Below are positions 1 to 64,000 of a stretch of 64,000 bases of DNA, piece by piece. Origin of the DNA: a virus; the IMG/VR virus record IMGVR_UViG_3300007775_000157, positions 1 to 64,000 of that record; one strand, 5' to 3'. The translations under genes and the position numbers were made by a program. A model generated the notes under the pieces. The model made no database searches and was not told where the DNA came from. It saw only the letters and a program-made list of their open reading frames with translations. The first letter of the stretch is position 1. The number at the start of each line of letters is the position of its first letter.

Positions 1-1
1 T

Positions 2-643
2 ATGACTATTTTATACGACGTTGGTGTTGTCGCAAACATTGCTCATAGACATGAAAGATTCAAAAAATTTCTTCAACCATTACTAGAAAGATTAAAGATG
101 TTGGGTCATACATACCAGGCGTTTGGAGATACATTCTGGCAACATACTGGTTTGGATTATAGTGGACCTTTGGTCGGAGATATAAAAAAGATTGCAGACG
201 TGTATTCGTCATCATTAGTTTGTCCAAATATTCATACCGAATCGCAGATATTCCACGAAGCTTTTTTGAACGAAAGATCATTTATGATATCTTTATGCGG
301 TGGCCTACAGGTATCAGACAATATATTGGCCAAAAAATATTTACACAACTCCTGTTTTGTATATCCGAATAATACAGATTTTATTAATGGTGTAATAGAT
401 CAGATTAATAACCCAACTCTACGTGAGAAAAATACAGTAGATAGTGTTTCACATATTGCTGAAAACCACACCTATTTCAATAGATTGTCTTTGATTTTTG
501 ATGTATTAACTATGCGTGATAGCAAGTTAGTATCAGACAAAGAAGGAAAGAGACTGTCACAAAAACATTGCTGGGAAATAGAAACAATGTTAATGGCAGC
601 GGAAAGGGGTATTTCGTATGGCGAAAACATCATCCAAACTTAG
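2..643 (+). CDS. Glycosyltransferase, C-terminal part (5' end outside window)
   Basis: The reading frame is open to the left edge, so the ATG at 2 is probably internal and the N-terminal half is missing. The 213 visible residues look like the second Rossmann domain of a GT-B glycosyltransferase of the CgeB or Glyco_trans_1_2 type: an early glycine/valine-rich strand, then VCPNIHTE near residue 75, then FLNERSFMISLCGGLQVSD near residue 90, the usual 'NERTFE..ACG' donor-binding stretch. It would transfer a sugar to an unknown acceptor. The next gene starts inside its last 26 bases, and gmd follows, so a glycan role fits. Family call is fairly sure; substrate unknown. Confidence 0.7.
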   Translation: MTILYDVGVVANIAHRHERFKKFLQPLLERLKMLGHTYQAFGDTFWQHTGLDYSGPLVGDIKKIADVYSSSLVCPNIHTESQIFHEAFLNERSFMISLCGGLQVSDNILAKKYLHNSCFVYPNNTDFINGVIDQINNPTLREKNTVDSVSHIAENHTYFNRLSLIFDVLTMRDSKLVSDKEGKRLSQKHCWEIETMLMAAERGISYGENIIQT

Positions 644-923
644 AAGTTTTAACAAAAGACTCATCGGTATTACGATGCCTATCAACAGAAAACGAGCGAA
701 ATGGGGCAGAAATTGGTTATGTATTTGTGGTAGTAAGCTTAAATACAAAAATTGTTGTCTTCCAGAAATTGATTCTCTTAAACAGGTTGACAACAACGCA
801 AGAGTTACGCAAGTGCCCTCAGATATTCAAACAATGATAGAGCAATATAAAAAAGCACAAGAAGAAAAGGAAAAAATGGCAAAAGCTAAGAGTAAAGCCG
901 ATGGAGAACAATCTAATGGGTAA
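618..923 (+). CDS. Small SEC-C motif zinc-binding protein
   Basis: A 101-residue protein with a classic SEC-C motif, GRNWLCICGSKLKYKNCC, at residues 30-47 (Cys35, Cys37, Cys46, Cys47). This motif binds zinc in the SecA tail and in many small bacterial and phage proteins. A basic N-terminus precedes it, and a highly charged Lys/Glu helix, possibly coiled coil, follows (residues 70-95). The ATG at 618 has GGAAAGGGG upstream and overlaps the end of the glycosyltransferase gene in another frame; gmd starts before its stop. Its role is unknown: the motif suggests a protein or nucleic acid adaptor, not an enzyme. Confidence 0.75.
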   Translation: MAKTSSKLRSFNKRLIGITMPINRKRAKWGRNWLCICGSKLKYKNCCLPEIDSLKQVDNNARVTQVPSDIQTMIEQYKKAQEEKEKMAKAKSKADGEQSNG

Positions 924-1968
924 AAAGGCATTTATAACCGGAACCACGGGGCAAGATGGAAGCTATTTATCTGAATTTTTGCTAGATAAAGGATATACTG
1001 TTTACGGTCTTGTTCGTCGATCTTCCACAGGCAGCACTCAAAGAATAGCTCATATTGTCGATCATCCTGAGTTCAATCTGGTAGATGGAGATGTAACAGA
1101 TGCTTCCTGTATGTCTAAGTTGATTTCAGGCATTAAGCCAGACGAAGTATATAATCTAGCGGCAATGAGTCATGTTGGAGATTCTTTCAATCAACCAATG
1201 ACTACCTGTCATATAGACGCAGTAGGGCCTTTAAATATTCTGGAAGCCATCAGACAGAATTCTCCAAGTACAAGGTTCTATCAAGCCAGTACGTCGGAAT
1301 TATTCGGAAATACACCGATGGCACCGCAAGGGGAAGACACCCCATTCTCTCCAGATTCTCCGTATGCGGTAGCTAAATTATACGCTCACCACATGGTAGG
1401 CCTTTATCGTCGTGCTTACGATATTTTCGCTTGTGCTGGCATTTTATTTAATCATGAATCACCTAGACGTGGGGAAGATTTTGTTACCCGTAAGATCACT
1501 AAATATGTAGCGTCTTTGGCGTATTGTATGGATCGTAATTATTCTGGATTTATACCTAAGATCAATATTGATACTCCACCTTTGTATCTGGGAAATTTAA
1601 GTGCCAAAAGAGATTGGTCTCATGCTAAGGATATGGTTCGTGGTATGTGGCTTATGATGCAGCAAGATGAGCCAATGGATTTTGTTCTTGGTTCGGGACA
1701 GACACGAAGTATTAAAGATTTTCTTGAAGTGGCTTTTGGTTGTATTGGTCTAGACTATAACGAATATGTTTTGATTGATCAAAAGTTCTATAGACCAGTG
1801 GATGTTAATTTGTTACAAGCAGATTTCTCTAACGCCAAAAAGATATTGCAATGGTCTCCAGAAATTAGCTTTGAAGAGATGGTAAGACAAATGATTACAA
1901 GTGATTATGATCTATGTGATAGAGAATTTAATTTTAAGAACAAGGGAGCGGTAAAGTGCCGAGATTAG
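916..1968 (+). CDS. gmd: GDP-mannose 4,6-dehydratase
   Basis: Converts GDP-D-mannose to GDP-4-keto-6-deoxymannose with NADP, the first step to GDP-fucose, GDP-rhamnose and related sugars. This is an extended short-chain dehydrogenase of normal length (350 residues from this start): GTTGQDG dinucleotide loop near residue 9, NLAAMSHVGDSF near 80, STSELFG with the catalytic Ser/Thr near 125, catalytic YAVAK at about 150-154, and FNHESPRRGEDFVTRK, diagnostic for this enzyme. I prefer ATG 916, eight bases after GGAGA, over ATG 901, which has no ribosome site; it overlaps the previous stop. No later enzyme of the pathway lies next to it, so host enzymes or genes outside the window may use the product. 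Confidence 0.93.
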   Translation: MGKKAFITGTTGQDGSYLSEFLLDKGYTVYGLVRRSSTGSTQRIAHIVDHPEFNLVDGDVTDASCMSKLISGIKPDEVYNLAAMSHVGDSFNQPMTTCHIDAVGPLNILEAIRQNSPSTRFYQASTSELFGNTPMAPQGEDTPFSPDSPYAVAKLYAHHMVGLYRRAYDIFACAGILFNHESPRRGEDFVTRKITKYVASLAYCMDRNYSGFIPKINIDTPPLYLGNLSAKRDWSHAKDMVRGMWLMMQQDEPMDFVLGSGQTRSIKDFLEVAFGCIGLDYNEYVLIDQKFYRPVDVNLLQADFSNAKKILQWSPEISFEEMVRQMITSDYDLCDREFNFKNKGAVKCRD

Positions 1969-2465
1969 TTTTACCAACTTATACCGTAATCAGAGATACC
2001 AGGGAACACGAAGGGCATGGATGGACATTCACCAAGCATCATCCAGATAGGAGGCCTCCCAACTGCAATGGAACGATAATAGATAAGTTAGACACAGGAG
2101 ATTATAGTCTCGTTGGATACCAAGACATATTGGCCATTGAGAGAAAAATGGGATTCTCAGAAATATGGGCTAATTATAGTTCTGCCAAAAGACAGGCTTT
2201 CGAGCGTGAGATGGATAGGATGTCAAAAATCAAACACAAATATATCATCATTGAATCTTCTTTTAATTCCGATGTTTTTGAACTATCACCTCCACAGTTT
2301 TCAAAGGGTGTTCCTGGAAAAGCGATGGTTAGATGGCTTATGTTTCTCTCTGCAAAATATGGCGTCAATATTATTCCGGCTGGTGACTGCGGACAGAGAG
2401 TAGCACAAATGATAATAGAAGAAGTAGTAAGGACAGAAAAGGATAGATGGGTAGAAAAATCTTAA
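1956..2465 (+). CDS. ERCC4-type nuclease
   Basis: A 169-residue single-domain protein with the XPF/Mus81-type (ERCC4) nuclease signature: DTREHEG near residue 14, LDTGDYSL near 46, and AIERK near 61. The usual ERK-x-x-x-D is followed here by MGFSEIW, so the last acidic residue is displaced or replaced. There is no helix-hairpin-helix domain, so it is the bare catalytic core. In this family the enzyme cuts branched or flapped DNA. It starts at GTG 1956 inside the end of gmd, after a GGGAG site, and lies just before the terminase, so trimming of branched replication products before packaging is plausible. That role is inference. Confidence 0.78.
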   Translation: MPRLVLPTYTVIRDTREHEGHGWTFTKHHPDRRPPNCNGTIIDKLDTGDYSLVGYQDILAIERKMGFSEIWANYSSAKRQAFEREMDRMSKIKHKYIIIESSFNSDVFELSPPQFSKGVPGKAMVRWLMFLSAKYGVNIIPAGDCGQRVAQMIIEEVVRTEKDRWVEKS

Positions 2466-2485
2466 TTTTTATTGGAGATATTTAA

Positions 2486-4588
2486 TTGGTTGAAAATAAT
2501 ACAAGTCTACAAGAGCTTCTTTATGGAGACCAAGGTCTATATGGACATCTGTTCCCTTTCAGGGATAGAGTGCCAAAAATAGAGGATCATATCTTCACGA
2601 ATCTTACTCAGTCAGACCAAAAGATAGATGAACTTGTCATTGATCGTATGTTGGACATCGATTATATAGGATGGACAACCAAAGAGATTTTAAACATAGA
2701 CCTTTTCCCATTGCAAATAGCTATGTTGCAGATGATATGGAATACTCCTTTTCCGATGTTGGTTGCATGTCGTGGTGGTGGTAAATCTTATATACTCGCG
2801 GTATATGCTGTACTGAGAGCGCTTTTAGACCCAGGAACAAAAATCGTCATAGTCGGAGCCGGTTTAAGACAAGCCAAACTTGTTTTCAATTATATAGATA
2901 CTATTTGGAATAATGCTCCTGTGCTTAGAAATATTGTCGGTGGTGGGAAGAAAGCAGGACCGAGACAGAATGTAGATTTGTGCTATTTCAAGGTTGGAAA
3001 TAGTATAATATACGCACTGCCGATGGGAGATGGCACGAAGATTAGAGGTTTCCGTGCGAACGTAGTTATTGCTGACGAGTTCGCTAGTATCCCAGAAGAT
3101 GTTTTTGACATAGTCGTTCGTGGTTTTGCTGCAACAGCCAAAACCCCAATGGAAGAAGCAAAAAAAATAGCTTTTGATAAGTATCTGTCTAAATTAGACA
3201 TTCCCAATGACGTTAAAAAAGAACTGACTAAAGATGATAAGAAGATGCATGGAAACCAGATAGTTTATTCTGGTACTGCATATTATGCCTTTAATCATTT
3301 CTCCAAAAAATACCAGATGTGGTTAGATATCATAAAAAGCAAGGGTAGACCAGATAAGGTTGCACAAATATTTGGTGGGGAAAATTTAATCCCCGAAGGA
3401 TTCAATTACAAAGATTATTGTATAATAAGAATACCTCATACGCATTTGCCAGATGGATTACTAGACCAAAGACAGTTATCTCATGCGAAGGCTACTCTGC
3501 CAAGAAACATATATTTAATGGAATACGGAGCGGTGTTCGTTAAGGATTCGGATGGTTTTTATCCAAGAAGTCTAATAGAGGGGTGTACTGTTGGTCCCGG
3601 AAAGCCAATCTACACACCAGATGGCGAAGTTACGTTTTCTCCTGCCATGAAAGGGTCTAATGGTCCTAAGTATGTAATTGGTGTAGACCCAGCAGCCGAA
3701 AGAGATAATTTAGCAGTAATTGTGATAGAGGTTTGGCCAAACCATTATAGAATTGTTTATTGTTGGGCTGTCAACAAGAAAGAATTTATTAAAAGAAAAA
3801 AGGCTGGCTTGATTATTCAGGACGATTATTATGAGTATTGCTGTGCTAGACTCAGGGAAATCACCAGATTATTTAATCCCATTCGCATAGAGATGGATAG
3901 TCAAGGTGGTGGTTATGCTGTTTCTGAAATGCTAAGAAACAAGAAACTACTAAAACAAGATGAAGGAGATTTTCCTATCTATGAAATTATCGAGTTTGAT
4001 AATCCAAAAGCGACAGACGGAGAAACAGACGGTAGACATATACTTCATTTGGTTCAACAAAGCACTGAATACAACCAAAATGCAAATATTGCACTCCATA
4101 AAAGCCTTGAGACTCGCTCTTTATTGTTCCCTGCATTTGATAGCGTTAAAATGTATTCTGCACTTGAACTAGAGAAATCTTTAGGAATTCAGTGTGACAC
4201 ATACGAAGAGAATGTGTTCAATATAGAAGAACTCAAAAATGAACTTTGTACCATTCAGATGAGCGAGACATCGACAGGGAAGGAAAGATTTGACACGCCA
4301 CAAGTTGTCAGCCCTGGGGCTGTAGAAGGAAGAAAAAAGAAGGGCAGGCTTCGCAAAGATAGATATACCTCACTTTTGCTAGCACATAAGTTTGTTTATG
4401 ACTCAGACATAGCTCCTACAAATGATATAGATTATGACAATGTTGCTGGGAACATAGAGAAAAGATCAAAACCAGGAAAGGACGAACCGATGTATCGTGG
4501 TCCTGGTATCGGCAGGATGAGGAATGCCGGTTCGATAAAAACTGGGGGTAATTTTGGCGCTGTCAAAAAGGGTCAGAGGATCAGATAA
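2486..4588 (+). CDS. terL: Terminase large subunit
   Basis: The ATP-driven packaging motor and headful or site-specific nuclease. In 700 residues: Walker A CRGGGKS at 95-101, Walker B VVIADE at 193-198 with the catalytic Glu, a coupling-type Ser/Thr stretch (YSGTAYYAFN) near 261, then an RNase H-like nuclease domain with VIGVDPAAERDN (Asp401) and IEMDSQGGG (Asp471). The C-terminal tail is basic and Gly-rich. Start is TTG 2486 after GGAG at 2473; no better ATG lies near. It is followed by the portal gene, as in most tailed phages. No small terminase subunit was recognised in the window. Confidence 0.95.
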   Translation: MVENNTSLQELLYGDQGLYGHLFPFRDRVPKIEDHIFTNLTQSDQKIDELVIDRMLDIDYIGWTTKEILNIDLFPLQIAMLQMIWNTPFPMLVACRGGGKSYILAVYAVLRALLDPGTKIVIVGAGLRQAKLVFNYIDTIWNNAPVLRNIVGGGKKAGPRQNVDLCYFKVGNSIIYALPMGDGTKIRGFRANVVIADEFASIPEDVFDIVVRGFAATAKTPMEEAKKIAFDKYLSKLDIPNDVKKELTKDDKKMHGNQIVYSGTAYYAFNHFSKKYQMWLDIIKSKGRPDKVAQIFGGENLIPEGFNYKDYCIIRIPHTHLPDGLLDQRQLSHAKATLPRNIYLMEYGAVFVKDSDGFYPRSLIEGCTVGPGKPIYTPDGEVTFSPAMKGSNGPKYVIGVDPAAERDNLAVIVIEVWPNHYRIVYCWAVNKKEFIKRKKAGLIIQDDYYEYCCARLREITRLFNPIRIEMDSQGGGYAVSEMLRNKKLLKQDEGDFPIYEIIEFDNPKATDGETDGRHILHLVQQSTEYNQNANIALHKSLETRSLLFPAFDSVKMYSALELEKSLGIQCDTYEENVFNIEELKNELCTIQMSETSTGKERFDTPQVVSPGAVEGRKKKGRLRKDRYTSLLLAHKFVYDSDIAPTNDIDYDNVAGNIEKRSKPGKDEPMYRGPGIGRMRNAGSIKTGGNFGAVKKGQRIR

Positions 4589-4590
4589 GT

Positions 4591-4600
4591 GGTGTATAAT
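4591..4600 (+). promoter_or_regulatory. Extended -10 promoter (GGTGTATAAT)
   Basis: Reads GGTGTATAAT just after the terminase stop and about 48 bases before the portal start. It matches the element seen before at least nine other plus-strand genes. No convincing -35 is visible. Confidence 0.6.
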
Positions 4601-4648
4601 TAATTTGATTGCATTTATATTGTAATTTAATTGTATTTGGGGGATCAC

Positions 4649-6778
4649 ATGGCTGAAGGAAATAAGAAAAGCGACACAGTAAAAGATAAACCCACAGAAA
4701 ATCTATACACGACAGGGAAACAAAATATTGCTAAACATCAGCTTTCACCTGTATGTCATACCAATCATGGTCTGTCACACAGAACAGTCGCTGCCGATGT
4801 AAATAGTAGGGCAGGATTTAATAAGTTCGACAAAGACAACAAGAGGCCAGATGATAGAATTCCAACAGATCACGCAGACATAATAGCCGCTTGTCAAGCT
4901 GTTTATAGAAGAGTTGGTATGGTTAGGAATATTATCGATTTAATGACCGACTTTGCTGCCGAAGGTCTGGAATTGCAACACACAGTCAAGACGCAAGAAA
5001 AATTTTATAGAGAATGGGCAAAAAGAGTCAATCTTCAGGGCAGGGCACATGACTTTATGAAACTTTTGATGAGAGATGCTAATGTTATTGTCAGAAGAAA
5101 GAATGCAAAAATTAGCAGACCAGTTTTTAGGGAAATGACAAAAGGTGATGTAAAAATATCTGTAGACCTTGTGGATGAGACTCGTTATAACGAATCTCCA
5201 ACCAAGGTGAAAGTAGATCGTAACAAAATCAAAAAGAATGAGATACCATGGAAATACACCTTTTTATCTCCGACCTTAATAGAGAAAATAGGTGGGGAAG
5301 TTGGTAAGTTTTTCGGAGCAGATGCGCTTGGGATGAGACTGCCGAGAAAATTGGCCACAAGAATAGCTAATCCAAGAACTGATGCCGAAAAAGAATACAT
5401 TTCACAGTTGCCAAAAGAAGTTGTACAAGCGGCCAAAAGTGGGTCAACTTTAATTCGTCTTTCTATGGATAAAATCTATGTAGATTATTATAAGAAAGAC
5501 GACTGGGAAGACTGGGGGACTCCTTTCCTCTATGGAGTACTAGAAGACGTGATGCTGAAAGAAAAAATGCGGCTAGCAGATATGGCCGCATTAGACGGGG
5601 TTATCAATGTTATTCGTTTATGGAAACTTGGCAAGTCAGATCAGCAGATTTTACCTACCTCGGCGGCTGTGGATAAATTGATTGGTATTCTTCAGAACAA
5701 TGTCGGTGGCGGTGTTATGGATTTGGTCTGGGACGATATGATTGACCTTCAAGTAGAATATCCTCCTACAGATAAAATCCTTGGAGAAAAGAAATATATC
5801 GGCGTTAATGCAGATATCGTGAGAGGGCTAGGTATACCAGACTCACTCATCGGCGGTCAAGACCTTGGTACTAGAAATGCTCAGTCTGCCTTCGTACAAC
5901 TCAAGACATTGGTAGAAAGACTTGAATATGTGAGGGGAAGAGCAATCAGGTGGATGGAAGGAGAACTCAAATTGGTCGCCAAGGCAATGGGGTTTAAGAA
6001 AATTCCAGCCATCAATTTTGGTATCATGTCTCTTAGAGACGAGGCGGCAGAAAAGCAACTTATGATACAACTTCTTGATAGAGGCATCATCTCAGCAGAG
6101 AAGGCTTCTGAAACTTTTGGGACGAACTATATGATAGAACTAGAACGACTTAAAAGCGAGCAAGATATCAGAAATGGCAGTCCTGGTCTTTTAGAAAAGG
6201 CTGGACCTTATTATCGTCCAATTTCTGTTATGGAAAAACAATCAGAACTTGCAATAGAACTAGAAAGGGTAAAACAAAATCTCTCCAGTGGCCCAAGTTC
6301 GCAAGACGGCAATGGTGGTGGATCGAATCCTATAGGAGACCAACCAAAGAATGACGGGAACAATCCCTCTGGAAGACCACCTTCGACGAAAGATACAAAT
6401 CCAAGAGACACAAGAACGTCCAAGACCTTGTCTGTCTTGCATGTTGTAGCAGATAATTTTATGTCTAAGATTGACAATTTGTTTGATGTTGCATATTTGA
6501 ATCAAAATAATGCGAAAAACATAAGATCGTTGACAAAAGGCCAGAAAACCGAATTGGAAGGTATTAAGAGAAGCGTGATGTCTACTCTTAGAATTGGTGA
6601 TACAGTAGATATGGATATTATCAAGGACAAGATCGTGAATGACAAAACCTCTGCCAAGAAAATGAACAATATTTTCAATCAACTTTTGGACGATTTTACT
6701 AAGTCGACTAATCAATTACCAACGACGAGAGATAGACGTATTTTGACAAATTTGGCATGGATTTATCTTGTGAGCTAG
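4649..6778 (+). CDS. Portal protein
   Basis: Forms the dodecameric portal at one capsid vertex. Identified from position (terminase-portal-protease-capsid), length (709 residues) and a typical N-terminal core with RVGMVRNIIDLMTDFAAEGL and later FMKLLMRDANVIVRR. The frame extends to a TTG at 4631, but ATG 4649 has GGGGG six bases upstream and is the better start. The C-terminal part (about residues 540-590) is a Gly/Ser/Pro/Asn-rich linker followed by a helical tail, which may be exposed inside the capsid. I see no classical DUF signature I can name, so the call is positional plus compositional. Confidence 0.8.
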   Translation: MAEGNKKSDTVKDKPTENLYTTGKQNIAKHQLSPVCHTNHGLSHRTVAADVNSRAGFNKFDKDNKRPDDRIPTDHADIIAACQAVYRRVGMVRNIIDLMTDFAAEGLELQHTVKTQEKFYREWAKRVNLQGRAHDFMKLLMRDANVIVRRKNAKISRPVFREMTKGDVKISVDLVDETRYNESPTKVKVDRNKIKKNEIPWKYTFLSPTLIEKIGGEVGKFFGADALGMRLPRKLATRIANPRTDAEKEYISQLPKEVVQAAKSGSTLIRLSMDKIYVDYYKKDDWEDWGTPFLYGVLEDVMLKEKMRLADMAALDGVINVIRLWKLGKSDQQILPTSAAVDKLIGILQNNVGGGVMDLVWDDMIDLQVEYPPTDKILGEKKYIGVNADIVRGLGIPDSLIGGQDLGTRNAQSAFVQLKTLVERLEYVRGRAIRWMEGELKLVAKAMGFKKIPAINFGIMSLRDEAAEKQLMIQLLDRGIISAEKASETFGTNYMIELERLKSEQDIRNGSPGLLEKAGPYYRPISVMEKQSELAIELERVKQNLSSGPSSQDGNGGGSNPIGDQPKNDGNNPSGRPPSTKDTNPRDTRTSKTLSVLHVVADNFMSKIDNLFDVAYLNQNNAKNIRSLTKGQKTELEGIKRSVMSTLRIGDTVDMDIIKDKIVNDKTSAKKMNNIFNQLLDDFTKSTNQLPTTRDRRILTNLAWIYLVS

Positions 6779-6788
6779 GTGGTACGTT

Positions 6789-7172
6789 ATGAATTTTGAT
6801 GAATTTTTTCAGGTTTTAGGTTCGTACGGAGACAGAAGTTTCCCAGATGCAGCTTTCATCGTAGAGGTAGGCGCAGAAAAAGACAAGAATGGAAAGACGT
6901 TACAAAAGTATAGACATTTACCACATCACACTAAAAACGCAAAGTCTCCAACAGAAAATTCTAGCGTAGATATACCTCACCTCAGAAATGCGCTTGCTAG
7001 AGTTGGGCAAGTTAGTCCGGTCAAAGAAGGTTCGCAGAAGTTTAGAAAAAGAGCCCTGTCACACTTGCAGGCCCACGCAAGAAAACTCCTAGATACGTAT
7101 AAATCGAAAGCATCTTTGTCTCCAGAAGAGAAGGATTTTATTGTTTTTTACAAATCTTTTGAGGAAAAATAA
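6789..7172 (+). CDS. Small head-module protein of unknown function
   Basis: A 127-residue protein with a basic central stretch YRHLPHHTKNAKSP, then VDIPHLRNALARVG and LSHLQAHARKLL. This 'RHLPHH ... LPHLRNALAR ... HLQAHAR' pattern occurs in phage proteins near or fused to prohead proteases; I believe it matches a domain of the DUF6582 type, but cannot confirm that. It lies between the portal and a methyltransferase, with AGGTGG before ATG 6789. A role in head assembly is likely from context; the biochemical function is unknown. Confidence 0.6.
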   Translation: MNFDEFFQVLGSYGDRSFPDAAFIVEVGAEKDKNGKTLQKYRHLPHHTKNAKSPTENSSVDIPHLRNALARVGQVSPVKEGSQKFRKRALSHLQAHARKLLDTYKSKASLSPEEKDFIVFYKSFEEK

Positions 7173-7811
7173 ATGACACATTTTGATTTTGATCGTTGTG
7201 ACAAATATATGTATTTTGCGTCTAATTTTTTACCAGATAATCCTGTAATAGTAGAGGTTGGTTCTATTCATGGGGCTCATGGTGTTAAGTTGTGGAATAG
7301 ATTTAATGGACGCCTTAAGATGATTGCATATGAGGCTGGTTCTAAGAACTACAACACGCTCGTAGACGGCGTAAAGAAATCGTGCTTACCTATTATTACT
7401 CATAATGCTGCTGTGTCTGGTAAAGATGGTTTTGTAGACTTCTTTGAATTTCAAGAAATTTCCTCTAACAGTATCTTTCCCCGGCATAAGACAGAGGGAA
7501 GAAACTTGGCTGCGATCAATCGTATCAAGTCTGTCAGTCTTAAGACTATTATGGCAGATAATGATTGCGATAAAATAGATTTGCTATTTCTTAACTGCGA
7601 AGGTGCAGAATTAAGTATTCTCTCTGGGGTTTTAGAGGATTCAAATTTAAGAGACAAAATGAATCAACTTTGTGTATCTTTTCACGGGGGTAGAGTATAT
7701 CCACAGCAAGATACATTGGATATGGTAAATAGAATGTCAGAATTTTTTTGGGTTGTTGAAGAAGAAAATGATTGGCCGTGTCATCTTTTCATCAAGAAGA
7801 CACCAAAATAA
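7173..7811 (+). CDS. FkbM-family SAM methyltransferase
   Basis: Transfers methyl from S-adenosylmethionine, usually to sugar hydroxyls. The 212 residues show the SAM site VIVEVGSIHGAHG (about 25-37), acidic strand end IAYEAGSKN, NAAVSGKDG, the FkbM-type SVSLKTIM, and LLFLNCEGAELSIL near 138, corresponding to the usual 'lkiDvEGaE' with Asn in place of Asp. The start overlaps the previous stop region (TAAATG) after a GAGGA site. It is unusual inside a head operon. It may modify a glycan on the capsid, in line with glycosyltransferases elsewhere in the window, but that is inference. Confidence 0.8.
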   Translation: MTHFDFDRCDKYMYFASNFLPDNPVIVEVGSIHGAHGVKLWNRFNGRLKMIAYEAGSKNYNTLVDGVKKSCLPIITHNAAVSGKDGFVDFFEFQEISSNSIFPRHKTEGRNLAAINRIKSVSLKTIMADNDCDKIDLLFLNCEGAELSILSGVLEDSNLRDKMNQLCVSFHGGRVYPQQDTLDMVNRMSEFFWVVEEENDWPCHLFIKKTPK

Positions 7812-7823
7812 CTGGAGGTTTTT

Positions 7824-8150
7824 ATGGCTACTGTAAATGTATCGCTGGACACCAAAACAAGACAGATGGTCCTCGTCGTAGATGGCATGATTGTCCCATT
7901 CAAAAATATGAATATGGGGAAATATGTGAATTACGACGGAGTAGAAGAAGCGTATTTTGAGTATACGACAGAGGTCAAGAATTCAGAAGGTTTCGTAGAA
8001 AACAGAAGATTTTATCTTCCTTCTATCGAGACTGGAGACTCAGTGTCTAATGCGAAGATTGACGAAAGGGGCCTTGCTTCTGCTAGTGTTAGAAATGACA
8101 CAAAAGTTGCTGCTGACATGATTACATTCTTTAAGAATCGTCATAAATAG
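7824..8150 (+). CDS. Hypothetical head-module protein
   Basis: A 108-residue protein of alternating hydrophobic and charged strands (MATVNVSLDTKTRQMVLVVD at the start), ending in a basic helix. No signal peptide, membrane segment or known motif is visible. CTGGAGG precedes ATG 7824. Its place between portal and protease-scaffold suggests a head accessory protein, but no function can be assigned. Confidence 0.6.
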   Translation: MATVNVSLDTKTRQMVLVVDGMIVPFKNMNMGKYVNYDGVEEAYFEYTTEVKNSEGFVENRRFYLPSIETGDSVSNAKIDERGLASASVRNDTKVAADMITFFKNRHK

Positions 8151-8263
8151 ATATATATCCTGTAATATATTTAATTATCTCTCTAACTATATGGGTTAAA
8201 AAATTCATTTACACATGAAAGGTCTTTTATTATGTTGCTTTTCTCGTACTTTAGATTAATCAT

Positions 8264-8273
8264 TGTGTATAAC
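8264..8273 (+). promoter_or_regulatory. Extended -10 promoter (TGTGTATAAC)
   Basis: Lies 20 bases before GTG 8293, so the transcript would start right at the TGGAGGT ribosome site. It would drive the protease-scaffold, decoration and capsid genes up to the terminator at 11338. The 142 bases before 8293 are otherwise AT-rich and hold only a doubtful 24-codon frame from ATG 8232. Confidence 0.55.
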
Positions 8274-8292
8274 AAACTGATGGAGGTATACT

Positions 8293-9768
8293 GTGCATAT
8301 ATATAAGGCAGAAAAAGAAGCCGGTATAGATTTCCAGACCAATAAGTCTGGTAGTTCTGCTGCTTTAATTACTTCTAAAGCTCAGGTGTGCAATTTAGAC
8401 AAATATGTCGGAGATATTTGCATAGACTCTTTGCTGTCGTCAAAATCAACCATAAACAACATAGAAGAGCTAATAGGACAAGATCAACCCGATCTAGCTC
8501 TTGTGGTCTCAATACTTGTTAGTACTGGATGGAATGATAATGACGATTTTTTTGCTCCAGCAGAAGTTTGGAAAGCCAAGACAACTCCGATACACAAGCC
8601 AATGAACGACGGCCATAAAGCCAATAAAATTCTGGGACATATTGTTAAGTCACGAGTATTAGATAAAGACGGTAATGAGATCGATTCATCTGCCCCAGAA
8701 ATCTCTGTTGATGAATTTGACATAGAAGTTGCTGGAGTCTTATATAGGGCATTTCCAGAAATATCCGACAGAATAGAAGAAATCATTTCTAAGGCGAATA
8801 CTGGAGAAATGTTCGTTTCTATGGAAGCGTGGTTTCCTGATTTTGCTTATGCAGTTTTGGACGAAAAGACTGGTCAGACAAAATTCATCGAAAGAACAGA
8901 AGCAACGGCGTTTTTGACGAAACACCTTAGAGCGTATGGCGGAAGTGGAAATTATCAAAATTACAAACTAGGAAGAGTTCTTAAGAATATAATTTTTGGT
9001 GGTTTGGGATTTACTGATCAACCAGCAAATCCAGAATCAGTGATAAAGGTAGCAGCAACTAAAAAGTTGACTACTGAAGAATTTGTGGGTGCTGAGTTAT
9101 CCGAAATAACGGAAGGAGGTGTAGAGGAAATGGACGAGAATCAAGTAAAAGAACTTCAAACTCAATTGGAGGCTGTTAAGGCTGATTTGAAGGTAAAAGA
9201 ACAGGAGGTGTCCGATCTACAAAGTGAGGCCAAGGAAGCAAAAGAAAAGGATTATGAAGGAAAGATTTCTACCTTGGAGGCCGATATCGAAACTTTGAAA
9301 AAGACTGGGGCCGAAGCAGATGAGAAGATTAAAGCTCTCGAAAGTTCTAATAGTGATCTTCAGACTAAACTCGACGAAGCTACTGTGAGAGCAGATAAGA
9401 GCGAGGCTGAATTGACGGAGATTCAAAAGAAGGAGATGGCCAAGAGTCGTTTGGCGAAATTGACTGAAGTTAAGAGCATTGAGGACGAAGAGTCTACTTT
9501 GGCAGAACTTAAAGAAATGTCAGAAGAGACCTTTGCTGTCGTGCTGAAGTATGCTGGCCAAAAAGTTTCAGATGAAACCGATGAGAAAGAGATCGACAAG
9601 TCTAAATCGGAAGAACAGGAACTGAACCAGGCGGAAGCTGCTCTAGACAATGCCGAAGAAGATGGTAGTGATCCAGACTTTAATGCGGACGGAGCAAAAG
9701 AAACCGAAGCCGATAAGTGGCTCGGAATGGCTATCGCTATGTGCGATAAAAACCCAGAAGACGTATAG
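8293..9768 (+). CDS. Prohead protease fused to scaffold
   Basis: Residues 1-260 match phage head-maturation protease/prohead core proteins: HKPMNDGHKANKILGHIV near 97 with a His candidate for the active site, EVAGVLYRAF near 147, EMFVSMEAWF near 171 with a Ser candidate, and TAFLTKHLRAYGGSG near 207, then GGLGFTDQPANPESVI. Residues 280-400 are a long Lys/Glu/Leu coiled coil typical of a scaffold, followed by an acidic tail. It thus seems to combine self-cleaving protease and core in one 491-residue protein. Start is GTG 8293 after TGGAGGT. Decoration and capsid genes follow directly. Catalytic residues are inferred, not proven. Confidence 0.8.
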   Translation: MHIYKAEKEAGIDFQTNKSGSSAALITSKAQVCNLDKYVGDICIDSLLSSKSTINNIEELIGQDQPDLALVVSILVSTGWNDNDDFFAPAEVWKAKTTPIHKPMNDGHKANKILGHIVKSRVLDKDGNEIDSSAPEISVDEFDIEVAGVLYRAFPEISDRIEEIISKANTGEMFVSMEAWFPDFAYAVLDEKTGQTKFIERTEATAFLTKHLRAYGGSGNYQNYKLGRVLKNIIFGGLGFTDQPANPESVIKVAATKKLTTEEFVGAELSEITEGGVEEMDENQVKELQTQLEAVKADLKVKEQEVSDLQSEAKEAKEKDYEGKISTLEADIETLKKTGAEADEKIKALESSNSDLQTKLDEATVRADKSEAELTEIQKKEMAKSRLAKLTEVKSIEDEESTLAELKEMSEETFAVVLKYAGQKVSDETDEKEIDKSKSEEQELNQAEAALDNAEEDGSDPDFNADGAKETEADKWLGMAIAMCDKNPEDV

Positions 9769-9796
9769 AAAAGAAAGATAAAGGAGGTGAATAGGG

Positions 9797-10276
9797 ATGG
9801 CTTTAAAACCAGATCGTGAATATAACGAAACGACCGATATTACGAATTTTTGGACTACCGCTGCCGCTGAAAAAGGTGGTTGCGCCAGTGTCGTAACTCA
9901 AGGTTCTGGAGCGGCAATTGGTGTTAATATCACCGATGAGCCAAACGTGGTTGGATATGTTGCCAATCCTTCTGGCGCTATAGCTAAGGGGATTTTGGTT
10001 CAGACTGTTTCGGCAGCTTTGAGCGCAACGAGAGATTTCGTTAACTACGAGAACCAAGAAATTAGACCAGGTGATAAGTGTACCCTAATTAAGAGGGGTT
10101 TTGTTGTAACGGATATGATTCCAACAGGCGTATCACCAACTGCTGGTGCGGCTGCATATCTCGCTGCAAGTGGTATGATTAGTTCTACGCAAGCAACTGG
10201 TGCTCCACAGATTGGTCGTTTTGAGACCACAAAGGATGCAAATGGGTTTGCTAGAGTATCTATTGATATAGGATAA
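9797..10276 (+). CDS. Capsid decoration protein (probable)
   Basis: A 159-residue, Ala/Gly-rich beta protein directly before the major capsid gene, with a very strong ribosome site (AAGGAGGTGA) indicating high expression. Repeating short strands (VVGYVANPSGAIAKGILVQT, then a KCTLIKRGFVVTD strand) resemble capsid-stabilising or decoration proteins of the DUF2190 type. No catalytic motif is present. The call rests on position, size and composition. Confidence 0.6.
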   Translation: MALKPDREYNETTDITNFWTTAAAEKGGCASVVTQGSGAAIGVNITDEPNVVGYVANPSGAIAKGILVQTVSAALSATRDFVNYENQEIRPGDKCTLIKRGFVVTDMIPTGVSPTAGAAAYLAASGMISSTQATGAPQIGRFETTKDANGFARVSIDIG

Positions 10277-10290
10277 GGAGGTGAAGAAGA

Positions 10291-11316
10291 ATGAAGCGTA
10301 AAATTGTAAAACCAACAGCAGAACAAGTTGAATTATTGAAAAGAACAGGGTCTCAGAATAAAGCTGAAGCTATCGAAGCCATGCATTCACTGGCTCAGGC
10401 ATTGCAGGTTCCACTGCGATCGGCTCTACTCGACGGAGACATTCTAAGCGGCATCTTCGCACCTGAAGTTCTGGACCCAAGTGCAACTGCGGAATATCCT
10501 TTGGATTTCTATCAGACCGCGCAAGAAAGTGATTACGTCGCTTATATGATTCCGAACGAAGGGGCTTTGCCGCTGAGAACGGTCGTTGGGGACGCTGTCA
10601 CAGTACAGACTTTTGATGTCGGTAATGCTATCGACTGGCCTCTGAAGTATGCTCAGCAGGCTAGATGGAATATCGTTGCAAGGGCTATGGAAGTTCTTGA
10701 AGCCGGTTTCGTCAAAAAGATGAATACCGATGGATGGAGAGTCATTATAGCTGCTGGTGCTGGACGTACAGATTATAGCGGAGGTGCGCCTTTGGTATAC
10801 GATACGGCCGCTACGGCGGGTCAATTCACGAAGAGACTTGTTTCTCTTATGAAGACGACCATGGTTCGTTTGTCGGGTGGAAACAGTGCTACTCCAAATC
10901 GTGGTCGGTTGACAGACCTGTTTATCAGCCACGAAGCTCTCGAAGATATTCGTGAGTGGGATTCTGACGAAGTTGATGACTTCACTCGTAGAGAAATCTT
11001 CCAGGCAAGCGAAGATGGTGGTCCAATGGCCGGTATCTACGGCGTAAGACTGCATCCTCTCGATGAGCTTGGTGTCGGTCAGGAATTCCAGACGTACTTC
11101 GATACGCTTGGACTTTCTATGGGAACTAACGACGAAGAAATCGTTGTTGGTCTCGATCTGTCTCACTCAGATTCGTTCGTTATGCCTGTCAAGAGACAAC
11201 TGGCTATCTTTGAAGACGACACTCTTCATCGTAGGCAGCGTGCAGGATTTTATGGTTGGCAGGAACATGGCTTTGCGGCGCTCGATGGTCGCAGGGTTCT
11301 TCTTGGAAGTTTCTAG
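10291..11316 (+). CDS. Major capsid protein
   Basis: A 341-residue protein with HK97-type features: helical N-arm (residues 1-45), ALPLRTVVGDAVTVQTFDVG as the E-loop/spine region, a long spine helix with ARAMEVLEAGFVKKMN, and an A-domain ending near FVMPVKRQLAIFED and a C-terminal GFAALDGRRVLLGSF. Compact codon use, the strong AAGGAGGTGA site and a terminator immediately downstream fit the most abundant virion protein. It lacks a large cleavable N-terminal delta domain, consistent with a separate scaffold upstream. Confidence 0.9.
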   Translation: MKRKIVKPTAEQVELLKRTGSQNKAEAIEAMHSLAQALQVPLRSALLDGDILSGIFAPEVLDPSATAEYPLDFYQTAQESDYVAYMIPNEGALPLRTVVGDAVTVQTFDVGNAIDWPLKYAQQARWNIVARAMEVLEAGFVKKMNTDGWRVIIAAGAGRTDYSGGAPLVYDTAATAGQFTKRLVSLMKTTMVRLSGGNSATPNRGRLTDLFISHEALEDIREWDSDEVDDFTRREIFQASEDGGPMAGIYGVRLHPLDELGVGQEFQTYFDTLGLSMGTNDEEIVVGLDLSHSDSFVMPVKRQLAIFEDDTLHRRQRAGFYGWQEHGFAALDGRRVLLGSF

Positions 11317-11337
11317 TATAAAACAAAATATCACTTT

Positions 11338-11370
11338 AAGAGCGGTAGTTTATACTATCGCTCTTTTTTT
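11338..11370 (+). terminator. Rho-independent terminator after capsid gene
   Basis: An 11-bp stem AAGAGCGGTAG / CTATCGCTCTT (one G-U pair) with a six-base loop, followed by seven T. It ends the head operon. Confidence 0.9.
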
Positions 11371-11443
11371 ATGCGCACACTGTTTTATGGATACAATACT
11401 GTACAATATATCTTACTGTCTCGAACCATGTATTAATAACTAA

Positions 11444-11454
11444 TGGTGTATAAT
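11444..11454 (+). promoter_or_regulatory. Extended -10 promoter (TGGTGTATAAT)
   Basis: Begins the next transcript after the capsid terminator, 24 bases before ATG 11478. Same motif as the other late-type sites. Confidence 0.65.
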
Positions 11455-11477
11455 TCTTCGGTGAAAGGTCTTTTAAT

Positions 11478-11861
11478 ATGAATTTGTCTGATATAGAGCT
11501 AGCTGAAAGATATTCTCTTGGAGAAAGTTGCGCTAATCTTGCGACTCTTTGCGAATGTAGCGAGACGAAGATATATTATAGATTGAAGAAATTGGGAATA
11601 AAGATCAGAAATCGATCAGAAGCAAATCAAATTTTTCCAGATTCTGTATTTGTAATTCTGTACAATCTCGGACTCTCATCTTCTCAAACTGGAGAACTCT
11701 TGGGAGTTGATCCTTCTACTGTGACAAAGAGATTGCATAAGCTTAGATTCCCTTTGCGGTCTCGCAATGTGGCTCGTAGGATTAGATATACCGATAAAGA
11801 ATTTCGTGAACATTTTATGGCTCCTGGTGTCATTGAAAGCATTATGGAGATGGCTAGTTAA
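11478..11861 (+). CDS. Tandem helix-turn-helix DNA-binding protein
   Basis: In 127 residues there are two similar HTH units: LAERYSLGESCANLATLCEC with recognition-helix ETKIYYRLKKLGIKIRNRSE (about 7-47), then LYNLGLSSSQTGELLGVDPS with TVTKRLHKLRFPLRSR (about 62-98). Both follow the pattern 'Y.LG.S...IA..L.VS..TV...L...GI..R.R', seen in phage regulators and resolvase-type HTHs. No catalytic domain is present. It has its own promoter and a GAAAGGT ribosome site, between the head and tail modules. It may time transcription of the tail genes; that is inference. Confidence 0.75.
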   Translation: MNLSDIELAERYSLGESCANLATLCECSETKIYYRLKKLGIKIRNRSEANQIFPDSVFVILYNLGLSSSQTGELLGVDPSTVTKRLHKLRFPLRSRNVARRIRYTDKEFREHFMAPGVIESIMEMAS

Positions 11862-11878
11862 TTTTATAGGGGGTTAAA

Positions 11879-12226
11879 GTGGCTTTAATAGGACAATCTA
11901 TAGCTGAATTTGATTTTTTCCCAGATTCACCGCCTGCAATTGTTGGAGAATTAGTTACTGGGGGAACGGTCAATATAGAACTTTGGGAAAGTGGAAGTCC
12001 GGTTTCTATATCTTCTAGTGGTTGTAGCGAGATAGGTTCTACTGGCAGATATAGCTGGTCTACAAGTGGCATACCAGTTTTAACAGCAAGTAGGCAACAA
12101 TTCCACTGGAGAATGTCGGACGGTTCCAATACCGATGAAGGTGATTTTGTGTTAATTTCTCACGAGAATAGAGATGGCGGTATGCCATCCCTAAACGACA
12201 AGTCTTCATATATCATAAAGAACTAG
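11879..12226 (+). CDS. Small virion-like protein with SGC/TGRYSWS beta domain
   Basis: A 115-residue beta-rich protein. Residues 28-100 (VNIELWESGSPVSISSSGC, then IGSTGRYSWSTSGI) align by eye with the next gene and with the C-terminus of the protein encoded at 13146-15443: all have 'VNI.VW/LW ... S.SGC..IG.T..W/YGWS ... F.....VG/G...GEF.L..'. Start is GTG 11879 after TAGGGGG. The domain looks like a small beta-sandwich used as a virion attachment or decoration module. Function not known. Confidence 0.6.
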   Translation: MALIGQSIAEFDFFPDSPPAIVGELVTGGTVNIELWESGSPVSISSSGCSEIGSTGRYSWSTSGIPVLTASRQQFHWRMSDGSNTDEGDFVLISHENRDGGMPSLNDKSSYIIKN

Positions 12227-12234
12227 GAGGCATT

Positions 12235-12579
12235 ATGGCTGCACAAGATTTGTCGATCAAGATCATACATAGGCTAACTCAAACTTCTGACTACAATCCA
12301 GAATTAGTAGAAGAATTTGTCAACTCGGCTTCCGGGGTTAATATTCAGGTTTGGGATATTACTAATGCACAGAATAATCTAATTGCAGTTTCAAACAGTG
12401 GTTGCTATCAGATAGGCGATACCAATCAGTGGGGCTGGTCAGTTGAAAACTTACAGTTTGATACAATGAAAAAGAAACAACACTACTTTTTTCGAATGAT
12501 TTCTAATGTTGGAGAGACACAAGATGGAGAATTCTTGATCAGCGTACCAGAAGACGGTATTCAATCTCATTCTGATTAG
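12235..12579 (+). CDS. Small virion-like protein, paralog of the preceding gene
   Basis: A 114-residue protein with VNIQVWDITNAQNN, SNSGCYQIGDTNQWGWSVE and VGETQDGEFLISVPE. It is much closer to the C-terminal domain encoded at 15120-15420 than to its left neighbour, so the three form a small duplicated family. AGGAGGC precedes ATG 12235. Residues 1-30 are a short extension. It is probably a structural accessory protein; no enzyme motif is visible. Confidence 0.6.
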   Translation: MAAQDLSIKIIHRLTQTSDYNPELVEEFVNSASGVNIQVWDITNAQNNLIAVSNSGCYQIGDTNQWGWSVENLQFDTMKKKQHYFFRMISNVGETQDGEFLISVPEDGIQSHSD

Positions 12580-12588
12580 GGGGAAAAG

Positions 12589-13131
12589 ATGGCTTGGACG
12601 ACAGACTTGGTGCTTATGACTAGAATTTTGATAAGCGATGTTACTGCTCCACAGACTTACAGTGATCAATACTTACAACAACTGGTTATTCTAGCTGGAA
12701 TTCAGGTGGATTCAGAATTTACTTTTCCTTATACCTACACGTATGATATTAGTGCTATCACAATATCTCCAGACCCAGTAACTAGTAATGATTCTAGTTT
12801 TATGGCGCTGATTCCTTTAAAGGCGGCTTGTATTTTGACTCAGGGTGAATTCAAGCAATCTCTTGGACAAGGTATCAAGGTTAGAGATGGAGATAGTGCC
12901 ATTGATACTAGCGTGAGTTTTCGTGGATATAGAGATATCTTAGAACTTGGCCCGTGTAAGTCTTATGAAAAACTAAAGTGGTCTCTCATTGCTGCTGGTT
13001 CAAGCGGTGCTGGCGTGGGCAAAGCAGTTCTTGGGCCATATAGGTCTCCAAACGCAAATTATTCTGATGCAATATCGTGGTATTACAATCAATTCCGTAC
13101 TGACATTGGTGTTAGAAGAGATAGATTTTAA
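12589..13131 (+). CDS. Head-tail connector-like protein
   Basis: A 180-residue protein starting MAWTTDLVLMTRILISDV, with SDQYLQQLVILAGIQV, a strand ITISPDPV, then ALIPLKAACILTQGEF and LGPCKSYEKLKW. I recall this pattern from a widespread family of uncultured aquatic phages, encoded between capsid and tail genes; the helical 'L..LV..AA..V' start resembles head-tail adaptor proteins. Assignment is from context and recall, not from a catalytic motif. GGGGG before ATG 12589. Confidence 0.55.
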   Translation: MAWTTDLVLMTRILISDVTAPQTYSDQYLQQLVILAGIQVDSEFTFPYTYTYDISAITISPDPVTSNDSSFMALIPLKAACILTQGEFKQSLGQGIKVRDGDSAIDTSVSFRGYRDILELGPCKSYEKLKWSLIAAGSSGAGVGKAVLGPYRSPNANYSDAISWYYNQFRTDIGVRRDRF

Positions 13132-13145
13132 GGGAGAGGCTTCAT

Positions 13146-15443
13146 ATGTCTACGTCCGGAATACTAAGGTCAGACAATATTGTCTTTTATCATCCACTAG
13201 ATGATTTTACAGAATATACACAACCACAAACATGGGATGGTAGTGGAACATTTATTCCTGCAAGAATAGATTCTGGTGTTTCCGCACTTTCTAAGTCTAT
13301 TCTTTGGGGCACTCCCGTGTCTATAGATTCAGGAATGAATATAGGTCGAGGCGGTGCTTTATGTACTATAGACAGTAATACTGCTGTTCTTGTTGGTGTT
13401 GTCAATCCGTTCGGATCAACGCCAGTAACAGCCAAAGTAATTACTGTTTCTGGAACATCGGTTACTGTAGGCTCTGGATATACTGTCGGTTCTTCAAATG
13501 GAAGTTTTCAATTACCAAGATGCGCAACATTTGATACGGATAAGATAGTTATATTTTGGCGAAATAGCAACAACCTAAATGCTGTTGTCGGAACTGTTTC
13601 CGGTACATCAATCTCGTTTGGGACTCCTGTTGTTGGGCCGACGTATGGTCATTCCAACGGGAATATTATTTCCTTAAATAGTGTTAGTGGTATTATTACA
13701 TATGAGAGATTTAGTCCGACTTACTCAATGATGGCAGTTCCAATAACTGTTTCTGGCACAACTTTGTCTTTCGGAACAGAAACACAATTGGCAGATACTA
13801 CTGGTGATAGTGGTGGAGCATTTGCTTCTAAGCTAAATAATTCACAGGCTGTTTTGTCGTGGGATGAAGCAGATGGCTATTCTAGAACGGCGATAGCAAC
13901 AGTTTCTGGAACAGATTTGACATTGGGGCCAAAAACTGTAATAACAGATTCTGTTGAAGGTTTTGCTGGACAAACACAAGTCTTAGTTTTAGATAGTGAT
14001 AAAGTAGTTTATGGGTACAGCAGAACTACCCTTGGATTCAACACCAGAATAGGTAGCATATCTGGAACTACCATATCTATGGATGGAGAAACCCAACTAA
14101 CAGCCGGGGTAACACTTGGTGGGCTTGGGTATCTTAGCGCATCTGGTTTCGTTGCTGGATATACATACAGTACTGTCGGTAGACGGGCACAGGTTGTAGA
14201 AGTGCAAGGAACAGATATTTTCGGCGGAACAGAAACAACCACAACATATGCCGGTTCAACTGGCGGTTCAATGACGATGCTGGATGATACGAAACTATTA
14301 CACGCAACAGATAATGGAGACATAGCGGCTGGTCAATTAATTCAACTGGTCGATATTCTAGCTAGTACGCCAAATGATTATCCAAACGCATCTGGAGCAG
14401 ATAGATTAACAGTTCTTCTATGGGAACAGAATTTAACGAACCATATCTCCGAAGTAACTATTCAAAGAGATTATCTGATAGGAATGACTTCTGGATATAT
14501 TTATCTTGGAGATGCGTATTGGTCTGGCTCAAGTTTAACGGATGAAATAGCTCTTGCCAACAACGACTATCAACATTTATTTATAGCAGATTTTGAACAT
14601 GTAGCTTCTGGGATATGGAATCTAAGTACTTCCATAGATGGTTCTGGATGGGTTAACCATGGAAATCAAACATCTGGCGTACAAACAATAGTATCTGGAA
14701 CCGCTGATCCAAGATTTATGGTTCAAAGAGGTAATCCAGAGCAATGGTTTGATGAACTCGCCTTGTGGGCAGGCGACAAATCTACCTTTACTCAATTTAC
14801 AGACACAGAACTTCAAAAGGTATATGACCTTGGAATTATATTCTCTCAAACATTGCCTAAATATGATTCAACTACATATATGACATTATATATGCATGGG
14901 CCAGAACCAGCTTCTGGATCGTCTAATTTATACATAAATGGACATGGACTATTCCCTGGATCGGGAGACCTGTATATGTTCAGTTCTACTATCTATTCCG
15001 GGACAAAAGACCTGTATGTTAATGGTTCTCCCCCACAAAGTACTGGCACAACAGACTTGTACGTTTCTGGTTCTGGCGTTGCTTCTAGTGGGAGTGGTGT
15101 CGGCAGGCCACTTGATTGGTTTATTAGATATCCAGATTATAATCCACAACTACTAGGAGTATTTGATCTACCGGCTAGTTCTGTGAATATTAACGTGTGG
15201 GACATAACAAATGGACAAAATATAAAACTGTCCATATCTAATAGTGGATGTTACCATATAGGAGATACTGGTAGGTGGGGATGGTCTACCATCTACTTGT
15301 CGTCAAATACAACAAATACAAGACAATATTTGTATTCAATGGAATCTAATGTCGGAGAAACTTTCACTGGACAATTCTTCCTTGATGTACCAGAAGGGAA
15401 CAAATGGATTCATCCAAATAACCGTTCGGACTATCTTGTGTAG
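13146..15443 (+). CDS. Large fibre-like virion protein, mosaic
   Basis: In 765 residues: an N-terminal module (VFYHPLDDFTEYTQP) shared with the protein encoded at 42484; residues about 90-400 of repeats with 'TVSGTSVTVG..' strands every 55-60 residues, which resemble a beta-propeller; a laminin-G/concanavalin-like region (about 415-570) with SEVTIQRDYLIGMTSG and FDELALWAG; five short 'DLY..GSG' repeats (about 580-650); and a C-terminal copy of the SGC/GWS domain found in the two small genes upstream. This suggests a tail fibre or capsid fibre binding a host surface glycan. Start ATG 13146 after GGGAGAGG. Confidence 0.65.
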   Translation: MSTSGILRSDNIVFYHPLDDFTEYTQPQTWDGSGTFIPARIDSGVSALSKSILWGTPVSIDSGMNIGRGGALCTIDSNTAVLVGVVNPFGSTPVTAKVITVSGTSVTVGSGYTVGSSNGSFQLPRCATFDTDKIVIFWRNSNNLNAVVGTVSGTSISFGTPVVGPTYGHSNGNIISLNSVSGIITYERFSPTYSMMAVPITVSGTTLSFGTETQLADTTGDSGGAFASKLNNSQAVLSWDEADGYSRTAIATVSGTDLTLGPKTVITDSVEGFAGQTQVLVLDSDKVVYGYSRTTLGFNTRIGSISGTTISMDGETQLTAGVTLGGLGYLSASGFVAGYTYSTVGRRAQVVEVQGTDIFGGTETTTTYAGSTGGSMTMLDDTKLLHATDNGDIAAGQLIQLVDILASTPNDYPNASGADRLTVLLWEQNLTNHISEVTIQRDYLIGMTSGYIYLGDAYWSGSSLTDEIALANNDYQHLFIADFEHVASGIWNLSTSIDGSGWVNHGNQTSGVQTIVSGTADPRFMVQRGNPEQWFDELALWAGDKSTFTQFTDTELQKVYDLGIIFSQTLPKYDSTTYMTLYMHGPEPASGSSNLYINGHGLFPGSGDLYMFSSTIYSGTKDLYVNGSPPQSTGTTDLYVSGSGVASSGSGVGRPLDWFIRYPDYNPQLLGVFDLPASSVNINVWDITNGQNIKLSISNSGCYHIGDTGRWGWSTIYLSSNTTNTRQYLYSMESNVGETFTGQFFLDVPEGNKWIHPNNRSDYLV

Positions 15444-15457
15444 TGAAAGGTTGAAAC

Positions 15458-18400
15458 ATGTCATTAGCTTACTACACAGAAAAATTTCAAAGCTGGACAG
15501 CTAGTAGTCCTGGTGTTTGGGAACAGAAGGATTTATCTGCATATTTACCTTCTTCGGGAGATATTACGGCAGAAATCTTAATAGCAAACAGTAACACAGT
15601 AGATGCAACATATCCCGTTGGTGTCAGACAACTTGGTACATCTACTCCAAGGCTTGTCAATTTATTCAAATCAGAAAATGCTAGCGCATATAATTGTGTT
15701 ACTATGCATTCTAATGTTGTCAGTGGAAAAGTTGAATCTCAACTTCCTACAGGATGCACTGCATATCTCTTAGGTTATTGGACTGGCGCACAATATGTAG
15801 AAAAATTTTATAATCCATCAATTTCTACTAATTTTAATACTTGGGCCAATTTAGATTTGAGCGCTGGTGTTGGCAGTGGAGCACCAATAGTAGAAGTCAT
15901 TTGTGGTAGGCGAGAATCTGGTAGATATATCGGTGTTCGTTCTGTTGGCAATACAGCAGATAGACGCATAAAAATACATCAGGGTGGAGGACTTTCTAAT
16001 AAATACAGTTTTTTCCAGTCTTTTGTTAAGTCTAGCGGAACTACATCAACAATAGAAAGATATGTTCAGTCTTATACCAGTATTAGGGTTCCCATAATAG
16101 TAACTATTGGTTATTGGTCTACGCCCCCTGGGGATTATATAGATAGTTTCGATGAACATATATATGATACTAACAACCCTTCTATTTGGAAAAAAGCTTT
16201 AGTCTCAGGTTTATCTTCCGGAAACGTAGCGTCGTTCGGGTGTTTTAACAATGACGCCTCCAATAGTGTAATACTTGGTATGAGAGAATCTGGTAGTGTT
16301 TTATCTAGAAATCTAACTTTGTGTGACGCTGTGGCGTCTGGCAATAGCGTAGCCGCTAATTTTCATACAAATATTTTGAGCGGGGCAGAATTTGTCAGTG
16401 ATACGACAGACACTATTCAATATGATTTTACTCTTCTAGGGCATTGGGAAAATCTTATAGGACAAATTCATCCGTTAAATGATAATTGTGCTCTGTATAC
16501 AAACGGAATGAATAATAGTTCTGGTCAGTTAAATTTGTATATGAATGGTTCTCTCGGAACCTTGGTTGATACAAGTGCGGATTTTTATATTTTGGGACAC
16601 AGGTCTACACACACACAAAACTTGTACTATTCCGAAGATGCATCGAAGACACTTTTCAGGTCTGATTTACAGGGTGGAAATTCTACGGGAATAATTACAG
16701 AGGCCTCTGGGGCACCACGAAGCATATCTTACGATCATACAACTGAAAAAATTTATGCTACTTTTTCTAATCTAATAGATAATACCATAATTAAAAGCCT
16801 TAATCCCGATGGATCAAATACCGATCTTCTATATATATCAGGTTCAGTTCAAGCATTTGGAATAGCTCTACACGTAGAAAGTGGATATATTTATTTCACA
16901 AATATAGCCAAGGGGCATGTCGAGAGAATGGGCATAGAAATGCCGAGTGGAGAAACTGCCTACAACAGGACAGACATAGAGAATATAGTTGACTTCTTAA
17001 GTACCCCATTGGAAATAAAAATAGACCAAGTTAATGACAAACTTTATTACGTCGATGGAATAAGTCCGAATTGTAAAATTAATAGATGCGATCTTGATGG
17101 GTCCAATTTAGAAACCGTAGTCACGTCTGATAACCCGTCTCAATCCATTGGCGGAATAGCACTGGATATATTAGAAAATAAAATATATTTTGGAGTTTAT
17201 GGAATCGATCCAAGGATAATGGTCGCAAACATAGACGGAACAAACAAAGAAATAGTTTATAGTGGTTTCGTGGATGTAGGACGACAACCTCTTTATTTAA
17301 GTATAGATTACTTACGAAGCCAATTGTATTGGGGTGAAAGAATAGGTCATTTGGTAGAAAAGATAGACCTTGATGGCAGTAACCACGAGATAGTTATTAC
17401 TGGATCGTTTACGAACAATCGTATAGCACAAGTTTTGCCAGAGATAAAACCGACAGACATGTTTATACATGGACATCAGTCTTCGTCCGTTTCTGGCAAT
17501 CTTTATCTGTATGGCAACGAACAAATTTCTTCTTCCATAGATTTAATAATAGACGGAATAGATATTAGCGTTGACAATATTGATCTCTATGTAAAAGGTT
17601 ATACGGCAGAAAATGATCAAATAAATTTGTATATAGACGGCCATGAATCTGTTTTAAGTAATACAAATTTATATATATTAGGTGACGATTTTGCCTCTGT
17701 ATCTGGCGGTCATTTATTCGTTCATGGTTTTGATACGGGGACATCTGGATTAAATCTATATATAGATGGTATTAATAGGTCTCTGTCTAGCATGGAATTA
17801 TTTACACAAGCTTATGACATAATAAATATTTCTATCGATTTATATATTCATGCATTCAGTAAACTATCAGGATTTGTAAATTTATTAACAAAAGGTTCAG
17901 ATAGCAAGACTAATGAATGTAGTCTGTTTGTCTATGGAATAGACAGTGTCGCAAACCCAGGACAAAATCTTTATATTAATGGTAGTATTATATCAAATTC
18001 ACAAAATGACCTGTATCTATATGGGAAGAAACTTCATTCTGTGTCTGGCGATTTGTATACCCATGGAATATCTATTGAATCTGAGACTATAGATGCTTTC
18101 ATAACCGGACCAAGTGGAAATATTAATTCTTGTACATTAATTTTGTCTGGATTTGATGTAATAACTTCTCTTGTTCCAAATTTATACATACATGGTGTTG
18201 AAAGCAAAAATGACAACATTAATCTCTTTTTACTTAATTCTGGCCAGATTATTTCTATGTCTGGAAATACGTCTTTTCTTATTAATGGATATGTTGCTAA
18301 AACTCTGGTGTCCTGTCCAACGCTAGACGCAACAGCATCCATACAGATAGGCGACGAATTAATAGAAATATATCAATCTAGGATAGATGCGCTTATTAAT

Positions 18401-18838
18401 CAGATAGGTAAAAATGTCTACCTTGAATTTTCACCAATAATCGATCCTTGTCCCAACTGTACATATGACACTTTTAGAAAACGATCAACTGGAATATATA
18501 TACCTGGTGGCCCAAGACCATTCGAAAGAGGAAGAAGATGTCCGTACTGCAAAGGTGAAGGATTTTTAGAAACAGAAGTCAATAAATGTATCAAGGCTTT
18601 AATCAAATGGGGTGTTTCTGCTAATCAAAATTTTGGGTTGTCTCTTTCTGAAAGAAAAGGTGTTGTAAGATTAAAAACTCTCTTAACAGATGCGGACGAT
18701 ATAGCCAGAGCAAAAACGGCGATAGTTAATCACGACATTGTCGATCAAATGAAATTACGGGTTAAATTAATTCGTGGTCCTATACCTGCTGGCTTAAGAG
18801 AAGATAGGTATGCTCTAAGTTTTTGGAAGTTGGTGTAA
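15458..18838 (+). CDS. Giant fibre-like protein with YWTD-type propeller
   Basis: In 1126 residues: three related beta domains (about 1-345) typified by NSNTVDATYPVGVRQLG and IGVRSVGNTADRRIKI; a six-unit propeller-like stretch (about 385-660) of LDL-receptor class B type repeats ('LDGSNLETVV', 'KIYFGVYG', 'LYWGERIG'); about fifteen 20-residue 'NLYI.G' repeats (665-935); and a C-terminal domain with CPNC and CPYC knuckles flanking RPFERGRR. The next gene repeats the first and last modules but lacks the propeller. It is probably a receptor-binding or whisker fibre. GAAAGG precedes ATG 15458. Confidence 0.65.
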   Translation: MSLAYYTEKFQSWTASSPGVWEQKDLSAYLPSSGDITAEILIANSNTVDATYPVGVRQLGTSTPRLVNLFKSENASAYNCVTMHSNVVSGKVESQLPTGCTAYLLGYWTGAQYVEKFYNPSISTNFNTWANLDLSAGVGSGAPIVEVICGRRESGRYIGVRSVGNTADRRIKIHQGGGLSNKYSFFQSFVKSSGTTSTIERYVQSYTSIRVPIIVTIGYWSTPPGDYIDSFDEHIYDTNNPSIWKKALVSGLSSGNVASFGCFNNDASNSVILGMRESGSVLSRNLTLCDAVASGNSVAANFHTNILSGAEFVSDTTDTIQYDFTLLGHWENLIGQIHPLNDNCALYTNGMNNSSGQLNLYMNGSLGTLVDTSADFYILGHRSTHTQNLYYSEDASKTLFRSDLQGGNSTGIITEASGAPRSISYDHTTEKIYATFSNLIDNTIIKSLNPDGSNTDLLYISGSVQAFGIALHVESGYIYFTNIAKGHVERMGIEMPSGETAYNRTDIENIVDFLSTPLEIKIDQVNDKLYYVDGISPNCKINRCDLDGSNLETVVTSDNPSQSIGGIALDILENKIYFGVYGIDPRIMVANIDGTNKEIVYSGFVDVGRQPLYLSIDYLRSQLYWGERIGHLVEKIDLDGSNHEIVITGSFTNNRIAQVLPEIKPTDMFIHGHQSSSVSGNLYLYGNEQISSSIDLIIDGIDISVDNIDLYVKGYTAENDQINLYIDGHESVLSNTNLYILGDDFASVSGGHLFVHGFDTGTSGLNLYIDGINRSLSSMELFTQAYDIINISIDLYIHAFSKLSGFVNLLTKGSDSKTNECSLFVYGIDSVANPGQNLYINGSIISNSQNDLYLYGKKLHSVSGDLYTHGISIESETIDAFITGPSGNINSCTLILSGFDVITSLVPNLYIHGVESKNDNINLFLLNSGQIISMSGNTSFLINGYVAKTLVSCPTLDATASIQIGDELIEIYQSRIDALINQIGKNVYLEFSPIIDPCPNCTYDTFRKRSTGIYIPGGPRPFERGRRCPYCKGEGFLETEVNKCIKALIKWGVSANQNFGLSLSERKGVVRLKTLLTDADDIARAKTAIVNHDIVDQMKLRVKLIRGPIPAGLREDRYALSFWKLV

Positions 18839-18839
18839 T

Positions 18840-20912
18840 ATGGGAATAGCATACTACGAAGAATCATTTACTACTTGGCCAGCTACAGACCCAAGCGGTT
18901 GGACCACCAAAGATTTATCTGCGTATCTTCCGACATACGATGATATTACGGCAGAAATAGTCATAGCAAACTCAAATACTGCCGTTGGTAGTTATAGTGT
19001 TGGGGTTAGAACCAATGGGTCAACCTTAGACAGAAGATTCAATCTTGTTCCGGCATTATCTAACGGAGGCGCTAATTGCGCCACAATGAATGTTCAGGTT
19101 ACGAGCGGTGCCATAGAATATTATGGACCATCCGGGGTCGATTTTTACCTAGTAGGATTTTGGGCCGGTCCCAAGTATGTAGAGTTAGATACCAGACTTT
19201 CTCCTAGCGGGACAAATTCTTGGCTTACAATGAATCTGTCGGATGGCGGTGTTCCTAGTGGTGCATTGACAGAAATAATGTGTGCCCAGGGATGGGGTGG
19301 TCTGTTGATGGGTAATCGATCTATCGGTAATACGATAGATAGACGTATCCGCATGGAAATAGGCAGTGATTCTTTCGAGAGATACAATACTTGGACATCC
19401 TTTGTTCAGAGTAGCGGCTATAATGCTGCGATAGAACACTATGTTCAAACATACATTTTGAACAATAAATTTTATATATTAGGATACTGGGAAGTTCCTC
19501 CCGGAGATTTTACTGATGTCTTTCAATTGGACGAAGGAAATCCAACCTCTAACAATACATGGGAGGGCGTAGACATTTCCGGTATTCCGTCTGGAGCAGT
19601 TTGCTCTTTTGTTATGACAAATAGCGACATATCGACAAGTCGTGTATTAGGCATTCGGGAATCAGGAACATCTCTTGAAAGAAAAATAGACATAAGATTT
19701 GCCAATAATGCAACATATAAACTCGCTTGTTGTATGCATGTCATATCTAATTCTCCGATAGAAGCATTTTCAGAGGCAGCTACTGGTGTTAACGATGATT
19801 TCACACTAGCTGGATATTGGGATAATTTTGCTACCGTTCCATTACAAACTACTGTGTTTGATAATGCCGATCTGTTTATTGAAGGCATGTCTATCGGGAT
19901 ATCACAACAGGTTGACCTATATATGGACGGACTTGGGTCTAGTTCTGGCATAGTCAATCTTTTCACAATAAGTCATGATACAAATAATGATAATATTAAT
20001 GCTTATGTTTCTGGATCAGTTCCAGCAGTATCTTCAAATATGAACATGTTCGTTTCTGGCCTTGGATTATTTTCTGACACTCTTAATTTGTTTGTAAATG
20101 GAGACATAATCAGGGCGAATAATATTGATTTATATCTTGATGGATTTAGTTCTAGTTCTGGCCTTACGAATATTTTTATAGAAGGTTCTGAGACACTAAA
20201 CGACAGTCTTTCTATGTATGTGTCCGGATCAGTCAATATGTCGTCTGGTGACTTGAACCTGTATTTATGCGGAGGTTCCTTTGCGTTTGCGTCTGAAAAT
20301 CTGTTTATAAGTGGTCCATTCTCCACTTCTGTATCTGGAACTTGTGACTTAATCGTTAATGGGATAGTTCCGATTCCAGGAGTCTCTTGTCCAATTTTAG
20401 ACTCCACCGCTTCAATACAAATAAAATCTAGTTTAATACAAATCTATCAGTCTAGAATAGATGCACTCATTAACCAGCTTGGGAAAAATGTTTATCTTGA
20501 ATTTGATCCAATAATAGAACCTTGTCCAAATTGTGAATTTGATACAATTAGACACAGATCAAAAGGTATATATATAGTTGGTGGTCCTGTTCCTTTTGAG
20601 AGAGGAAGAAGGTGTCCTTACTGTAAAGGAAATGGTTTGTTGGAAACTCCTGTAAATAAGTGTATAAAATGTTTGCTTAAGTGGAACCCTAGAGATGCTG
20701 AAAATCATGGAATATCTCTGTCCCAAGGGAAGGGTATCGTTCGTCTGAAAACGTATCTAACAAACGCAGACGATTTATCTAGAGCAAGAACGGCATTAGT
20801 TAATCATGATATTGTGGATCAAATGAAATTAAAAGTTAAGCTATTGGAAGGCCCTATTCCCGTAGGGTTAAGAGAAGACAGATATTGTATAAGTTTTTGG
20901 GAATTGTTATAA
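18840..20912 (+). CDS. Fibre-like protein, paralog of the preceding gene without propeller
   Basis: A 690-residue protein. The N-terminus (AYYEESFTTWPATDPSGWTT, then DLSAYLPTYDDITAEI) matches the start of the preceding protein, as do the second and third beta domains. About eight 'NLF/DLY..G' repeats follow (340-500), then the same C-terminal CPNC...CPYCKG zinc module, 'NHDIVDQMKLKVKL' and the ending 'LREDRYCISFWELL'. It starts two bases after the previous stop, so the pair is cotranslated. Tandem duplication followed by gain or loss of the propeller is the simplest reading. Confidence 0.65.
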   Translation: MGIAYYEESFTTWPATDPSGWTTKDLSAYLPTYDDITAEIVIANSNTAVGSYSVGVRTNGSTLDRRFNLVPALSNGGANCATMNVQVTSGAIEYYGPSGVDFYLVGFWAGPKYVELDTRLSPSGTNSWLTMNLSDGGVPSGALTEIMCAQGWGGLLMGNRSIGNTIDRRIRMEIGSDSFERYNTWTSFVQSSGYNAAIEHYVQTYILNNKFYILGYWEVPPGDFTDVFQLDEGNPTSNNTWEGVDISGIPSGAVCSFVMTNSDISTSRVLGIRESGTSLERKIDIRFANNATYKLACCMHVISNSPIEAFSEAATGVNDDFTLAGYWDNFATVPLQTTVFDNADLFIEGMSIGISQQVDLYMDGLGSSSGIVNLFTISHDTNNDNINAYVSGSVPAVSSNMNMFVSGLGLFSDTLNLFVNGDIIRANNIDLYLDGFSSSSGLTNIFIEGSETLNDSLSMYVSGSVNMSSGDLNLYLCGGSFAFASENLFISGPFSTSVSGTCDLIVNGIVPIPGVSCPILDSTASIQIKSSLIQIYQSRIDALINQLGKNVYLEFDPIIEPCPNCEFDTIRHRSKGIYIVGGPVPFERGRRCPYCKGNGLLETPVNKCIKCLLKWNPRDAENHGISLSQGKGIVRLKTYLTNADDLSRARTALVNHDIVDQMKLKVKLLEGPIPVGLREDRYCISFWELL

Positions 20913-21610
20913 TGACAAACTTTGGACTCGGATTAGATTTACCATCAAATTTTGATCGCCAATTAAAAAAGGGGATTAAGCAAGAGGGGTCTAAGAAATT
21001 TGCCTCAAGAGTTTTTGCAAAAGCTTCTATTATTTCTAAGGACATAGGTAATTTGTTGGTATATAAATTTGAATCTAGTATAGTAGCCAAAGCTCTTAGG
21101 GGACATAGTGCGACAGACCTTCCCGCACATCTTGGGTTATCTGATGCATTAGCTAACGCTTTCGTTGATGGTATGGCTGAACTGATCAGGTCTTCTGTTA
21201 AATTGTCTGCCCATTCCATTAATGGTCAAGTTGTTATAAACATTAAAGCCGTTGAAGACAACTGGGCGCAATATCTTAGTTTACCTGGCGCTGAATATAT
21301 TTCTCAGAAATCCGGCATAGTCATTCCTGTTGCAAAATGGTTGCTAATTGATCCTAATATAGATATAGGACAAGCATCATATGATATAGTTTTTCTGGGT
21401 GAGTCAACGAAATTTGACGCAAGAATCAGAAAAGTATCTAGAAGTGGGAGAGCTATTATGGTAGATTTAGAAACGCTTGGCGGAAGTGGAGGGTATGTTC
21501 TTCCTAATATCATATCCGGCCAAACCGGAGAGAATTTTATAGAATACACACTTCGACAGCCAAGAGTATCAAGCGAAGCTGTTCAGTTTTTACTTAAGAG
21601 GGTGAAATAA
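20912..21610 (+). CDS. Tail/neck-region protein, unknown
   Basis: A 232-residue protein. The ATG at 20912 shares its A with the previous TAA; a TTG at 20885 would lengthen it but is inside the upstream gene, so ATG is preferred. N-terminal half is helical and basic (FDRQLKKGIKQEGSKK), C-terminal half beta-rich, ending FIEYTLRQPRVSSEAVQFLL. Overlap with the next gene (TAATG at 21608) shows tight coupling. Position just before the tube gene suggests a tail completion or neck protein; no motif confirms it. Confidence 0.5.
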   Translation: MTNFGLGLDLPSNFDRQLKKGIKQEGSKKFASRVFAKASIISKDIGNLLVYKFESSIVAKALRGHSATDLPAHLGLSDALANAFVDGMAELIRSSVKLSAHSINGQVVINIKAVEDNWAQYLSLPGAEYISQKSGIVIPVAKWLLIDPNIDIGQASYDIVFLGESTKFDARIRKVSRSGRAIMVDLETLGGSGGYVLPNIISGQTGENFIEYTLRQPRVSSEAVQFLLKRVK

Positions 21611-22542
21611 TGGCTATAAATTTTAAAGGCACAAATATTGGTGGTTTCGGAGGTTATGAATTAACAGATCAGCTTCTATACAACCTAAAATGGTTTTTAG
21701 ACTGGGGCTTAGCCAATAGAGGTGCATTTGGCATATATGAATATGATTCCGAAAGTTATTTCGATGACGACGAATCCAGACTACATCCGGTGATAGATGA
21801 AAGATACACCTACGGACAGGTGTGGGAAGGAGCAGGACGTGAATGGGTCTGGGAAAGTGGCGTCACCCTTGGGAGCGGAACTGCTGATCCATTCCGTGTT
21901 TCCGGTGTTTATGTCGGAGGAAGCTTCGTACCGATATCTGATACGGGAATTTACAGACATCATATAGATTATCTGAATGGTAGAGTAATCTTTGACGAGC
22001 CACAAAATGACTCTGAAGATATCAGAGCGGAATACAGTAGACGATCTGTTCACGTTAGTTTTGCAGACAATAAAGACTTTAGGAGATTAATGCTGGAAGC
22101 CGTAGAAGAATTCTTGTCAGATAATTCTCCGTCTGGCACTCCCGCCAGAGAACATCAGATTTGGTTGCCGAGTATCTTTATCGAAATTAGGAAAGGGAGT
22201 CAGAGAGGGTTACAGCTTGGTGGTGGACAAACTAAGATAAAGGATGTTGTTTTTCATATTTTCGCAGACAATCCACAAGACAGGAATCTTTTGATGGACT
22301 GGCTAGATTATCAGAGTAGGAGTACCTTCTGGATGGCAGACCTAAATACGATAACATTTCCTTTTGATCAATATGGAGACATAGTATCTGGAACGACTAA
22401 TTGGCCAAACATGGTAGCATCTAACCCGTGGAAAAAATTACGAGTGATAGAAAGTAATTCAGAGACAATTAACTCTTTAAACTCTCAGTTGTTTAGGGCT
22501 AGAGTAACCTATAGGGTTGAGATAGATTTTGGTGGAATTTAA
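21610..22542 (+). CDS. Tail-region structural protein, unknown
   Basis: A 310-residue protein with many aromatic residues (YELTDQLLYNLKWFLDWGL; REWVWESGVTLG) and mixed beta/alpha pattern, ending in strands RARVTYRVEIDFGGI. The region QIWLPSIFIEIRKGSQRG with KDVVFHIFADNPQDRNLL looks like a tail-terminator or head-closure fold, but I cannot place it in a named family. It is translationally coupled to the upstream gene and ends just before the promoter of the tube gene. Confidence 0.5.
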   Translation: MAINFKGTNIGGFGGYELTDQLLYNLKWFLDWGLANRGAFGIYEYDSESYFDDDESRLHPVIDERYTYGQVWEGAGREWVWESGVTLGSGTADPFRVSGVYVGGSFVPISDTGIYRHHIDYLNGRVIFDEPQNDSEDIRAEYSRRSVHVSFADNKDFRRLMLEAVEEFLSDNSPSGTPAREHQIWLPSIFIEIRKGSQRGLQLGGGQTKIKDVVFHIFADNPQDRNLLMDWLDYQSRSTFWMADLNTITFPFDQYGDIVSGTTNWPNMVASNPWKKLRVIESNSETINSLNSQLFRARVTYRVEIDFGGI

Positions 22543-22554
22543 TTGGTGTATAAT
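22543..22554 (+). promoter_or_regulatory. Extended -10 promoter (TTGGTGTATAAT)
   Basis: Starts immediately at the preceding stop codon and lies 60 bases before ATG 22614. With the terminator at 23754 it frames the tube gene as a single-gene transcript. Confidence 0.65.
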
Positions 22555-22613
22555 ATTGTGACAATGGACAGAATTGGACAGAAAAGATTTATATTGAAAG
22601 GTTAGTGATATAA

Positions 22614-23729
22614 ATGGCTCAGAACCGTATATTTTATGCGATACAAGCACTAGGTTTTGCTCCGCATGAGCAATTATGCCCGTTGGATGCAGGCAATCTG
22701 CATACCGGATCGGGTACTCATCCGTCAGGCTTTATAACAGCCCATGGCGTTCAAAGTGTTGGACTCAACACGACTTTTAATCTAGAACAGATATTTGAAT
22801 TGGGTCAATTAGAGCTTTACGAAAACATTGAAGGTATTCCCGACATAGAAGTAACCTTGCAAAAGGTTCTTGACGGATATCCTCTATTATATCATTTGGC
22901 TACACCGAATGCAACGTCCGCGACTCTTGTTGGACGATCTAATGAAAGATGTTATGCCGCTCTCAACATTTATCCAGATACCAACGATAATGCATCGGGA
23001 ACCCCTTTGCAGTCTGTAGGCATGTCTGGTATGTACGTTTCTACTCTGACGTATACGCTGAACGTAGAAGGCAGTTCTACCGAAGATGTTACTCTTGTTG
23101 GTAACGATAAAGAGTGGATAGCCAGTGGGTTAAATCACTTCGCACCAAGTGTTTTTGATGGTTCCGACGAACCTCTATCTATTACTACGTCTGGTGGAGT
23201 AGCCCAGAGAGAGAATATTCTGATGGGTAGCGGAGTTTCTATGGGAAGCGACGGTACTATTACAGGGGTTAGCGGGAGTCTGTTCCCGGTTGCTATAGAT
23301 GGCATAGATGCCAATGGACATAATCTTGATTCGGGTGACGGATCATTTAGTGCCCACCTTCAAACTATTACTATTAGCACGGACCTTGGCAGAGACGAAT
23401 TATACGAACTCGGCCGTAGAGGCCCTTATCATAGATTTGTTTCATTCCCCGTTGAAGTTACTTGCGCGATAGACTCAACTTCTTCGGAAGGCGACTTAAT
23501 TGATGCCTTGGCTGATCCGCCAGGAGGCACTAATTTGTCTAACGAGAAGATTTTTGTTTGGGTGGAAGAAGGTACTCGTATTAATCTTGGAGCAAAGAAT
23601 AAGTTGGCTTCCGTGACCTACGGAGGCGGCGATGCAGGTGGAGGAAACGTGACAGTTACATATAATTATTCAAACTTTAATAGCTTAAAGGTCACTCACG
23701 TCCAAGACCCTGCTGGTTTGGCAACATAG
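22614..23729 (+). CDS. Major tail (tube) protein, probable
   Basis: A 371-residue beta-rich protein starting MAQNRIFYAIQALGFAPHE. Repeated strands such as VQSVGLNTTFNLEQIFELGQ and the later LQTITISTDLGRDELYELGR look like two copies of a tube-protein half, as expected for a fold shared by tail tubes. FPVEVTCAID and VTYGGGDAGGGNVTVTYNY complete the second half. Its own promoter and strong terminator imply high expression. No sheath gene is next to it, which argues for a non-contractile tail. The call is from context and fold pattern. Confidence 0.65.
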   Translation: MAQNRIFYAIQALGFAPHEQLCPLDAGNLHTGSGTHPSGFITAHGVQSVGLNTTFNLEQIFELGQLELYENIEGIPDIEVTLQKVLDGYPLLYHLATPNATSATLVGRSNERCYAALNIYPDTNDNASGTPLQSVGMSGMYVSTLTYTLNVEGSSTEDVTLVGNDKEWIASGLNHFAPSVFDGSDEPLSITTSGGVAQRENILMGSGVSMGSDGTITGVSGSLFPVAIDGIDANGHNLDSGDGSFSAHLQTITISTDLGRDELYELGRRGPYHRFVSFPVEVTCAIDSTSSEGDLIDALADPPGGTNLSNEKIFVWVEEGTRINLGAKNKLASVTYGGGDAGGGNVTVTYNYSNFNSLKVTHVQDPAGLAT

Positions 23730-23753
23730 AGATCATAATATAAGCAGATTATG

Positions 23754-23789
23754 AATCGGGGTAGTTTTCGGACTATCCCGATTTTTTTT
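23754..23789 (+). terminator. Rho-independent terminator after tail tube gene
   Basis: A 12-bp stem AATCGGGGTAGT / ACTATCCCGATT with one G-U pair, six-base loop, and a run of eight T. Confidence 0.92.
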
Positions 23790-23820
23790 ATTTTCAACTA
23801 GAACCATCTTAGTCTTTTAT

Positions 23821-23828
23821 CGTATAAT
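23821..23828 (+). promoter_or_regulatory. -10 promoter (CGTATAAT)
   Basis: CGTATAAT, preceded by TTTTAT. It matches the sites at 25258 and, on the minus strand, 60909, and lacks the TGTG element of the late-type class. Drives the accessory region. Confidence 0.45.
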
Positions 23829-23850
23829 CACAGTAAACGATTTGAATCAC

Positions 23851-24030
23851 ATGGGTAGAAGTATTTTAGTTAGTGGAAAGGCGACAGAATTAGGCAAGAT
23901 TATTGCAAATATTATTCAGATCGAATGTTATGATTCGTCTTCTGATAATTTTTCTTGTAAAAAAATCGTGGACCCGCTAGAGTCAGAAAAGAAACGAATC
24001 GACGATAATCTTAGAAGTGTTTTTGGGTAA
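23851..24030 (+). CDS. Short protein with DNLRSVFG C-terminus
   Basis: A 59-residue protein starting at ATG 23851 (a TTG three codons earlier is possible). It has no strong ribosome site. No domain is recognised. Its last residues, DDNLRSVFG, nearly repeat the end of the next gene (NDNLRSVFG), while the rest of the two proteins differs. That shared tail is the only clue to function and suggests a docking or sorting peptide. Confidence 0.5.
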   Translation: MGRSILVSGKATELGKIIANIIQIECYDSSSDNFSCKKIVDPLESEKKRIDDNLRSVFG

Positions 24031-24039
24031 GGAGTGTGT

Positions 24040-24498
24040 ATGAATATAACAAACACCCACCAATACTATGACAGAAGATGTAATCTACCATTCAACATAT
24101 TTTTGTATTACCGAGACAAGCAAGGGTATCGTCTATCACACAATCTGCGTCTTTCTATAGAAGACACAATAAGATTAACTAAATTTTTAAATAAAGACGA
24201 AAAAATCTCTTCGGAAACAATCATGATAAAATCAGATAATATTTTGTATTATTTTTCGTGGGACACAAATTATAATTATGTATTAATTACCACCATACCG
24301 GCTGGTATTTCTGTTTATCACCAAAGAGATAGATTTGAGTTATATGGTTTAACGGCAAAAGAGTTGTGTCGTCTTTTGTTGGTAAATTTATCAATCGAGA
24401 ATCTATATGAAAATACTACTGACGAAAATGCACAGACCAATTTTGCCGAAATGATAAAAAATAAAATGAACGACAATTTAAGGAGTGTTTTTGGATGA
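24040..24498 (+). CDS. Unknown accessory protein with DNLRSVFG C-terminus
   Basis: A 152-residue protein starting at ATG 24040, six bases after AAGGAG; a GTG at 24034 would put the ribosome site inside the gene. It is rich in Tyr, Asn and Leu with likely mixed alpha/beta structure (IFLYYRDKQGYRLSHNLRLS, YYFSWDTNYNYVLITTIPAG). No known motif. It ends NDNLRSVFG like the preceding protein, and its TGA overlaps the next ATG. Confidence 0.55.
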   Translation: MNITNTHQYYDRRCNLPFNIFLYYRDKQGYRLSHNLRLSIEDTIRLTKFLNKDEKISSETIMIKSDNILYYFSWDTNYNYVLITTIPAGISVYHQRDRFELYGLTAKELCRLLLVNLSIENLYENTTDENAQTNFAEMIKNKMNDNLRSVFG

Positions 24499-24812
24499 GA
24501 AAAATAGGTAGTTTCAAAACATCTCTTGGTCTTGTGACCATAGCTTTCGATACGAATGATTTAGTAGAACAAAAAATCAGAGGATTATGGTGCGAACGTA
24601 GAACATTTTTGTGTACCACCAAATTTGAATGGCTAGCAGGCAAGGAACATATTAAGTCCCTGTATGATGTAGGACTTTTCCACGAAGGCGAAATTGCCAT
24701 CATAGCAGATGAAGACTTTTGGTTACAATTGAGTTGCGAGATTCTTATCATGGATCACCAGAATATTTACTTAATTTTGATGGATAAGGTTTGGAAATTG
24801 TGTATAATATAG
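24495..24812 (+). CDS. Unknown accessory protein
   Basis: A 105-residue protein coupled to the previous gene by ATGA overlap. Sequence is hydrophobic/acidic with two Cys and several Trp (FEWLAGKEHIKSLYDVG; DEDFWLQLSCEILIMDHQ). It lacks the NLRSVFG tail of its two neighbours. A late-type promoter is embedded in its last codons. No function can be assigned. Confidence 0.5.
   Translation: MRKIGSFKTSLGLVTIAFDTNDLVEQKIRGLWCERRTFLCTTKFEWLAGKEHIKSLYDVGLFHEGEIAIIADEDFWLQLSCEILIMDHQNIYLILMDKVWKLCII
24798..24808 (+). promoter_or_regulatory. Extended -10 promoter (TTGTGTATAAT) of the small RNA
   Basis: TTGTGTATAAT inside the last codons of the preceding gene, 80 bases before a strong terminator stem. 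No open reading frame with a ribosome site lies between. Confidence 0.6.
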
Positions 24813-24814
24813 TA

Positions 24815-24914
24815 GACAACGAAAGCAAGCAGACGCCGAATTCGTTTAGTTGCGCCACCTTGCCGGAGTTCGTTACCTTAGTGACCTGGGGGCTATGAAC
24901 TAGCCCCCTTTTTT
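24815..24914 (+). ncRNA. Candidate small non-coding RNA, about 100 nt
   Basis: Bounded by the extended -10 at 24798 and the terminator at 24888, with no usable reading frame. Visible pairings: GCAAG (24825-24829) with CTTGC (24859-24863); GTTAC (24872-24876) with GTGAC (24881-24885) around a CTTA loop; AACGAA (24818-24823) could pair with either of two TTCGTT copies (24841-24846 or 24869-24874), which suggests alternative folds. I do not recognise a known RNA family. It could regulate phage or host mRNAs, bind a protein, or be the leader of the membrane gene at 24927 if the terminator is regulated. Confidence 0.6.
24888..24914 (+). terminator. Rho-independent terminator of the small RNA
   Basis: Perfect 8-bp stem GGGGGCTA / TAGCCCCC, five-base loop TGAAC, then six T. 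Confidence 0.92.
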
Positions 24915-24926
24915 CATGGAACCGGC

Positions 24927-25253
24927 ATGAACAGAAAATGGTCCGTTATCATACCGTCTATTGTGTTCCTCGCATCAGTCTTCGATTTAATAGTTACACT
25001 CAAGGCCGAAAGAATATACGAACATTTCTATGAAGCTAATCCTGTCGTAAGATATGTATGGCAGGAATGTGGAGACGATGGAATTATAATATTTAAGATG
25101 ACACTCACTTTGTTGTCCTGCTTTGCTTCTTGGTATGTTCTATTTTACAAGAATAATATTTGGCAAATTTTCGTTGCTATTTTTGATTTATCGATTTCTT
25201 TTACTCTCATTCTTTGGTGGATTATTTGGTTTTTTTTAAACACGCCTCTATAA
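24927..25253 (+). CDS. Small membrane protein, DUF5658-like
   Basis: A 108-residue protein with three likely transmembrane segments: about 7-25 (VIIPSIVFLASVFDLIVTL), 54-72 (IIIFKMTLTLLSCFASWYVL) and 79-103. Between the first two is FYEANPVVRYVWQECG, like the 'EANPLMR.L...G' signature of DUF5658 proteins, whose function is unknown. The ribosome site is weak. It follows a strong terminator by only 12 bases, so either read-through or a hidden promoter must express it. A role in the host inner membrane, for example in superinfection control, is possible but not shown. Confidence 0.6.
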   Translation: MNRKWSVIIPSIVFLASVFDLIVTLKAERIYEHFYEANPVVRYVWQECGDDGIIIFKMTLTLLSCFASWYVLFYKNNIWQIFVAIFDLSISFTLILWWIIWFFLNTPL

Positions 25254-25257
25254 GATT

Positions 25258-25265
25258 CGTATAAT
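25258..25265 (+). promoter_or_regulatory. -10 promoter (CGTATAAT)
   Basis: TTCGTATAAT, 45 bases before ATG 25310. Same form as the sites at 23821 and 60909(-). Confidence 0.45.
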
Positions 25266-25309
25266 GATGTGTCGTCTATTATTGCGGAAGAACACAAAAG
25301 GAAAACTGA

Positions 25310-25627
25310 ATGAAAAATGAAGTAAGTGACAGGTTTGTAGATTCTACGGCAGAAACAATAAAATTCGAAAAAGATATTCCGGCACGCTTATTGAAAGGTT
25401 GTACCTTTAGACATTATGGAATCAATGACCCATCGGGACTTTGTGATGGTGGAGATTATATTGATGAGGTGCAAATAAGGATAGACGACGACCATGGCAG
25501 TGTATATGTTAGTGTTAGGCCGAATGAACGCGGAGATTGGTGGTATCTTAAGTTGTCATGGGAAGATTTTGCTAAATGGTTTACTAATTGTGTCAAAAAA
25601 CACAAGCTTTCTGTTAAGGTAGATTAA
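25310..25627 (+). CDS. Unknown accessory protein
   Basis: A 105-residue soluble protein with an acidic, Asp/Gly-rich centre (YGINDPSGLCDGGDYIDEV) and a beta-rich part (GSVYVSVRPNERGDWWYLKL) ending in a basic helix. No motif I can name. It begins the transcript that leads into the first RNA ligase, so it may belong to the early accessory set. Confidence 0.5.
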   Translation: MKNEVSDRFVDSTAETIKFEKDIPARLLKGCTFRHYGINDPSGLCDGGDYIDEVQIRIDDDHGSVYVSVRPNERGDWWYLKLSWEDFAKWFTNCVKKHKLSVKVD

Positions 25628-25655
25628 GTTGCACATCACAAGATTGGAGATATAA

Positions 25656-25964
25656 ATGACAATAGAAGATGCTAAAAGAAAAGTAGACGAAATTATTAGG
25701 TCGAGTGGAACAACACATCCAAAGATTTCAGTAGTGCAATTGGCTGGTATAGTTAAATATCTTATAGGCGCACTAGATAGAATCAAAATGCCGAAAACGA
25801 CTGTGCTTAGTACGCTTCCATATGACAAGGTTGAAATTGATCCACAAAATCAACTTAATAGAACTCCACCTTTGACCCCAGATAGAAAAAGATATTTTGA
25901 TCAACCAAACAAGGATGGAAAAGAGGAAAATCCACTTCCTCCGATCCCACCGGAGACAGAATAA
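25656..25964 (+). CDS. Unknown accessory protein with proline-rich tail
   Basis: A 102-residue protein. Residues 1-45 are helical (MTIEDAKRKVDEIIRSSG, VQLAGIVKYLIGALDRI); the second half is polar with prolines, ending NPLPPIPPETE, and is probably disordered. Its TAA shares an A with the ligase ATG (TAATG), so the two are coupled. GGAG precedes ATG 25656. It could be a partner of the ligase, from coupling only. Confidence 0.5.
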   Translation: MTIEDAKRKVDEIIRSSGTTHPKISVVQLAGIVKYLIGALDRIKMPKTTVLSTLPYDKVEIDPQNQLNRTPPLTPDRKRYFDQPNKDGKEENPLPPIPPETE

Positions 25965-26929
25965 TGTGTCAAATAAAAGAACATACGTGTGATGTCGTAC
26001 GAATCAAACTTGAGAATCATCCAAATGCAGATGCGCTTAGCATAGTACATGTTAAAGATTTTCAATGTGTTGTAAAAACATCTGATTGGAAGGATGGGGA
26101 GTTGGCTGTGTACATCCCCCCAGACAGCGTTGTTCCGAACACAAAACCGTTCGATTTTCTCAACGGTAATACAAGGATCAAGGCGAGAAGACTTCGGGGG
26201 GAATGGTCTATGGGATTATTGGTCCCAGCCCCAGACGGAGCTAAGGTGGGCGACGATTACATGGAGTGGATGGGTATTACACACTACGATCCTCCGATTA
26301 AGAGCCATTTTTCTACTGGGGGAGATAACACAAATGCGCCACCAGGGTTTATCCCAAAATATGACGTTCTGAATTTTCGAAAATACGCGCAAGTATTTCA
26401 GGATGGAGAAGAAGTTGTCGTGACAGAAAAAATTCACGGAGCAAATACTAGATTTGTTTGTCACAACGATCAAATGTTCTGTGGATCAAGGAACAACTGG
26501 AAAAAAGAAGACCCTAATAATCTATGGTGGAAAGCTTTGAATCAAAATCCAGCGCTCGAAGCATGGCTAAGACGCAATCAGGATTATGTAGTTTACGGGG
26601 AGATTTTCGGGAATGTTCAAAGTCTAAAATATGGTGCTACAAATGGTCAAATATTTTTCGCTGTTTTTGATATCATGAAAAATAATCAATGGCTTGACTA
26701 CGACGAAGCACACGAGATAGGTAAACCTTTGACTTGGGTTCCGTTGGTTTTTCGTGGTCCATTTAACAAAGAGCAAATACTTGAGTTTGCCGAAGGCGAT
26801 AGCATCTGGCCAGAAGCCAATCATCATGCAGAAGGTGTTGTTGTAAAGCCTGTGAAAGAGAGAACAGAAAGAAAAATAGGCAGAGTTCAGTTGAAGGTAG
26901 TAGGGAATAGATATTTGAGCAAAAGTTAA
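25964..26929 (+). CDS. RNA ligase, Rnl5 (Deinococcus-type) family
   Basis: ATP-dependent RNA end joining through a lysyl-AMP intermediate. The 321 residues contain an N-terminal OB-like domain (HPNADALSIVHVKDFQCVV, AVYIPPDSVVP) as in Deinococcus radiodurans RNA ligase, then nucleotidyltransferase motifs: I, EKIHGAN with Lys156; III, VYGEIFG near 212; IV, EGVVVKP near 291; V, VQLKVV near 312. The Deinococcus enzyme seals 3'-OH/5'-phosphate nicks in RNA/DNA duplexes. Here, near tRNAs, a receiver-like cyclic-phosphate protein and a second ligase, repair of cleaved tRNA is the likely job. Domain order is clear; the precise subfamily is by eye. Confidence 0.85.
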   Translation: MCQIKEHTCDVVRIKLENHPNADALSIVHVKDFQCVVKTSDWKDGELAVYIPPDSVVPNTKPFDFLNGNTRIKARRLRGEWSMGLLVPAPDGAKVGDDYMEWMGITHYDPPIKSHFSTGGDNTNAPPGFIPKYDVLNFRKYAQVFQDGEEVVVTEKIHGANTRFVCHNDQMFCGSRNNWKKEDPNNLWWKALNQNPALEAWLRRNQDYVVYGEIFGNVQSLKYGATNGQIFFAVFDIMKNNQWLDYDEAHEIGKPLTWVPLVFRGPFNKEQILEFAEGDSIWPEANHHAEGVVVKPVKERTERKIGRVQLKVVGNRYLSKS

Positions 26930-26940
26930 AAGGAGAAAAA

Positions 26941-27231
26941 ATGCCGTACATATCCTTAAAAGATAGACAAAAATACGACCAATATATTAATGAGATTGCA
27001 AATTCTTTGTTGAAGTCTGAGAATAATGATGTTTTAAGCGGAGCAATGAACTACATACTTTTCCGTCTTGCAAAAATCCTGTGCGATGTTGATTCTGGTG
27101 GTTCCAGGAGCTATGCTCGAATGGCCGTTGTGTCTTCTGCTATGTCGGAGGCTCAAGCAGAATTTAGGCGAAGGATTATGGCTCCGTATGAAGATGAAAA
27201 GATAGAACAAAACGGTGATGTTGTATGTTAA
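26941..27231 (+). CDS. Conserved small phage protein (DUF6899-like)
   Basis: A 96-residue helical protein beginning MPYISLKDRQKYDQYINEI and ending MAPYEDEKIEQNGDV. I recall this start and end from a widespread family in phages (I believe DUF6899): 'MPYI..E.R......I..L' ... 'RRV.APYED.KI.ENGDV'. Function unknown. AAAGGAG precedes ATG 26941, 12 bases after the ligase, so it is in the same operon. Confidence 0.7.
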   Translation: MPYISLKDRQKYDQYINEIANSLLKSENNDVLSGAMNYILFRLAKILCDVDSGGSRSYARMAVVSSAMSEAQAEFRRRIMAPYEDEKIEQNGDVVC

Positions 27232-27271
27232 TTTTTTTGGAGAAATCCAGCAAAAAAGATTATATTAGTTT

Positions 27272-27344
27272 GCCCCTGTCTTCTAGAGGCCTAGGATGCT
27301 GGTTTTTCATGCCGGTGACGCGAGTTCGAATCTCGCCAGGGGTA
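27272..27344 (+). tRNA. tRNA-Glu (TTC)
   Basis: Cloverleaf of 73 nt: acceptor GCCCCTG / CAGGGGT (G-U at the end), anticodon stem CTGGT / GCCGG with loop TTTTCAT giving anticodon TTC, T arm GCGAG-TTCGAAT-CTCGC, discriminator A. No encoded CCA. D arm TTCTAGAGGCCTAGGA resembles bacterial tRNA-Glu. Confidence 0.9.
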
Positions 27345-27360
27345 TTTTGAAAGGGGAAAA

Positions 27361-27663
27361 ATGATTAGGTTAGAATACAATGGTTGTGAGGTTAAGGTTA
27401 AATTTTATCATAAAACATTAAATGCATTAGAGGTTGAATGTGTGACTGGAATCTCTGTCGACAGTCCAAGGAGATGCACCTATGCTCAAATAGAGATTGG
27501 ACACAACAAAAGAGTGTATCAGGGAATTGCCGTTTGCCATTCATTGGACAATTTCTGTAAGGCGACAGGAAGAAAAAAGGCCTTAGAAGATGCCATCTTT
27601 TCTCTTAATAAAGAATTGAGAAAAGTTGTCTGGGAAGCCTACGGACAACAAATAGGATTTTAG
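27361..27663 (+). CDS. Unknown accessory protein
   Basis: A 100-residue protein, mixed strand and helix (MIRLEYNGCEVKVKFYHKTL; YAQIEIGHNKRVYQGIAVC) with a basic C-terminal helix. AAAGGGG before ATG 27361, 16 bases after tRNA-Glu. I recall similar beta-strand starts in phage small proteins but cannot name a family. Confidence 0.55.
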   Translation: MIRLEYNGCEVKVKFYHKTLNALEVECVTGISVDSPRRCTYAQIEIGHNKRVYQGIAVCHSLDNFCKATGRKKALEDAIFSLNKELRKVVWEAYGQQIGF

Positions 27664-27672
27664 GAGACAGCT

Positions 27673-28794
27673 ATGTCTTATACCTATTGTGTTTTTGGAG
27701 CAGGACGACAAGGTGTGGCTACGGTCTACGACCTAATAATCAACTGCGAGGCTAGCCGTGTCATATTGTGTGATCCAAACCAAAAGGTATTAGACGAAGC
27801 TAAGAATAGACTCGATGATCTTTTGCCAGAAAATAAATGTCCTATCGATACGTTTCAGGACGTATCATTAAAGGTTGATTTCAGTAGGGTGGACGTTATT
27901 CTTAGTTGCGCTACGTGGTCCGCGAATTTAGGCTTGGCTAGGTTCGCTGCGACATACAATGTTCCATACTGCGACCTGGGAGGAAATCCACATATCGTGA
28001 CACGACAGGGATTGATAGATACTCACACAGCCATTGTTCCTGAGTGCGGATTATCTCCAGGTATCTCAAATATATTGGCTATGGGATTAGCCAAAGAAGG
28101 TTTCCACGAAATACAGATTAAGTGCGGCGGAATACCCGTAGGGACATCTAGGGGTAATGACCCCCTAGAATACAAGCTTACTTTTGATGTAATGGGTCTA
28201 ATAAGTGAATATAGTGGCGTGGTCCCTACTATTCACGATGGACGAATAGTGAACAGAGATACTATATCTAGAATAGTCCCGTATATACGACCAGACGGAT
28301 CGAAATATGAATGTTCATATACGTCGAACAACTCACTCGCTGTGGTACAGTCGTTGTTAAATGCTGGCGTAAATAATTATGAATACATGACAATAAGGTA
28401 TCCAGGTCATTGGGATAAGGTAAAACAATGGAAAACTCTTGGATTCCTACAAGGAGACGATGAGTCAGACGCAACACTCGCAGATATTCTGAAACGTAGG
28501 CCTGGACTCAAATATAACAGAGACACAGACGAAGATAAAGTGATATTATCTATAGTAGGGAAAAATGGTAACGATTTTGTTTGTGGACTTTATGGATTTG
28601 ATATAGTCGTGTATTCAGATTGGAAAACTAAATTTTCAGCCATGGAAATGATGACTTCCTGGGGGATAACCATGGTGGCTCATTTCATTGCTTCTAACCC
28701 GTCTTTGGTGCCAAAGAGATTTTGCACTCCAGAAAATTTTGTTCCATCAGAATTTATTATGAACGGTATTAAGAAAAGAACTGGAGACAAGTAA
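27673..28794 (+). CDS. Saccharopine/lysine dehydrogenase-like oxidoreductase
   Basis: A 373-residue NAD(P)-dependent enzyme of the saccharopine dehydrogenase superfamily. The Rossmann start YCVFGAGRQGVATVYDLI, then VILCDPNQKVLDEAKNRL, SRVDVILSCATWSANLGLA, and the family hallmark PECGLSPGISNILAMG (about 123-138) are all present, with a C-terminal catalytic/dimer region. Relatives reduce or oxidise amino-acid adducts (saccharopine, lysine, carboxynorspermidine). Which substrate applies here cannot be read from sequence. Such an enzyme is rare in phages and lies among RNA-repair genes. TAGGAGA precedes ATG 27673. Confidence 0.8.
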   Translation: MSYTYCVFGAGRQGVATVYDLIINCEASRVILCDPNQKVLDEAKNRLDDLLPENKCPIDTFQDVSLKVDFSRVDVILSCATWSANLGLARFAATYNVPYCDLGGNPHIVTRQGLIDTHTAIVPECGLSPGISNILAMGLAKEGFHEIQIKCGGIPVGTSRGNDPLEYKLTFDVMGLISEYSGVVPTIHDGRIVNRDTISRIVPYIRPDGSKYECSYTSNNSLAVVQSLLNAGVNNYEYMTIRYPGHWDKVKQWKTLGFLQGDDESDATLADILKRRPGLKYNRDTDEDKVILSIVGKNGNDFVCGLYGFDIVVYSDWKTKFSAMEMMTSWGITMVAHFIASNPSLVPKRFCTPENFVPSEFIMNGIKKRTGDK

Positions 28795-28796
28795 AT

Positions 28797-29165
28797 ATGA
28801 AGATTTTTATACTAGAAGACGACCCCAATAGAATGAAGACATTCAAGAAAGCCTTGTCTGGGCATTCAATAGACCATGCGACCAACTGCGAAGAGGGAAG
28901 AACAATAGTATCGTCGAACACCTACGATCTTATCTTCCTTGATCATGACCTGGGAGGGGAGCAGATGGTAGATTCTTCTCACGAGAATACTGGTTATCAA
29001 TTGGCTAAATTCATGAAAGAGAACGGATACAACACCGAAGTCCCATGTATTGTTCATTCGTGTAATCCAGACGGGGCAGATAATATAGCATCCCTTTTGT
29101 GTCATGCTGTTAAAATCCCTTTCCCTTTTATAGATTTTATTAAAGTGTTATCGTATTTTGGGTAA
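28797..29165 (+). CDS. cREC-type receiver-like domain (cyclic-phosphate processing)
   Basis: A 122-residue single domain with a receiver-like fold: MKIFILEDDPNRMKTF (Glu7, Asp8, Asp9), DLIFLDHDLGG (Asp49, His50, Asp51) and the C-terminal HSCNPDGADNI (His86, Asn89). The 'LDHDLGG' and 'HS.NP.GA.NI' pair marks the cyclic-phosphate-processing receiver family (cREC), described from genome context as RNA-end processing and found near RNA ligases. No output domain is attached, so it is not an ordinary response regulator. Two RNA ligases nearby support the RNA-repair reading. It starts two bases after the dehydrogenase. Confidence 0.75.
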   Translation: MKIFILEDDPNRMKTFKKALSGHSIDHATNCEEGRTIVSSNTYDLIFLDHDLGGEQMVDSSHENTGYQLAKFMKENGYNTEVPCIVHSCNPDGADNIASLLCHAVKIPFPFIDFIKVLSYFG

Positions 29166-29175
29166 TGTGTATAAT
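29165..29175 (+). promoter_or_regulatory. Extended -10 promoter (ATGTGTATAAT)
   Basis: Overlaps the last base of the receiver-like gene and lies 15 bases before ATG 29191. Begins the transcript for the lipoprotein and downstream genes. Confidence 0.6.
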
Positions 29176-29190
29176 TGATAAGGTAGGAAT

Positions 29191-29382
29191 ATGGAAAAAG
29201 AAAAACCAGATCAGACTATTTTGGATTCAATCGGCAGTCCTAACGTATGGACCCCAGCAAAAGAAGATGCTTGGCATGAGCAGTTGAATAAATTGTCTTC
29301 TGGTGCCATATATCAAAGATTCCCACCATTGAAAAAGCCTGGGAATGTTCGCAGGCGTGGAAAATCTAGTGGATGGACATAG
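29191..29382 (+). CDS. Unknown small basic protein
   Basis: A 63-residue protein with an acidic N-terminus (MEKEKPDQTILDSIGSP) and a basic, Arg-rich end (GNVRRRGKSSGWT). AAGGTAGG precedes the ATG. No domain recognised. It is the first gene after a late-type promoter, so it is probably expressed. Confidence 0.5.
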   Translation: MEKEKPDQTILDSIGSPNVWTPAKEDAWHEQLNKLSSGAIYQRFPPLKKPGNVRRRGKSSGWT

Positions 29383-29395
29383 AAAGAGGTGCGAG

Positions 29396-29575
29396 ATGCG
29401 ATTTTTGAGTAAGTTGTCTTTTGTTGCGATTTTGTTTGTTGGAGCAGCTATTTTGTCTGGTTGCGATAAATCCAAGTTTTTGGATGTTAGTGTTGGGGAT
29501 TCGGCCAGCGTTGTATGTGTGAGAGGCACTGATCTTTGCTGGAACGTGGAAGTCGGAAAAGACACTTTAAATTAA
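29396..29575 (+). CDS. Small lipoprotein
   Basis: A 59-residue protein with a full lipoprotein signal: MRFLSKLSFVAILFVGAAIL then SGC-D. The lipobox LSGC puts the lipidated Cys at about residue 23. Aspartate follows it, which in enteric bacteria keeps lipoproteins in the inner membrane. ATG 29396 follows AGAGGTG and is preferred over an upstream in-frame ATG at 29345 inside the neighbouring gene. Mature part is only about 37 residues with two Cys. Phage lipoproteins often block receptors or superinfection; that is inference. Confidence 0.75.
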   Translation: MRFLSKLSFVAILFVGAAILSGCDKSKFLDVSVGDSASVVCVRGTDLCWNVEVGKDTLN

Positions 29576-29585
29576 GGTGTAACAA

Positions 29586-29819
29586 ATGACTGATTGGAAC
29601 GAAGAATTGAAGAAGGCGAGCGAGAAGGCCATGGAGGGCACTTCCGCCATTATACGTAAGGATGGTCCATCAGATAAACCTTATTGTGTTTATAGTGAAA
29701 CAACAGGAAAAAAGTTCGGTTGTTATCCCAGCAAAAAGAAAGCCCAAGAAAGACTCAATCAGATAAAAATGTTTAAACACATAAAGGGAGAAAACGCCAA
29801 TGGTGAATGTGAAGGTTAG
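29586..29819 (+). CDS. Small phage protein with YCVYSETTGKKFGCY motif
   Basis: A 77-residue protein. Residues 30-65 (PYCVYSETTGKKFGCYPSKK, AQERLNQIKMFKH) form a small beta-beta-alpha unit I recall from many phage proteins, often fused to prohead or portal-associated proteins: 'W.V.S..tGK.fG.y.tk..Ae.rL.qi..FKH'. It is stand-alone here. Role unknown. GTGTAAC-type upstream site is weak; the previous gene stop is 10 bases away. Confidence 0.6.
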   Translation: MTDWNEELKKASEKAMEGTSAIIRKDGPSDKPYCVYSETTGKKFGCYPSKKKAQERLNQIKMFKHIKGENANGECEG

Positions 29820-29856
29820 CTGAGCCATACCAGAGACATATTTTAGGGGGACTAAG

Positions 29857-30282
29857 GTGCAAGCGAACTACAGAGAATTAAAGGGTTATAAATATGAATT
29901 GGTAGAAGATTACAGAGTCGTTATTCCAATTTTTGGCATGAGTATCGACCACAGATTTATCCAACTACATCCTAGTGGCTTGCTAATTATTAAAAAAGAA
30001 TATGCTTGGGATGGGCCAAGTGGGCCGACGATAGATACTCCAACATTCATGAGAGGTTCTTTGGTCCACGATGCGCTTTACCAATTAATTAGATCGGAAG
30101 CCTTAGACGTATCTTTTAGAGAACAGGCGGATAAGATACTTAGAGATATCTGTTTAGAAGATGGCATGAATAGTATAAGGGCTTGGTACGTGTATTGGTC
30201 TGTTAGACTGTTCGCTGCCAACTGCGCCAAACCAGGGACACAAAAGCCATATAAAGTTTATAGTGTGCCATCTAAAAAATAA
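29857..30282 (+). CDS. DUF1353 family protein
   Basis: A 141-residue protein with the family hallmark KEYAWDGPSGPTIDTP then FMRGSLVHDALYQLIR (about 48-80), where conserved Asp and His may form a metal or catalytic site. DUF1353 proteins are common in phages; their function is not established, and some lie near lysis or tail genes. GTG 29857 is preceded by TAGGGGG at six bases. Near its C-terminus are two Tyr/Trp-rich helices (AWYVYWSVRLFAANC), possibly membrane-facing. Confidence 0.85.
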   Translation: MQANYRELKGYKYELVEDYRVVIPIFGMSIDHRFIQLHPSGLLIIKKEYAWDGPSGPTIDTPTFMRGSLVHDALYQLIRSEALDVSFREQADKILRDICLEDGMNSIRAWYVYWSVRLFAANCAKPGTQKPYKVYSVPSKK

Positions 30283-30301
30283 TAATATTAGGAGATTCAA
30301 T

Positions 30302-30859
30302 GTGTCTAAAAGCAGTAGTTGGATTCAAACTTTTACAGGCAAACAATTTTTTCTAGAAACAGCAGAGACAATAGACATAGAAGATATAGCTCATTCCTTA
30401 TCTATGACATGTAGGTTTAATGGTCATTGCACAAGATTTTATTCTGTAGCAGAACACTCCATACGTGTATCGGACATGTTGAGTGCCGATCTTGCTCTTT
30501 GGGGTCTTATACACGATGCGGCAGAAGCATATATCGGAGACATTCCTTCTCCGATCAAAAGAAATCTAATGTATTATGCGCCAAATGAATATAGTACCAG
30601 TATCAAGACTGTTGAAGCGAGAATAATGAGAAAAATTTCTGAAAAATTTGGTCTCAGATGGCCAATGCCAAAAGAGGTTACACATGCTGATTTAGTTATG
30701 TTGGCAACAGAAAAGCGAGACCTGATGAAACAAGAACCTGCTCCATGGCTACCTTTACCGGACCCACTAGAGGAAAGGATAGTAGTTACAATGTGTCCAC
30801 AAGAAGCTAAAGAAAAATTTCTTAGATTATTCAGAAGTTTTAACAAGACATACAGATAA
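30302..30859 (+). CDS. HD-domain phosphohydrolase (YfbR-like 5'-nucleotidase)
   Basis: A 185-residue HD hydrolase. From GTG 30302 (AGGAGA eight bases upstream; a GTG at 30263 lies inside the previous gene) it has W-x-T-x-x-G-K near the start, DIAHSLSMTCRFNGHC, then FYSVAEHSIRVS and LWGLIHDAAEAYIGDIPSPI with the metal-binding His-Asp pair, and ADLVMLATEKRDLM near 145. This pattern is typical of phage YfbR-like 5'-deoxynucleotidases that dephosphorylate dNMPs. The role is probably nucleotide pool control, perhaps also 3'/cyclic phosphate chemistry given the neighbours. Confidence 0.8.
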   Translation: MSKSSSWIQTFTGKQFFLETAETIDIEDIAHSLSMTCRFNGHCTRFYSVAEHSIRVSDMLSADLALWGLIHDAAEAYIGDIPSPIKRNLMYYAPNEYSTSIKTVEARIMRKISEKFGLRWPMPKEVTHADLVMLATEKRDLMKQEPAPWLPLPDPLEERIVVTMCPQEAKEKFLRLFRSFNKTYR

Positions 30860-30866
30860 TTAGCCT

Positions 30867-31511
30867 ATGAACAAAACGTCAGTCGTAAATATACGCAGAA
30901 ACGAATACGATATCTATATTGGAAGACCAAGAAAAGGTAGTATGGATGATGGATATTTTGGGAATCCATTTAGCATAACAAGCGATGGAGGTCGTAGCAA
31001 CGCTATCGAATTGTTCAGATCATATTTTGTACAAAGAATCAATAACGATACAGAGTTTGCTACGAAAATAGAATCGTTGCGAGGTAAGACTCTTGGGTGC
31101 TTCTGTAAACCAAAGCTATGCCATGGAGACGTTATAGCGGATTATCTGGATAGAAAAATGAAGGTTGTTGTCTGCGGAAGTCGTAAATGGTTAAATATTG
31201 AAATTATTAAAAAGCGTTTGACAAAGCTATCTTGCAATGCTATAGTAATAGAAGGTGGATGCGAAGGTGCTGATTTAATGGCGAGAAACATCGCTTTAGA
31301 TGTTGGTTTAGAAATTGTAGAATTTCCAGCAGCATGGAAAAAATATGGTAACTCAGCAGGACCGATAAGGAATATCAAAATGCTTGATACTAGACCAGAA
31401 CTGGTGATAGCATTCCATAATGACATACAAAACTCCAAGGGCACCAAACATATAGTAGGAGAAGCTAGGAAAAGAGGAATACCGACAGAGGTCATACGGA
31501 GTATAATATAA
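30867..31511 (+). CDS. DUF4326-SLOG (DUF2493/YspA-like) fusion protein
   Basis: A 214-residue protein of two domains. Residues 1-93 are DUF4326: VNIRRNEYDIYIGRPRKGS, YFGNPFS, LRGKTLGCFCKPKLCHGDVI. Residues 94-214 are a SLOG-superfamily domain of the DUF2493/YspA type: MKVVVCGSRKW, IEGGCEGADLMARNIAL, PAAWKKYGNSAGPIRN, ML...LVIAFHND. SLOG proteins bind nucleotides or NAD-derived ligands; DUF4326 is uncharacterised and common in phages. The fusion suggests both act on one nucleotide-like substrate. The ribosome site is weak; the gene lies eight bases after the HD gene. Confidence 0.8.
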   Translation: MNKTSVVNIRRNEYDIYIGRPRKGSMDDGYFGNPFSITSDGGRSNAIELFRSYFVQRINNDTEFATKIESLRGKTLGCFCKPKLCHGDVIADYLDRKMKVVVCGSRKWLNIEIIKKRLTKLSCNAIVIEGGCEGADLMARNIALDVGLEIVEFPAAWKKYGNSAGPIRNIKMLDTRPELVIAFHNDIQNSKGTKHIVGEARKRGIPTEVIRSII

Positions 31512-31512
31512 T

Positions 31513-31818
31513 ATGAAAATTCTATTAGACATAGATGATACCGTCTTTATTCGTGGCGATCTTCATCCTTCTTGGTCTGATTTCGTGGAATTGGTAAAGA
31601 GAGAAGATTATCGTGTTGTTGTGTGGTCCTCTAACGAAGACGGCTTGGCTATAGCAAAACTTATGGGATTTGATTTTGTGTCTAAAAATGAATATGATTC
31701 ACATCCATTAGCAAAGGTGTTAATAGATGATTGCTGCGACTTAAATAAACAATGTTGTCGAGTGGAAGAAACATTCGAATCCTTGGATAGCTTTATGGAA
31801 AAATACGACAGAGTGTAG
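31513..31818 (+). CDS. HAD-superfamily hydrolase-like protein
   Basis: A 101-residue minimal HAD domain: motif I DIDDT at residues 6-10 with nucleophile Asp6, motif II VVWSSN near 36 with Ser, then a Lys (AKVLIDD near 66) and motif IV Asp-Asp. No cap domain is visible. Likely a phosphatase of small substrates, possibly polynucleotide 3'-phosphatase-like, which would fit RNA end healing; that is inference. Its stop codon TAG lies inside the following tRNA gene (overlap of ten bases). Confidence 0.75.
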   Translation: MKILLDIDDTVFIRGDLHPSWSDFVELVKREDYRVVVWSSNEDGLAIAKLMGFDFVSKNEYDSHPLAKVLIDDCCDLNKQCCRVEETFESLDSFMEKYDRV

Positions 31819-31884
31819 CTCAACTGGCTTTAGAGCGCCTGGTCTGGAGCCAGGAGGCTGGGGGTTCGAGTCCCTCCACTCTGA
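31809..31884 (+). tRNA. tRNA-Pro (TGG), with C at position 33
   Basis: Cloverleaf of 76 nt: acceptor CAGAGTG / CACTCTG, D stem GCTC / GAGC, anticodon stem CCTGG / CCAGG with seven-base loop TCTGGAG, T arm GGGGG-TTCGAGT-CCCTC, discriminator A. The anticodon reads TGG (Pro), but position 33 is C instead of the near-universal U. The first ten bases overlap the HAD gene's end. No encoded CCA. Confidence 0.78.
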
Positions 31885-31913
31885 TTGATGTCGATATTTT
31901 GGATGTAGAAACA

Positions 31914-32279
31914 ATGGATTTATCTTGTGTGCATACTTTTATATGGGACATGCAATCGCGGGGTATAGACCCCAAAGATGTCGCCTATCTTCTGGTAAAT
32001 GACGATGATTACATAGATTTACTCAAAGATTATCAAGGGAAAAATTTTGCTCAAACCACCTTTAGTTCTTCGTCCGATTTCGTATTACATGGAATACCAA
32101 TTATAAAAAGTCCAGTGGTCGGTAAGGCAGAAATCTTTACAGTGATGAAAGATATGATAAATACATATGGAAACAATGCAATATTCCAATACGATATTCC
32201 TCCTGTAGTCCCGACCAACAAAAAACCAGAACAACAAGAAAAAAAACAAAAATCAGACAAGAGAATAATAAGGCTTTAG
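31914..32279 (+). CDS. Unknown accessory protein
   Basis: A 121-residue protein from ATG 31914 (a TTG at 31899 is possible). Helical N-terminal half (VHTFIWDMQSRGIDPKDVAY), then a middle with FVLHGIPIIKSPVVGKAEIF and a low-complexity Lys/Gln tail. No family recognised. It lies between tRNA genes, and its stop codon supplies the first base of tRNA-Ala, so protein and tRNA are packed without spacer. Confidence 0.5.
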   Translation: MDLSCVHTFIWDMQSRGIDPKDVAYLLVNDDDYIDLLKDYQGKNFAQTTFSSSSDFVLHGIPIIKSPVVGKAEIFTVMKDMINTYGNNAIFQYDIPPVVPTNKKPEQQEKKQKSDKRIIRL

Positions 32280-32350
32280 GGGAGGTAGCTCAATGGGAGA
32301 GCATCGGCTTTGCAAGCCGGAGGTTGCGGGTTCGAGTCCCGTTCTTTCCA
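32279..32350 (+). tRNA. tRNA-Ala (TGC)
   Basis: Cloverleaf of 72 nt: acceptor GGGGAGG / TCTTTCC with several G-U pairs including G3-U70, the alanine identity pair; D stem GCTC / GAGC; anticodon stem TCGGC / GCCGG, loop TTTGCAA (TGC); T arm GCGGG-TTCGAGT-CCCGT; discriminator A. Confidence 0.9.
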
Positions 32351-32352
32351 TA

Positions 32353-32433
32353 CCCCTGGTGGCGGAATGGCAGACGCGACGGTCTTAAAAGCCGTTGTCA
32401 AAAGACGTGTAGGTTCGAGTCCTACTCAGGGGA
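32353..32433 (+). tRNA. tRNA-Leu (TAA)
   Basis: An 81-nt class II tRNA: acceptor CCCCTGG / TCAGGGG, anticodon stem ACGGT / GCCGT, loop CTTAAAA (TAA), a long variable arm TGTC-AAAA-GACG, T arm GTAGG-TTCGAGT-CCTAC, discriminator A. Only two bases separate it from tRNA-Ala. Confidence 0.92.
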
Positions 32434-32451
32434 TTAGCAGAAAGGAATCTT

Positions 32452-32934
32452 ATGGCAACAGAACTAGCCTTGGCAAAACAATCAATGAATAAAACTATTT
32501 CTATTCTAAGAGAAAGAACGACGGGAATAGACAACAATGTCAACGATATACTCGTATCTACGGTATTCGTTTCTATAAATGGACAAAAAACAGCACTGAA
32601 AGAACTTAGTGCAATAAACCAAAATACGAAAACAAGGACAATAAGTATTATACCATATGACAGGACTATGTTACCAGAGATTACCAAAGAATTGATCCGG
32701 CAGGGATTTGACGCCTATCAATTTTCTCCAACAAATATATCTGTCAATATACCTTTGCCGTCTGGCGAAAACTACAAGAAGGTTCTTGCGCATATTAAAA
32801 GTCTTGGAGAAGAAGCCAAAGTAGCAATTCGGAATATTAGACGTAAGTATATGAAAAAATGCGACAGAGAAGAACTTCAGAAAGTAACCGATAATTCTAT
32901 AAATAGAATAGACGAAATAATAAAAAGAACTTAG
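32452..32934 (+). CDS. frr: Ribosome recycling factor homolog
   Basis: Splits post-termination ribosomes with EF-G. The 160-residue protein keeps the two-domain plan: helix I (AKQSMNKTISILRERTTGID), a domain II beta insertion with TALKELSAINQNTKTRTISI, PYDRTMLPEITKELIRQG, NISVNIPLPSGENYKKVLAH, then helices with EEAKVAIRNIRRKYMKK, the most conserved stretch of the family, and a last helix. It is about 25 residues shorter than typical 185-residue bacterial forms; the loss lies between the last two helices and at the N-terminus. It follows tRNA-Leu in the translation-gene block. Phage recycling factors are rare. Confidence 0.85.
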   Translation: MATELALAKQSMNKTISILRERTTGIDNNVNDILVSTVFVSINGQKTALKELSAINQNTKTRTISIIPYDRTMLPEITKELIRQGFDAYQFSPTNISVNIPLPSGENYKKVLAHIKSLGEEAKVAIRNIRRKYMKKCDREELQKVTDNSINRIDEIIKRT

Positions 32935-32949
32935 CAGACTGGAGATTGT

Positions 32950-33153
32950 ATGACTAAGAAAGCGTATAGTTTTGGAGATAATAGATTAAAGAGAATTACA
33001 AGATTTTTGTATAAGTGGTTGTTCTGTGCGTGGTTACACAAAAAGAATCGTTGTAGTCCTTCTAATCCAAAAAGTTGGCATTGCACCAAGTGTCATCCGT
33101 GTGGAGAAGAATTTGATTTGGTTTCAGGAAACAAGAGAATGAGATGGTTATAA
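32950..33153 (+). CDS. Small Cys/His-rich protein
   Basis: A 67-residue basic protein. A single zinc-like cluster appears in HKKNRCSPSNPKSWHCTKCH followed by PCGEE (Cys at about 38, 48, 51 and 54 with two His). An amphipathic helix (RFLYKWLFCAWLH) precedes it. Function unknown; nucleic acid or protein binding is possible. It lies seven bases before the tRNA-like gene. Confidence 0.6.
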   Translation: MTKKAYSFGDNRLKRITRFLYKWLFCAWLHKKNRCSPSNPKSWHCTKCHPCGEEFDLVSGNKRMRWL

Positions 33154-33159
33154 TTGTTT

Positions 33160-33262
33160 GGGCTGGTAGCTCAATGGGTAGAGCGTCCTGCTATTCCGAT
33201 GATGGCTCGTAAGAGTCAGCTTAGGTTCAGGAAGGTTGCGGGTTCGAATCCCGTCCAGCCAA
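33160..33262 (+). tRNA. tRNA-like gene with 30-nt enlarged anticodon arm
   Basis: Acceptor GGGCTGG / CCAGCCA (first pair G-A mismatched), D stem GCTC / GAGC, anticodon stem TCCTG (33186-33190) / CAGGA (33228-33232), T arm GCGGG-TTCGAAT-CCCGT, A at 33262. Between the anticodon stems lie 37 nt instead of 7. Inside, GGCTC-GTAA-GAGTC (33204-33217) forms a stem with a GNRA loop, and CC/GG (33196-33197 / 33224-33225) plus isolated pairs continue it. No normal anticodon can be read. D and T arms nearly match the tRNA-Ala 880 bases upstream, but position 3 pairs as G-C, not G-U. It may be an intron-bearing tRNA, a decoy, or a tRNA-derived RNA. Confidence 0.75.
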
Positions 33263-33282
33263 TTTAAAACACACAAAGTAAA

Positions 33283-33354
33283 CTAGAATAGAACAAAAAA
33301 GGAAATTGCAGTTAGTAAAATACTAAGTATAGCATTTACTGTAGTCTATTTTAG
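33283..33354 (+). repeat. Inverted repeat in the 130-base spacer after the tRNA-like gene
   Basis: CTAGAATAGA (33283-33292) faces TCTATTTTAG (33345-33354) with one mismatch; between them is a second palindrome, TTAGTA-AAA-TACTAA (33312-33326). No reading frame with a ribosome site is in the spacer. It may be an RNA leader or a regulatory hairpin of the gene at 33393; no T-run makes it a normal terminator. Confidence 0.4.
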
Positions 33355-33392
33355 AACTTACATTATGGAAAGTTGTCTATACGGGGTTTAAT

Positions 33393-33590
33393 ATGGATAA
33401 AATAGAACAAAATGTTTTGGATGGATTAATGGTAGCGTGGAATAACTTTGTTAAACTAAAATCAACACATCCAGACGACTTAAACGACTTTCGCAGATCA
33501 TTGCATGAATGTGAGCGTATTATTGGTATGCGACAATTAAGAAAAATTGATCCAGATAGGTGGATAACTTTAGAAAATGTTGATGAATGA
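33393..33590 (+). CDS. Unknown small phage protein
   Basis: A 65-residue helical protein ending IIGMRQLRKIDPDRWITLEN. The pattern 'H...I.MR..RK..PD.W' recurs in small phage proteins I recall, without known function. CGGGG lies before ATG 33393. Its TGA overlaps the next ATG (ATGA-type junction), so it is coupled to the second RNA ligase. Confidence 0.6.
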   Translation: MDKIEQNVLDGLMVAWNNFVKLKSTHPDDLNDFRRSLHECERIIGMRQLRKIDPDRWITLENVDE

Positions 33591-34657
33591 ATGTTATGGA
33601 TCATATGAACGCATATATCAAAGAGAGAGACGATTACGTAACTAGGGGATTGCTCAGATGCGACGATCTCGATGATCTTAGAGTCTATACATATACTAAC
33701 TCGTGCAAACATTGGGATTACATTACTATGAACAGCAGAGGCATAATTGTTAATAGGAAAACAGGTGAGATAGTATCGCAACCCTTTCCCAAGTTTTTTA
33801 ACATGGGCCAAAGACAGGAGACTCAAGAACATAACCTCCCCTGGCACGAAGGTTTTAGAATTTTTGAAAAATGTGACGGATGGCTTGGAATTTTATATAG
33901 ACATAACGGGCAGTATAAAATAGCTACGAGAGGGTCTTTCAAGAGTACTGGGGCTTTATGGGCTACTAAGATTCTTAATGAATGTTATCGTCTAGATGGT
34001 TTACCAGACGAAGTAACTTTGTTGTTTGAACTTATATCTCCGTTAACTAAAATAGTTGTAGATTATGGGCAACGAGAAGATTTAGTTTTACTAGGAGCAT
34101 ACAATAGACATACAGGAGAAGAATACCAATGGGACCAAGTACAGTCGTGGGGAGAAGAGTTCGGATTCCTCACTGCAAATTCGTGGCCGAAAGAGTATCT
34201 TGGATATTGTAGGGGACTTCTAAAATCTAAACCAGGAAATGAACTTGAAGGGTTCATAATTCGTTTTGCTAATGGTCTTAGAATAAAAATAAAATCAGAA
34301 GACTACTTTAGAAGAAGTAAGATTTTACAACAAATAAATCCGCTTGGTATCTGGGACATAATGCAAAATGGTAATTTACCAGAATATATCTGGAATATGG
34401 TTGATAAGGACTACCACGAAGATATCGAGAAAATATATCATACTCTTGCATCCAGATATCGGACCATAAGAGAAGAAATAGATAATCAATACAAGGTTTG
34501 CACAGGTGCTTCCAGTAGAAATGTTTTTGCTAAAATAGCTAAAACAATGTCCCATGCACCAGCCATGTTTTGTCTCCTAGACAAACAAGACAACAAAGTG
34601 GATGAATATATTATGAAAAAGATACGACCCAAAAATAATATTTTGGAGAACGAATAA
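33587..34657 (+). CDS. RNA ligase, T4 Rnl1-like
   Basis: Seals single-stranded RNA ends with ATP; in T4, Rnl1 repairs tRNA cut by host anticodon nuclease. The 356-residue protein has upstream SRGIIVNRKTGEIVSQPF and PKFFNMGQ, motif I EKCDGWLG with nucleophile Lys95, RGSFKSTG, motif III-like LLFELISPLTKIVVDYG, motif IV LEGFIIRF and motif V RIKIKSEDYF, then a helical C-terminal domain. All key residues of the family appear present. Together with the Rnl5-type ligase and the receiver-like protein it makes this phage rich in RNA repair functions. Start ATG 33587 overlaps the preceding stop. Confidence 0.87.
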   Translation: MNVMDHMNAYIKERDDYVTRGLLRCDDLDDLRVYTYTNSCKHWDYITMNSRGIIVNRKTGEIVSQPFPKFFNMGQRQETQEHNLPWHEGFRIFEKCDGWLGILYRHNGQYKIATRGSFKSTGALWATKILNECYRLDGLPDEVTLLFELISPLTKIVVDYGQREDLVLLGAYNRHTGEEYQWDQVQSWGEEFGFLTANSWPKEYLGYCRGLLKSKPGNELEGFIIRFANGLRIKIKSEDYFRRSKILQQINPLGIWDIMQNGNLPEYIWNMVDKDYHEDIEKIYHTLASRYRTIREEIDNQYKVCTGASSRNVFAKIAKTMSHAPAMFCLLDKQDNKVDEYIMKKIRPKNNILENE

Positions 34658-34998
34658 TGAATGTTGGGAAATCTGTTTGGTTAATTTATGATATAAAATG
34701 GAAATGTATAGCTGATAGCAGTGAAAATGGATTGCCATTAATTTTTGATAACGAACTTGATGCAAAAGATGTCGCATCAGAAAGAAAGACGTGGATTGTC
34801 GTACAAGCCGACATTGTCCCAAGAGGGATAGAAGAATGTCTTGGTGAAAAAATCATAACAACTAATCTTTTATGTTTTGAATGCGGTGAAAGACCTGGGA
34901 TAGAATGTGCTGGTAGAAAATTGAACGAACCAACTCGTTGCCAAATTTGTCTATACAGGTTCCTCAAAATGGACAATAATGCTGACACATTAAAATAA
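34657..34998 (+). CDS. Zinc-ribbon-like small protein
   Basis: A 113-residue protein coupled to the ligase gene (TAATG). N-terminal half beta-rich (WLIYDIKWKCIADSSENGLP), C-terminal half with CFECGERPGIECAGRKLNEP and CQICLYRF: the paired CxxC knuckles at about 72-75 and 95-98 make a zinc ribbon. Possibly a nucleic acid-binding partner of the ligase; not proven. Confidence 0.6.
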   Translation: MNVGKSVWLIYDIKWKCIADSSENGLPLIFDNELDAKDVASERKTWIVVQADIVPRGIEECLGEKIITTNLLCFECGERPGIECAGRKLNEPTRCQICLYRFLKMDNNADTLK

Positions 34999-35046
34999 GT
35001 GACGGTAAAACTATCCATCTAATAAAATATTGTAAAATAAATTGCT

Positions 35047-35073
35047 AAGCGACCAATATTGGTCGCTTTTTTT
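35047..35073 (+). terminator. Rho-independent terminator of the accessory region
   Basis: Palindrome AAGCGACCAATATTGGTCGC with a following run of seven T. The symmetric stem could also act on the opposite strand, though few A precede it. Confidence 0.9.
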
Positions 35074-35080
35074 GTGCGCA

Positions 35081-35091
35081 TTGTGTATAAA
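35081..35091 (+). promoter_or_regulatory. Extended -10 promoter (TTGTGTATAAA)
   Basis: Directly after the terminator, 82 bases before the start at 35174. It opens the second structural block. Confidence 0.6.
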
Positions 35092-35173
35092 CCTAGTGAT
35101 GGTGAATCTGTATAGCCTTCGTTTCTAGGTTGATTCGGAATCTATGCAGCCTTATCGTACTGGGAGGTATGAA

Positions 35174-35722
35174 ATGAGTTTAGTAACTGACAATTGGGCG
35201 AGTAATCTCAATCCTACTCCAAAAACTTTCAAGATGTATAAGACACTTTCTGTAACCGCCGTTTCTGGCTCTGCTGTTACAGATACACAGAATTTTTTCA
35301 ACAAGGATTGTCCGTTTGATGTAGATGTAATTGGTTTTGAAGTTCATTCTGTTTCCGTTTCTGGTGCTGGTTTTAACGGTAGTGGATCAAATCTTACAGT
35401 AGCACTTCAAAGTTCTGATGAAGTAGATACGTCTCCTGCGCAACCGACTTCTGTTTCCTGGGACAATATTATGTCTGTTGATGCTTCTGGTAAAGTTGCA
35501 AGTACCGACAAGATGCTTCTTCGTGCTCCAGCGAATTCTGGCGATGTCATAAATGCCAGTCTAGATAAGACATACGTTTCTGTACCTGCTGGAGGGTCTC
35601 TGAGAACGACTTTGTCTGCACAGGCTCATGATGCTATAGGCGCGGCTGGATCAACTCCTGTACAGCTTCTGGCCATCGTAGAATGCATTCCTACTCAAGT
35701 TAAGGATCAGCGATACTTCTAG
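35174..35722 (+). CDS. Virion-like protein with own promoter and terminator
   Basis: A 182-residue Ser/Ala/Val-rich beta protein without motifs. ATG 35174 lies six bases after GGGAGGT and replaces an in-frame ATG at 35144. Strands such as KTLSVTAVSGSAVTDTQNFF and SVPAGGSLRTTLSAQAHDAI fit a decoration, head fibre or tail protein. A dedicated promoter and terminator around one gene imply high expression, as for the capsid and tube genes. The precise location in the virion is unknown. Confidence 0.6.
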   Translation: MSLVTDNWASNLNPTPKTFKMYKTLSVTAVSGSAVTDTQNFFNKDCPFDVDVIGFEVHSVSVSGAGFNGSGSNLTVALQSSDEVDTSPAQPTSVSWDNIMSVDASGKVASTDKMLLRAPANSGDVINASLDKTYVSVPAGGSLRTTLSAQAHDAIGAAGSTPVQLLAIVECIPTQVKDQRYF

Positions 35723-35750
35723 GTCGTTAGCACAAGAACAGACTCATATG

Positions 35751-35785
35751 GGAGCCTGGAGCTTTGCTCTGGGCTCCATTTTTTT
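35751..35785 (+). terminator. Rho-independent terminator
   Basis: A 12-bp stem, GGAGCCTGGAGC / GCTCTGGGCTCC with two G-U pairs, TTT loop, then seven T. It ends the single-gene transcript from 35081. Confidence 0.92.
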
Positions 35786-35797
35786 ATGGTGTATAAA
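35786..35797 (+). promoter_or_regulatory. Extended -10 promoter (ATGGTGTATAAA)
   Basis: Begins one base after the terminator T-run and 68 bases before ATG 35865. It shows that the open frame starting at 35748 is not the real start. Confidence 0.6.
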
Positions 35798-35864
35798 ACG
35801 ATGGATAGACAAGGCTTCGGTCTGGATAGCAGTACCACTTTATTTGGGACTGGGAAGACATACT

Positions 35865-36950
35865 ATGAACAACGACGAAAAAGAACGAATTATTTCCAAA
35901 ATAATTTGCAGTGAAACCATAGCGAACGTAAGAAGCCGGAATGGATCACTTCTATCTTTCTCCCTAAAAACCCCAACCCCAAAGCAACAAGCAAAATCTT
36001 CGTCTGTGTACGAGAAAGCGTTTGAGCAGGCTATTCTGTCTGGATTGCTAGACAAGGAAAGTTTGCTGATTAATATGATTGAAATTGGGAGATGGACAGA
36101 AAAGAAAGAACAAGAAATCAAAGGCTTACAGGAAGATATTTACAAGATAAGGCGTAGTCTGTTGGATTTTATATTCAATAAAACCAAGCTAGAGAAAGTA
36201 CGCTCTCTTTTGCGTCGTGCTGAATCTGCATTAGTTGAAAGATTGTCTGCTAAGCATGAATTATTATCTACCAGCGCAGAGTCTCAAGCCATACTAGAAC
36301 AACAAAGATATTTGATTAGGCATATTACATACAATGATGACGAAACTTTGGTGTGGTCAACAGATAGCAATTTTGACAATTTCGGAGATATAGGTATTAT
36401 TATACAATTATGCACATTTTTCTTTCTCGAATCGCATTTTTCTAGTAAAGTTATCAGAGAATTGGCGAGGTCACAGCAGTGGAGAAGCTACTGGGAAGTT
36501 GCTAAAGTAACCAATCAATTGTTTGAGAATCCAGTATCTCATTGGTCTTGGAACCAGAAGGAATTAGCATATTGGTCTACTATTTACGATTCAGTCTACG
36601 AGGCGTATGAAAAACCATCAAAGTCAGTAATAGGAGACGACGACTTACTCGATTCTTGGTTCATTAGACAGACAGAAAAAAATGATAAGACCAATAAGTC
36701 CAGTTCTATTCCTCAATCTAATAAAAGCGGTAGAAATGAAATGTTTATTATGACAGACAAAGCTGGAGCTAAAGAAGTCTACAATATGAACGATCCAGCT
36801 TCTAGGGTACGAATAAAAGCGAAACAAAAAATGTTAGCTCAGAAAGGGTCTGTTAAAGAACAACATATGCCAGATAGTCAGAGAGAGATGCGGGAATCTT
36901 TGTTAGCAAAACAGAGTAGACATGTAAAAGACATACGTAGCAAAAGGTAA
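35865..36950 (+). CDS. Tail assembly-associated protein, paralog of gene at 37313
   Basis: A 361-residue helical protein. ATG 35865 (GGGAAG upstream) is preferred because a longer frame would run through a terminator and promoter. The stretch LLDKESLLINMIEIGRWTEK and later helices with LSTSAESQAILEQQRYLIRH match the layout of the protein encoded at 37313 (LLSRDQLERYLSEIGVWTQD; MESMAENKKFKFLITKCVFY). The tail is basic. The pair flanks a small gene just before the tape measure, where tail assembly chaperones are usual. I see no slippery frameshift that I can support. Confidence 0.55.
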   Translation: MNNDEKERIISKIICSETIANVRSRNGSLLSFSLKTPTPKQQAKSSSVYEKAFEQAILSGLLDKESLLINMIEIGRWTEKKEQEIKGLQEDIYKIRRSLLDFIFNKTKLEKVRSLLRRAESALVERLSAKHELLSTSAESQAILEQQRYLIRHITYNDDETLVWSTDSNFDNFGDIGIIIQLCTFFFLESHFSSKVIRELARSQQWRSYWEVAKVTNQLFENPVSHWSWNQKELAYWSTIYDSVYEAYEKPSKSVIGDDDLLDSWFIRQTEKNDKTNKSSSIPQSNKSGRNEMFIMTDKAGAKEVYNMNDPASRVRIKAKQKMLAQKGSVKEQHMPDSQREMRESLLAKQSRHVKDIRSKR

Positions 36951-36954
36951 TATC

Positions 36955-37329
36955 ATGACACGCAAAGAAAGAGAATTGTATAATCTTCGTGAAGACAACA
37001 GGAGGCGTCAAAATAGTAGGCTTTCTGAAGATTCTAAAGATAGATTGAAAAAAATCTCTGACAAAAAATTTAGAACCTGTTTTGTGTTTGCAATATGCGA
37101 GTTTGAAAATGCTTTTGGAGAACAGATATGGGGACACGGGCTTGATGAATCCCAGTTAACAGAACAGCAAAAACAAAATAGAGAAAAATGGGCGAAAGTA
37201 AGGAAGAATATTCTCGATAAAGGCAATACTCAGTCGCGTGCTCTGAGTATGGAAATCGATTTACATAGGGTCGATTTCATGGGATATAGGATAGAATTTG
37301 GAGGAAAGTTAAATGACTCAAGAAAATGA
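36955..37329 (+). CDS. Small tail-region protein
   Basis: A 124-residue protein with a basic N-terminus and FRTCFVFAICEFENAFGEQI, then WGHGLDESQLTEQQKQNREK and NILDKGNTQSRALSMEIDLH. I recall this pattern ('F...F..A...FE..FG..WGHG....LT..Q...R..W...R..IL..GN.Q.R') from uncultured aquatic phages. Possibly a tail assembly partner. It overlaps the next gene by 17 bases. Confidence 0.6.
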   Translation: MTRKERELYNLREDNRRRQNSRLSEDSKDRLKKISDKKFRTCFVFAICEFENAFGEQIWGHGLDESQLTEQQKQNREKWAKVRKNILDKGNTQSRALSMEIDLHRVDFMGYRIEFGGKLNDSRK

Positions 37330-38197
37330 ACGATTTTTTGTTCAAACTATGAACACGAATAATGAGAAGATAAAACTTACCGTTAAAATGCCAGGACATA
37401 AACTCTTACAAGACGCACAGATGGTTTACAATGTTGCTATGACAGCTTTTATTAAACAAAGTGCTAACGGAGAAAGCTTGCTGTCAAGGGATCAACTAGA
37501 AAGATATTTGTCTGAAATTGGTGTTTGGACCCAAGATGATGCAAAGAAATTTCTACAATTACAAATAGAACTGAGAGAATGTGAATTAAAGTTAAAAACA
37601 GGGGGAATGAAAGTATCAGAAGCGAGACAGCTTGCCTTAAGGATGAAAATAAAGAGAAACATGTTATTCTCTTTGTATACAAAGCGTTCTCAGTTCGACA
37701 GTATAACGATGGAGTCAATGGCGGAAAACAAAAAATTCAAATTTTTAATAACCAAGTGTGTATTTTATGAAGATGAAGATGTCTTGTTTTTCAAGAACAT
37801 CGAAGACTATGAGAATCGACAAGAAGAGAAAGCTGTTATAGATGTTACCACTGCTTTTGCTGGTCGGATGTATGGATATCAATCTGATCATGAATCTAAT
37901 TTGACAGAAAACGAATGGTTAAAAAAATACGGTTTTTCTGATGACCAGGGACGTCTTGTTGATGATTGTGGCAGATTAGTAGATGAATCTGGTCGACTGA
38001 TAGATGAAGAAGGAAGATTTATAGACCAAGATGGTAATTTTGTGGATAATCAAGGTAGGCGCATAGATCAATATGGAGAGTTTGTGATTGAAAATCCAAA
38101 ACCATTTATAGATGATCTTGGGGTAACAAAAAAAACAAGGACTACGAAAAAGAAAAAGACAAAGAAACAAAATAAAAAAATAATTACAAAGAAGTAG
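37313..38197 (+). CDS. Tail assembly protein with octapeptide-repeat tail
   Basis: A 294-residue protein. Residues 1-200 are a helical domain shared with the gene at 35865. Residues about 205-265 carry near-octapeptide repeats of the form D..GRLVD, D.SGRLID, D.EGRFID, D.DGNFVD, N.QGRRID, D.YGEFV; a Lys-rich tail follows. The repeats could form a beta roll, maybe metal-stabilised, since Asp and Gly recur in phase. GGAGGAAAG precedes ATG 37313. Next is the tape measure gene. Role unproven. Confidence 0.6.
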   Translation: MTQENERFFVQTMNTNNEKIKLTVKMPGHKLLQDAQMVYNVAMTAFIKQSANGESLLSRDQLERYLSEIGVWTQDDAKKFLQLQIELRECELKLKTGGMKVSEARQLALRMKIKRNMLFSLYTKRSQFDSITMESMAENKKFKFLITKCVFYEDEDVLFFKNIEDYENRQEEKAVIDVTTAFAGRMYGYQSDHESNLTENEWLKKYGFSDDQGRLVDDCGRLVDESGRLIDEEGRFIDQDGNFVDNQGRRIDQYGEFVIENPKPFIDDLGVTKKTRTTKKKKTKKQNKKIITKK

Positions 38198-38206
38198 GTG
38201 GATTAA

Positions 38207-41200
38207 GTGGCTTTTATTATAGATGCAAATTTAAGAATTCAAAAGGTCTTAGGGCTCCAACAGGTCAAACAACAGCTTGCCAATATTCAAGTTGGTGGAA
38301 TTGGACAAATAAATAAGGTTGCTAGCGGCCTTGGACTTGTAAGCAAAAACGCTTCTGGTGCTGCTGAAAAAATCTTTTCTGCATCCAAGGCCACAAAGAA
38401 TCTTGGTTCGGCTGCTGGAAAAACTGGTTCACAATTAAAAGATGGTGCCAATAAAGCGAAAAATTTTGGAGACCAAATCTTTCTAGCGGGAAAAAGATAT
38501 GCCGCCTTCTTGAGCGCAACGGTTGGTGCCTTTAAGGCATTTCAATTAATTTCAGAAGGTGCAAAATCTGTTGTTGAATTTGATCAAGCACTAGTTTCCT
38601 TGGCCCAAATAATAGGTACTACCGTTGACAATTTAGGCAATCTACGTCAACAATTTTTAGACTTATCTGTTGCTACAGGTACCAGCGCCTCTGATATTGC
38701 TAATGCGGCTAAGTTGTTGGCTCAGGCCGGATTTAGAGGGAGAGAATTAACAGAAGCTGTTGAGCAATTAGCTAAGACTCCGCTAACACCAATCTTCGAA
38801 AGTATGGAACAAGCTGTTGCTGGTGCGGTCGCTGCACTAGAGCAATTTTCTGATGAAGGATTAACTGTCGAAACCGTCTTCGATAAACTAACAAAAGTAT
38901 CTAATAATTATGCCGCATCTTTCCCAGATATTATAGAAGGTATTAGGAGAGGTGGTTCTGCGTTTCAGGCCATAGGTGGTAATCTAGACGAATTTATCGC
39001 AGCTTTTACAACCATACGATCTGTAACACAAGAAAGCGCATCTGCCGTAGGAACATCGCTCAAGACGATATCTAGTCGTTTGGCTGATCCAAAAATTATT
39101 GATTTTTTACAGACTAAAAATATCAGGTTAATAGAGGAGGGTCAATTTGTTGGACCAATCGAAGCAATCAGAAGAATTGGAGAAGGTCTTGACAAAGTAA
39201 AGACCACCCAAGAGGCGGTAAACATAGCAACGCAGCTTGGTGGTAGAAGACAGATTAGTCGTTTTCTAGCTTTAGCTAAAAATGTTGATACTTTTAACGA
39301 AATTTTAGGAGTTTCTGAAACTTCTTTTGGTGAGTTTGATCGAGTTGCAGAACAGGGATTACAAGCTGTCAGCAAACAAATTGATGTTTTAATTTCTCAG
39401 GCGAAGAAATTAGCTATAGATTTGGGTTCGGATTTATTTTTGCCTGTTATTAAAGGCCTAAACACAGCAGCCACTGCTGCAATAGGGCTTCTTGACGCAT
39501 TAAAACCAATTATTCCAGCTTTGGGAACTATCGGTGCCGCCTTCGCCGGAGGTGCTCTTTTTCGTGGTTTGAGTGCTTTTGGCGGATCACAGATAGGTCG
39601 CTTAGCTGGTCCAGCAGCTTTTTCTGCTGCTGGTGGTCGTAGAGCGGGTGTTACTGCTGGTATCACAGCCAGTCCTTTTGCTCAAGCCGGACTATTAATT
39701 GCTGCATCAGAAGCCGCTGCTTCATTGACCAAAACAGCTTTGGGAGCAGATTCATTTACTGCCACGTTAATAACATCCATAGCCAGCATTACTGCTGCCA
39801 TAGCTTTGTTTCGAAATCAAACAATCGCGCAATTTGCTGCTGGTGGCGGAATTTTTACAAGTCTAGGTAAAAAGGGTATACTTGGTGGTCTAGCTGGTTC
39901 TCTTGCTACGATTGGTACATTAGCTGTTCCTTTAGCCTTATCTCAAGCGAATAAAAGCGCCAAAGAACTCTCCGATAAAATAATTGACAGTGCAATACAA
40001 TCAATATCAGAAATACAAATAGATAAAACTGATCCGAAATCAGTGACTGATGGAGTTGGCAAACTTTTTGACGTTATCACAAATAGTGTAGATGAATTGA
40101 CTAACGGAGTAGATATCAAGCAAAATCCAAGTATATTGAAATTTTTTGAAGGTGTTTCTAGGGCTATTGGAAATGCTTTAGAAGGGGATTTTTCAGGGCT
40201 CGTCAGTAGGGGCGGATTAACAAGAAGAAACGTAGATAGTCAAATACAAAAATTACTCAAACAAAGTTCTCAAATTACCCAGATATTGATTGACAATATT
40301 GCAGCAGACCTTGGTGATTCCGCGCAACAAATAGCAAGACCGGGAAGGGTTCAGTTAATACAGCAGGGCGTACAAAATGGATTAACAGTTGAAGAATCTG
40401 CGCAATTTGCTTCTTCTATAATAGAATCTGTTGGAGGAATAGATGCATGGACAGAGAAAATTAGGAAAAGTGCTGAGACTATTGCCAAAGAGACCAAAGA
40501 AAGAGAAAAGGTTTCTAATCTTGTAAAGAACTTTCTCCCAAATAGATTAGTTGGACAACTTTCGCAGTTCTCAAAAGCTGTTGATAAGACAGTTAACAGT
40601 ATCAATAATTCTGCCCAATTGTTTCAGTCTCAAATTGCTGAGATAGCCGGTGGTATTAGAGCACCTTCATTTGATTTTCAATTTAATGATTTGCAGGTCA
40701 AAGATTTGATCCAGACTGGTGGTCTTAATGATTTATTTCAATTTACGCCAGATATACCTAAGTTTGTTGGAGCCTTTTCTGAGATAGAAAACTTGTTAGA
40801 TCAATTCGTTTTGAGTGTTAGCAATGTTTCTGTTCCTAATGTAGACATATCTTCTACTATAGATCAATTTTTTGCTTCTCAGAGCAATGTTCCCCAAACT
40901 GTGAGGGATAATTTTGAAGAATTTTTCACCACAATAGGCAATGATCTGGCCAGCGTATCTACTGGTAAATTTATAGACGCCAACAAGATTAAGGAAAGAT
41001 TCAGAGAAGAGTTTCAAGATATTGGTGCTGGCGCAACAGATTCTGTTGTTCAGTCCGTGAGAGGATTTTTGCAAGCGACGTTTAAGCAAATAGAAGATGA
41101 AGCCAATAGATTAGCAACGGTGAGACAATTTGAAATTGCTGCACCTGTGCGTCCAGAATCTCAAGCCGCTTTCCTTGAGCAACAATTGCGAAGGGTTGGT

Positions 41201-42484
41201 ATTACTGCTCCTTCTAGAACCCAAGGGAATCAGGTAAGAGGAACTATAGAAGAGCTAGACCTTATTAGAAGAGAATTGGAAAGTCGTTCTGGTCCAGGCA
41301 ATATTCCTGGCAGACTACCAACTCCTGGAGTAGGCTTTTTCAGAGGAAGAGACCAAAGACTTGTCGATATTGCAGGAAACGAAAGAGTTAGACAAGAGGT
41401 TAGGGATCAGTTTAAGGGTATCATAACAGAATCGTCTGCTCTGAAACAAAGTCTTGCAGAATTAAAGCCAGGGACAGAGGGTTTTATAGAAGCCTCTAAC
41501 AGGGCGAGAGAGTTGGCACGGTCAACAGTGGAATTACAGACGACCCTAGAAGCATTAGACAAAGCTACTGGTCAAGCCCTAAAGTCAGAACTAGAAACTT
41601 TGTCAAGGCGACAACAGTTTGAAACGGCTCAGACTAGAGCTACTCTGGCAGAACAAGTAAGAACAGGAGCGATCGATCCGCTACAAGCGGAACGTCGACT
41701 TTTCGACTTATCAAAAGAACAACAAAAAGAACAACTGGCTGTTCAGGATAAGTTTGATGCCATTGTTGAGAAAGATAATTCTCTTAGAGTTGATTTAGCT
41801 AAGCAAGTTAGCGAGAACACAAAGACTCAACAGGAAATTATAGCAGATTTTGGAACGTCAGCAAGTTTATTCGCTGATTCTACAAAAATACAAGCCACCT
41901 CTATACAATTAATGCAGCGATCTATTATTGATTTTGGACAGAGTGTGGTAGATTTTAGCAATTTTAATTCAATAGGACCGACAACAAGTCAAGGTAATTC
42001 GGCAGAAATAATTCCTTCTCAGATTAGGTCTGGCGGGATAACCGTACAGCAAGGATTTGATGAGTTTAACAGACTGATAAAAGAAGGTAATACAAGCCAG
42101 CAACAAATGACAGATATTTTAGAAGCCATATATGAGCGTCAAGATCAGATTAAATCTACTAGCGAAGAATCAAACACAATACAAAGAGACCAAGAGAAAA
42201 ATGCTGCCGTTGGAGATAAAATTAGTCAATTAAATGAAAGCCTAGATAATCTTAGAAATGTATTGTCGTCCCCCAACGAACTAAGGATTGTATCTGATCA
42301 AAGGGTTGTACTTGACTTGTCTACTCTGCCAGATGATATTGTCAATGAAGTTAAGCCATTGTTTGAAGAGGCTGGCATAGTCATTGCCAAAACAGTTACC
42401 AGACAAGCTATGGAAAGTCTGGCCGCTAAAACTGATTCTGAAGTATCTATTTCTGCCGGAAGTGTAGCCCAGGAGCTTGCATAA
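38207..42484 (+). CDS. Tail tape measure protein
   Basis: Sets tail length and helps DNA ejection. At 1425 residues it is the largest product in the window. Residues 120-350 match the tape measure core: LVSLAQIIGTTVDNLGNLRQ, LSVATGTSASDIANAAKLLA, GGSAFQAIGGNLDEFIAAFT, TSLKTISSRLADPKIIDFL. An Ala/Gly-rich hydrophobic region (about 410-590) with likely membrane segments follows, then coiled coils to the end. Start is GTG 38207. The shared A of TAATG links it to the next gene. From the usual 1.5 angstrom per residue this implies a tail near 200 nm, an inference. Confidence 0.93.
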   Translation: MAFIIDANLRIQKVLGLQQVKQQLANIQVGGIGQINKVASGLGLVSKNASGAAEKIFSASKATKNLGSAAGKTGSQLKDGANKAKNFGDQIFLAGKRYAAFLSATVGAFKAFQLISEGAKSVVEFDQALVSLAQIIGTTVDNLGNLRQQFLDLSVATGTSASDIANAAKLLAQAGFRGRELTEAVEQLAKTPLTPIFESMEQAVAGAVAALEQFSDEGLTVETVFDKLTKVSNNYAASFPDIIEGIRRGGSAFQAIGGNLDEFIAAFTTIRSVTQESASAVGTSLKTISSRLADPKIIDFLQTKNIRLIEEGQFVGPIEAIRRIGEGLDKVKTTQEAVNIATQLGGRRQISRFLALAKNVDTFNEILGVSETSFGEFDRVAEQGLQAVSKQIDVLISQAKKLAIDLGSDLFLPVIKGLNTAATAAIGLLDALKPIIPALGTIGAAFAGGALFRGLSAFGGSQIGRLAGPAAFSAAGGRRAGVTAGITASPFAQAGLLIAASEAAASLTKTALGADSFTATLITSIASITAAIALFRNQTIAQFAAGGGIFTSLGKKGILGGLAGSLATIGTLAVPLALSQANKSAKELSDKIIDSAIQSISEIQIDKTDPKSVTDGVGKLFDVITNSVDELTNGVDIKQNPSILKFFEGVSRAIGNALEGDFSGLVSRGGLTRRNVDSQIQKLLKQSSQITQILIDNIAADLGDSAQQIARPGRVQLIQQGVQNGLTVEESAQFASSIIESVGGIDAWTEKIRKSAETIAKETKEREKVSNLVKNFLPNRLVGQLSQFSKAVDKTVNSINNSAQLFQSQIAEIAGGIRAPSFDFQFNDLQVKDLIQTGGLNDLFQFTPDIPKFVGAFSEIENLLDQFVLSVSNVSVPNVDISSTIDQFFASQSNVPQTVRDNFEEFFTTIGNDLASVSTGKFIDANKIKERFREEFQDIGAGATDSVVQSVRGFLQATFKQIEDEANRLATVRQFEIAAPVRPESQAAFLEQQLRRVGITAPSRTQGNQVRGTIEELDLIRRELESRSGPGNIPGRLPTPGVGFFRGRDQRLVDIAGNERVRQEVRDQFKGIITESSALKQSLAELKPGTEGFIEASNRARELARSTVELQTTLEALDKATGQALKSELETLSRRQQFETAQTRATLAEQVRTGAIDPLQAERRLFDLSKEQQKEQLAVQDKFDAIVEKDNSLRVDLAKQVSENTKTQQEIIADFGTSASLFADSTKIQATSIQLMQRSIIDFGQSVVDFSNFNSIGPTTSQGNSAEIIPSQIRSGGITVQQGFDEFNRLIKEGNTSQQQMTDILEAIYERQDQIKSTSEESNTIQRDQEKNAAVGDKISQLNESLDNLRNVLSSPNELRIVSDQRVVLDLSTLPDDIVNEVKPLFEEAGIVIAKTVTRQAMESLAAKTDSEVSISAGSVAQELA

Positions 42485-44214
42485 TGTCTCTTTTACGCCA
42501 TGATAATGTAACATTCTATCATCCACTAGATGATTATACAGAATACATACAAAATCATGTTTGGAATGATAGCCAGGCTAACGTAGGTATTAGCGGTGGT
42601 GTCATAGTAAGCGGTATGATTAATACTGGCGGGGCTGTTTACGCTACGCTTGGAGAGTCTGTTTCTGCCGGTGGATATAGTGGCGTTGCTGGAGCCACAA
42701 GATTAACCACATGTTTTTGGGCTAGTGGATTTTATCAAAACGGTTCAGATACAAGAATTGTGCTGATTGGGTATGGATCATCTGCCACAAATGGCGACAC
42801 CAATATTTTAAGATTAACAAAAAGTTCATCAAACACATGTGACTTCAGACTGACCATTGGTACCGCTGGAGTTGGTACAAAAAATATCCCCACCAAACCC
42901 AGTGATAACGATAAACACTTTGTTGTTCTGGACGCCGAGGACGAAGGCAGCGTCTGGAGATATCGTATCAGTTTCGATGGCGCAGATTGGCAGGACTTAG
43001 GAACACTTTCTAGTGCAGCTAGTCCAACAAGTGCTAACTCTGTTATAATTCATCTTTTTGACAATGGTTCGGTTAGTTCTGTTATAGACGAAGTTGTATT
43101 CTGGAGTGGTGCCAGTCTATTCTCCGCTCAAGAATTATCAAATCTATATGAATTGGCCAACACGTATGGTCGATCTATGGATGAATATTCTACCACATTC
43201 GGTACTTTAACTAGCGGTAGTATAGATCAGTTCACAAAAGGGTACGATGTGTCTTCTGGCAATTTACCCCTATATATTCCAGGACAAAAGGAAGTAGATT
43301 CCATTGCTCTTTTTGCGTCTGGTAGTCCAACTTCTATATCCGATACAATAGATTTGTATATGAGCGGCTCTGTATCTACGTCGTCTTCTGGTGTAGATTT
43401 GTTTATTTTACCTCCTGTGCTATCGAGTGGCAATGTCGATTTATATGAATATGGTTTTGATATTGCTTCGGGAGAAACTACCCTTTATATAGCTGGTTTA
43501 TTCCCAAGTTTTGACGCTTTTGTTTCGGTTGATAGTAATACCCCAACCACTAGTGCTAATCTTTTTATCTATGGTTTTGCAAGTGGTTCGCCAACTCCAA
43601 GTTATGTCGCAGACTCGGTTTCTCTATATATCAATGATTCTGGAAACTTAGTCACAGTCAATAAGAATTTTTCTGGTTTTGTGCATGTAGATGATCCCAT
43701 TTTAACATCATATAGTGGAATTTGGTCTTCTTTTGTTAAGGTTGGAAATAGTTCTGACAAAAACTGTACTTTTTATATGTATGGACATGCTTCCGGAGAA
43801 TCACCTCATGGAACCTTAAATACAAACGATAAGAATTTGTTCGTCCGTGGAAGGTCTGCGTTCTCTGGAGACGAAGGGTTGCTTTTCGACAATTACATTG
43901 GGTTGTTTAGTGATTTTTCGTCCTTTGCCAAAGTTCATCTTGGAACTTCTGGATTATCGAATTTATATGTGTCTGGCTATATTCCAATAGAACCACCATC
44001 TGGATATCTTGATTTTTATGTCTTTGGAATTAGTGGGATTACGTTTGATTCTATCGACTATTATATCTCTGGGAAGGATGTTCCAAGTGGAGATTGTGAT
44101 TTGTTTATGTTCGGCATACAAGGGATACCTTCTGGAAGTGTTCCATTTTATCTCGCCGTAACTACTCTTGGTGATTTAACTGGTTCTGATACTCTGTATA
44201 CTCATGGATTCTAA
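42484..44214 (+). CDS. Fibre-like virion protein with laminin-G-like head
   Basis: A 576-residue protein. Residues 1-30 (VTFYHPLDDYTEYIQNHVW) match the start of the protein encoded at 13146. Residues 30-225 look like a concanavalin/laminin-G sugar-binding fold with DEVVFWSGASLFSAQEL near its end. From 240 to 576 there are about fifteen 'DLYI.G' type repeats of 18-22 residues. It lacks the C-terminal zinc or SGC/GWS modules of the other fibre-like proteins. It lies just after the tape measure, where tail-tip genes are usual. TAATG coupling to the tape measure gene. Confidence 0.65.
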   Translation: MSLLRHDNVTFYHPLDDYTEYIQNHVWNDSQANVGISGGVIVSGMINTGGAVYATLGESVSAGGYSGVAGATRLTTCFWASGFYQNGSDTRIVLIGYGSSATNGDTNILRLTKSSSNTCDFRLTIGTAGVGTKNIPTKPSDNDKHFVVLDAEDEGSVWRYRISFDGADWQDLGTLSSAASPTSANSVIIHLFDNGSVSSVIDEVVFWSGASLFSAQELSNLYELANTYGRSMDEYSTTFGTLTSGSIDQFTKGYDVSSGNLPLYIPGQKEVDSIALFASGSPTSISDTIDLYMSGSVSTSSSGVDLFILPPVLSSGNVDLYEYGFDIASGETTLYIAGLFPSFDAFVSVDSNTPTTSANLFIYGFASGSPTPSYVADSVSLYINDSGNLVTVNKNFSGFVHVDDPILTSYSGIWSSFVKVGNSSDKNCTFYMYGHASGESPHGTLNTNDKNLFVRGRSAFSGDEGLLFDNYIGLFSDFSSFAKVHLGTSGLSNLYVSGYIPIEPPSGYLDFYVFGISGITFDSIDYYISGKDVPSGDCDLFMFGIQGIPSGSVPFYLAVTTLGDLTGSDTLYTHGF

Positions 44215-44228
44215 TAAGAGGTGGCAAA

Positions 44229-45896
44229 ATGTCGGTTATTTATACAAAATCTGATGGAATAGGAAGAAAAATCGTTCCTGCCCCGGTTGTATCCGTGAAT
44301 AAAACTTACGATACGACTCAAGATGGCAAAAAAATAGGCTCCAAATACTCCTTGACGTTAACTGGTACTTTATTGCCGTTTAGAGGTTCTCCTAGTGGGT
44401 CATATACTGCTTTGTCTGGCGCTTTTCATACTACGGGTGGATATCCTGCCGACGAAACCTATGCTGCTAATAACGAAGATTTTAATCACATTCTAAGAAA
44501 ACAAGAAGCTCTCAGATGGTTATTTAGTGATGACGGTGGAATTTTAGAATGGCAACCATCTAATGGTCAACCACCAGTCAAATGTTATCCGCGTATACTG
44601 TCAATCAATTTTTCGGAAGGCCAGTGGGCAGATCGTTGTGATTACACCATACAACTCGAAGCTCCGTGGATTTACATCAATGGAACGCTAGACGTAGAAG
44701 ATAGTGTGGCTACGGACCTCGTAAATGGTTCGTCTGAAACATGGTCTTTTGAAGAAGCAACTGGAAGAAATGACAAACAATATAGAGTTACTCATGACGT
44801 GAGTGCTGATGGAAAATTAGAATATGATGGATTAGGTAATCCATACGGCAACAAACAGGCATGGGAAAATGCGAAAACTTTTGTTGATGCGAAAATCAGC
44901 GGATTTGTAGATAGCAACACCATGTTTGCAGCACTAGGTGCGTCTGGTAAAATCACTGGTCATTACAGTACAGTCACCAGAATAGATGAAGATGCTGGTT
45001 CTTACAATGTCACAGAAGAATGGCTTCTGTCTGATTCGGCAGCTTATGAAGAGAGACAATTTACCGTAGACTACAATCAGTCTCAAGATGAGTATACGAT
45101 CACATATCAAGGAACTATTTACGGTGTCGGTACAGATAGTCGTGCTGGCGCAGACTCGAATATAACTGCGGCGAAAGCAGCTATCCCTTCTATCTCTGCG
45201 GCTAGAACAACTGCAATTTCCTATGTCAGTTCTCTGATTGGCGGTAAAACAATACCTAGTTCTCCAGATAAAAAAACATTCAACATCAATAAACAGGATG
45301 GAACGGTTAACTTTACGTATATCTGGAATACGTCAGATGATACGGATGTTCTCATTACCGAGGAAGGTCAGTTAACATATTCGTTAGACAATCAGTCTAA
45401 TACACTTGTATTTACACAAACCGTTGAAGGTAAGGGAGATACGGCAGCAGAAAAACTAACCAATGCGAAGGCCGCTATATACACAAACGCAGAAGCACTT
45501 GTCGCTGCTAAAACACTGGTTGGAACAAGTTTGAGTTTTGACTTAGGTTCTGTATTGAAGTCCTTTAATAGTCGAGACGGGTCTGCTCGTGCAAGTTGGA
45601 CATGGAATGATATAGATTCTAACAATACAGATATTACGATTCAAACCCAAATGGCTGTTGACGTTATAGCAAGCATAGCTATTCCAGGAAGAAGTGCTGG
45701 TCCAATTATTCAAAATATGGGGACTAAGAATTCTGAAATTATAACAGTGTCTATTCGGTCTACAAGAAATACATCGAAACCAACTGTTGATACTACAGCT
45801 TACGGGGACGGTGGAACGATAGTAGACGATTCAGACAACTGGAATCCGATTACTGGTGTCTACAGTAGAACTACTCGGTTTTTGAAGGAGACATAA
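44229..45896 (+). CDS. Tail-tip/baseplate protein with internal repeats
   Basis: A 555-residue protein. The N-terminal 170 residues (GIGRKIVPAPVVSVNKTYDT; PPVKCYPRILSINFSEGQWA) resemble a distal tail or hub-periphery fold. After that, a unit of about 110 residues repeats three times: an Ala-rich helix (ENAKTFVDAKISGF; ITAAKAAIPSISAARTTAIS; LTNAKAAIYTNAEALVAAKT) alternating with strands ending 'ITYQGTI' or 'FTQTVEGKG'. AGAGGTGG precedes ATG 44229; ends with TAATG overlap. No enzyme motif. Confidence 0.6.
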   Translation: MSVIYTKSDGIGRKIVPAPVVSVNKTYDTTQDGKKIGSKYSLTLTGTLLPFRGSPSGSYTALSGAFHTTGGYPADETYAANNEDFNHILRKQEALRWLFSDDGGILEWQPSNGQPPVKCYPRILSINFSEGQWADRCDYTIQLEAPWIYINGTLDVEDSVATDLVNGSSETWSFEEATGRNDKQYRVTHDVSADGKLEYDGLGNPYGNKQAWENAKTFVDAKISGFVDSNTMFAALGASGKITGHYSTVTRIDEDAGSYNVTEEWLLSDSAAYEERQFTVDYNQSQDEYTITYQGTIYGVGTDSRAGADSNITAAKAAIPSISAARTTAISYVSSLIGGKTIPSSPDKKTFNINKQDGTVNFTYIWNTSDDTDVLITEEGQLTYSLDNQSNTLVFTQTVEGKGDTAAEKLTNAKAAIYTNAEALVAAKTLVGTSLSFDLGSVLKSFNSRDGSARASWTWNDIDSNNTDITIQTQMAVDVIASIAIPGRSAGPIIQNMGTKNSEIITVSIRSTRNTSKPTVDTTAYGDGGTIVDDSDNWNPITGVYSRTTRFLKET

Positions 45897-48622
45897 TGGC
45901 TGCTCAGCAAATTTCTGGTTACGAATTGTTTGGTGGTCGAGTGAGAAGTCTGAACGCTTCTTTGGGTATCAACCAATCCCCAACGACCGTAACGGTTGAT
46001 ATCGTTAAGGATGATAATCCCATATCTGTTTCTAATAGACAAATCACAGATATATCTATAGGAGCATTTGATTTTAGAGGCATAGTACAATCATGGAGTC
46101 AAGCCAAGATAGATATTAATGGTACTGGCGTGTATCAGGTAAGACTGACGGACACCAAACCAGTTTTAAATGCTGCTCAAGTAATCATAGGGTCTGCTTT
46201 CGATTCTACCAAAACCACATCTTACGACTATGGAGATAATGTTATACCAGTTACTTTTGAATCTGCCACACAAATCAGCAATGGAGTACCATTTAGTACG
46301 ATACAAACTGTCATTGAAAACGCATCTATCAGATACGGTAGCCAGACATATACAGTAGAATTCAATTTCACACTACCAGACAGGGGAAGCTTGGTCGAGT
46401 ATTCAATCAGTGGAAGAGCATTGTCCTTACTGGAACTTATCTCTCAAATTGCCAATGATCACGGTTTAAATTGGTACGTTTCTACGTCTAGCGACAATGT
46501 TATATCTGTTAATATGTTTGGTAGAAGCAACCTTACTAATCTTACCGTCAATCAATTGGCTGCTTTACATCCAAGTGCTATAGTTCGCAGACACGAGGGT
46601 CTGGAGAACAGGGATGCTATTCAGAAAGTAGTTCTTGTCGGTGGGTATAAAACATATCTGAATAAAACTAATGGTTCTTTGTGGGAACAATTTTGGGGTT
46701 TTGAATCTGACGGCAACAAAAGGTCTGAACCAGTTTATTCTAACGATATAATGGAACAAATTATTAACAACGATTTCACCTATGAAGATTATACAGAGGA
46801 AGATGCGCAAAAAATTATATCATATGCTAATGAGTATTGGGGTAGAAAATTTATAGGTTTGATTACGCCAGCATCTGCTGTCAGTTCTGATGGTATTTCT
46901 TGGGTTAGCCCTGTCACGTCTGCATGGAATAATTCAGATAGTTTTCCACTCGATTTTAATAGAGATGGACAGTTAAAATTTCAAACAGAAGACGGTCGAT
47001 GGATAACTTTTGTTACATTACCATTGCCAGGATCACGATATGACACATCGAATACGAAAGTTAGTTATCAATGGGATGACGAATTGTTTTCTAATCCAAA
47101 TACACACATAGATGATGATGGCAATATCACTGTCAAGGCTTCTTTGGAAATCATAGATGGTTTTTCGGAAATAGAATATTGGCTTGAATTATTTATAGTA
47201 TATTTATTAAATCTAGAAACATTTACCAGTATTTCATCTGCTTTGACTGGTTTTCTAATAGAAAATTCAGATATTTCGACTATCGTAAAGTTAAACCTGA
47301 TACGTTTGGTTGGGGAGATATCTTCTGATTTGACAGATATAGCTAATGGGAATTTAATATATACAGATGCAGTCAAAAATACATTTTCAAAAAGTTTTGG
47401 TGATCAATATTTTCTTTTGACACTTGCTACTCCACTGAGAGTTAAGTCTATAACAAAAGATAGCGCTGTTAATGAAGATACTGGTTTCGTAGAACAATCA
47501 GATGTAATAACGAGAACAAGAGTAGAATCTATAGAAGAGGCATATCTAGCATTGAGCGATCAAAGAGAAACATATGGTCCTTGGTCAAATAGAGAAAATG
47601 CAATAGGTAGAACAGAAGTAATTATTGATCCATCCTTAACACCATGGTCTTTTGGCTACAGAGGGATTACCAATGCAACTGGGACAGACCTTATGGATCA
47701 AGTTGCTAGAGCCAAAATAAGAACTGTCGCAGATATAACTCTTGATGCAAAAACAGCGGAACTAGAAGTAGCTGGATTGCCAGCTATTAATCTTGGAAGT
47801 CAGATACAGACTACAGGAGCCGTAACATCTATAAGTATCACATTTTCGGTACAAGGAGTCAAGACCATTTATAAGGCTTTACAATATACAAACGATTTGT
47901 CTAAATATATCAGACAACAACAAGAGTTAATAGATAAACTACGAAGACAAGCAGCAGAATTTAACAACACACAACTACCTCCACAAAACGATTGGAAATT
48001 AGATAGAACATTGCGCAATTTGAAAAAAGAATTGCCAGACCCATCAGTTGGATCAAAAAACGAGGGTAATAGACGTTCGGCGAGAAGACTTTTGGGAAGA
48101 ATAGATGAAAGAGCTAGCGACACAGAGCCTAAATATCATATCTTACCAATGGCTTGGGTTTCCGATGCTTTTGGCGAATTAACGCTTGTAAGAGACCCAA
48201 AGGTTTTTGGGAGATATCTCAACGTAGTAAATATGTCTGAAAAACAAACAGCCCCTGGTAGATTGCCAGTTGGGACAGATGTTCAGGTTAATGAATTTTT
48301 GACTACAGATGGTGGTGTCACTGCTTATTACATAGAAGTTTCTGCGCCAAAACCTCCAACATTCAAAGCTACTATAATAGATTTTGTAAGTGATTCTTCT
48401 CCTATCTATGAAGTAGAACCAGTTGTAAACGGTGTGCAAGAAATAAACTTGTTAAGTACCGAACTTCTTGCATTACAAGCTGTTACCAATATTGGCGAAC
48501 CAGAGAATTATAGAGGTTATTTATCAATAGGCGCAGAAGTAACAATTTCGTGGAATGAAAATTCGGATGGAACATATACGCCTTTTATAGAACAACAAGT
48601 TAATTTGTTCAAGCCAGTATAG
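45896..48622 (+). CDS. Baseplate/tail hub protein
   Basis: A 908-residue protein. Residues 5-210 resemble tail hub proteins (gp27/gpD-like): GGRVRSLNASLGINQSPTTV, ISIGAFDFRGIVQSWSQAKI, and ALSLLELISQIANDHGLNWY with VISVNMFGR, a typical hub-domain pattern. The middle is beta/alpha with no clear peptidase or lysozyme signature; the C-terminus (about 720-908) is beta-rich. It could form the trimeric ring closing the tail tip. Start ATG 45896 overlaps the previous stop. The hub call is by pattern and place. Confidence 0.65.
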   Translation: MAAQQISGYELFGGRVRSLNASLGINQSPTTVTVDIVKDDNPISVSNRQITDISIGAFDFRGIVQSWSQAKIDINGTGVYQVRLTDTKPVLNAAQVIIGSAFDSTKTTSYDYGDNVIPVTFESATQISNGVPFSTIQTVIENASIRYGSQTYTVEFNFTLPDRGSLVEYSISGRALSLLELISQIANDHGLNWYVSTSSDNVISVNMFGRSNLTNLTVNQLAALHPSAIVRRHEGLENRDAIQKVVLVGGYKTYLNKTNGSLWEQFWGFESDGNKRSEPVYSNDIMEQIINNDFTYEDYTEEDAQKIISYANEYWGRKFIGLITPASAVSSDGISWVSPVTSAWNNSDSFPLDFNRDGQLKFQTEDGRWITFVTLPLPGSRYDTSNTKVSYQWDDELFSNPNTHIDDDGNITVKASLEIIDGFSEIEYWLELFIVYLLNLETFTSISSALTGFLIENSDISTIVKLNLIRLVGEISSDLTDIANGNLIYTDAVKNTFSKSFGDQYFLLTLATPLRVKSITKDSAVNEDTGFVEQSDVITRTRVESIEEAYLALSDQRETYGPWSNRENAIGRTEVIIDPSLTPWSFGYRGITNATGTDLMDQVARAKIRTVADITLDAKTAELEVAGLPAINLGSQIQTTGAVTSISITFSVQGVKTIYKALQYTNDLSKYIRQQQELIDKLRRQAAEFNNTQLPPQNDWKLDRTLRNLKKELPDPSVGSKNEGNRRSARRLLGRIDERASDTEPKYHILPMAWVSDAFGELTLVRDPKVFGRYLNVVNMSEKQTAPGRLPVGTDVQVNEFLTTDGGVTAYYIEVSAPKPPTFKATIIDFVSDSSPIYEVEPVVNGVQEINLLSTELLALQAVTNIGEPENYRGYLSIGAEVTISWNENSDGTYTPFIEQQVNLFKPV

Positions 48623-48631
48623 GTGGTTGAT

Positions 48632-49720
48632 ATGACAAGGACTGGACCAAATCAAGATGTAAATGATCCCACAACGATCATAGAACTCGCTTATGAATAT
48701 AATGCCACAAGTCAATCCCTTGGAGACTTTTTGGCTCAATCAATTGCAGAAGACCCCAGTGTCACTGGTAGTCCAATTGTAGATGTATCTATCCCGCTAA
48801 AGATAGAAGATGGTTCTAGTGTCTTATTGTACGGTAGTGATATTACATACGATGGGACATATCATTACGACCAAGATGTGGTTGCAAAAGCGAATATTTT
48901 AACCTATGTAGGTCTAGCTGAAAGATTTCGAGATTATTGGGAATCACTGAACGCCGTTATAGATTCTTTGTCCGATTTCACTACTATCTCTGAAACCGGA
49001 ATAAGTCCTGAGATATATGGATCGGGCATTAGTGTTTTTCCATACACGAGAACATATGGAACTTCTGGTGGAATTTCATACACCTTGAATTCTTTTACAC
49101 ACTCACCAACTTCATCCTTAGAAACACCAGAATGGTACGGTTCTGGAGACACAAACTATAATCAAGCAACTTATCCACAGCTTTTATCCGAATTACAATT
49201 GATAGAAGTGACAAGAACTTTCGCCATAGAAGATACCTGGGAAACCAATTATAGATTTGAATTATTGGTCGACGACAGTGGATCGCAAAGAAGTGCGAGT
49301 CTTTCATGTCCTTTGACAAATGCTTATACTTCAGTTCTTGAAAACCAATATGTACAAATCTACAATTCTACTACTTCTGCCATAAATATCAGCTTGTCGG
49401 CAGATGTAACAATAAGCACCGATGATATATGTAGTTTAGGCGTAGGTTCTTTTGGAGAAATAGACGACCTAAATATTTATCCAGACCCACTTTTGGGTGA
49501 TAAAAGTTTATTATCGTCCTATATGTCATCTTCTAAAACAACCTCTGGCGCAGACAGCCTAAGCCACACGCGAAACATCTCTATTCCCGCTGGCAAATCT
49601 GCGTTTATAGGAGTCGGTGCTTCTGTCAATTTTGCCGCTTTTGTTGGGACATACGCTATCGTGGATATAGTTGTCACATTAAATGGGTATACATTTTCAT
49701 ATTCAGGTAATATCGCTTAA
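48632..49720 (+). CDS. Tail-tip-region virion protein, unknown
   Basis: A 362-residue beta protein, Ser/Thr/Tyr-rich. ATG 48632 follows AGGTGG at six bases; a GTG at 48623 is less likely. It contains IAEDPSVTGSPIVDVSIPL, SYTLNSFTHSPTSSLETP and, near the end, IPAGKSAFIGVGASVNFAAF with a final VDIVVTLNGYTFSYSG. No catalytic residues recognised. Its place right after the hub suggests a tail-tip or side-fibre base protein. Confidence 0.55.
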   Translation: MTRTGPNQDVNDPTTIIELAYEYNATSQSLGDFLAQSIAEDPSVTGSPIVDVSIPLKIEDGSSVLLYGSDITYDGTYHYDQDVVAKANILTYVGLAERFRDYWESLNAVIDSLSDFTTISETGISPEIYGSGISVFPYTRTYGTSGGISYTLNSFTHSPTSSLETPEWYGSGDTNYNQATYPQLLSELQLIEVTRTFAIEDTWETNYRFELLVDDSGSQRSASLSCPLTNAYTSVLENQYVQIYNSTTSAINISLSADVTISTDDICSLGVGSFGEIDDLNIYPDPLLGDKSLLSSYMSSSKTTSGADSLSHTRNISIPAGKSAFIGVGASVNFAAFVGTYAIVDIVVTLNGYTFSYSGNIA

Positions 49721-49721
49721 A

Positions 49722-49732
49722 ATGTGTATAAT
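49722..49732 (+). promoter_or_regulatory. Extended -10 promoter (ATGTGTATAAT)
   Basis: Immediately after the preceding stop, 20 bases before ATG 49753; with GAAAGG as ribosome site. Confidence 0.62.
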
Positions 49733-49752
49733 AAAGACGAAAGGCAATACTT

Positions 49753-50367
49753 ATGTCAGAAATTAATATCTATTTCGCTGAAACAGATGTCAGAATAGAA
49801 ACTGGTGAAGCTCTTGGCTTTTTTGGTCCAGAAGGCTATGGAGACCCATTGTCTATTGGAGAATATAATGGAAGAACCTTTGTAACAAGTACAGATGGCG
49901 ACACTCCGTACGAAGAATGTGATAACTGTAAGAAGATATCCTCTTCTGGAGTTGTTATCGGCCAGACAGGAAATGGTATCAATCTAAGGAATTTGCCGAA
50001 TTACCTGGCTACCATAAATATAAGGTTCACTCATCCACAGGAGGTTCTTGTTCAAAACGCTAGATTGATAGCTTTTGATGGGAATGATCAGGCAGTCGCT
50101 CCTGTAGGCCTAGACGTGTACGGTGCGGAGATTATACATACCAGCAGGCTTCAGAGCGACACGGGCGTAGGAGACACTTCCTGGCTTAAAATGGAGGGGT
50201 CCGGAGTACAACTGGATTTAGTCGATTCTCCAGCTACATCTGGCATCAGTCCTCTTGGACCAGCCAGTCTAGATACGAGACATGACTGGTTCGTAGCTTT
50301 GTCTGTCACGCCTACTACTCCTGGGGATAAGACGTTCAGTTTTAGGGCAGAACTTGAATATGTGTAA
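49753..50367 (+). CDS. Virion-like beta protein, paralog of the next gene
   Basis: A 204-residue protein with INIYFAETDVRIETGEALGF, LSIGEYNGRTFVTSTDG and a late LDTRHDWFVALSVTPTTPGD. The pattern 'LGFFG..G..VG.Y...TF.T...G', 'INIRFT/MNVRFT', and 'D.RHDW.V.LS..P...G.K..F....LEY' is shared with the following gene. Each has a separate promoter. The pair is probably a structural component such as a capsid fibre or tail ornament; not seen elsewhere in the window. Function unknown. Confidence 0.6.
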   Translation: MSEINIYFAETDVRIETGEALGFFGPEGYGDPLSIGEYNGRTFVTSTDGDTPYEECDNCKKISSSGVVIGQTGNGINLRNLPNYLATINIRFTHPQEVLVQNARLIAFDGNDQAVAPVGLDVYGAEIIHTSRLQSDTGVGDTSWLKMEGSGVQLDLVDSPATSGISPLGPASLDTRHDWFVALSVTPTTPGDKTFSFRAELEYV

Positions 50368-50379
50368 ATAAGTTTGAAT

Positions 50380-50391
50380 TTGGTGTATAAA
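50380..50391 (+). promoter_or_regulatory. Extended -10 promoter (TTGGTGTATAAA)
   Basis: 45 bases before ATG 50437, giving the second paralog its own transcript start. Confidence 0.58.
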
Positions 50392-50436
50392 AAGTTGGAT
50401 TTTTTAACTTTTAAGCTATAAAAGGGAGGTGAAAAA

Positions 50437-51072
50437 ATGGCAGCAGCAATTACATTTTATGCCGGTCAGGGCGGTGGAGTTTGGCAGAATCTGAATTCAT
50501 CTGGTCTTGGATTTTTCGGTGCATCTTTTGGGACTTCGGTTCAAGTTGGGCAGTATCAAGATAGCACTTTCATTACCACCAGCAATGGTTCTTCTCAAGG
50601 TCCACAGGCTACTAACTGTAAATTTGAAACTCCTTCGGGTGTCATCATAAATGGAGATTCGTCGATTCAGCCGTCCGCTGTACCGATCAACTCTGGAACG
50701 ATGAACGTCAGGTTTACGTTTGATTCGGCAGTTCAGACACAAAATGCGGAACTGAGGATTTTTGATAGGTCTAATATCAATACTGGCGCAACAGGCGTCA
50801 CGACCAAGGTTTTGCAAGTCTGTAATGGTGGGTCTGGAGTTAGTTCTAGTGGAACGGCAATCGCTCCAGGTAGTCATTCCGGTTGGTTTACCCCGGTAGG
50901 TTCTAGCGTTACTGTCCCGTTGCTTAGCAGCGCTGGTACTAGTGGTACGAGCATTTCGGGTGTTGCAACCCAGGACGATCGTCACGATTGGTACGTTTGT
51001 CTATCAGCAAGTCCGGATAGTATTGGAGCTAAAGAGGCTTTTGGTCTCTACGTACAATTAGAATATCTCTAA
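50437..51072 (+). CDS. Virion-like beta protein, paralog of the preceding gene
   Basis: A 211-residue Gly/Ser-rich protein. It has one of the strongest ribosome sites in the window (AAAGGGAGGTGA), its own promoter and a terminator, so it is probably abundant. SSGLGFFGASFGTSVQVGQY and DDRHDWYVCLSASPDSIGAK match the preceding protein. One Cys pair is near the centre. Likely a structural decoration or tail protein. Confidence 0.62.
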   Translation: MAAAITFYAGQGGGVWQNLNSSGLGFFGASFGTSVQVGQYQDSTFITTSNGSSQGPQATNCKFETPSGVIINGDSSIQPSAVPINSGTMNVRFTFDSAVQTQNAELRIFDRSNINTGATGVTTKVLQVCNGGSGVSSSGTAIAPGSHSGWFTPVGSSVTVPLLSSAGTSGTSISGVATQDDRHDWYVCLSASPDSIGAKEAFGLYVQLEYL

Positions 51073-51092
51073 TATCTTAATGACCGAAATAC

Positions 51093-51139
51093 GGGGGAAT
51101 GTGTTGATTGACCCAACGATCATAGCTTCCCCCTTTTTT
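51093..51139 (+). terminator. Rho-independent terminator
   Basis: Outer stem GGGGGAA / TTCCCCC, with an inner hairpin GTTG/CAAC in a 27-base loop, then six T. Ends the paralog transcript. Confidence 0.82.
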
Positions 51140-51154
51140 ATTTGAAGGATTATT

Positions 51155-51472
51155 ATGTGGTCAAAAACGATGGGACTAGATGGTAATATGTATGATTCGT
51201 CTTCAGAGGCGAATGTTGCTGATTGGTTGTATTTAAACGATATAGAATATGTACCACATAAAAAACTCCCTAAGCCAAGCCGAGGCATATGTGATTTTTA
51301 TCTGCCAGACTGTAAATTATGGATAGAATATGACGGTTTGATGGAAGTAAGGAAAGATGATAAACTGTTAAAAAAACAACAGTTTTATGAAGATCACAAT
51401 ATGAATTTTCTTATTATCACAAGAGACAACTGGCAAAGAGATTTGCTGGAACAAATAGAATTAGGGGCATAA
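51155..51472 (+). CDS. PD-(D/E)XK nuclease-like protein (VSR/DUF559-like)
   Basis: A 105-residue protein with a compact nuclease pattern: SSSEANVADWLYLNDIEYVP (Glu18), GICDFYLPD (Asp47), LWIEYDGLMEV (Glu57, Asp59). The 'E ... C/VDFYLP ... W.IEYDG' plan is that of very-short-patch-repair and DUF559-type endonucleases and of some free-standing homing enzymes. It might nick DNA in recombination, repair or genome mobility. AAGGA before ATG 51155, just after a terminator. Confidence 0.65.
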   Translation: MWSKTMGLDGNMYDSSSEANVADWLYLNDIEYVPHKKLPKPSRGICDFYLPDCKLWIEYDGLMEVRKDDKLLKKQQFYEDHNMNFLIITRDNWQRDLLEQIELGA

Positions 51473-51473
51473 G

Positions 51474-51869
51474 ATGGGCATAACTAAAAAATCTAATGCA
51501 ATCTATGGCGTTATATTCACGATAATTGGTATTATTGGTGGGGCGACAGGTACAGCTTTTAGTATTGGCGCAGACAAACAAAGAATAAATGATCAATTAA
51601 ATAACAATACTCGTGCAGTCTCTCTCGTAGAAGGGAAACTACAAGACTATAAAACTAAAATAGAGAAAGAGACAAAAGAACAAAGACAAAATTTACAAGA
51701 CGAACTAGATCGGCTGGTGAAAGTTATGTCCTCTCAAGTATCTTCTATACAAAACAGTTTAGTAGACATAAACGGCAATGTTTCTAATCTGAGAACGGAC
51801 GTAAAAGTAATTCAAGCCATAGTAGAAAGACTAGAAAAACAATTGAAATCGTCTAGAACGTCAAATTAG
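51474..51869 (+). CDS. Membrane-anchored coiled-coil protein (possible holin/spanin-like)
   Basis: A 131-residue protein with one N-terminal membrane segment (about 9-31: AIYGVIFTIIGIIGGATGTA) and a long coiled coil to the end (residues 35-125, heptad-like LQDYKTKIEKETKEQRQNLQ). This layout is seen in some phage lysis or tail-membrane proteins, but no lysin gene is beside it. Its stop overlaps the stop of the convergent minus-strand gene (shared TTAG). Start one base after the preceding stop. Confidence 0.5.
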   Translation: MGITKKSNAIYGVIFTIIGIIGGATGTAFSIGADKQRINDQLNNNTRAVSLVEGKLQDYKTKIEKETKEQRQNLQDELDRLVKVMSSQVSSIQNSLVDINGNVSNLRTDVKVIQAIVERLEKQLKSSRTSN

Positions 51870-52342
51870 TTCCAGTTGTAGCAAACAACTACAGCCCTTT
51901 CCAAGATGGTTTTTAAAATACAGGATTCACCAATAGTAATGTTGTGACTGGCTACGCAGATGTTGGGTTGATCGCTTCTTTTAACGCTTAGATGGATTCT
52001 GAGAACACCCTGGTCATCCTTACCGAAGTAAAGAACTGAATTCCCATTCTGGTTGGAATGAAACAGCCCTTTGTGTTTTCCTTTCTGGCTGTCGAATGGT
52101 CCAACCGCTGGTTTCATACCATTTAATACCGACAGAATTTCTCCAATATCACTATCGCCTAATTTGAAAGAGATTTTTTTGTCCCAATCAAATTTAGCAT
52201 TTCCGTCTTCTGTCTTTCCGCATTGCTTAGCCATTTCTAGAAATACACAATCTTTTTTAGAAGATATGCTCCATTGAGATGCACAGCCGTCACAACTTCT
52301 ACGCGGTTTATACATTATGTATGATTTCGGGAAATTACTCAT
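51866..52342 (-). CDS. Possible ssDNA-binding protein (Whirly/PC4-like fold), with Cys cluster
   Basis: A 158-residue protein. The N-terminus has CDGCASQWSISSKKDC and a further Cys, like a zinc site. The rest alternates strands and ends in a helix: FDWDKKISFKLGDSDIGEIL, LFHSNQNGNSVLYFGKDDQ, RIHLSVKRSD, then GESCILKTILERAVVVCYNW. The pattern (strands, 'K.D.GE.L.VL.G', 'GLFH', 'GN..L', closing helix) resembles Whirly/PC4-type ssDNA-binding proteins. The label is a hypothesis. It is the last gene of the minus-strand run. Confidence 0.4.
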   Translation of the reverse strand: MSNFPKSYIMYKPRRSCDGCASQWSISSKKDCVFLEMAKQCGKTEDGNAKFDWDKKISFKLGDSDIGEILSVLNGMKPAVGPFDSQKGKHKGLFHSNQNGNSVLYFGKDDQGVLRIHLSVKRSDQPNICVASHNITIGESCILKTILERAVVVCYNWN

Positions 52343-52344
52343 TA

Positions 52345-53298
52345 TTATGTTCCTTTCTCTGTTTTGGGGGTTGTTGATTCTTCTTTTAATTCTCTCATTC
52401 TTTTCGCTGTCAATAAAGCGTCTTCATATGTAAGAGATTGAAGGTTCACGTCTCCAGTATTTTCATCCATTTTATATTCAATTCCAAGATCATCCAATAC
52501 ATCAGAAATGATAAAATTATTCCTCGTAGCCATCATCCTTATCATGGTAATTTGACTTGTATGTATTGAACCACCACTTTGCACATCAGAAGAGTTAGCT
52601 ACAGTCTTGCTAATTTCTTCAGCAGACACCACTCTTTTCAAACAAAGTGCATTTCTGAACATACGACCCTTAGCCCTTGTGTCTGCCATAGCAACTAGAT
52701 AAGTTGCATAATCTTCTATGCAATTTTCTGGATGAGCATCTGCTAGCGCCTCGAATCTTTTGGTAATCCCGGTATTTCTGTTCATAAAAATACCCCAGGC
52801 CTTGACAGCAGCCCTAAAACCATTCTCTGAAGTTGGCGAACACACAAGATCACAACCTTCTTCAATCATTTCTCCAAGAATTAATCCCGCTATACGTCTC
52901 AACCCTTCTACTCTTGGATTTTGACCATCGACTTCGTCATCCATAAATTGTCCAAGAACATATTGAGTCCATTCAGGATCGCAAGGGTCAGGTGGTGATT
53001 TCGGCAAATCATCGCCTGCCGTCTCTATCTCTACTGTCTCTTGTTGTGAACTTATTTTTTCTGGCATGTTTATTTCAACTCCAAGGTCATCTTCGTCATC
53101 TATTTCTTCTACGTTGCCCAAAATCGATATTATTTTTTCATTCTCTAGACATAGCTTAAGTTGCTTCAATAATTCTGGTCTCTTAAAAAGTTTCCCGTTC
53201 TCATCGGAAAGCTGTTCTTTTGTATACCCCTTGCTTATAAGAACTTTGTATAATTGTTTTTTGTCCATCCTGGTCGGCGGCACATTTATATCTGACAT
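52345..53298 (-). CDS. Putative recombination/ssDNA-annealing-like protein
   Basis: A 317-residue protein. Residues 1-100 are acidic and variable; the core is near residues 105-235: VEGLRRIAGLILGEMIEEGC, RFEALADAHPENCIEDYATY and MADTRAKGRMFRNALCLKRV followed by VSAEE. The 'ADA.P.N ... Y..AMA.TRA.GRA.R.AL.L..VV' pattern recalls Rad52/ERF-type annealing proteins. That link is by memory only. ATG 53298 overlaps the preceding gene's end by 13 bases. It lies two bases upstream of the possible ssDNA-binding gene, which supports a shared DNA role. Confidence 0.4.
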   Translation of the reverse strand: MSDINVPPTRMDKKQLYKVLISKGYTKEQLSDENGKLFKRPELLKQLKLCLENEKIISILGNVEEIDDEDDLGVEINMPEKISSQQETVEIETAGDDLPKSPPDPCDPEWTQYVLGQFMDDEVDGQNPRVEGLRRIAGLILGEMIEEGCDLVCSPTSENGFRAAVKAWGIFMNRNTGITKRFEALADAHPENCIEDYATYLVAMADTRAKGRMFRNALCLKRVVSAEEISKTVANSSDVQSGGSIHTSQITMIRMMATRNNFIISDVLDDLGIEYKMDENTGDVNLQSLTYEDALLTAKRMRELKEESTTPKTEKGT

Positions 53299-53879
53299 TT
53301 TTTCATCTCCAACAATATGAATTTAACAAAATTTTCTATATGAAAATCTGGAATAATTATTTCGCATGTTTTTATTCCAAATTCTGATTCTACTAATTTC
53401 TTATGATCTTCATGTCTAACTACAACAGAAATTCTTGGATCAATAAAAGTCTGTTCTATTTCTGTGATACTTGTGTTTGTATTGTATAAAAATTCTGGAT
53501 CAAATGCATAATAATAAATTCTTGATGCATTACTAGACAAAGCCAGTTTTGTTGTCGTTATATCTGTTGATATCAATGGATAATTGTTCCATCTAATTAG
53601 TGACGATATATTGAATACTGGACACAGAGGTTGTACGCACGGTGGTATCATGTGTTGAGAAAAAATTGAAATATCTACTCCAGAATATGATCTGCACAAA
53701 TTGTTTATATTCACTATACCTGTGTAGTTTAAATGAGAAATACCTAAGTGATTGAAAATAATCCCTATAGTAGTCAAGTCGTCAGATAAATCAAGACCTA
53801 TATTCGCCATTTCTTCTGACGCTATCGCTTTTCTTTTAAGGGATTCTAATCTACCTTTGTTTTTTTGTTTTTTAGCCAT
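53286..53879 (-). CDS. Unknown protein in glycosylation cluster
   Basis: A 197-residue protein with a basic first 20 residues (MAKKQKNKGRLESLKRKAIA), then a Rossmann-like mix: LTTIGIIFNHLGISHLNYTG, ISTDITTTKLALSSNASRIY, FIDPRISVVVRHEDHKKLVE. It looks like a nucleotide-sugar or GT-like fold without motifs, or a degenerate member. Overlap of eight bases with the GT2 gene upstream supports co-function. Confidence 0.45.
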   Translation of the reverse strand: MAKKQKNKGRLESLKRKAIASEEMANIGLDLSDDLTTIGIIFNHLGISHLNYTGIVNINNLCRSYSGVDISIFSQHMIPPCVQPLCPVFNISSLIRWNNYPLISTDITTTKLALSSNASRIYYYAFDPEFLYNTNTSITEIEQTFIDPRISVVVRHEDHKKLVESEFGIKTCEIIIPDFHIENFVKFILLEMKKCQI

Positions 53880-54651
53880 TGTTATTCCTATTTTGCTCTA
53901 TTATTGATCTTCGAATAAGATTTTCTTGAGCTTGAATAAATTCTTTTTCGGAATCATCTAGGTCTACAACGAGATTATTGTGTAGTGGTTCTGGTATATG
54001 ATATATCAACCCTACATTAGATATTCGCAATAACAAATCATACGCCTCACTTTTCTGTATGTTGTCGTTAAATGCGCTCCGAAGTTTTATTAAGGCTTCT
54101 ATTCTTATCATAAAATTTAAATCATATGTAAATTCAGACAAGAGTCTCTGGGCGTCGAATGAACTCAGAAACAATCTTGTTTTCAAACCATTTCGTCCGT
54201 GTTGTATATAATCATTTACTACACATGCGACATAAGAATGTTTATTGAAGATATCTAGAGACCTTTGAATTTTATTTTCTTCGTACCAACTTGTTGGGTC
54301 CAAAAACCCAAAGATGTTTGTAGGCCTATTATTCATCCTCATTGCAACATTCATAGTGTTGGCAATAGTGTTCTTTCTTTGGCGAAAGATAGTTACCGGG
54401 ACACCATGTAATGTTCCGTCAAATTTTGGTGGTAATCCAGTTTGCCCGTCTATTGTAACACTTTCTGCCCCCAATAATTCGCACAGCTTATCATACGTTC
54501 CATCCGTACTATCGTTGTCTCCAATGATCACCTTATTTGCCGGACGATTACCGGATATTACGGATAGAATAGCTCTTTCTATGGTATCTGCGTTATTCTG
54601 TGTCGCAGTTATAACGGTTACTATTTTGTCGTCTTGCATCGTGATATACAT
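53872..54651 (-). CDS. Family 2 glycosyltransferase
   Basis: A GT-A fold enzyme of about 259 residues. It begins with MQDDKIVTVITATQNNADTI after a short leader and has RAILSVISG, KVIIGDNDSTDGTYDKL (donor base binding) and IFGFLDPTSWYEENKI, where the DxD is replaced by DPTSW, so metal-binding is uncertain. Start chosen is ATG 54651 after AAGGA; a TTG at 54669 lies further into the upstream gene. Donor and acceptor unknown. Part of a minus-strand cluster with several other glycosyltransferases. Confidence 0.7.
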   Translation of the reverse strand: MYITMQDDKIVTVITATQNNADTIERAILSVISGNRPANKVIIGDNDSTDGTYDKLCELLGAESVTIDGQTGLPPKFDGTLHGVPVTIFRQRKNTIANTMNVAMRMNNRPTNIFGFLDPTSWYEENKIQRSLDIFNKHSYVACVVNDYIQHGRNGLKTRLFLSSFDAQRLLSEFTYDLNFMIRIEALIKLRSAFNDNIQKSEAYDLLLRISNVGLIYHIPEPLHNNLVVDLDDSEKEFIQAQENLIRRSIIEQNRNNNG

Positions 54652-55400
54652 GATCCTTCGCAAAGCCAAGAAAGCTTTATATGAGTCGTTTTACTTTCTT
54701 CTTCAAGCACATTTGTGAACGTATCTGAGACCTTATTTGCCATTAATGTCCTGTATGGCACTGTGATAAATAAACCAGAATGTATGAAGTTTTCATGAAG
54801 AAATGTCTGATGCGTCATATATGGAACAGACCAATGAATTACTCTGGCAGGTATTTGCTGCACTCTGACAGCCAGTTCATCGATGTTACGAACAATGCTA
54901 CCGGCCCTAATCACAAAGAAAAATGGAGATTTGACCATCTTGACAATTCTTCTTATAGTCTGTTCTGTCTGCAAAGGAGGTTCATGATCTACACTACTAT
55001 TTGCAACAATTTCAATTGGTGTTTGTTTGTTATTCTGGAGATATTGCATGGCTAGATTTTTTCTATCTCCAAACCCGGTGGTATCTGCTATAATAACTTT
55101 TTTTGCATAATTCTTATACCAAGACGAATTACCAATTGTAGTTTCAAGGTCTTTTATGGTATCTCTGTGTTCGTCAAATATAACAATTAGATCGAACACC
55201 AATTTATTATCAGCTATTATTGCTTGTATCATTGCTTCAGTCTCTGTTAGGCCTTTATCTTTAGCCCAAGAAATACTTCGGCAGCATCGACAATATCCTG
55301 GAGCGACCATCTTGCCATTCAGGTCAATGTTAAATTGACCTATCGCACACTGCTTGTTAGCCTTGAGAAAACAACAACCTTCACATCCTGTGGTTAACAT
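54621..55400 (-). CDS. GT-A-like protein with N-terminal cysteine cluster
   Basis: A 259-residue protein. The first 45 residues hold seven Cys in CEGCCFLKANKQC and GYCRCCRSISW, a likely zinc or disulfide module I recall before glycosyltransferase-like domains of phages. The remainder is GT-A-like: FDLIVIFDEHRDTIKDLETT, KKVIIADTTGFGDRKN, AMQYLQNNK, and FFFVIRAGSIVRNIDELA in place of the usual DxD. It may be a sugar transferase or an inactive relative. Overlaps both neighbours. Confidence 0.5.
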   Translation of the reverse strand: MLTTGCEGCCFLKANKQCAIGQFNIDLNGKMVAPGYCRCCRSISWAKDKGLTETEAMIQAIIADNKLVFDLIVIFDEHRDTIKDLETTIGNSSWYKNYAKKVIIADTTGFGDRKNLAMQYLQNNKQTPIEIVANSSVDHEPPLQTEQTIRRIVKMVKSPFFFVIRAGSIVRNIDELAVRVQQIPARVIHWSVPYMTHQTFLHENFIHSGLFITVPYRTLMANKVSDTFTNVLEEESKTTHIKLSWLCEGSCISRCKTTK

Positions 55401-55867
55401 TTGACACCCTCTACGTAAATAGCTATACCCTCATACCTTTTTAAAGTCAATTTTATCCTAAATTTTTCTAATAAATTAATAAGGGTTCCGGCATCTATCA
55501 TAGAAACTCTTACATCGTTGTTTTTCCTGAAACCAAAAACGATATTAGAATATTCTTCCAAACTAATTTGTCCTTGATAAAAGGATTTCGCTGTCAAAAG
55601 ACAGTCTGGAACGAGAATTTTTATTACTCCACCAATAGCAAGTTTTTCTATCCAGTTTTCAATAGTAGAAGACAAACGATCAGACTGAATATACTGTAGA
55701 CAATCGATAGCGATTATTTGTTCTACAGAAGAACTTTTAGTTAACCAATCTATGTTAGTAATATCCCCTTGTCTATAAATAGAATCGGGAAAATCGCCTG
55801 GCGGCATTTTATCGATATTAACACAATCTGTCCTGATATCTTGTCCACAACCTAGGTTTACTTTCAT
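55394..55867 (-). CDS. SAM-dependent methyltransferase-like protein
   Basis: A 157-residue Rossmann methyltransferase: LGCGQDIRTDCVNIDKMPPG (SAM motif I and acidic end of strand 2), then GDITNIDWLTKSSSVEQIIA, DCLQYIQSDRLSSTIENWIE and GGVIKILVPDCLL. It matches type-11 methyltransferases that act on sugars, lipids or peptides. Short but complete in core elements. Within the glycosylation cluster, sugar methylation is the plausible job. Confidence 0.75.
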   Translation of the reverse strand: MKVNLGCGQDIRTDCVNIDKMPPGDFPDSIYRQGDITNIDWLTKSSSVEQIIAIDCLQYIQSDRLSSTIENWIEKLAIGGVIKILVPDCLLTAKSFYQGQISLEEYSNIVFGFRKNNDVRVSMIDAGTLINLLEKFRIKLTLKRYEGIAIYVEGVKC

Positions 55868-55880
55868 CTTACTTCCTTTT

Positions 55881-56900
55881 CTAATCTAAGCATCCAACAG
55901 GACATTCTGCGACTTTCCAAAATGCCTTATTCCATGCATCAATAAATTGTTGTTGTCCAAACATATCTATTACAGTCTGCCTTCCAGCAGCCCCTATTTC
56001 TGCTGCCATGTCTTGGTCATCTATTAAATTCTTTAACGCCTTTTTCATTTGTACTGGATCATTAGTTATAAAACCATTTTTTCCATTCTCAATAAATTCG
56101 GGGAGAGAAGTTGTGGCGGTCGTAACAACCGGACAGCCAACGGACATTGCTTCTAGTATCGCGAATGGGCAAGACGACCAAAGTGTGGTATTGAGGAATA
56201 CAGAGGCGTGTCTATATAGTTCTCTAAGATGGTCTGTGTTGTCAGCCATTACAGAAAATCCCGGACTATCGCCCCATGGATTAACTTCTAGGCCATCGGT
56301 TACTTCTTTCCATATTGAAAAACCACAAATCCTATCTCTTGTCAAATAATTCCAGACGGCAGTCATAACCTTGCCGTCTCCACCAACCCATCCATTCCAA
56401 TAATCTGTGTCCATACCGTGTCTAATTATTTGTACATTCTTGTCTTCTGGGTCTCTAAACCAGGCGAAGGCAGAAAAATCTGCCACGAATATATCGTGAT
56501 TGGTCTTGAGGTTTCCTATTTGTTCTATCGTTTGATCTGTCCAGTCTGGCCATGGTAATGTGTGTTCCATTTGCAATAAAGGTGCATTGATTTGTTTAGC
56601 TATTTGGCTCATGATTGGATAATGATCTATTCTGTTTTGGGTTAACACTAGATCAAAAGCAATATCTATTTTGAGTTGTCGAGACAAATCCCCATTTCCG
56701 AGAGGGATTATATTGGCTGGCATGGCTCTTTCTCTCTGGTCCCATTGATGAAACTTAGGATGATTCAACATATAAAAATTGTGGCCAGTCTTTGCCAAAG
56801 TCGCTTGATATGCTTCGTGATTTAGGGCAAACAAAATATTGAGAGGTTTGCTTTTATCTCTGTTTACGCTTCGTAAGGCGGTAGAAATTGGTGTAACCAT
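55881..56900 (-). CDS. GT4-type glycosyltransferase
   Basis: A 339-residue GT-B enzyme. N-terminal Rossmann with PLNILFALNHEAYQATLAKT; C-terminal donor domain with ASVFLNTTLWSSCPFAILEA, the E-x7-E stretch (AILEAMSVGCPVV), then TTSLPEFIENGKNGFITND. Normal length for the family. The sugar is unknown. It overlaps the next glycosyltransferase gene by one base, so the two are translationally coupled. Confidence 0.8.
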   Translation of the reverse strand: MVTPISTALRSVNRDKSKPLNILFALNHEAYQATLAKTGHNFYMLNHPKFHQWDQRERAMPANIIPLGNGDLSRQLKIDIAFDLVLTQNRIDHYPIMSQIAKQINAPLLQMEHTLPWPDWTDQTIEQIGNLKTNHDIFVADFSAFAWFRDPEDKNVQIIRHGMDTDYWNGWVGGDGKVMTAVWNYLTRDRICGFSIWKEVTDGLEVNPWGDSPGFSVMADNTDHLRELYRHASVFLNTTLWSSCPFAILEAMSVGCPVVTTATTSLPEFIENGKNGFITNDPVQMKKALKNLIDDQDMAAEIGAAGRQTVIDMFGQQQFIDAWNKAFWKVAECPVGCLD

Positions 56901-58087
56901 TAGTTTTCGCTCTCCAAGTTTTTCTTAGCTATCATGCCTATCTTTTCATAAGAGAATTCTTTTGCCCTTTGTTTTGCCAAGTTACCACGACGTTGTAGTT
57001 TGCCGCTTGCCCATTCTTCGTAAGCTTCTTGCATATGAGACACTAGAGTGCCTATATTGGGCTCGTACCACATTTCTTGTCCAGTATATAGGTCTGGAAA
57101 CGTGTCCACTTGACCGAAACATGGAGTTAACTGACCATTTATTAACCATCCAATTTTTGTATCACGCGGATATCCATGGAACAACTGAATATCTTCTTGC
57201 CAATAATCTTCGGCGTCTTTCAGCATCAATTCTGGATAAGCACCCCAAGCACTAAGTATCGCTGGATTTCCAAACCCCATGGCGTCGTGAGCCGGTATTC
57301 CCCATGCTTCACCATGACTAGCCGAAACAAAAACATCTCCAGTTCTGTGTAGCTCACATATTTGTTGTTCCGATACTGGATTTGTAATACAAATAACCGG
57401 AGGGTAATAATTATGCCTCATATATATATGCATGGATTTTTTTATATCATCTATCGTTGATTTAAGGATATTTGTTGCTTCTTCGGAAGTTTTGCCAGGG
57501 AGATTTGTTTTAATAACTAAGACAACATCATCCCGAACACTAAAAGCGCTGTAAAAAGCTCTTATAATTGCTATAATATTTTTACGTCTAGTCATTTCTC
57601 CTATTGTATAAAAAACACATTTACCATCGGTGCGTGGAATCTTTAATGATTCATATTCTTTGTCAAATCTTTCTGTATCGCATGAACATGGCAATATTTT
57701 AACAGGCAAAGACACACCACTTTTTTTAACGGCAGCAACATTCTGTATCGAAGGTACCCAAATTTCATCTAACATATTACAGCAATGAGACCAATTTGAT
57801 CGCAAGAAATTTGTAGTCTCCCAGTCAAATAATCCTATATTTTTGACGCCACCCTTAAATTCAAATTGATGTGGTAAAACGTGTTGAATAACCACATCAA
57901 CGTCATCGGTAGACTTGTCTTCTAGGTGTTTGACCTTTTTTGCCATAGTAGAATTGATGTTTTGAGAAAGTCTAATTGATCTTGCAACGACATTTATCCC
58001 GACTCGGTCCATGGCTAACATATTGTTTACAGCTTGATTGCCGTAGCCAGTACCATCTTTAAATACTCCAAGATAACAAACTTTCAT
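56900..58087 (-). CDS. GT4-type glycosyltransferase
   Basis: A 395-residue GT-B enzyme. It begins MKVCYLGVFKDGTGYGNQAV at ATG 58087 (a TTG one codon upstream is less likely). GKCVFYTIGEMTRRKNIIAI marks the donor domain start; TGDVFVSASHGEAWGIPAHD with AMGFGNPAI gives the donor-binding E-x7-D/E pair. N-terminal region has HQFEFKGGVKNIGLFDWETT, typical of phage glycosyltransferases that address surface glycans. Donor not predictable. Confidence 0.8.
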   Translation of the reverse strand: MKVCYLGVFKDGTGYGNQAVNNMLAMDRVGINVVARSIRLSQNINSTMAKKVKHLEDKSTDDVDVVIQHVLPHQFEFKGGVKNIGLFDWETTNFLRSNWSHCCNMLDEIWVPSIQNVAAVKKSGVSLPVKILPCSCDTERFDKEYESLKIPRTDGKCVFYTIGEMTRRKNIIAIIRAFYSAFSVRDDVVLVIKTNLPGKTSEEATNILKSTIDDIKKSMHIYMRHNYYPPVICITNPVSEQQICELHRTGDVFVSASHGEAWGIPAHDAMGFGNPAILSAWGAYPELMLKDAEDYWQEDIQLFHGYPRDTKIGWLINGQLTPCFGQVDTFPDLYTGQEMWYEPNIGTLVSHMQEAYEEWASGKLQRRGNLAKQRAKEFSYEKIGMIAKKNLESEN

Positions 58088-58102
58088 CAAATAAGAACCT
58101 TT

Positions 58103-59803
58103 CTAGAAAATATTTACGCTAACAGAATTAGATTTTGATTCTTGTAATCCATGGATTCTTTGCATTTCCAAATTATTAGATTCTTTAACCATACCCATAA
58201 AATGTTCTATCATCATCCTTCTGTCGAACGGGACTGTTTTGTCGCCTATCGTCCTAGAACCGCTATTAAGGGCTTTTAGCCAATCTGCCGCAAAATATGT
58301 ATTTATCATATCTGGTCTTTTCCATATCTTGCCTATAACCCAATTAACGAATTCGCTATTATTCATATTATTGCTTGGTGCAGTTAGGTCGGGTTCGTTA
58401 ATGTCCACATCTGGTTTGAGCCAAGTATTGTTCTGATCATATATTTCTGTTTCCTTGATTACTTGTATCCAGATCGCAGCAGTTCTTTCCCAACTTCTTC
58501 GTCTCATTTTTGCAGTTTGGCCATATGTTTCAACAAGTTCTTCTACATACTGTCTGGTTTGTAGGTTTTTTTCATTTCTTCTGGATTCATTCTGTTTAAG
58601 AAACTTATTTAATTTTTGAATAAAATCTCTATTATCTGGTAATGCTCTTTTCTGTTCTGTTTCTATTATCGCTTCCCAGAAGAATCTTTCTACTTCGACA
58701 GGAATAGCGGTAGGACACTGTAGATGATCTTCCATGGCCGAATAGTTGACAGCCATAGTTGGGACTCCACAAGCCTGTGCTTCTGTTAGAGGCATACCCC
58801 AACCCTCGCATATTGAATACTGAACATACAAATCAAAAGATTTCATAATGTCGGCTAAAACATTCCTCGGACACGAATGATTTGCATTGGGTGGATGCGC
58901 AGACAATTTTCCGCATTTACGACAAACAGCCAGTTCTCCAGTAAAAAATGAAGGATATGCGGTTTGACAATTTGTACATAAATATGTCATAATTACCTTA
59001 TTTCCTACCTTAAAATCAATAATCGCTTTTCCTATATCGTACCCAACATCTGGATAGCTTGTGTGAAGATACAAAAAAGTTCTTTTAGCTAATTCTGTAT
59101 GTCCCCTTGAGTTAGAATGATTAACCCAATTACTGAATGCTTCTATCAGGTCATAATACAATTTACGCTTTTGATTGCGCATAACAGTACCTACAATATT
59201 GGAATTAGGATCAATACCCATTCTAGCTTTGTGATCCCTTTTGTTTTCTGGTGGCTTAAACATTTCTAGGTCTGCTCCAGGAGAAGCTACCGTAATTAAT
59301 TTAGTTCCGGGACGAGCCGTTTTGCGCAATAAATTCATACCATATTCTGAATAAGTCAAAATTTTATCACACTGTTTATATGAATCTAACCACAATTCTC
59401 TTTGTGGTTCTCCATCTATCGTTGGCATCCATATTACCTTAAATTTATCCCTTAATGGAGAACGCAAAACAAATTCGTCCATCCACCAGTCACGAATCAT
59501 AAGAACAATATCTGGCTTGAAATCCAGGCAGACGTGATTAAATCTCCATTCTCCGAATTGATTTGTTGGTCTAGACATATATTGTTGAATAGATTTTTGG
59601 TCGTTACGAGATGGGGCAACGGGATAAAATTTCCACAAAACTTGCTGACATCTGGGGTCGTCGTCATGAGCATATGATCCGAGTTCCGCTATCTCAAATT
59701 CACCAGTTTCATGAATTCTTTTTATGACTTCATGCCAATAGGTAGAGAATCCAGTAGCAAGAAATGATGCTTCTCCCACGAACAAAATTCGTTTTTTAGC
59801 CAC
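58103..59803 (-). CDS. GT4-type glycosyltransferase with zinc-ribbon insertion
   Basis: A 566-residue GT-B enzyme: ILFVGEASFLATGFSTYWHE at the start, donor-domain switch near SNIVGTVMRNQKRKLYYDLI (about 202), and SICEGWGMPLTEAQACGVP near 337. Between the two lies a zinc ribbon, Cys276-x2-Cys279 and Cys294-x2-Cys297 (CTNC ... CRKC), not part of the normal fold. A helical extension of about 150 residues follows. Such inserted ribbons are rare in glycosyltransferases; it might bind a nucleic acid or protein partner. Confidence 0.78.
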   Translation of the reverse strand: MAKKRILFVGEASFLATGFSTYWHEVIKRIHETGEFEIAELGSYAHDDDPRCQQVLWKFYPVAPSRNDQKSIQQYMSRPTNQFGEWRFNHVCLDFKPDIVLMIRDWWMDEFVLRSPLRDKFKVIWMPTIDGEPQRELWLDSYKQCDKILTYSEYGMNLLRKTARPGTKLITVASPGADLEMFKPPENKRDHKARMGIDPNSNIVGTVMRNQKRKLYYDLIEAFSNWVNHSNSRGHTELAKRTFLYLHTSYPDVGYDIGKAIIDFKVGNKVIMTYLCTNCQTAYPSFFTGELAVCRKCGKLSAHPPNANHSCPRNVLADIMKSFDLYVQYSICEGWGMPLTEAQACGVPTMAVNYSAMEDHLQCPTAIPVEVERFFWEAIIETEQKRALPDNRDFIQKLNKFLKQNESRRNEKNLQTRQYVEELVETYGQTAKMRRRSWERTAAIWIQVIKETEIYDQNNTWLKPDVDINEPDLTAPSNNMNNSEFVNWVIGKIWKRPDMINTYFAADWLKALNSGSRTIGDKTVPFDRRMMIEHFMGMVKESNNLEMQRIHGLQESKSNSVSVNIF

Positions 59804-59821
59804 AGAATAATTCCTCTCCAG

Positions 59822-60418
59822 TTAAACAGACGTCATCCGATATCCTATCTTGTTCATTTTAGTACGTAATCTCTTCAATTTTCTCCACAAAGATTTAGCG
59901 GACACTCTTCCACTTGTCTCAAGATGATATATTTTGCTTAAAATCAATCTCTTGTCTCTTATTCGAAGATGTTTAGAAGATAAAATATCTGATAAAAAAT
60001 AATACGGTTGTTGATCAAATGACGGTTCAAAATATAATTGGTCGAACGATTTACATTTAACGATTGTTTTTATTTTAGATAGCTTTGCTTTCGTTATATC
60101 TAGAATATCACAAATCTCTGTCTCATTCAATCCACTAGCTATCATATTTCTTATTTTATAGAATAAGATTTTATCCTTATACGGCGCAGAAACAGAACTG
60201 GTCGATTTGATAGCCGCTTCTCTCATAGCACGAGATATCGCGGTTATTGCATATGAATGGAAATTCTTGATAGTGTCTTTGCGACAACTAATTTCGGCTA
60301 ATTTTAAATAGCCTTCTTGTTCTAAATCGTCCTGATCCATAGAGGAATACGAATATAATGCCGCATTTTTTCTAGCTAGGCGTTGTATGATTATTTTTAA
60401 GTCATCCTTGTATTCCAT
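59822..60418 (-). CDS. Sigma-factor-like protein
   Basis: A 198-residue protein like a small sigma70-family factor: region 2-like MDQDDLEQEGYLKLAEIS, with FHSYAITAISRAMREAAI (about 50-70); region 3-like TSSVSAPYKDKILFYK; and a region 4-like HTH, GLNETEICDILDITKAKLSK (about 94-113); then a basic tail. No region 1. A phage sigma factor of the T4 gp55 type could read the recurrent TGTGTATAAT promoters in this window. It lies between SSB and the glycosyltransferases. Confidence 0.65.
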   Translation of the reverse strand: MEYKDDLKIIIQRLARKNAALYSYSSMDQDDLEQEGYLKLAEISCRKDTIKNFHSYAITAISRAMREAAIKSTSSVSAPYKDKILFYKIRNMIASGLNETEICDILDITKAKLSKIKTIVKCKSFDQLYFEPSFDQQPYYFLSDILSSKHLRIRDKRLILSKIYHLETSGRVSAKSLWRKLKRLRTKMNKIGYRMTSV

Positions 60419-60429
60419 TATTGCCTTTA

Positions 60430-60864
60430 CTAGAACGGGATTTCACTATCCGAATAATCTGATTGCTGTACCGGATCAACACCTTGACCAGCACCAACGG
60501 GTGCCGACTTCTTACCATCACTCTTTTGTGTCTTGCTATACTTAGTACAAACTTGGAAATCCTTAAGATTGATAGAAAACGCAACCTTCTTTTGTCCGCT
60601 ATCGTCTTCCCATGAATCTTGCTTCATAAAGCCACAGACGTAAACTGGAGTACCTTTCTTTACAGTCTCTCTCATCTTTTCTGCCTTTTTGCCCCAAACT
60701 TGCGCACGCAAAAAACAGACTTCGTTTTTCCATTCCTTGTTTTTGTCCTGAAAACCACGATTAAATGCTAAGTTAACTGTACAAACCTTGTTGTTACCGG
60801 CGATTTCCCGGAACTCAGCGTCAGCAACTGCAACACCTACTCCAAACACACCCAATTCAGCCAT
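60430..60864 (-). CDS. ssb: Single-stranded DNA-binding protein
   Basis: Coats ssDNA in replication and recombination. The 144-residue OB-fold protein has GVFGVGVAVADAEFREI, VCTVNLAFNRGF, EVCFLRAQVWGKKAEKMRET, GTPVYVCGFMKQDSWEDDSG, a disordered linker, and a C-terminal tip DSEIPF matching the DDDIPF partner-binding tip. The tip suggests contact with host or phage replication proteins. GAAAGG precedes ATG 60864, with a promoter at 60909. Confidence 0.9.
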   Translation of the reverse strand: MAELGVFGVGVAVADAEFREIAGNNKVCTVNLAFNRGFQDKNKEWKNEVCFLRAQVWGKKAEKMRETVKKGTPVYVCGFMKQDSWEDDSGQKKVAFSINLKDFQVCTKYSKTQKSDGKKSAPVGAGQGVDPVQQSDYSDSEIPF

Positions 60865-60901
60865 TTTTTTTCCTTTCTAAAATATAACCAGTTCTTTTTA
60901 C

Positions 60902-60909
60902 ATTATACG
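60902..60909 (-). promoter_or_regulatory. -10 promoter (CGTATAAT) of the minus-strand operon
   Basis: Reads CGTATAAT on the minus strand, with TTGAAA 19 bases upstream as a weak -35. It drives ssb and probably the genes down to 51866. Confidence 0.55.
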
Positions 60910-60933
60910 TTTAAGTCTCGTATTTGTTTCAAT

Positions 60934-62784
60934 TTAAATAAGTTTTTTGATATCTTCTACGATAAAACTACCGTTTTTCTTTGTTCCGTAGACCAAACAA
61001 ATGGTATCTTCTTTGCATAGACCTTTTAATTTCTGGAACGAATCAGGAAAAACAACAGCGTGATCTATCGAATACGTAGAATCAGAAATGGTGAGGAAGC
61101 ACATCGGCTGTCCAGGATTTCTACCCCTTTTTGTCTTTGTATGTTTGACTAAGTCTATAATAGCACAAACAACGGCACTAGTATTATTGAACATCTTTGC
61201 TACGTCAAGACATGTATGCGTGGCCAAACTATCATCAGCATCGTCCGCTTGTGAGCAAGACAAAGAAATACCTAGGAAATGTTTTTCTGCTGTTGCATTA
61301 GCTCTGTTGGTGTCGAAAATATCTGGTTCGAGTTTTTTTGCCTTTTGTGCCATTATATTTCTTCGTCTATCGCTTGAACAAGGTGGTTTAACGACAGATT
61401 GTTGATATCCATTTTTATTGAGTATGTCTGTTATCTGTTTTTTTGTTAACTTGGTAAATGAATTAATCCAGTCATTTGAGTTTTGTTCTAATGCAAATTT
61501 AACATTTTGTTCTCCCACACATATTGCTGTATTTTGCTCTATTTTGTTTCTCATGTACGTCTGTGCAACAGAAACTAATTCGGACTTAGACATCTGTGTG
61601 ATAGATTTAGATTTCTCTCCAGGTGATTCCGACATTTGTTGTAATATCTCTCTGGTTGTCATATTAGATTTTCTTAGTTTGTCAAAGAAATATTGTTTTT
61701 CTTTATCTGTTAAACCTTTTATTTCCTGTTTTTTCCCTTCGTGATCACGGGTCGTAGTCCCAAGTATAGTTTCTAACTCTCTGACCATTTCATTCCTGTG
61801 CATTCCATAACAATCGCACGCACCAGATTTGATTAATGCTATTCCGACATTTCTATGAAAGTGAGGAACTGAAGCCAAAAAGTCTGGCCAAGTCTTGAGG
61901 CCAATTTGCTGATCAAGACTATTGTCTATCGCACCAGTAATTTTAGTGATAGCGGATTGACCAACCCCTCTGATGTGAGACAATCCATAAGCTATCCCGA
62001 CAGAAGGATTTTCTATCATTCTGAAATTAGTATTGCCTCTTCTTATGTCCGGAGGAAATACGTCAATTCCAAATAATCTAGCATCTTGAACCAATCTGTA
62101 TATTTCTTCTTTGTGATCACTCTTGTACTGAGAGTATATCAAAAAACTCGTGAAAAATTCTTGGGGGAAATGACATTTTAGCCAAGAAGTCATGTACCCG
62201 GTTGTCGCATAACATATTGCGTGAGATTTATTGAAACTGTAGCGTTGACACTTTTCAATCCAGTGGAAAATTTCTTCTGCTATGTTGCTGTCTATATTTG
62301 AATGATTTTTACATCCTTCGACAAATATGTTTTTGAGTTTTTGGATTACTTCTGGTAATTTTTTGCCAATACCTTTCCTGAGAGTGTCTGCCTCAATAGG
62401 GTTGAATCCAGCAAGGTCCGTGGCGATAGACAATGCTTGTTCTTGGTAGACCATGATACCGTGTGTGTCGCCCAGAATTGTCTCTAGTTTAGGATGAAGA
62501 TAACTCGGTTTTTTTCTGCCAAATTTAATGTCGACATATTCTTGGCTTAATCCTGCTTCTAAGGGTCCAGGTCTCAAGATAGAAATCAAAACCCCAAGTT
62601 CGCTAATACTTTTAGGCTTTACTTTCTTAGCCCAATCTTGACCAAGCTTTTTCTCCAATTGAAATATTCCTACTGTATATCCACTAGATATCAACCTCCA
62701 AACAGAGGAACAGTCTCTTGGGATTTTCTTTATGTCGAAATTACCTTTGTCTACTACACAATTGCATTGCGAAAACTTTATCAT
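60934..62784 (-). CDS. DNA polymerase III alpha, C-terminal part only
   Basis: A 616-residue protein matching the DnaE fingers and C-terminal domains: GIFQLEKKLG, ISILRPGPLEAGLSQEY, GIMVYQEQALSIATDLAGFN, ADTLRKGIGKK, RYSFNKSHAICYATTGYM, a helix-hairpin-helix GLSHIRGVGQSAITKI near 270, and an OB-like C-terminus (MCFLTISDSTYSIDHAVVFP). The PHP domain and palm with the PDIDxD catalytic aspartates are absent: the first residues align just past the palm. The missing half would have to come from another gene outside the window, or the protein is not a polymerase by itself. Insert of about 130 residues before the OB domain. Confidence 0.82.
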   Translation of the reverse strand: MIKFSQCNCVVDKGNFDIKKIPRDCSSVWRLISSGYTVGIFQLEKKLGQDWAKKVKPKSISELGVLISILRPGPLEAGLSQEYVDIKFGRKKPSYLHPKLETILGDTHGIMVYQEQALSIATDLAGFNPIEADTLRKGIGKKLPEVIQKLKNIFVEGCKNHSNIDSNIAEEIFHWIEKCQRYSFNKSHAICYATTGYMTSWLKCHFPQEFFTSFLIYSQYKSDHKEEIYRLVQDARLFGIDVFPPDIRRGNTNFRMIENPSVGIAYGLSHIRGVGQSAITKITGAIDNSLDQQIGLKTWPDFLASVPHFHRNVGIALIKSGACDCYGMHRNEMVRELETILGTTTRDHEGKKQEIKGLTDKEKQYFFDKLRKSNMTTREILQQMSESPGEKSKSITQMSKSELVSVAQTYMRNKIEQNTAICVGEQNVKFALEQNSNDWINSFTKLTKKQITDILNKNGYQQSVVKPPCSSDRRRNIMAQKAKKLEPDIFDTNRANATAEKHFLGISLSCSQADDADDSLATHTCLDVAKMFNNTSAVVCAIIDLVKHTKTKRGRNPGQPMCFLTISDSTYSIDHAVVFPDSFQKLKGLCKEDTICLVYGTKKNGSFIVEDIKKLI

Positions 62785-62789
62785 ACAAT

Positions 62790-62797
62790 ATTATACC
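62790..62797 (-). promoter_or_regulatory. -10 promoter (GGTATAAT), almost leaderless
   Basis: Minus-strand GGTATAAT ends six bases before ATG 62784, so the transcript would start near or at the ATG. AAGG overlaps the element. Either a leaderless mRNA or chance similarity. Confidence 0.4.
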
Positions 62798-62824
62798 TTC
62801 AAATAACAAAACCATTTTCAGAAA

Positions 62825-63646
62825 TTAGAATTTTTCATACGCAGATGCTGTAACCCTAAGTAGATTGCCTATATCCGGAGACATTGCAGATAATCTTTGA
62901 AATTTCTGTGTTTTCACAGATTCGATTATCTGGTCTTTATGGTACTGATAATTATTAGCAAAACTTAATCCCCTAATCCCCTGATGTTCTGCTAGCCTAA
63001 TATGAGTTCCATGATGATTTGATGTAACAAGAGAACTCCAGTAAGACTCAGAAAGATTCGGGGGTGGGGTACCAAGAGAAGATTCTTCTATCATTTTTAA
63101 CAGAAGTTGTTCATTGAAACCTTGGCTAGGCAAATCTATTGAACCGTTTTTCAAAAGCGCTCTGTACTTACACATAATAGGTCTCATAATGTCGAACCAC
63201 TCCTTTGGCTGTACTACATGAATCCCGCACACTCTTCTTGGAGCAGTTGGGCGAATAAAATTGCTGTAAGGAAGACCAGTTTTTTTACAATGATTGAGAT
63301 GCTGGTCCATGTAAGACGGTTCTTCTCTGTATATCGCCATGTCAATATCCCCTATGGATAAACATTTGAATTCATTGAATTCTTCGAGAAAAGTTAGCCA
63401 TCTTAGACATTTTATTTGTTTTCCGCTTGTAAGAAGATATTCTGGGAAAGCATTTTCTATAACGCGAAAATTCCCAGACAGAAGATTCATCATATCTTTA
63501 ACATTTTGTTTAAGCTGTCTATCAACCATTACTATTTTTCTAGCTTCTGGATATGCCCTGTTCAAAAAATATAAATACCAGGGTATATACTTTTGATAAG
63601 GATCATTTGCCACAGACATAAAACACATTTCATTCGATTTGCTCAT
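62825..63646 (-). CDS. GT-A-type glycosyltransferase-like protein
   Basis: A 273-residue GT-A protein: KYIPWYLYFLNRAYPEARKI, then a donor site with KCLSIGDIDMAIYREEPSYM containing a DxD (GDID) near residue 99, and later NYQYHKDQIIESVKTQ. The pattern resembles GT8 or related nucleotide-sugar transferases ('.IGDID..I'). Product unknown. It belongs to the minus-strand glycan cluster at the right edge. Confidence 0.65.
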   Translation of the reverse strand: MSKSNEMCFMSVANDPYQKYIPWYLYFLNRAYPEARKIVMVDRQLKQNVKDMMNLLSGNFRVIENAFPEYLLTSGKQIKCLRWLTFLEEFNEFKCLSIGDIDMAIYREEPSYMDQHLNHCKKTGLPYSNFIRPTAPRRVCGIHVVQPKEWFDIMRPIMCKYRALLKNGSIDLPSQGFNEQLLLKMIEESSLGTPPPNLSESYWSSLVTSNHHGTHIRLAEHQGIRGLSFANNYQYHKDQIIESVKTQKFQRLSAMSPDIGNLLRVTASAYEKF

Positions 63647-63655
63647 TTGATACTC

Positions 63656-64000
63656 CTACAAGTCTATACCCAAAGCCTTGAATTGAGAACTAATATCGGA
63701 CCACATATTCTCTGTCATACCTCCGTCGTCCATCAGGCGATAATAAGATTGATATAGTCCGTATGCATTTTCAGCTATACTTTTTGTCTCATCGATATTT
63801 TTCATTGCTATATCGCATACTTCCTCTAGATTGGATAGGTCTGGTTTTATCTCTAAATAATCTCTTCCAGCGACTAATTTGTTCATCCATTGAAAATCGT
63901 CCAAAGAACATGTAATAATGCACGATTTTAATCCCATACTTTCAAAATGTCTATATGTCAGAACACTGTTCCCAGGGAGACAAAGAGACACAAGAGAATT
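63656..64000 (-). CDS. Glycosyltransferase, C-terminal part (5' end outside window)
   Basis: The frame is open through the right edge; the GTG at 63991 is probably internal. Visible 115 residues: NSLVSLCLPGNSVLTYRHFE, SMGLKSCIITCSLDDFQWMN and a C-terminal helix. It looks like the donor domain of a GT-B enzyme of the CgeB type ('LPG....YRHFE.MG...I'), similar in kind to the gene at the left edge. Partial, so no further statement is possible. Confidence 0.6.
   Translation of the reverse strand, partial: NSLVSLCLPGNSVLTYRHFESMGLKSCIITCSLDDFQWMNKLVAGRDYLEIKPDLSNLEEVCDIAMKNIDETKSIAENAYGLYQSYYRLMDDGGMTENMWSDISSQFKALGIDL

Follow-up and report, generated by a model that had tools for sequence, protein, structure and literature searches.

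The locus and its anatomy

The window, which is the whole stretch of 64,000 nt that was analysed, comprises the first 64 kb of the 77.5-kb IMG/VR record IMGVR_UViG_3300007775_000157, a tailed phage that encodes a tape-measure protein and a terminase. Four ordinary tRNA genes (Glu, Pro, Ala and Leu) are present, and a fifth tRNA match at positions 33160-33262 lies in a cluster with the genes for tRNA-Ala, tRNA-Leu, a ribosome recycling factor (RRF) and a T4 Rnl1-type RNA ligase, the last of which starts 325 nt downstream of the match. Judged from the phage-encoded recycling factor, the host is probably bacterial. The features relevant to the locus are the following:

25964-26929, plus strand: second RNA ligase, 321 aa (Pfam PF09414)
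32279-32350, plus strand: ordinary tRNA-Ala(UGC), same cluster as the tRNA-like gene
32353-32433, plus strand: ordinary tRNA-Leu(UAA), same cluster as the tRNA-like gene
32452-32934, plus strand: RRF, 160 aa (Pfam PF01765, 72.8 bits)
33160-33262, plus strand: tRNA-like gene, 103 nt, with a hairpin replacing the anticodon loop (Rfam RF00005, ARAGORN -i, fold)
33160-33166, plus strand: acceptor stem 5' strand GGGCTGG, G1 mispaired with A72, pairs 2-71 to 7-66 with a probability of at least 0.98
33169-33184, plus strand: D arm GCTC-AATGGGTA-GAGC, 4/4 pairs, probability 0.92
33186-33190, plus strand: anticodon stem 5' strand TCCTG, 5/5 pairs with 33228-33232
33191-33227, plus strand: 37 nt replacing the 7-nt anticodon loop (sequence, fold)
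33203-33218, plus strand: inner hairpin TGGCTC-GTAA-GAGTCA with a GNRA tetraloop, 6 pairs, pair probabilities 0.94-1.0
33228-33232, plus strand: anticodon stem 3' strand CAGGA (fold)
33238-33254, plus strand: T arm GCGGG-TTCGAAT-CCCGT, 5/5 pairs
33255-33262, plus strand: acceptor 3' strand CCAGCCA plus A73, CCA not encoded (sequence)
33587-34657, plus strand: T4 Rnl1-type RNA ligase, 356 aa (Pfam PF09511, 73.4 bits; phrog_562)

The tRNA-like gene matched the Rfam model RF00005 at 50.3 bits, against a gathering score of 29 and with an E value of 8e-8 for the window, and with all four stems of the cloverleaf (acceptor, D, anticodon and T). This score lies inside the range of the four ordinary tRNAs of the phage (49.4-67.1 bits), and the match is far beyond chance. 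Default ARAGORN made no call at the gene, and with loop introns allowed (-i) it called positions 33159-33263 with a 30-nt insert. Folding of the 103 nt, which an earlier note on this DNA had proposed as a check, recovered both the cloverleaf and the inner hairpin with RNAfold and the Rfam model; in RNAfold, the stem pair probabilities were all 0.81-1.0 and z was -2.24 for the whole RNA.

The anatomy described in the earlier note was borne out by these analyses and by reading the sequence. The acceptor (six of seven pairs), D, anticodon-stem and T arms are intact, with 20 of the 21 pairs in place overall, and none of the elbow positions (U8, A14, G18, G19 and TTCGAAT) is missing. The D and T arms are near-identical to those of the tRNA-Ala of the phage, the G3-U70 pair is lost (the gene reads G3-C70, with A73), and pair 1-72 is a G1/A72 mismatch. 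In place of a seven-base loop with U33, an anticodon and usually a purine at position 37, which is absent, the gene has a loop of 37 nt (CTATTCCGATGATGGCTCGTAAGAGTCAGCTTAGGTT). The statement that no anticodon is exposed also holds; this loop forms a hairpin, and no removal of 30 nt yields U33...R37.

Within the insert, the GNRA hairpin and the weaker pairing toward the stem, both predicted earlier, were recovered as CC/GG, then a 5x5 internal loop and then the 6-pair hairpin with its GUAA tetraloop. A GNRA hairpin of at least six pairs occurred in 0.36% of shuffled loops, and the free energy of the insert alone was matched by 5.4% of dinucleotide shuffles, which is borderline. Assigning the insert to either strand of the anticodon stem, 5' or 3', rather than to the loop was rejected, as it would leave base 31 or 39 unpaired. 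A repeated element was rejected as well, since the inner hairpin is present as a single copy in the window even when 3 mismatches are allowed. A terminator or promoter role of the locus gave no signal above shuffles, and the downstream spacer (33290-33395) had no notable structure (z = -0.16). Elsewhere in the window, the phage encodes a protein with a Saccharopine dehydrogenase C-terminal domain (PF16653, 27673-28794) and, at 30867-31511, a DUF4326 domain fused to a YspA/SLOG-type domain, which is kept in several relatives.

Distribution among relatives

Among the relatives and viral contigs searched, the tRNA-like gene was seen only in the window record and in one near-identical viral contig with 2 differences in 38 kb, none of them within the tRNA-like RNA. 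Because two near-identical contigs carry exactly the same RNA, an assembly error is unlikely. Only the same species was found in a scan with the 18-nt hairpin, among annotated phages, when sequence relatives of the insert were sought in the window, viral contigs and annotated phages, and when relatives were sought by single-query searches with the RNA ligase or the recycling factor. A scan with acceptor, D arm and insert returned the same species plus the unrelated L333, and a pattern with the gene's own D arm had 0 matches in bacterial or archaeal genomes.

Alignment of the DnaE-like polymerase yielded relatives at 50-64% identity, and their records, several of which are fragments, were searched for tRNAs. 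In the best syntenic relative, G043, gene content and gene order largely follow those of the window, with orf30867, tRNA-Pro, tRNA-Ala, tRNA-Leu, RRF (48%), Rnl1 (55%), orf35144 and orf35748. In G043, RRF and Rnl1 are ~20 bp apart with no tRNA-like gene between them, and 17 ordinary tRNAs are found around. The RRF copy of this relative is 48-49% identical to the phage-encoded RRF of the window (PF01765, 32452-32934). No comparable insert was found in the other relatives, some of which are represented by fragments; in G053, the loop of one tRNA-like gene is swollen to ~14 nt.

A model built from the window RNA alone had the relatives' tRNA-Lys(UUU) and tRNA-Asn(GUU) among its best matches, and the acceptor of the tRNA-Lys of relative G042 (GGGCTGG/CCAGCCC) equals that of the tRNA-like gene except for C72. 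With covariance models of the window RNA (R1 and R2), L061 was the sole further RNA retrieved that has the same extended arm, and it had itself been part of the R1 model; the remaining best matches were mostly ordinary tRNAs. Because of the Lys and Asn matches, the G042 acceptor and the absence from relatives, the gene appears to be a tRNA copy specific to this lineage, with its anticodon and one acceptor pair lost.

We place about half of our confidence in the reading that the anticodon was lost from a tRNA gene copy and that the product is a tRNA-derived, non-decoding RNA that retains the hairpin. A young pseudo-tRNA, put out of action when 30 nt were inserted into its anticodon loop, functionless and not yet decayed, is a possible explanation, albeit the less likely of the two. 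It would fit the confinement of the gene to this phage species and the four ordinary tRNAs of this phage record versus up to about 22 in relatives, which agrees with tRNA loss. The points that count against our preferred reading favour the pseudo-tRNA: the gene is absent from G043 and the other relatives searched, some of them fragments, so that no conservation or covariation supports a function, the lost 1-72 pair could be a first sign of decay, and the hairpin energy is borderline against shuffles. However, the intact stem pairs and elbow residues, the full Rfam score and the tidy GNRA hairpin that the insert forms all speak against a decaying gene, and phages tend to delete useless DNA. The intact stems slightly favour use and the missing conservation slightly favours decay.

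Removal of the insert

The insert lies within the anticodon loop, which measures exactly 7+30 nt, and the phage encodes both an Rnl1-type and a second RNA ligase. Such an arrangement would suit a tRNA whose 30-nt non-self-splicing intron is excised by an endonuclease, with the phage RNA ligase joining the halves. In our splice test, the joined loop after removal was expected to read Y32 U33 NNN R37. The calibration set consisted of enlarged tRNA genes found with one pattern (a D arm and a T arm separated by 44-74 nt) in viral contigs and in bacterial and archaeal genomes, all scored alike; these scans rest on a single D/T-arm pattern, and the resulting counts are lower bounds and not frequencies. 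Among the matches listed, 49 of the 53 archaeal genes (92%) reached the full score of 10, and the genome loci scored beyond these 53 were a mix of named bacteria and loci without stated titles. The test was also passed by 27 of the 103 viral genes among the matches listed, compared with 0.7 expected from shuffled inserts. Real introns would thus usually have shown themselves, given the archaeal result. In the tRNA-like gene, all eight 30-nt removal registers leave A34 and a pyrimidine at position 37 (loops TTAGGTT, CTAGGTT, CTATGTT, CTATTTT, CTATTCT and CTATTCC), and the best score was 8 of 10.

Inspection by eye of the possible splice sites for a bulge-helix-bulge motif gave a partial match, with a 3' bulge GTT and a central helix CTA/TAG with a U-U mismatch; this helix has only 3 pairs, and the full 3-4-3 motif was not seen. 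Archaeal bulge-helix-bulge introns resemble the 30-nt insert in their location in the anticodon loop but differ from it in that the window RNA gives no canonical loop after removal and in that the phage probably has a bacterial host. Group I introns in tRNA genes are often located in the anticodon loop. Their occurrence in phage and bacterial tRNA genes is described in a published account (PMC3984707). A group I intron was rejected here because 30 nt is far below the size of the ribozyme core (about 200 nt or more); no Rfam group I match was found in the window.

A small intron handled by the phage RNA-repair enzymes, as the earlier note had suggested, is disfavoured because every removal register fails to give a canonical loop, and we regard it as unlikely. 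In addition, the G1/A72 mismatch would persist in the spliced tRNA, and G043 has RRF and Rnl1 without any such tRNA. One case in its favour is L061:94-196, a tRNA-like gene that equals the window RNA in length and has 30 nt inserted in its loop as a hairpin. Once this insert is removed, a Lys UUU loop is left, and the contig also has a partial match to Rnl1 that stays under the family cut-off at 26.8 bits. Rnl1 above the family cut-off was found in 2 of the 20 odd-tRNA records tested, the window record and L105. In its present form, the RNA is almost certainly unable to read codons, and a helper or leftover RNA derived from a tRNA is a likelier identity for it than a tRNA that undergoes splicing.

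A decoy or inhibitor of host tRNA-targeting nucleases, also envisaged earlier, appears very unlikely. Anticodon nucleases and phage countermeasures against them are well known (PMC10264068, PMC3014915), and an RNA ligase gene adjoins the tRNA-like gene. However, the idea is weakened by the loss of the anticodon loop: there is no anticodon to cut, nucleases that read the anticodon loop would find no loop to bind, and no defence target is known for the uncultured host.

Proposed origin, known counterparts and other enlarged tRNA genes

Trimming of tRNA ends is the work of enzymes that for the most part recognise the acceptor/T-arm half. This half is intact here, and the transcript would be expected to undergo processing and to be stable. 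According to the reading that we prefer, a non-decoding RNA with a retained hairpin, the gene would have originated from a tRNA gene copy, with a body closest to the tRNA-Lys and tRNA-Asn of relatives and D and T arms like those of the phage's tRNA-Ala. It would be transcribed together with the tRNA, recycling-factor and RNA-ligase cluster, and host RNase P, a 3' nuclease and the CCA-adding enzyme would recognise the acceptor/T-arm half, so that trimming may produce a stable RNA of about 106 nt that keeps its hairpin and lacks decoding ability. If the RNA is useful, its likeliest role would be that of a stable scaffold presenting the hairpin or of a tRNA-shaped bait for proteins that grip the acceptor or elbow. 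In favour of this reading are the tRNA score within the ordinary range, the stable cloverleaf plus hairpin, the lack of a canonical loop after any 30-nt removal as opposed to the archaeal passes among the matches listed, and an insert with sequence relatives only in the same species among the window, viral contigs and annotated phages. Viral tRNA-like genes without a recoverable anticodon are moreover recurrent, as in L119, L177 and L207, where the anticodon arm is a single long hairpin. Finally, an engineered tRNA scaffold has the same design, and T4 makes the tRNA-like rnaC.

In the engineered scaffold, the anticodon stem-loop serves as the insertion site for a hairpin, the acceptor, T and D arms are kept, and the fused RNA is processed and protected by cell enzymes (PMC3753655). 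The window RNA likewise keeps its arms and has a hairpin in place of the anticodon loop, whereas the scaffold is man-made, for example from human tRNA-Lys3, and has no natural role. If stable, the window RNA would be the natural counterpart of this laboratory construct. It would then also be a new type of non-coding RNA from phages, one skipped by default ARAGORN. T4 species 1 RNA (rnaC) is a small RNA of unknown function (PMC3014915) that is, like the window RNA, encoded beside phage tRNA genes, and it combines an acceptor-like helix of 7 pairs (CGGAACG/CGTTTCG) with the T arm CCGGGTTCGAATCCCGG. However, rnaC as a whole gives no RF00005 match, has a 46-nt 5' leader, lacks plain D and anticodon arms and shares no sequence relation with the window RNA. 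The bacterial Y RNA YrlA also contains a tRNA-like domain (PMC7790460), but the phage record has no Ro60/TROVE or phrog_850 gene.

In our survey, at least about 100 viral tRNA-like genes of several kinds had 18-48 extra nt. Enlarged anticodon arms thus recur in viral genomes, and one sequence-conserved class is tied to a Ro60-like protein. In this class, the clearest of them, an insert of ~42-47 nt interrupts the 5' strand of the anticodon stem and consists of CG|TAAAAT, a hairpin and ACAGCAA, and its removal in most members gives perfect stems and canonical loops (Ile, Thr, Gln, Arg, Asn). Members are L025:2477-2591, L097:1178-1293, L104, L120:10535-10648, L136 (9329, 11061, 11301), L149, L166:1970-2090, L185:7661-7776, L201 (1800, 2120), L123, L048 and L069. 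A phrog_850 gene, which encodes a vWA/Ro60-like protein with Pfam DUF2828 and DUF7788 that is annotated as RNA-binding, was present in 12 of the 15 tested records bearing this class, often within 400 bp. It is possible that these genes contain new introns or represent Y-RNA-like tRNA mimics with an extra arm. That the window RNA belongs to this class is highly improbable: in both, a tRNA gene has its anticodon arm enlarged by 30-47 nt, but the window RNA lacks the ACAGCAA motif, its insert is located in the loop and not in the 5' stem strand, and the 77.5-kb record, which may be incomplete, has no phrog_850 or TROVE gene.

As a broader and rather doubtful proposal, phages may use the tRNA body as a small-RNA chassis, in which a hairpin replaces the anticodon loop and end-processing by RNase P, a 3' nuclease and CCA addition gives protection; the window RNA would then be one of many independent examples, made beside RRF and RNA ligase and acting on host translation or tRNA repair. 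For the old puzzle of T4 rnaC/rnaD and phage Y-RNA-like RNAs, the survey supplies concrete relatives that can be tested.

Several further kinds of enlarged genes were observed. Two successive anticodon arms occur in L103, L107, L108, L113, L152, L162, L169 and L199 and in the Actinomyces loci L344, L398 and L413; the first loop is mostly CTTATAC or CTTATAA (UAU), and the second is CTGATTA/CTGATAA or CAGATTA (Ile-like GAU). L105, L129 and L147 are tRNA genes (Asn GUU, Thr UGU) with a 43-46-nt insert in the anticodon loop that looks like a mini-tRNA nested in the gene, with an acceptor-like helix closing a T arm. In tRNA genes of the Flavobacterium loci L357 and L403 and of L424, L441 and L450, another conserved insert (GGTAGTTTTGAAATTA...GGTCAATC...ACTTACTTC) follows position 28, and its removal leaves Lys, Asn and Arg-type loops.
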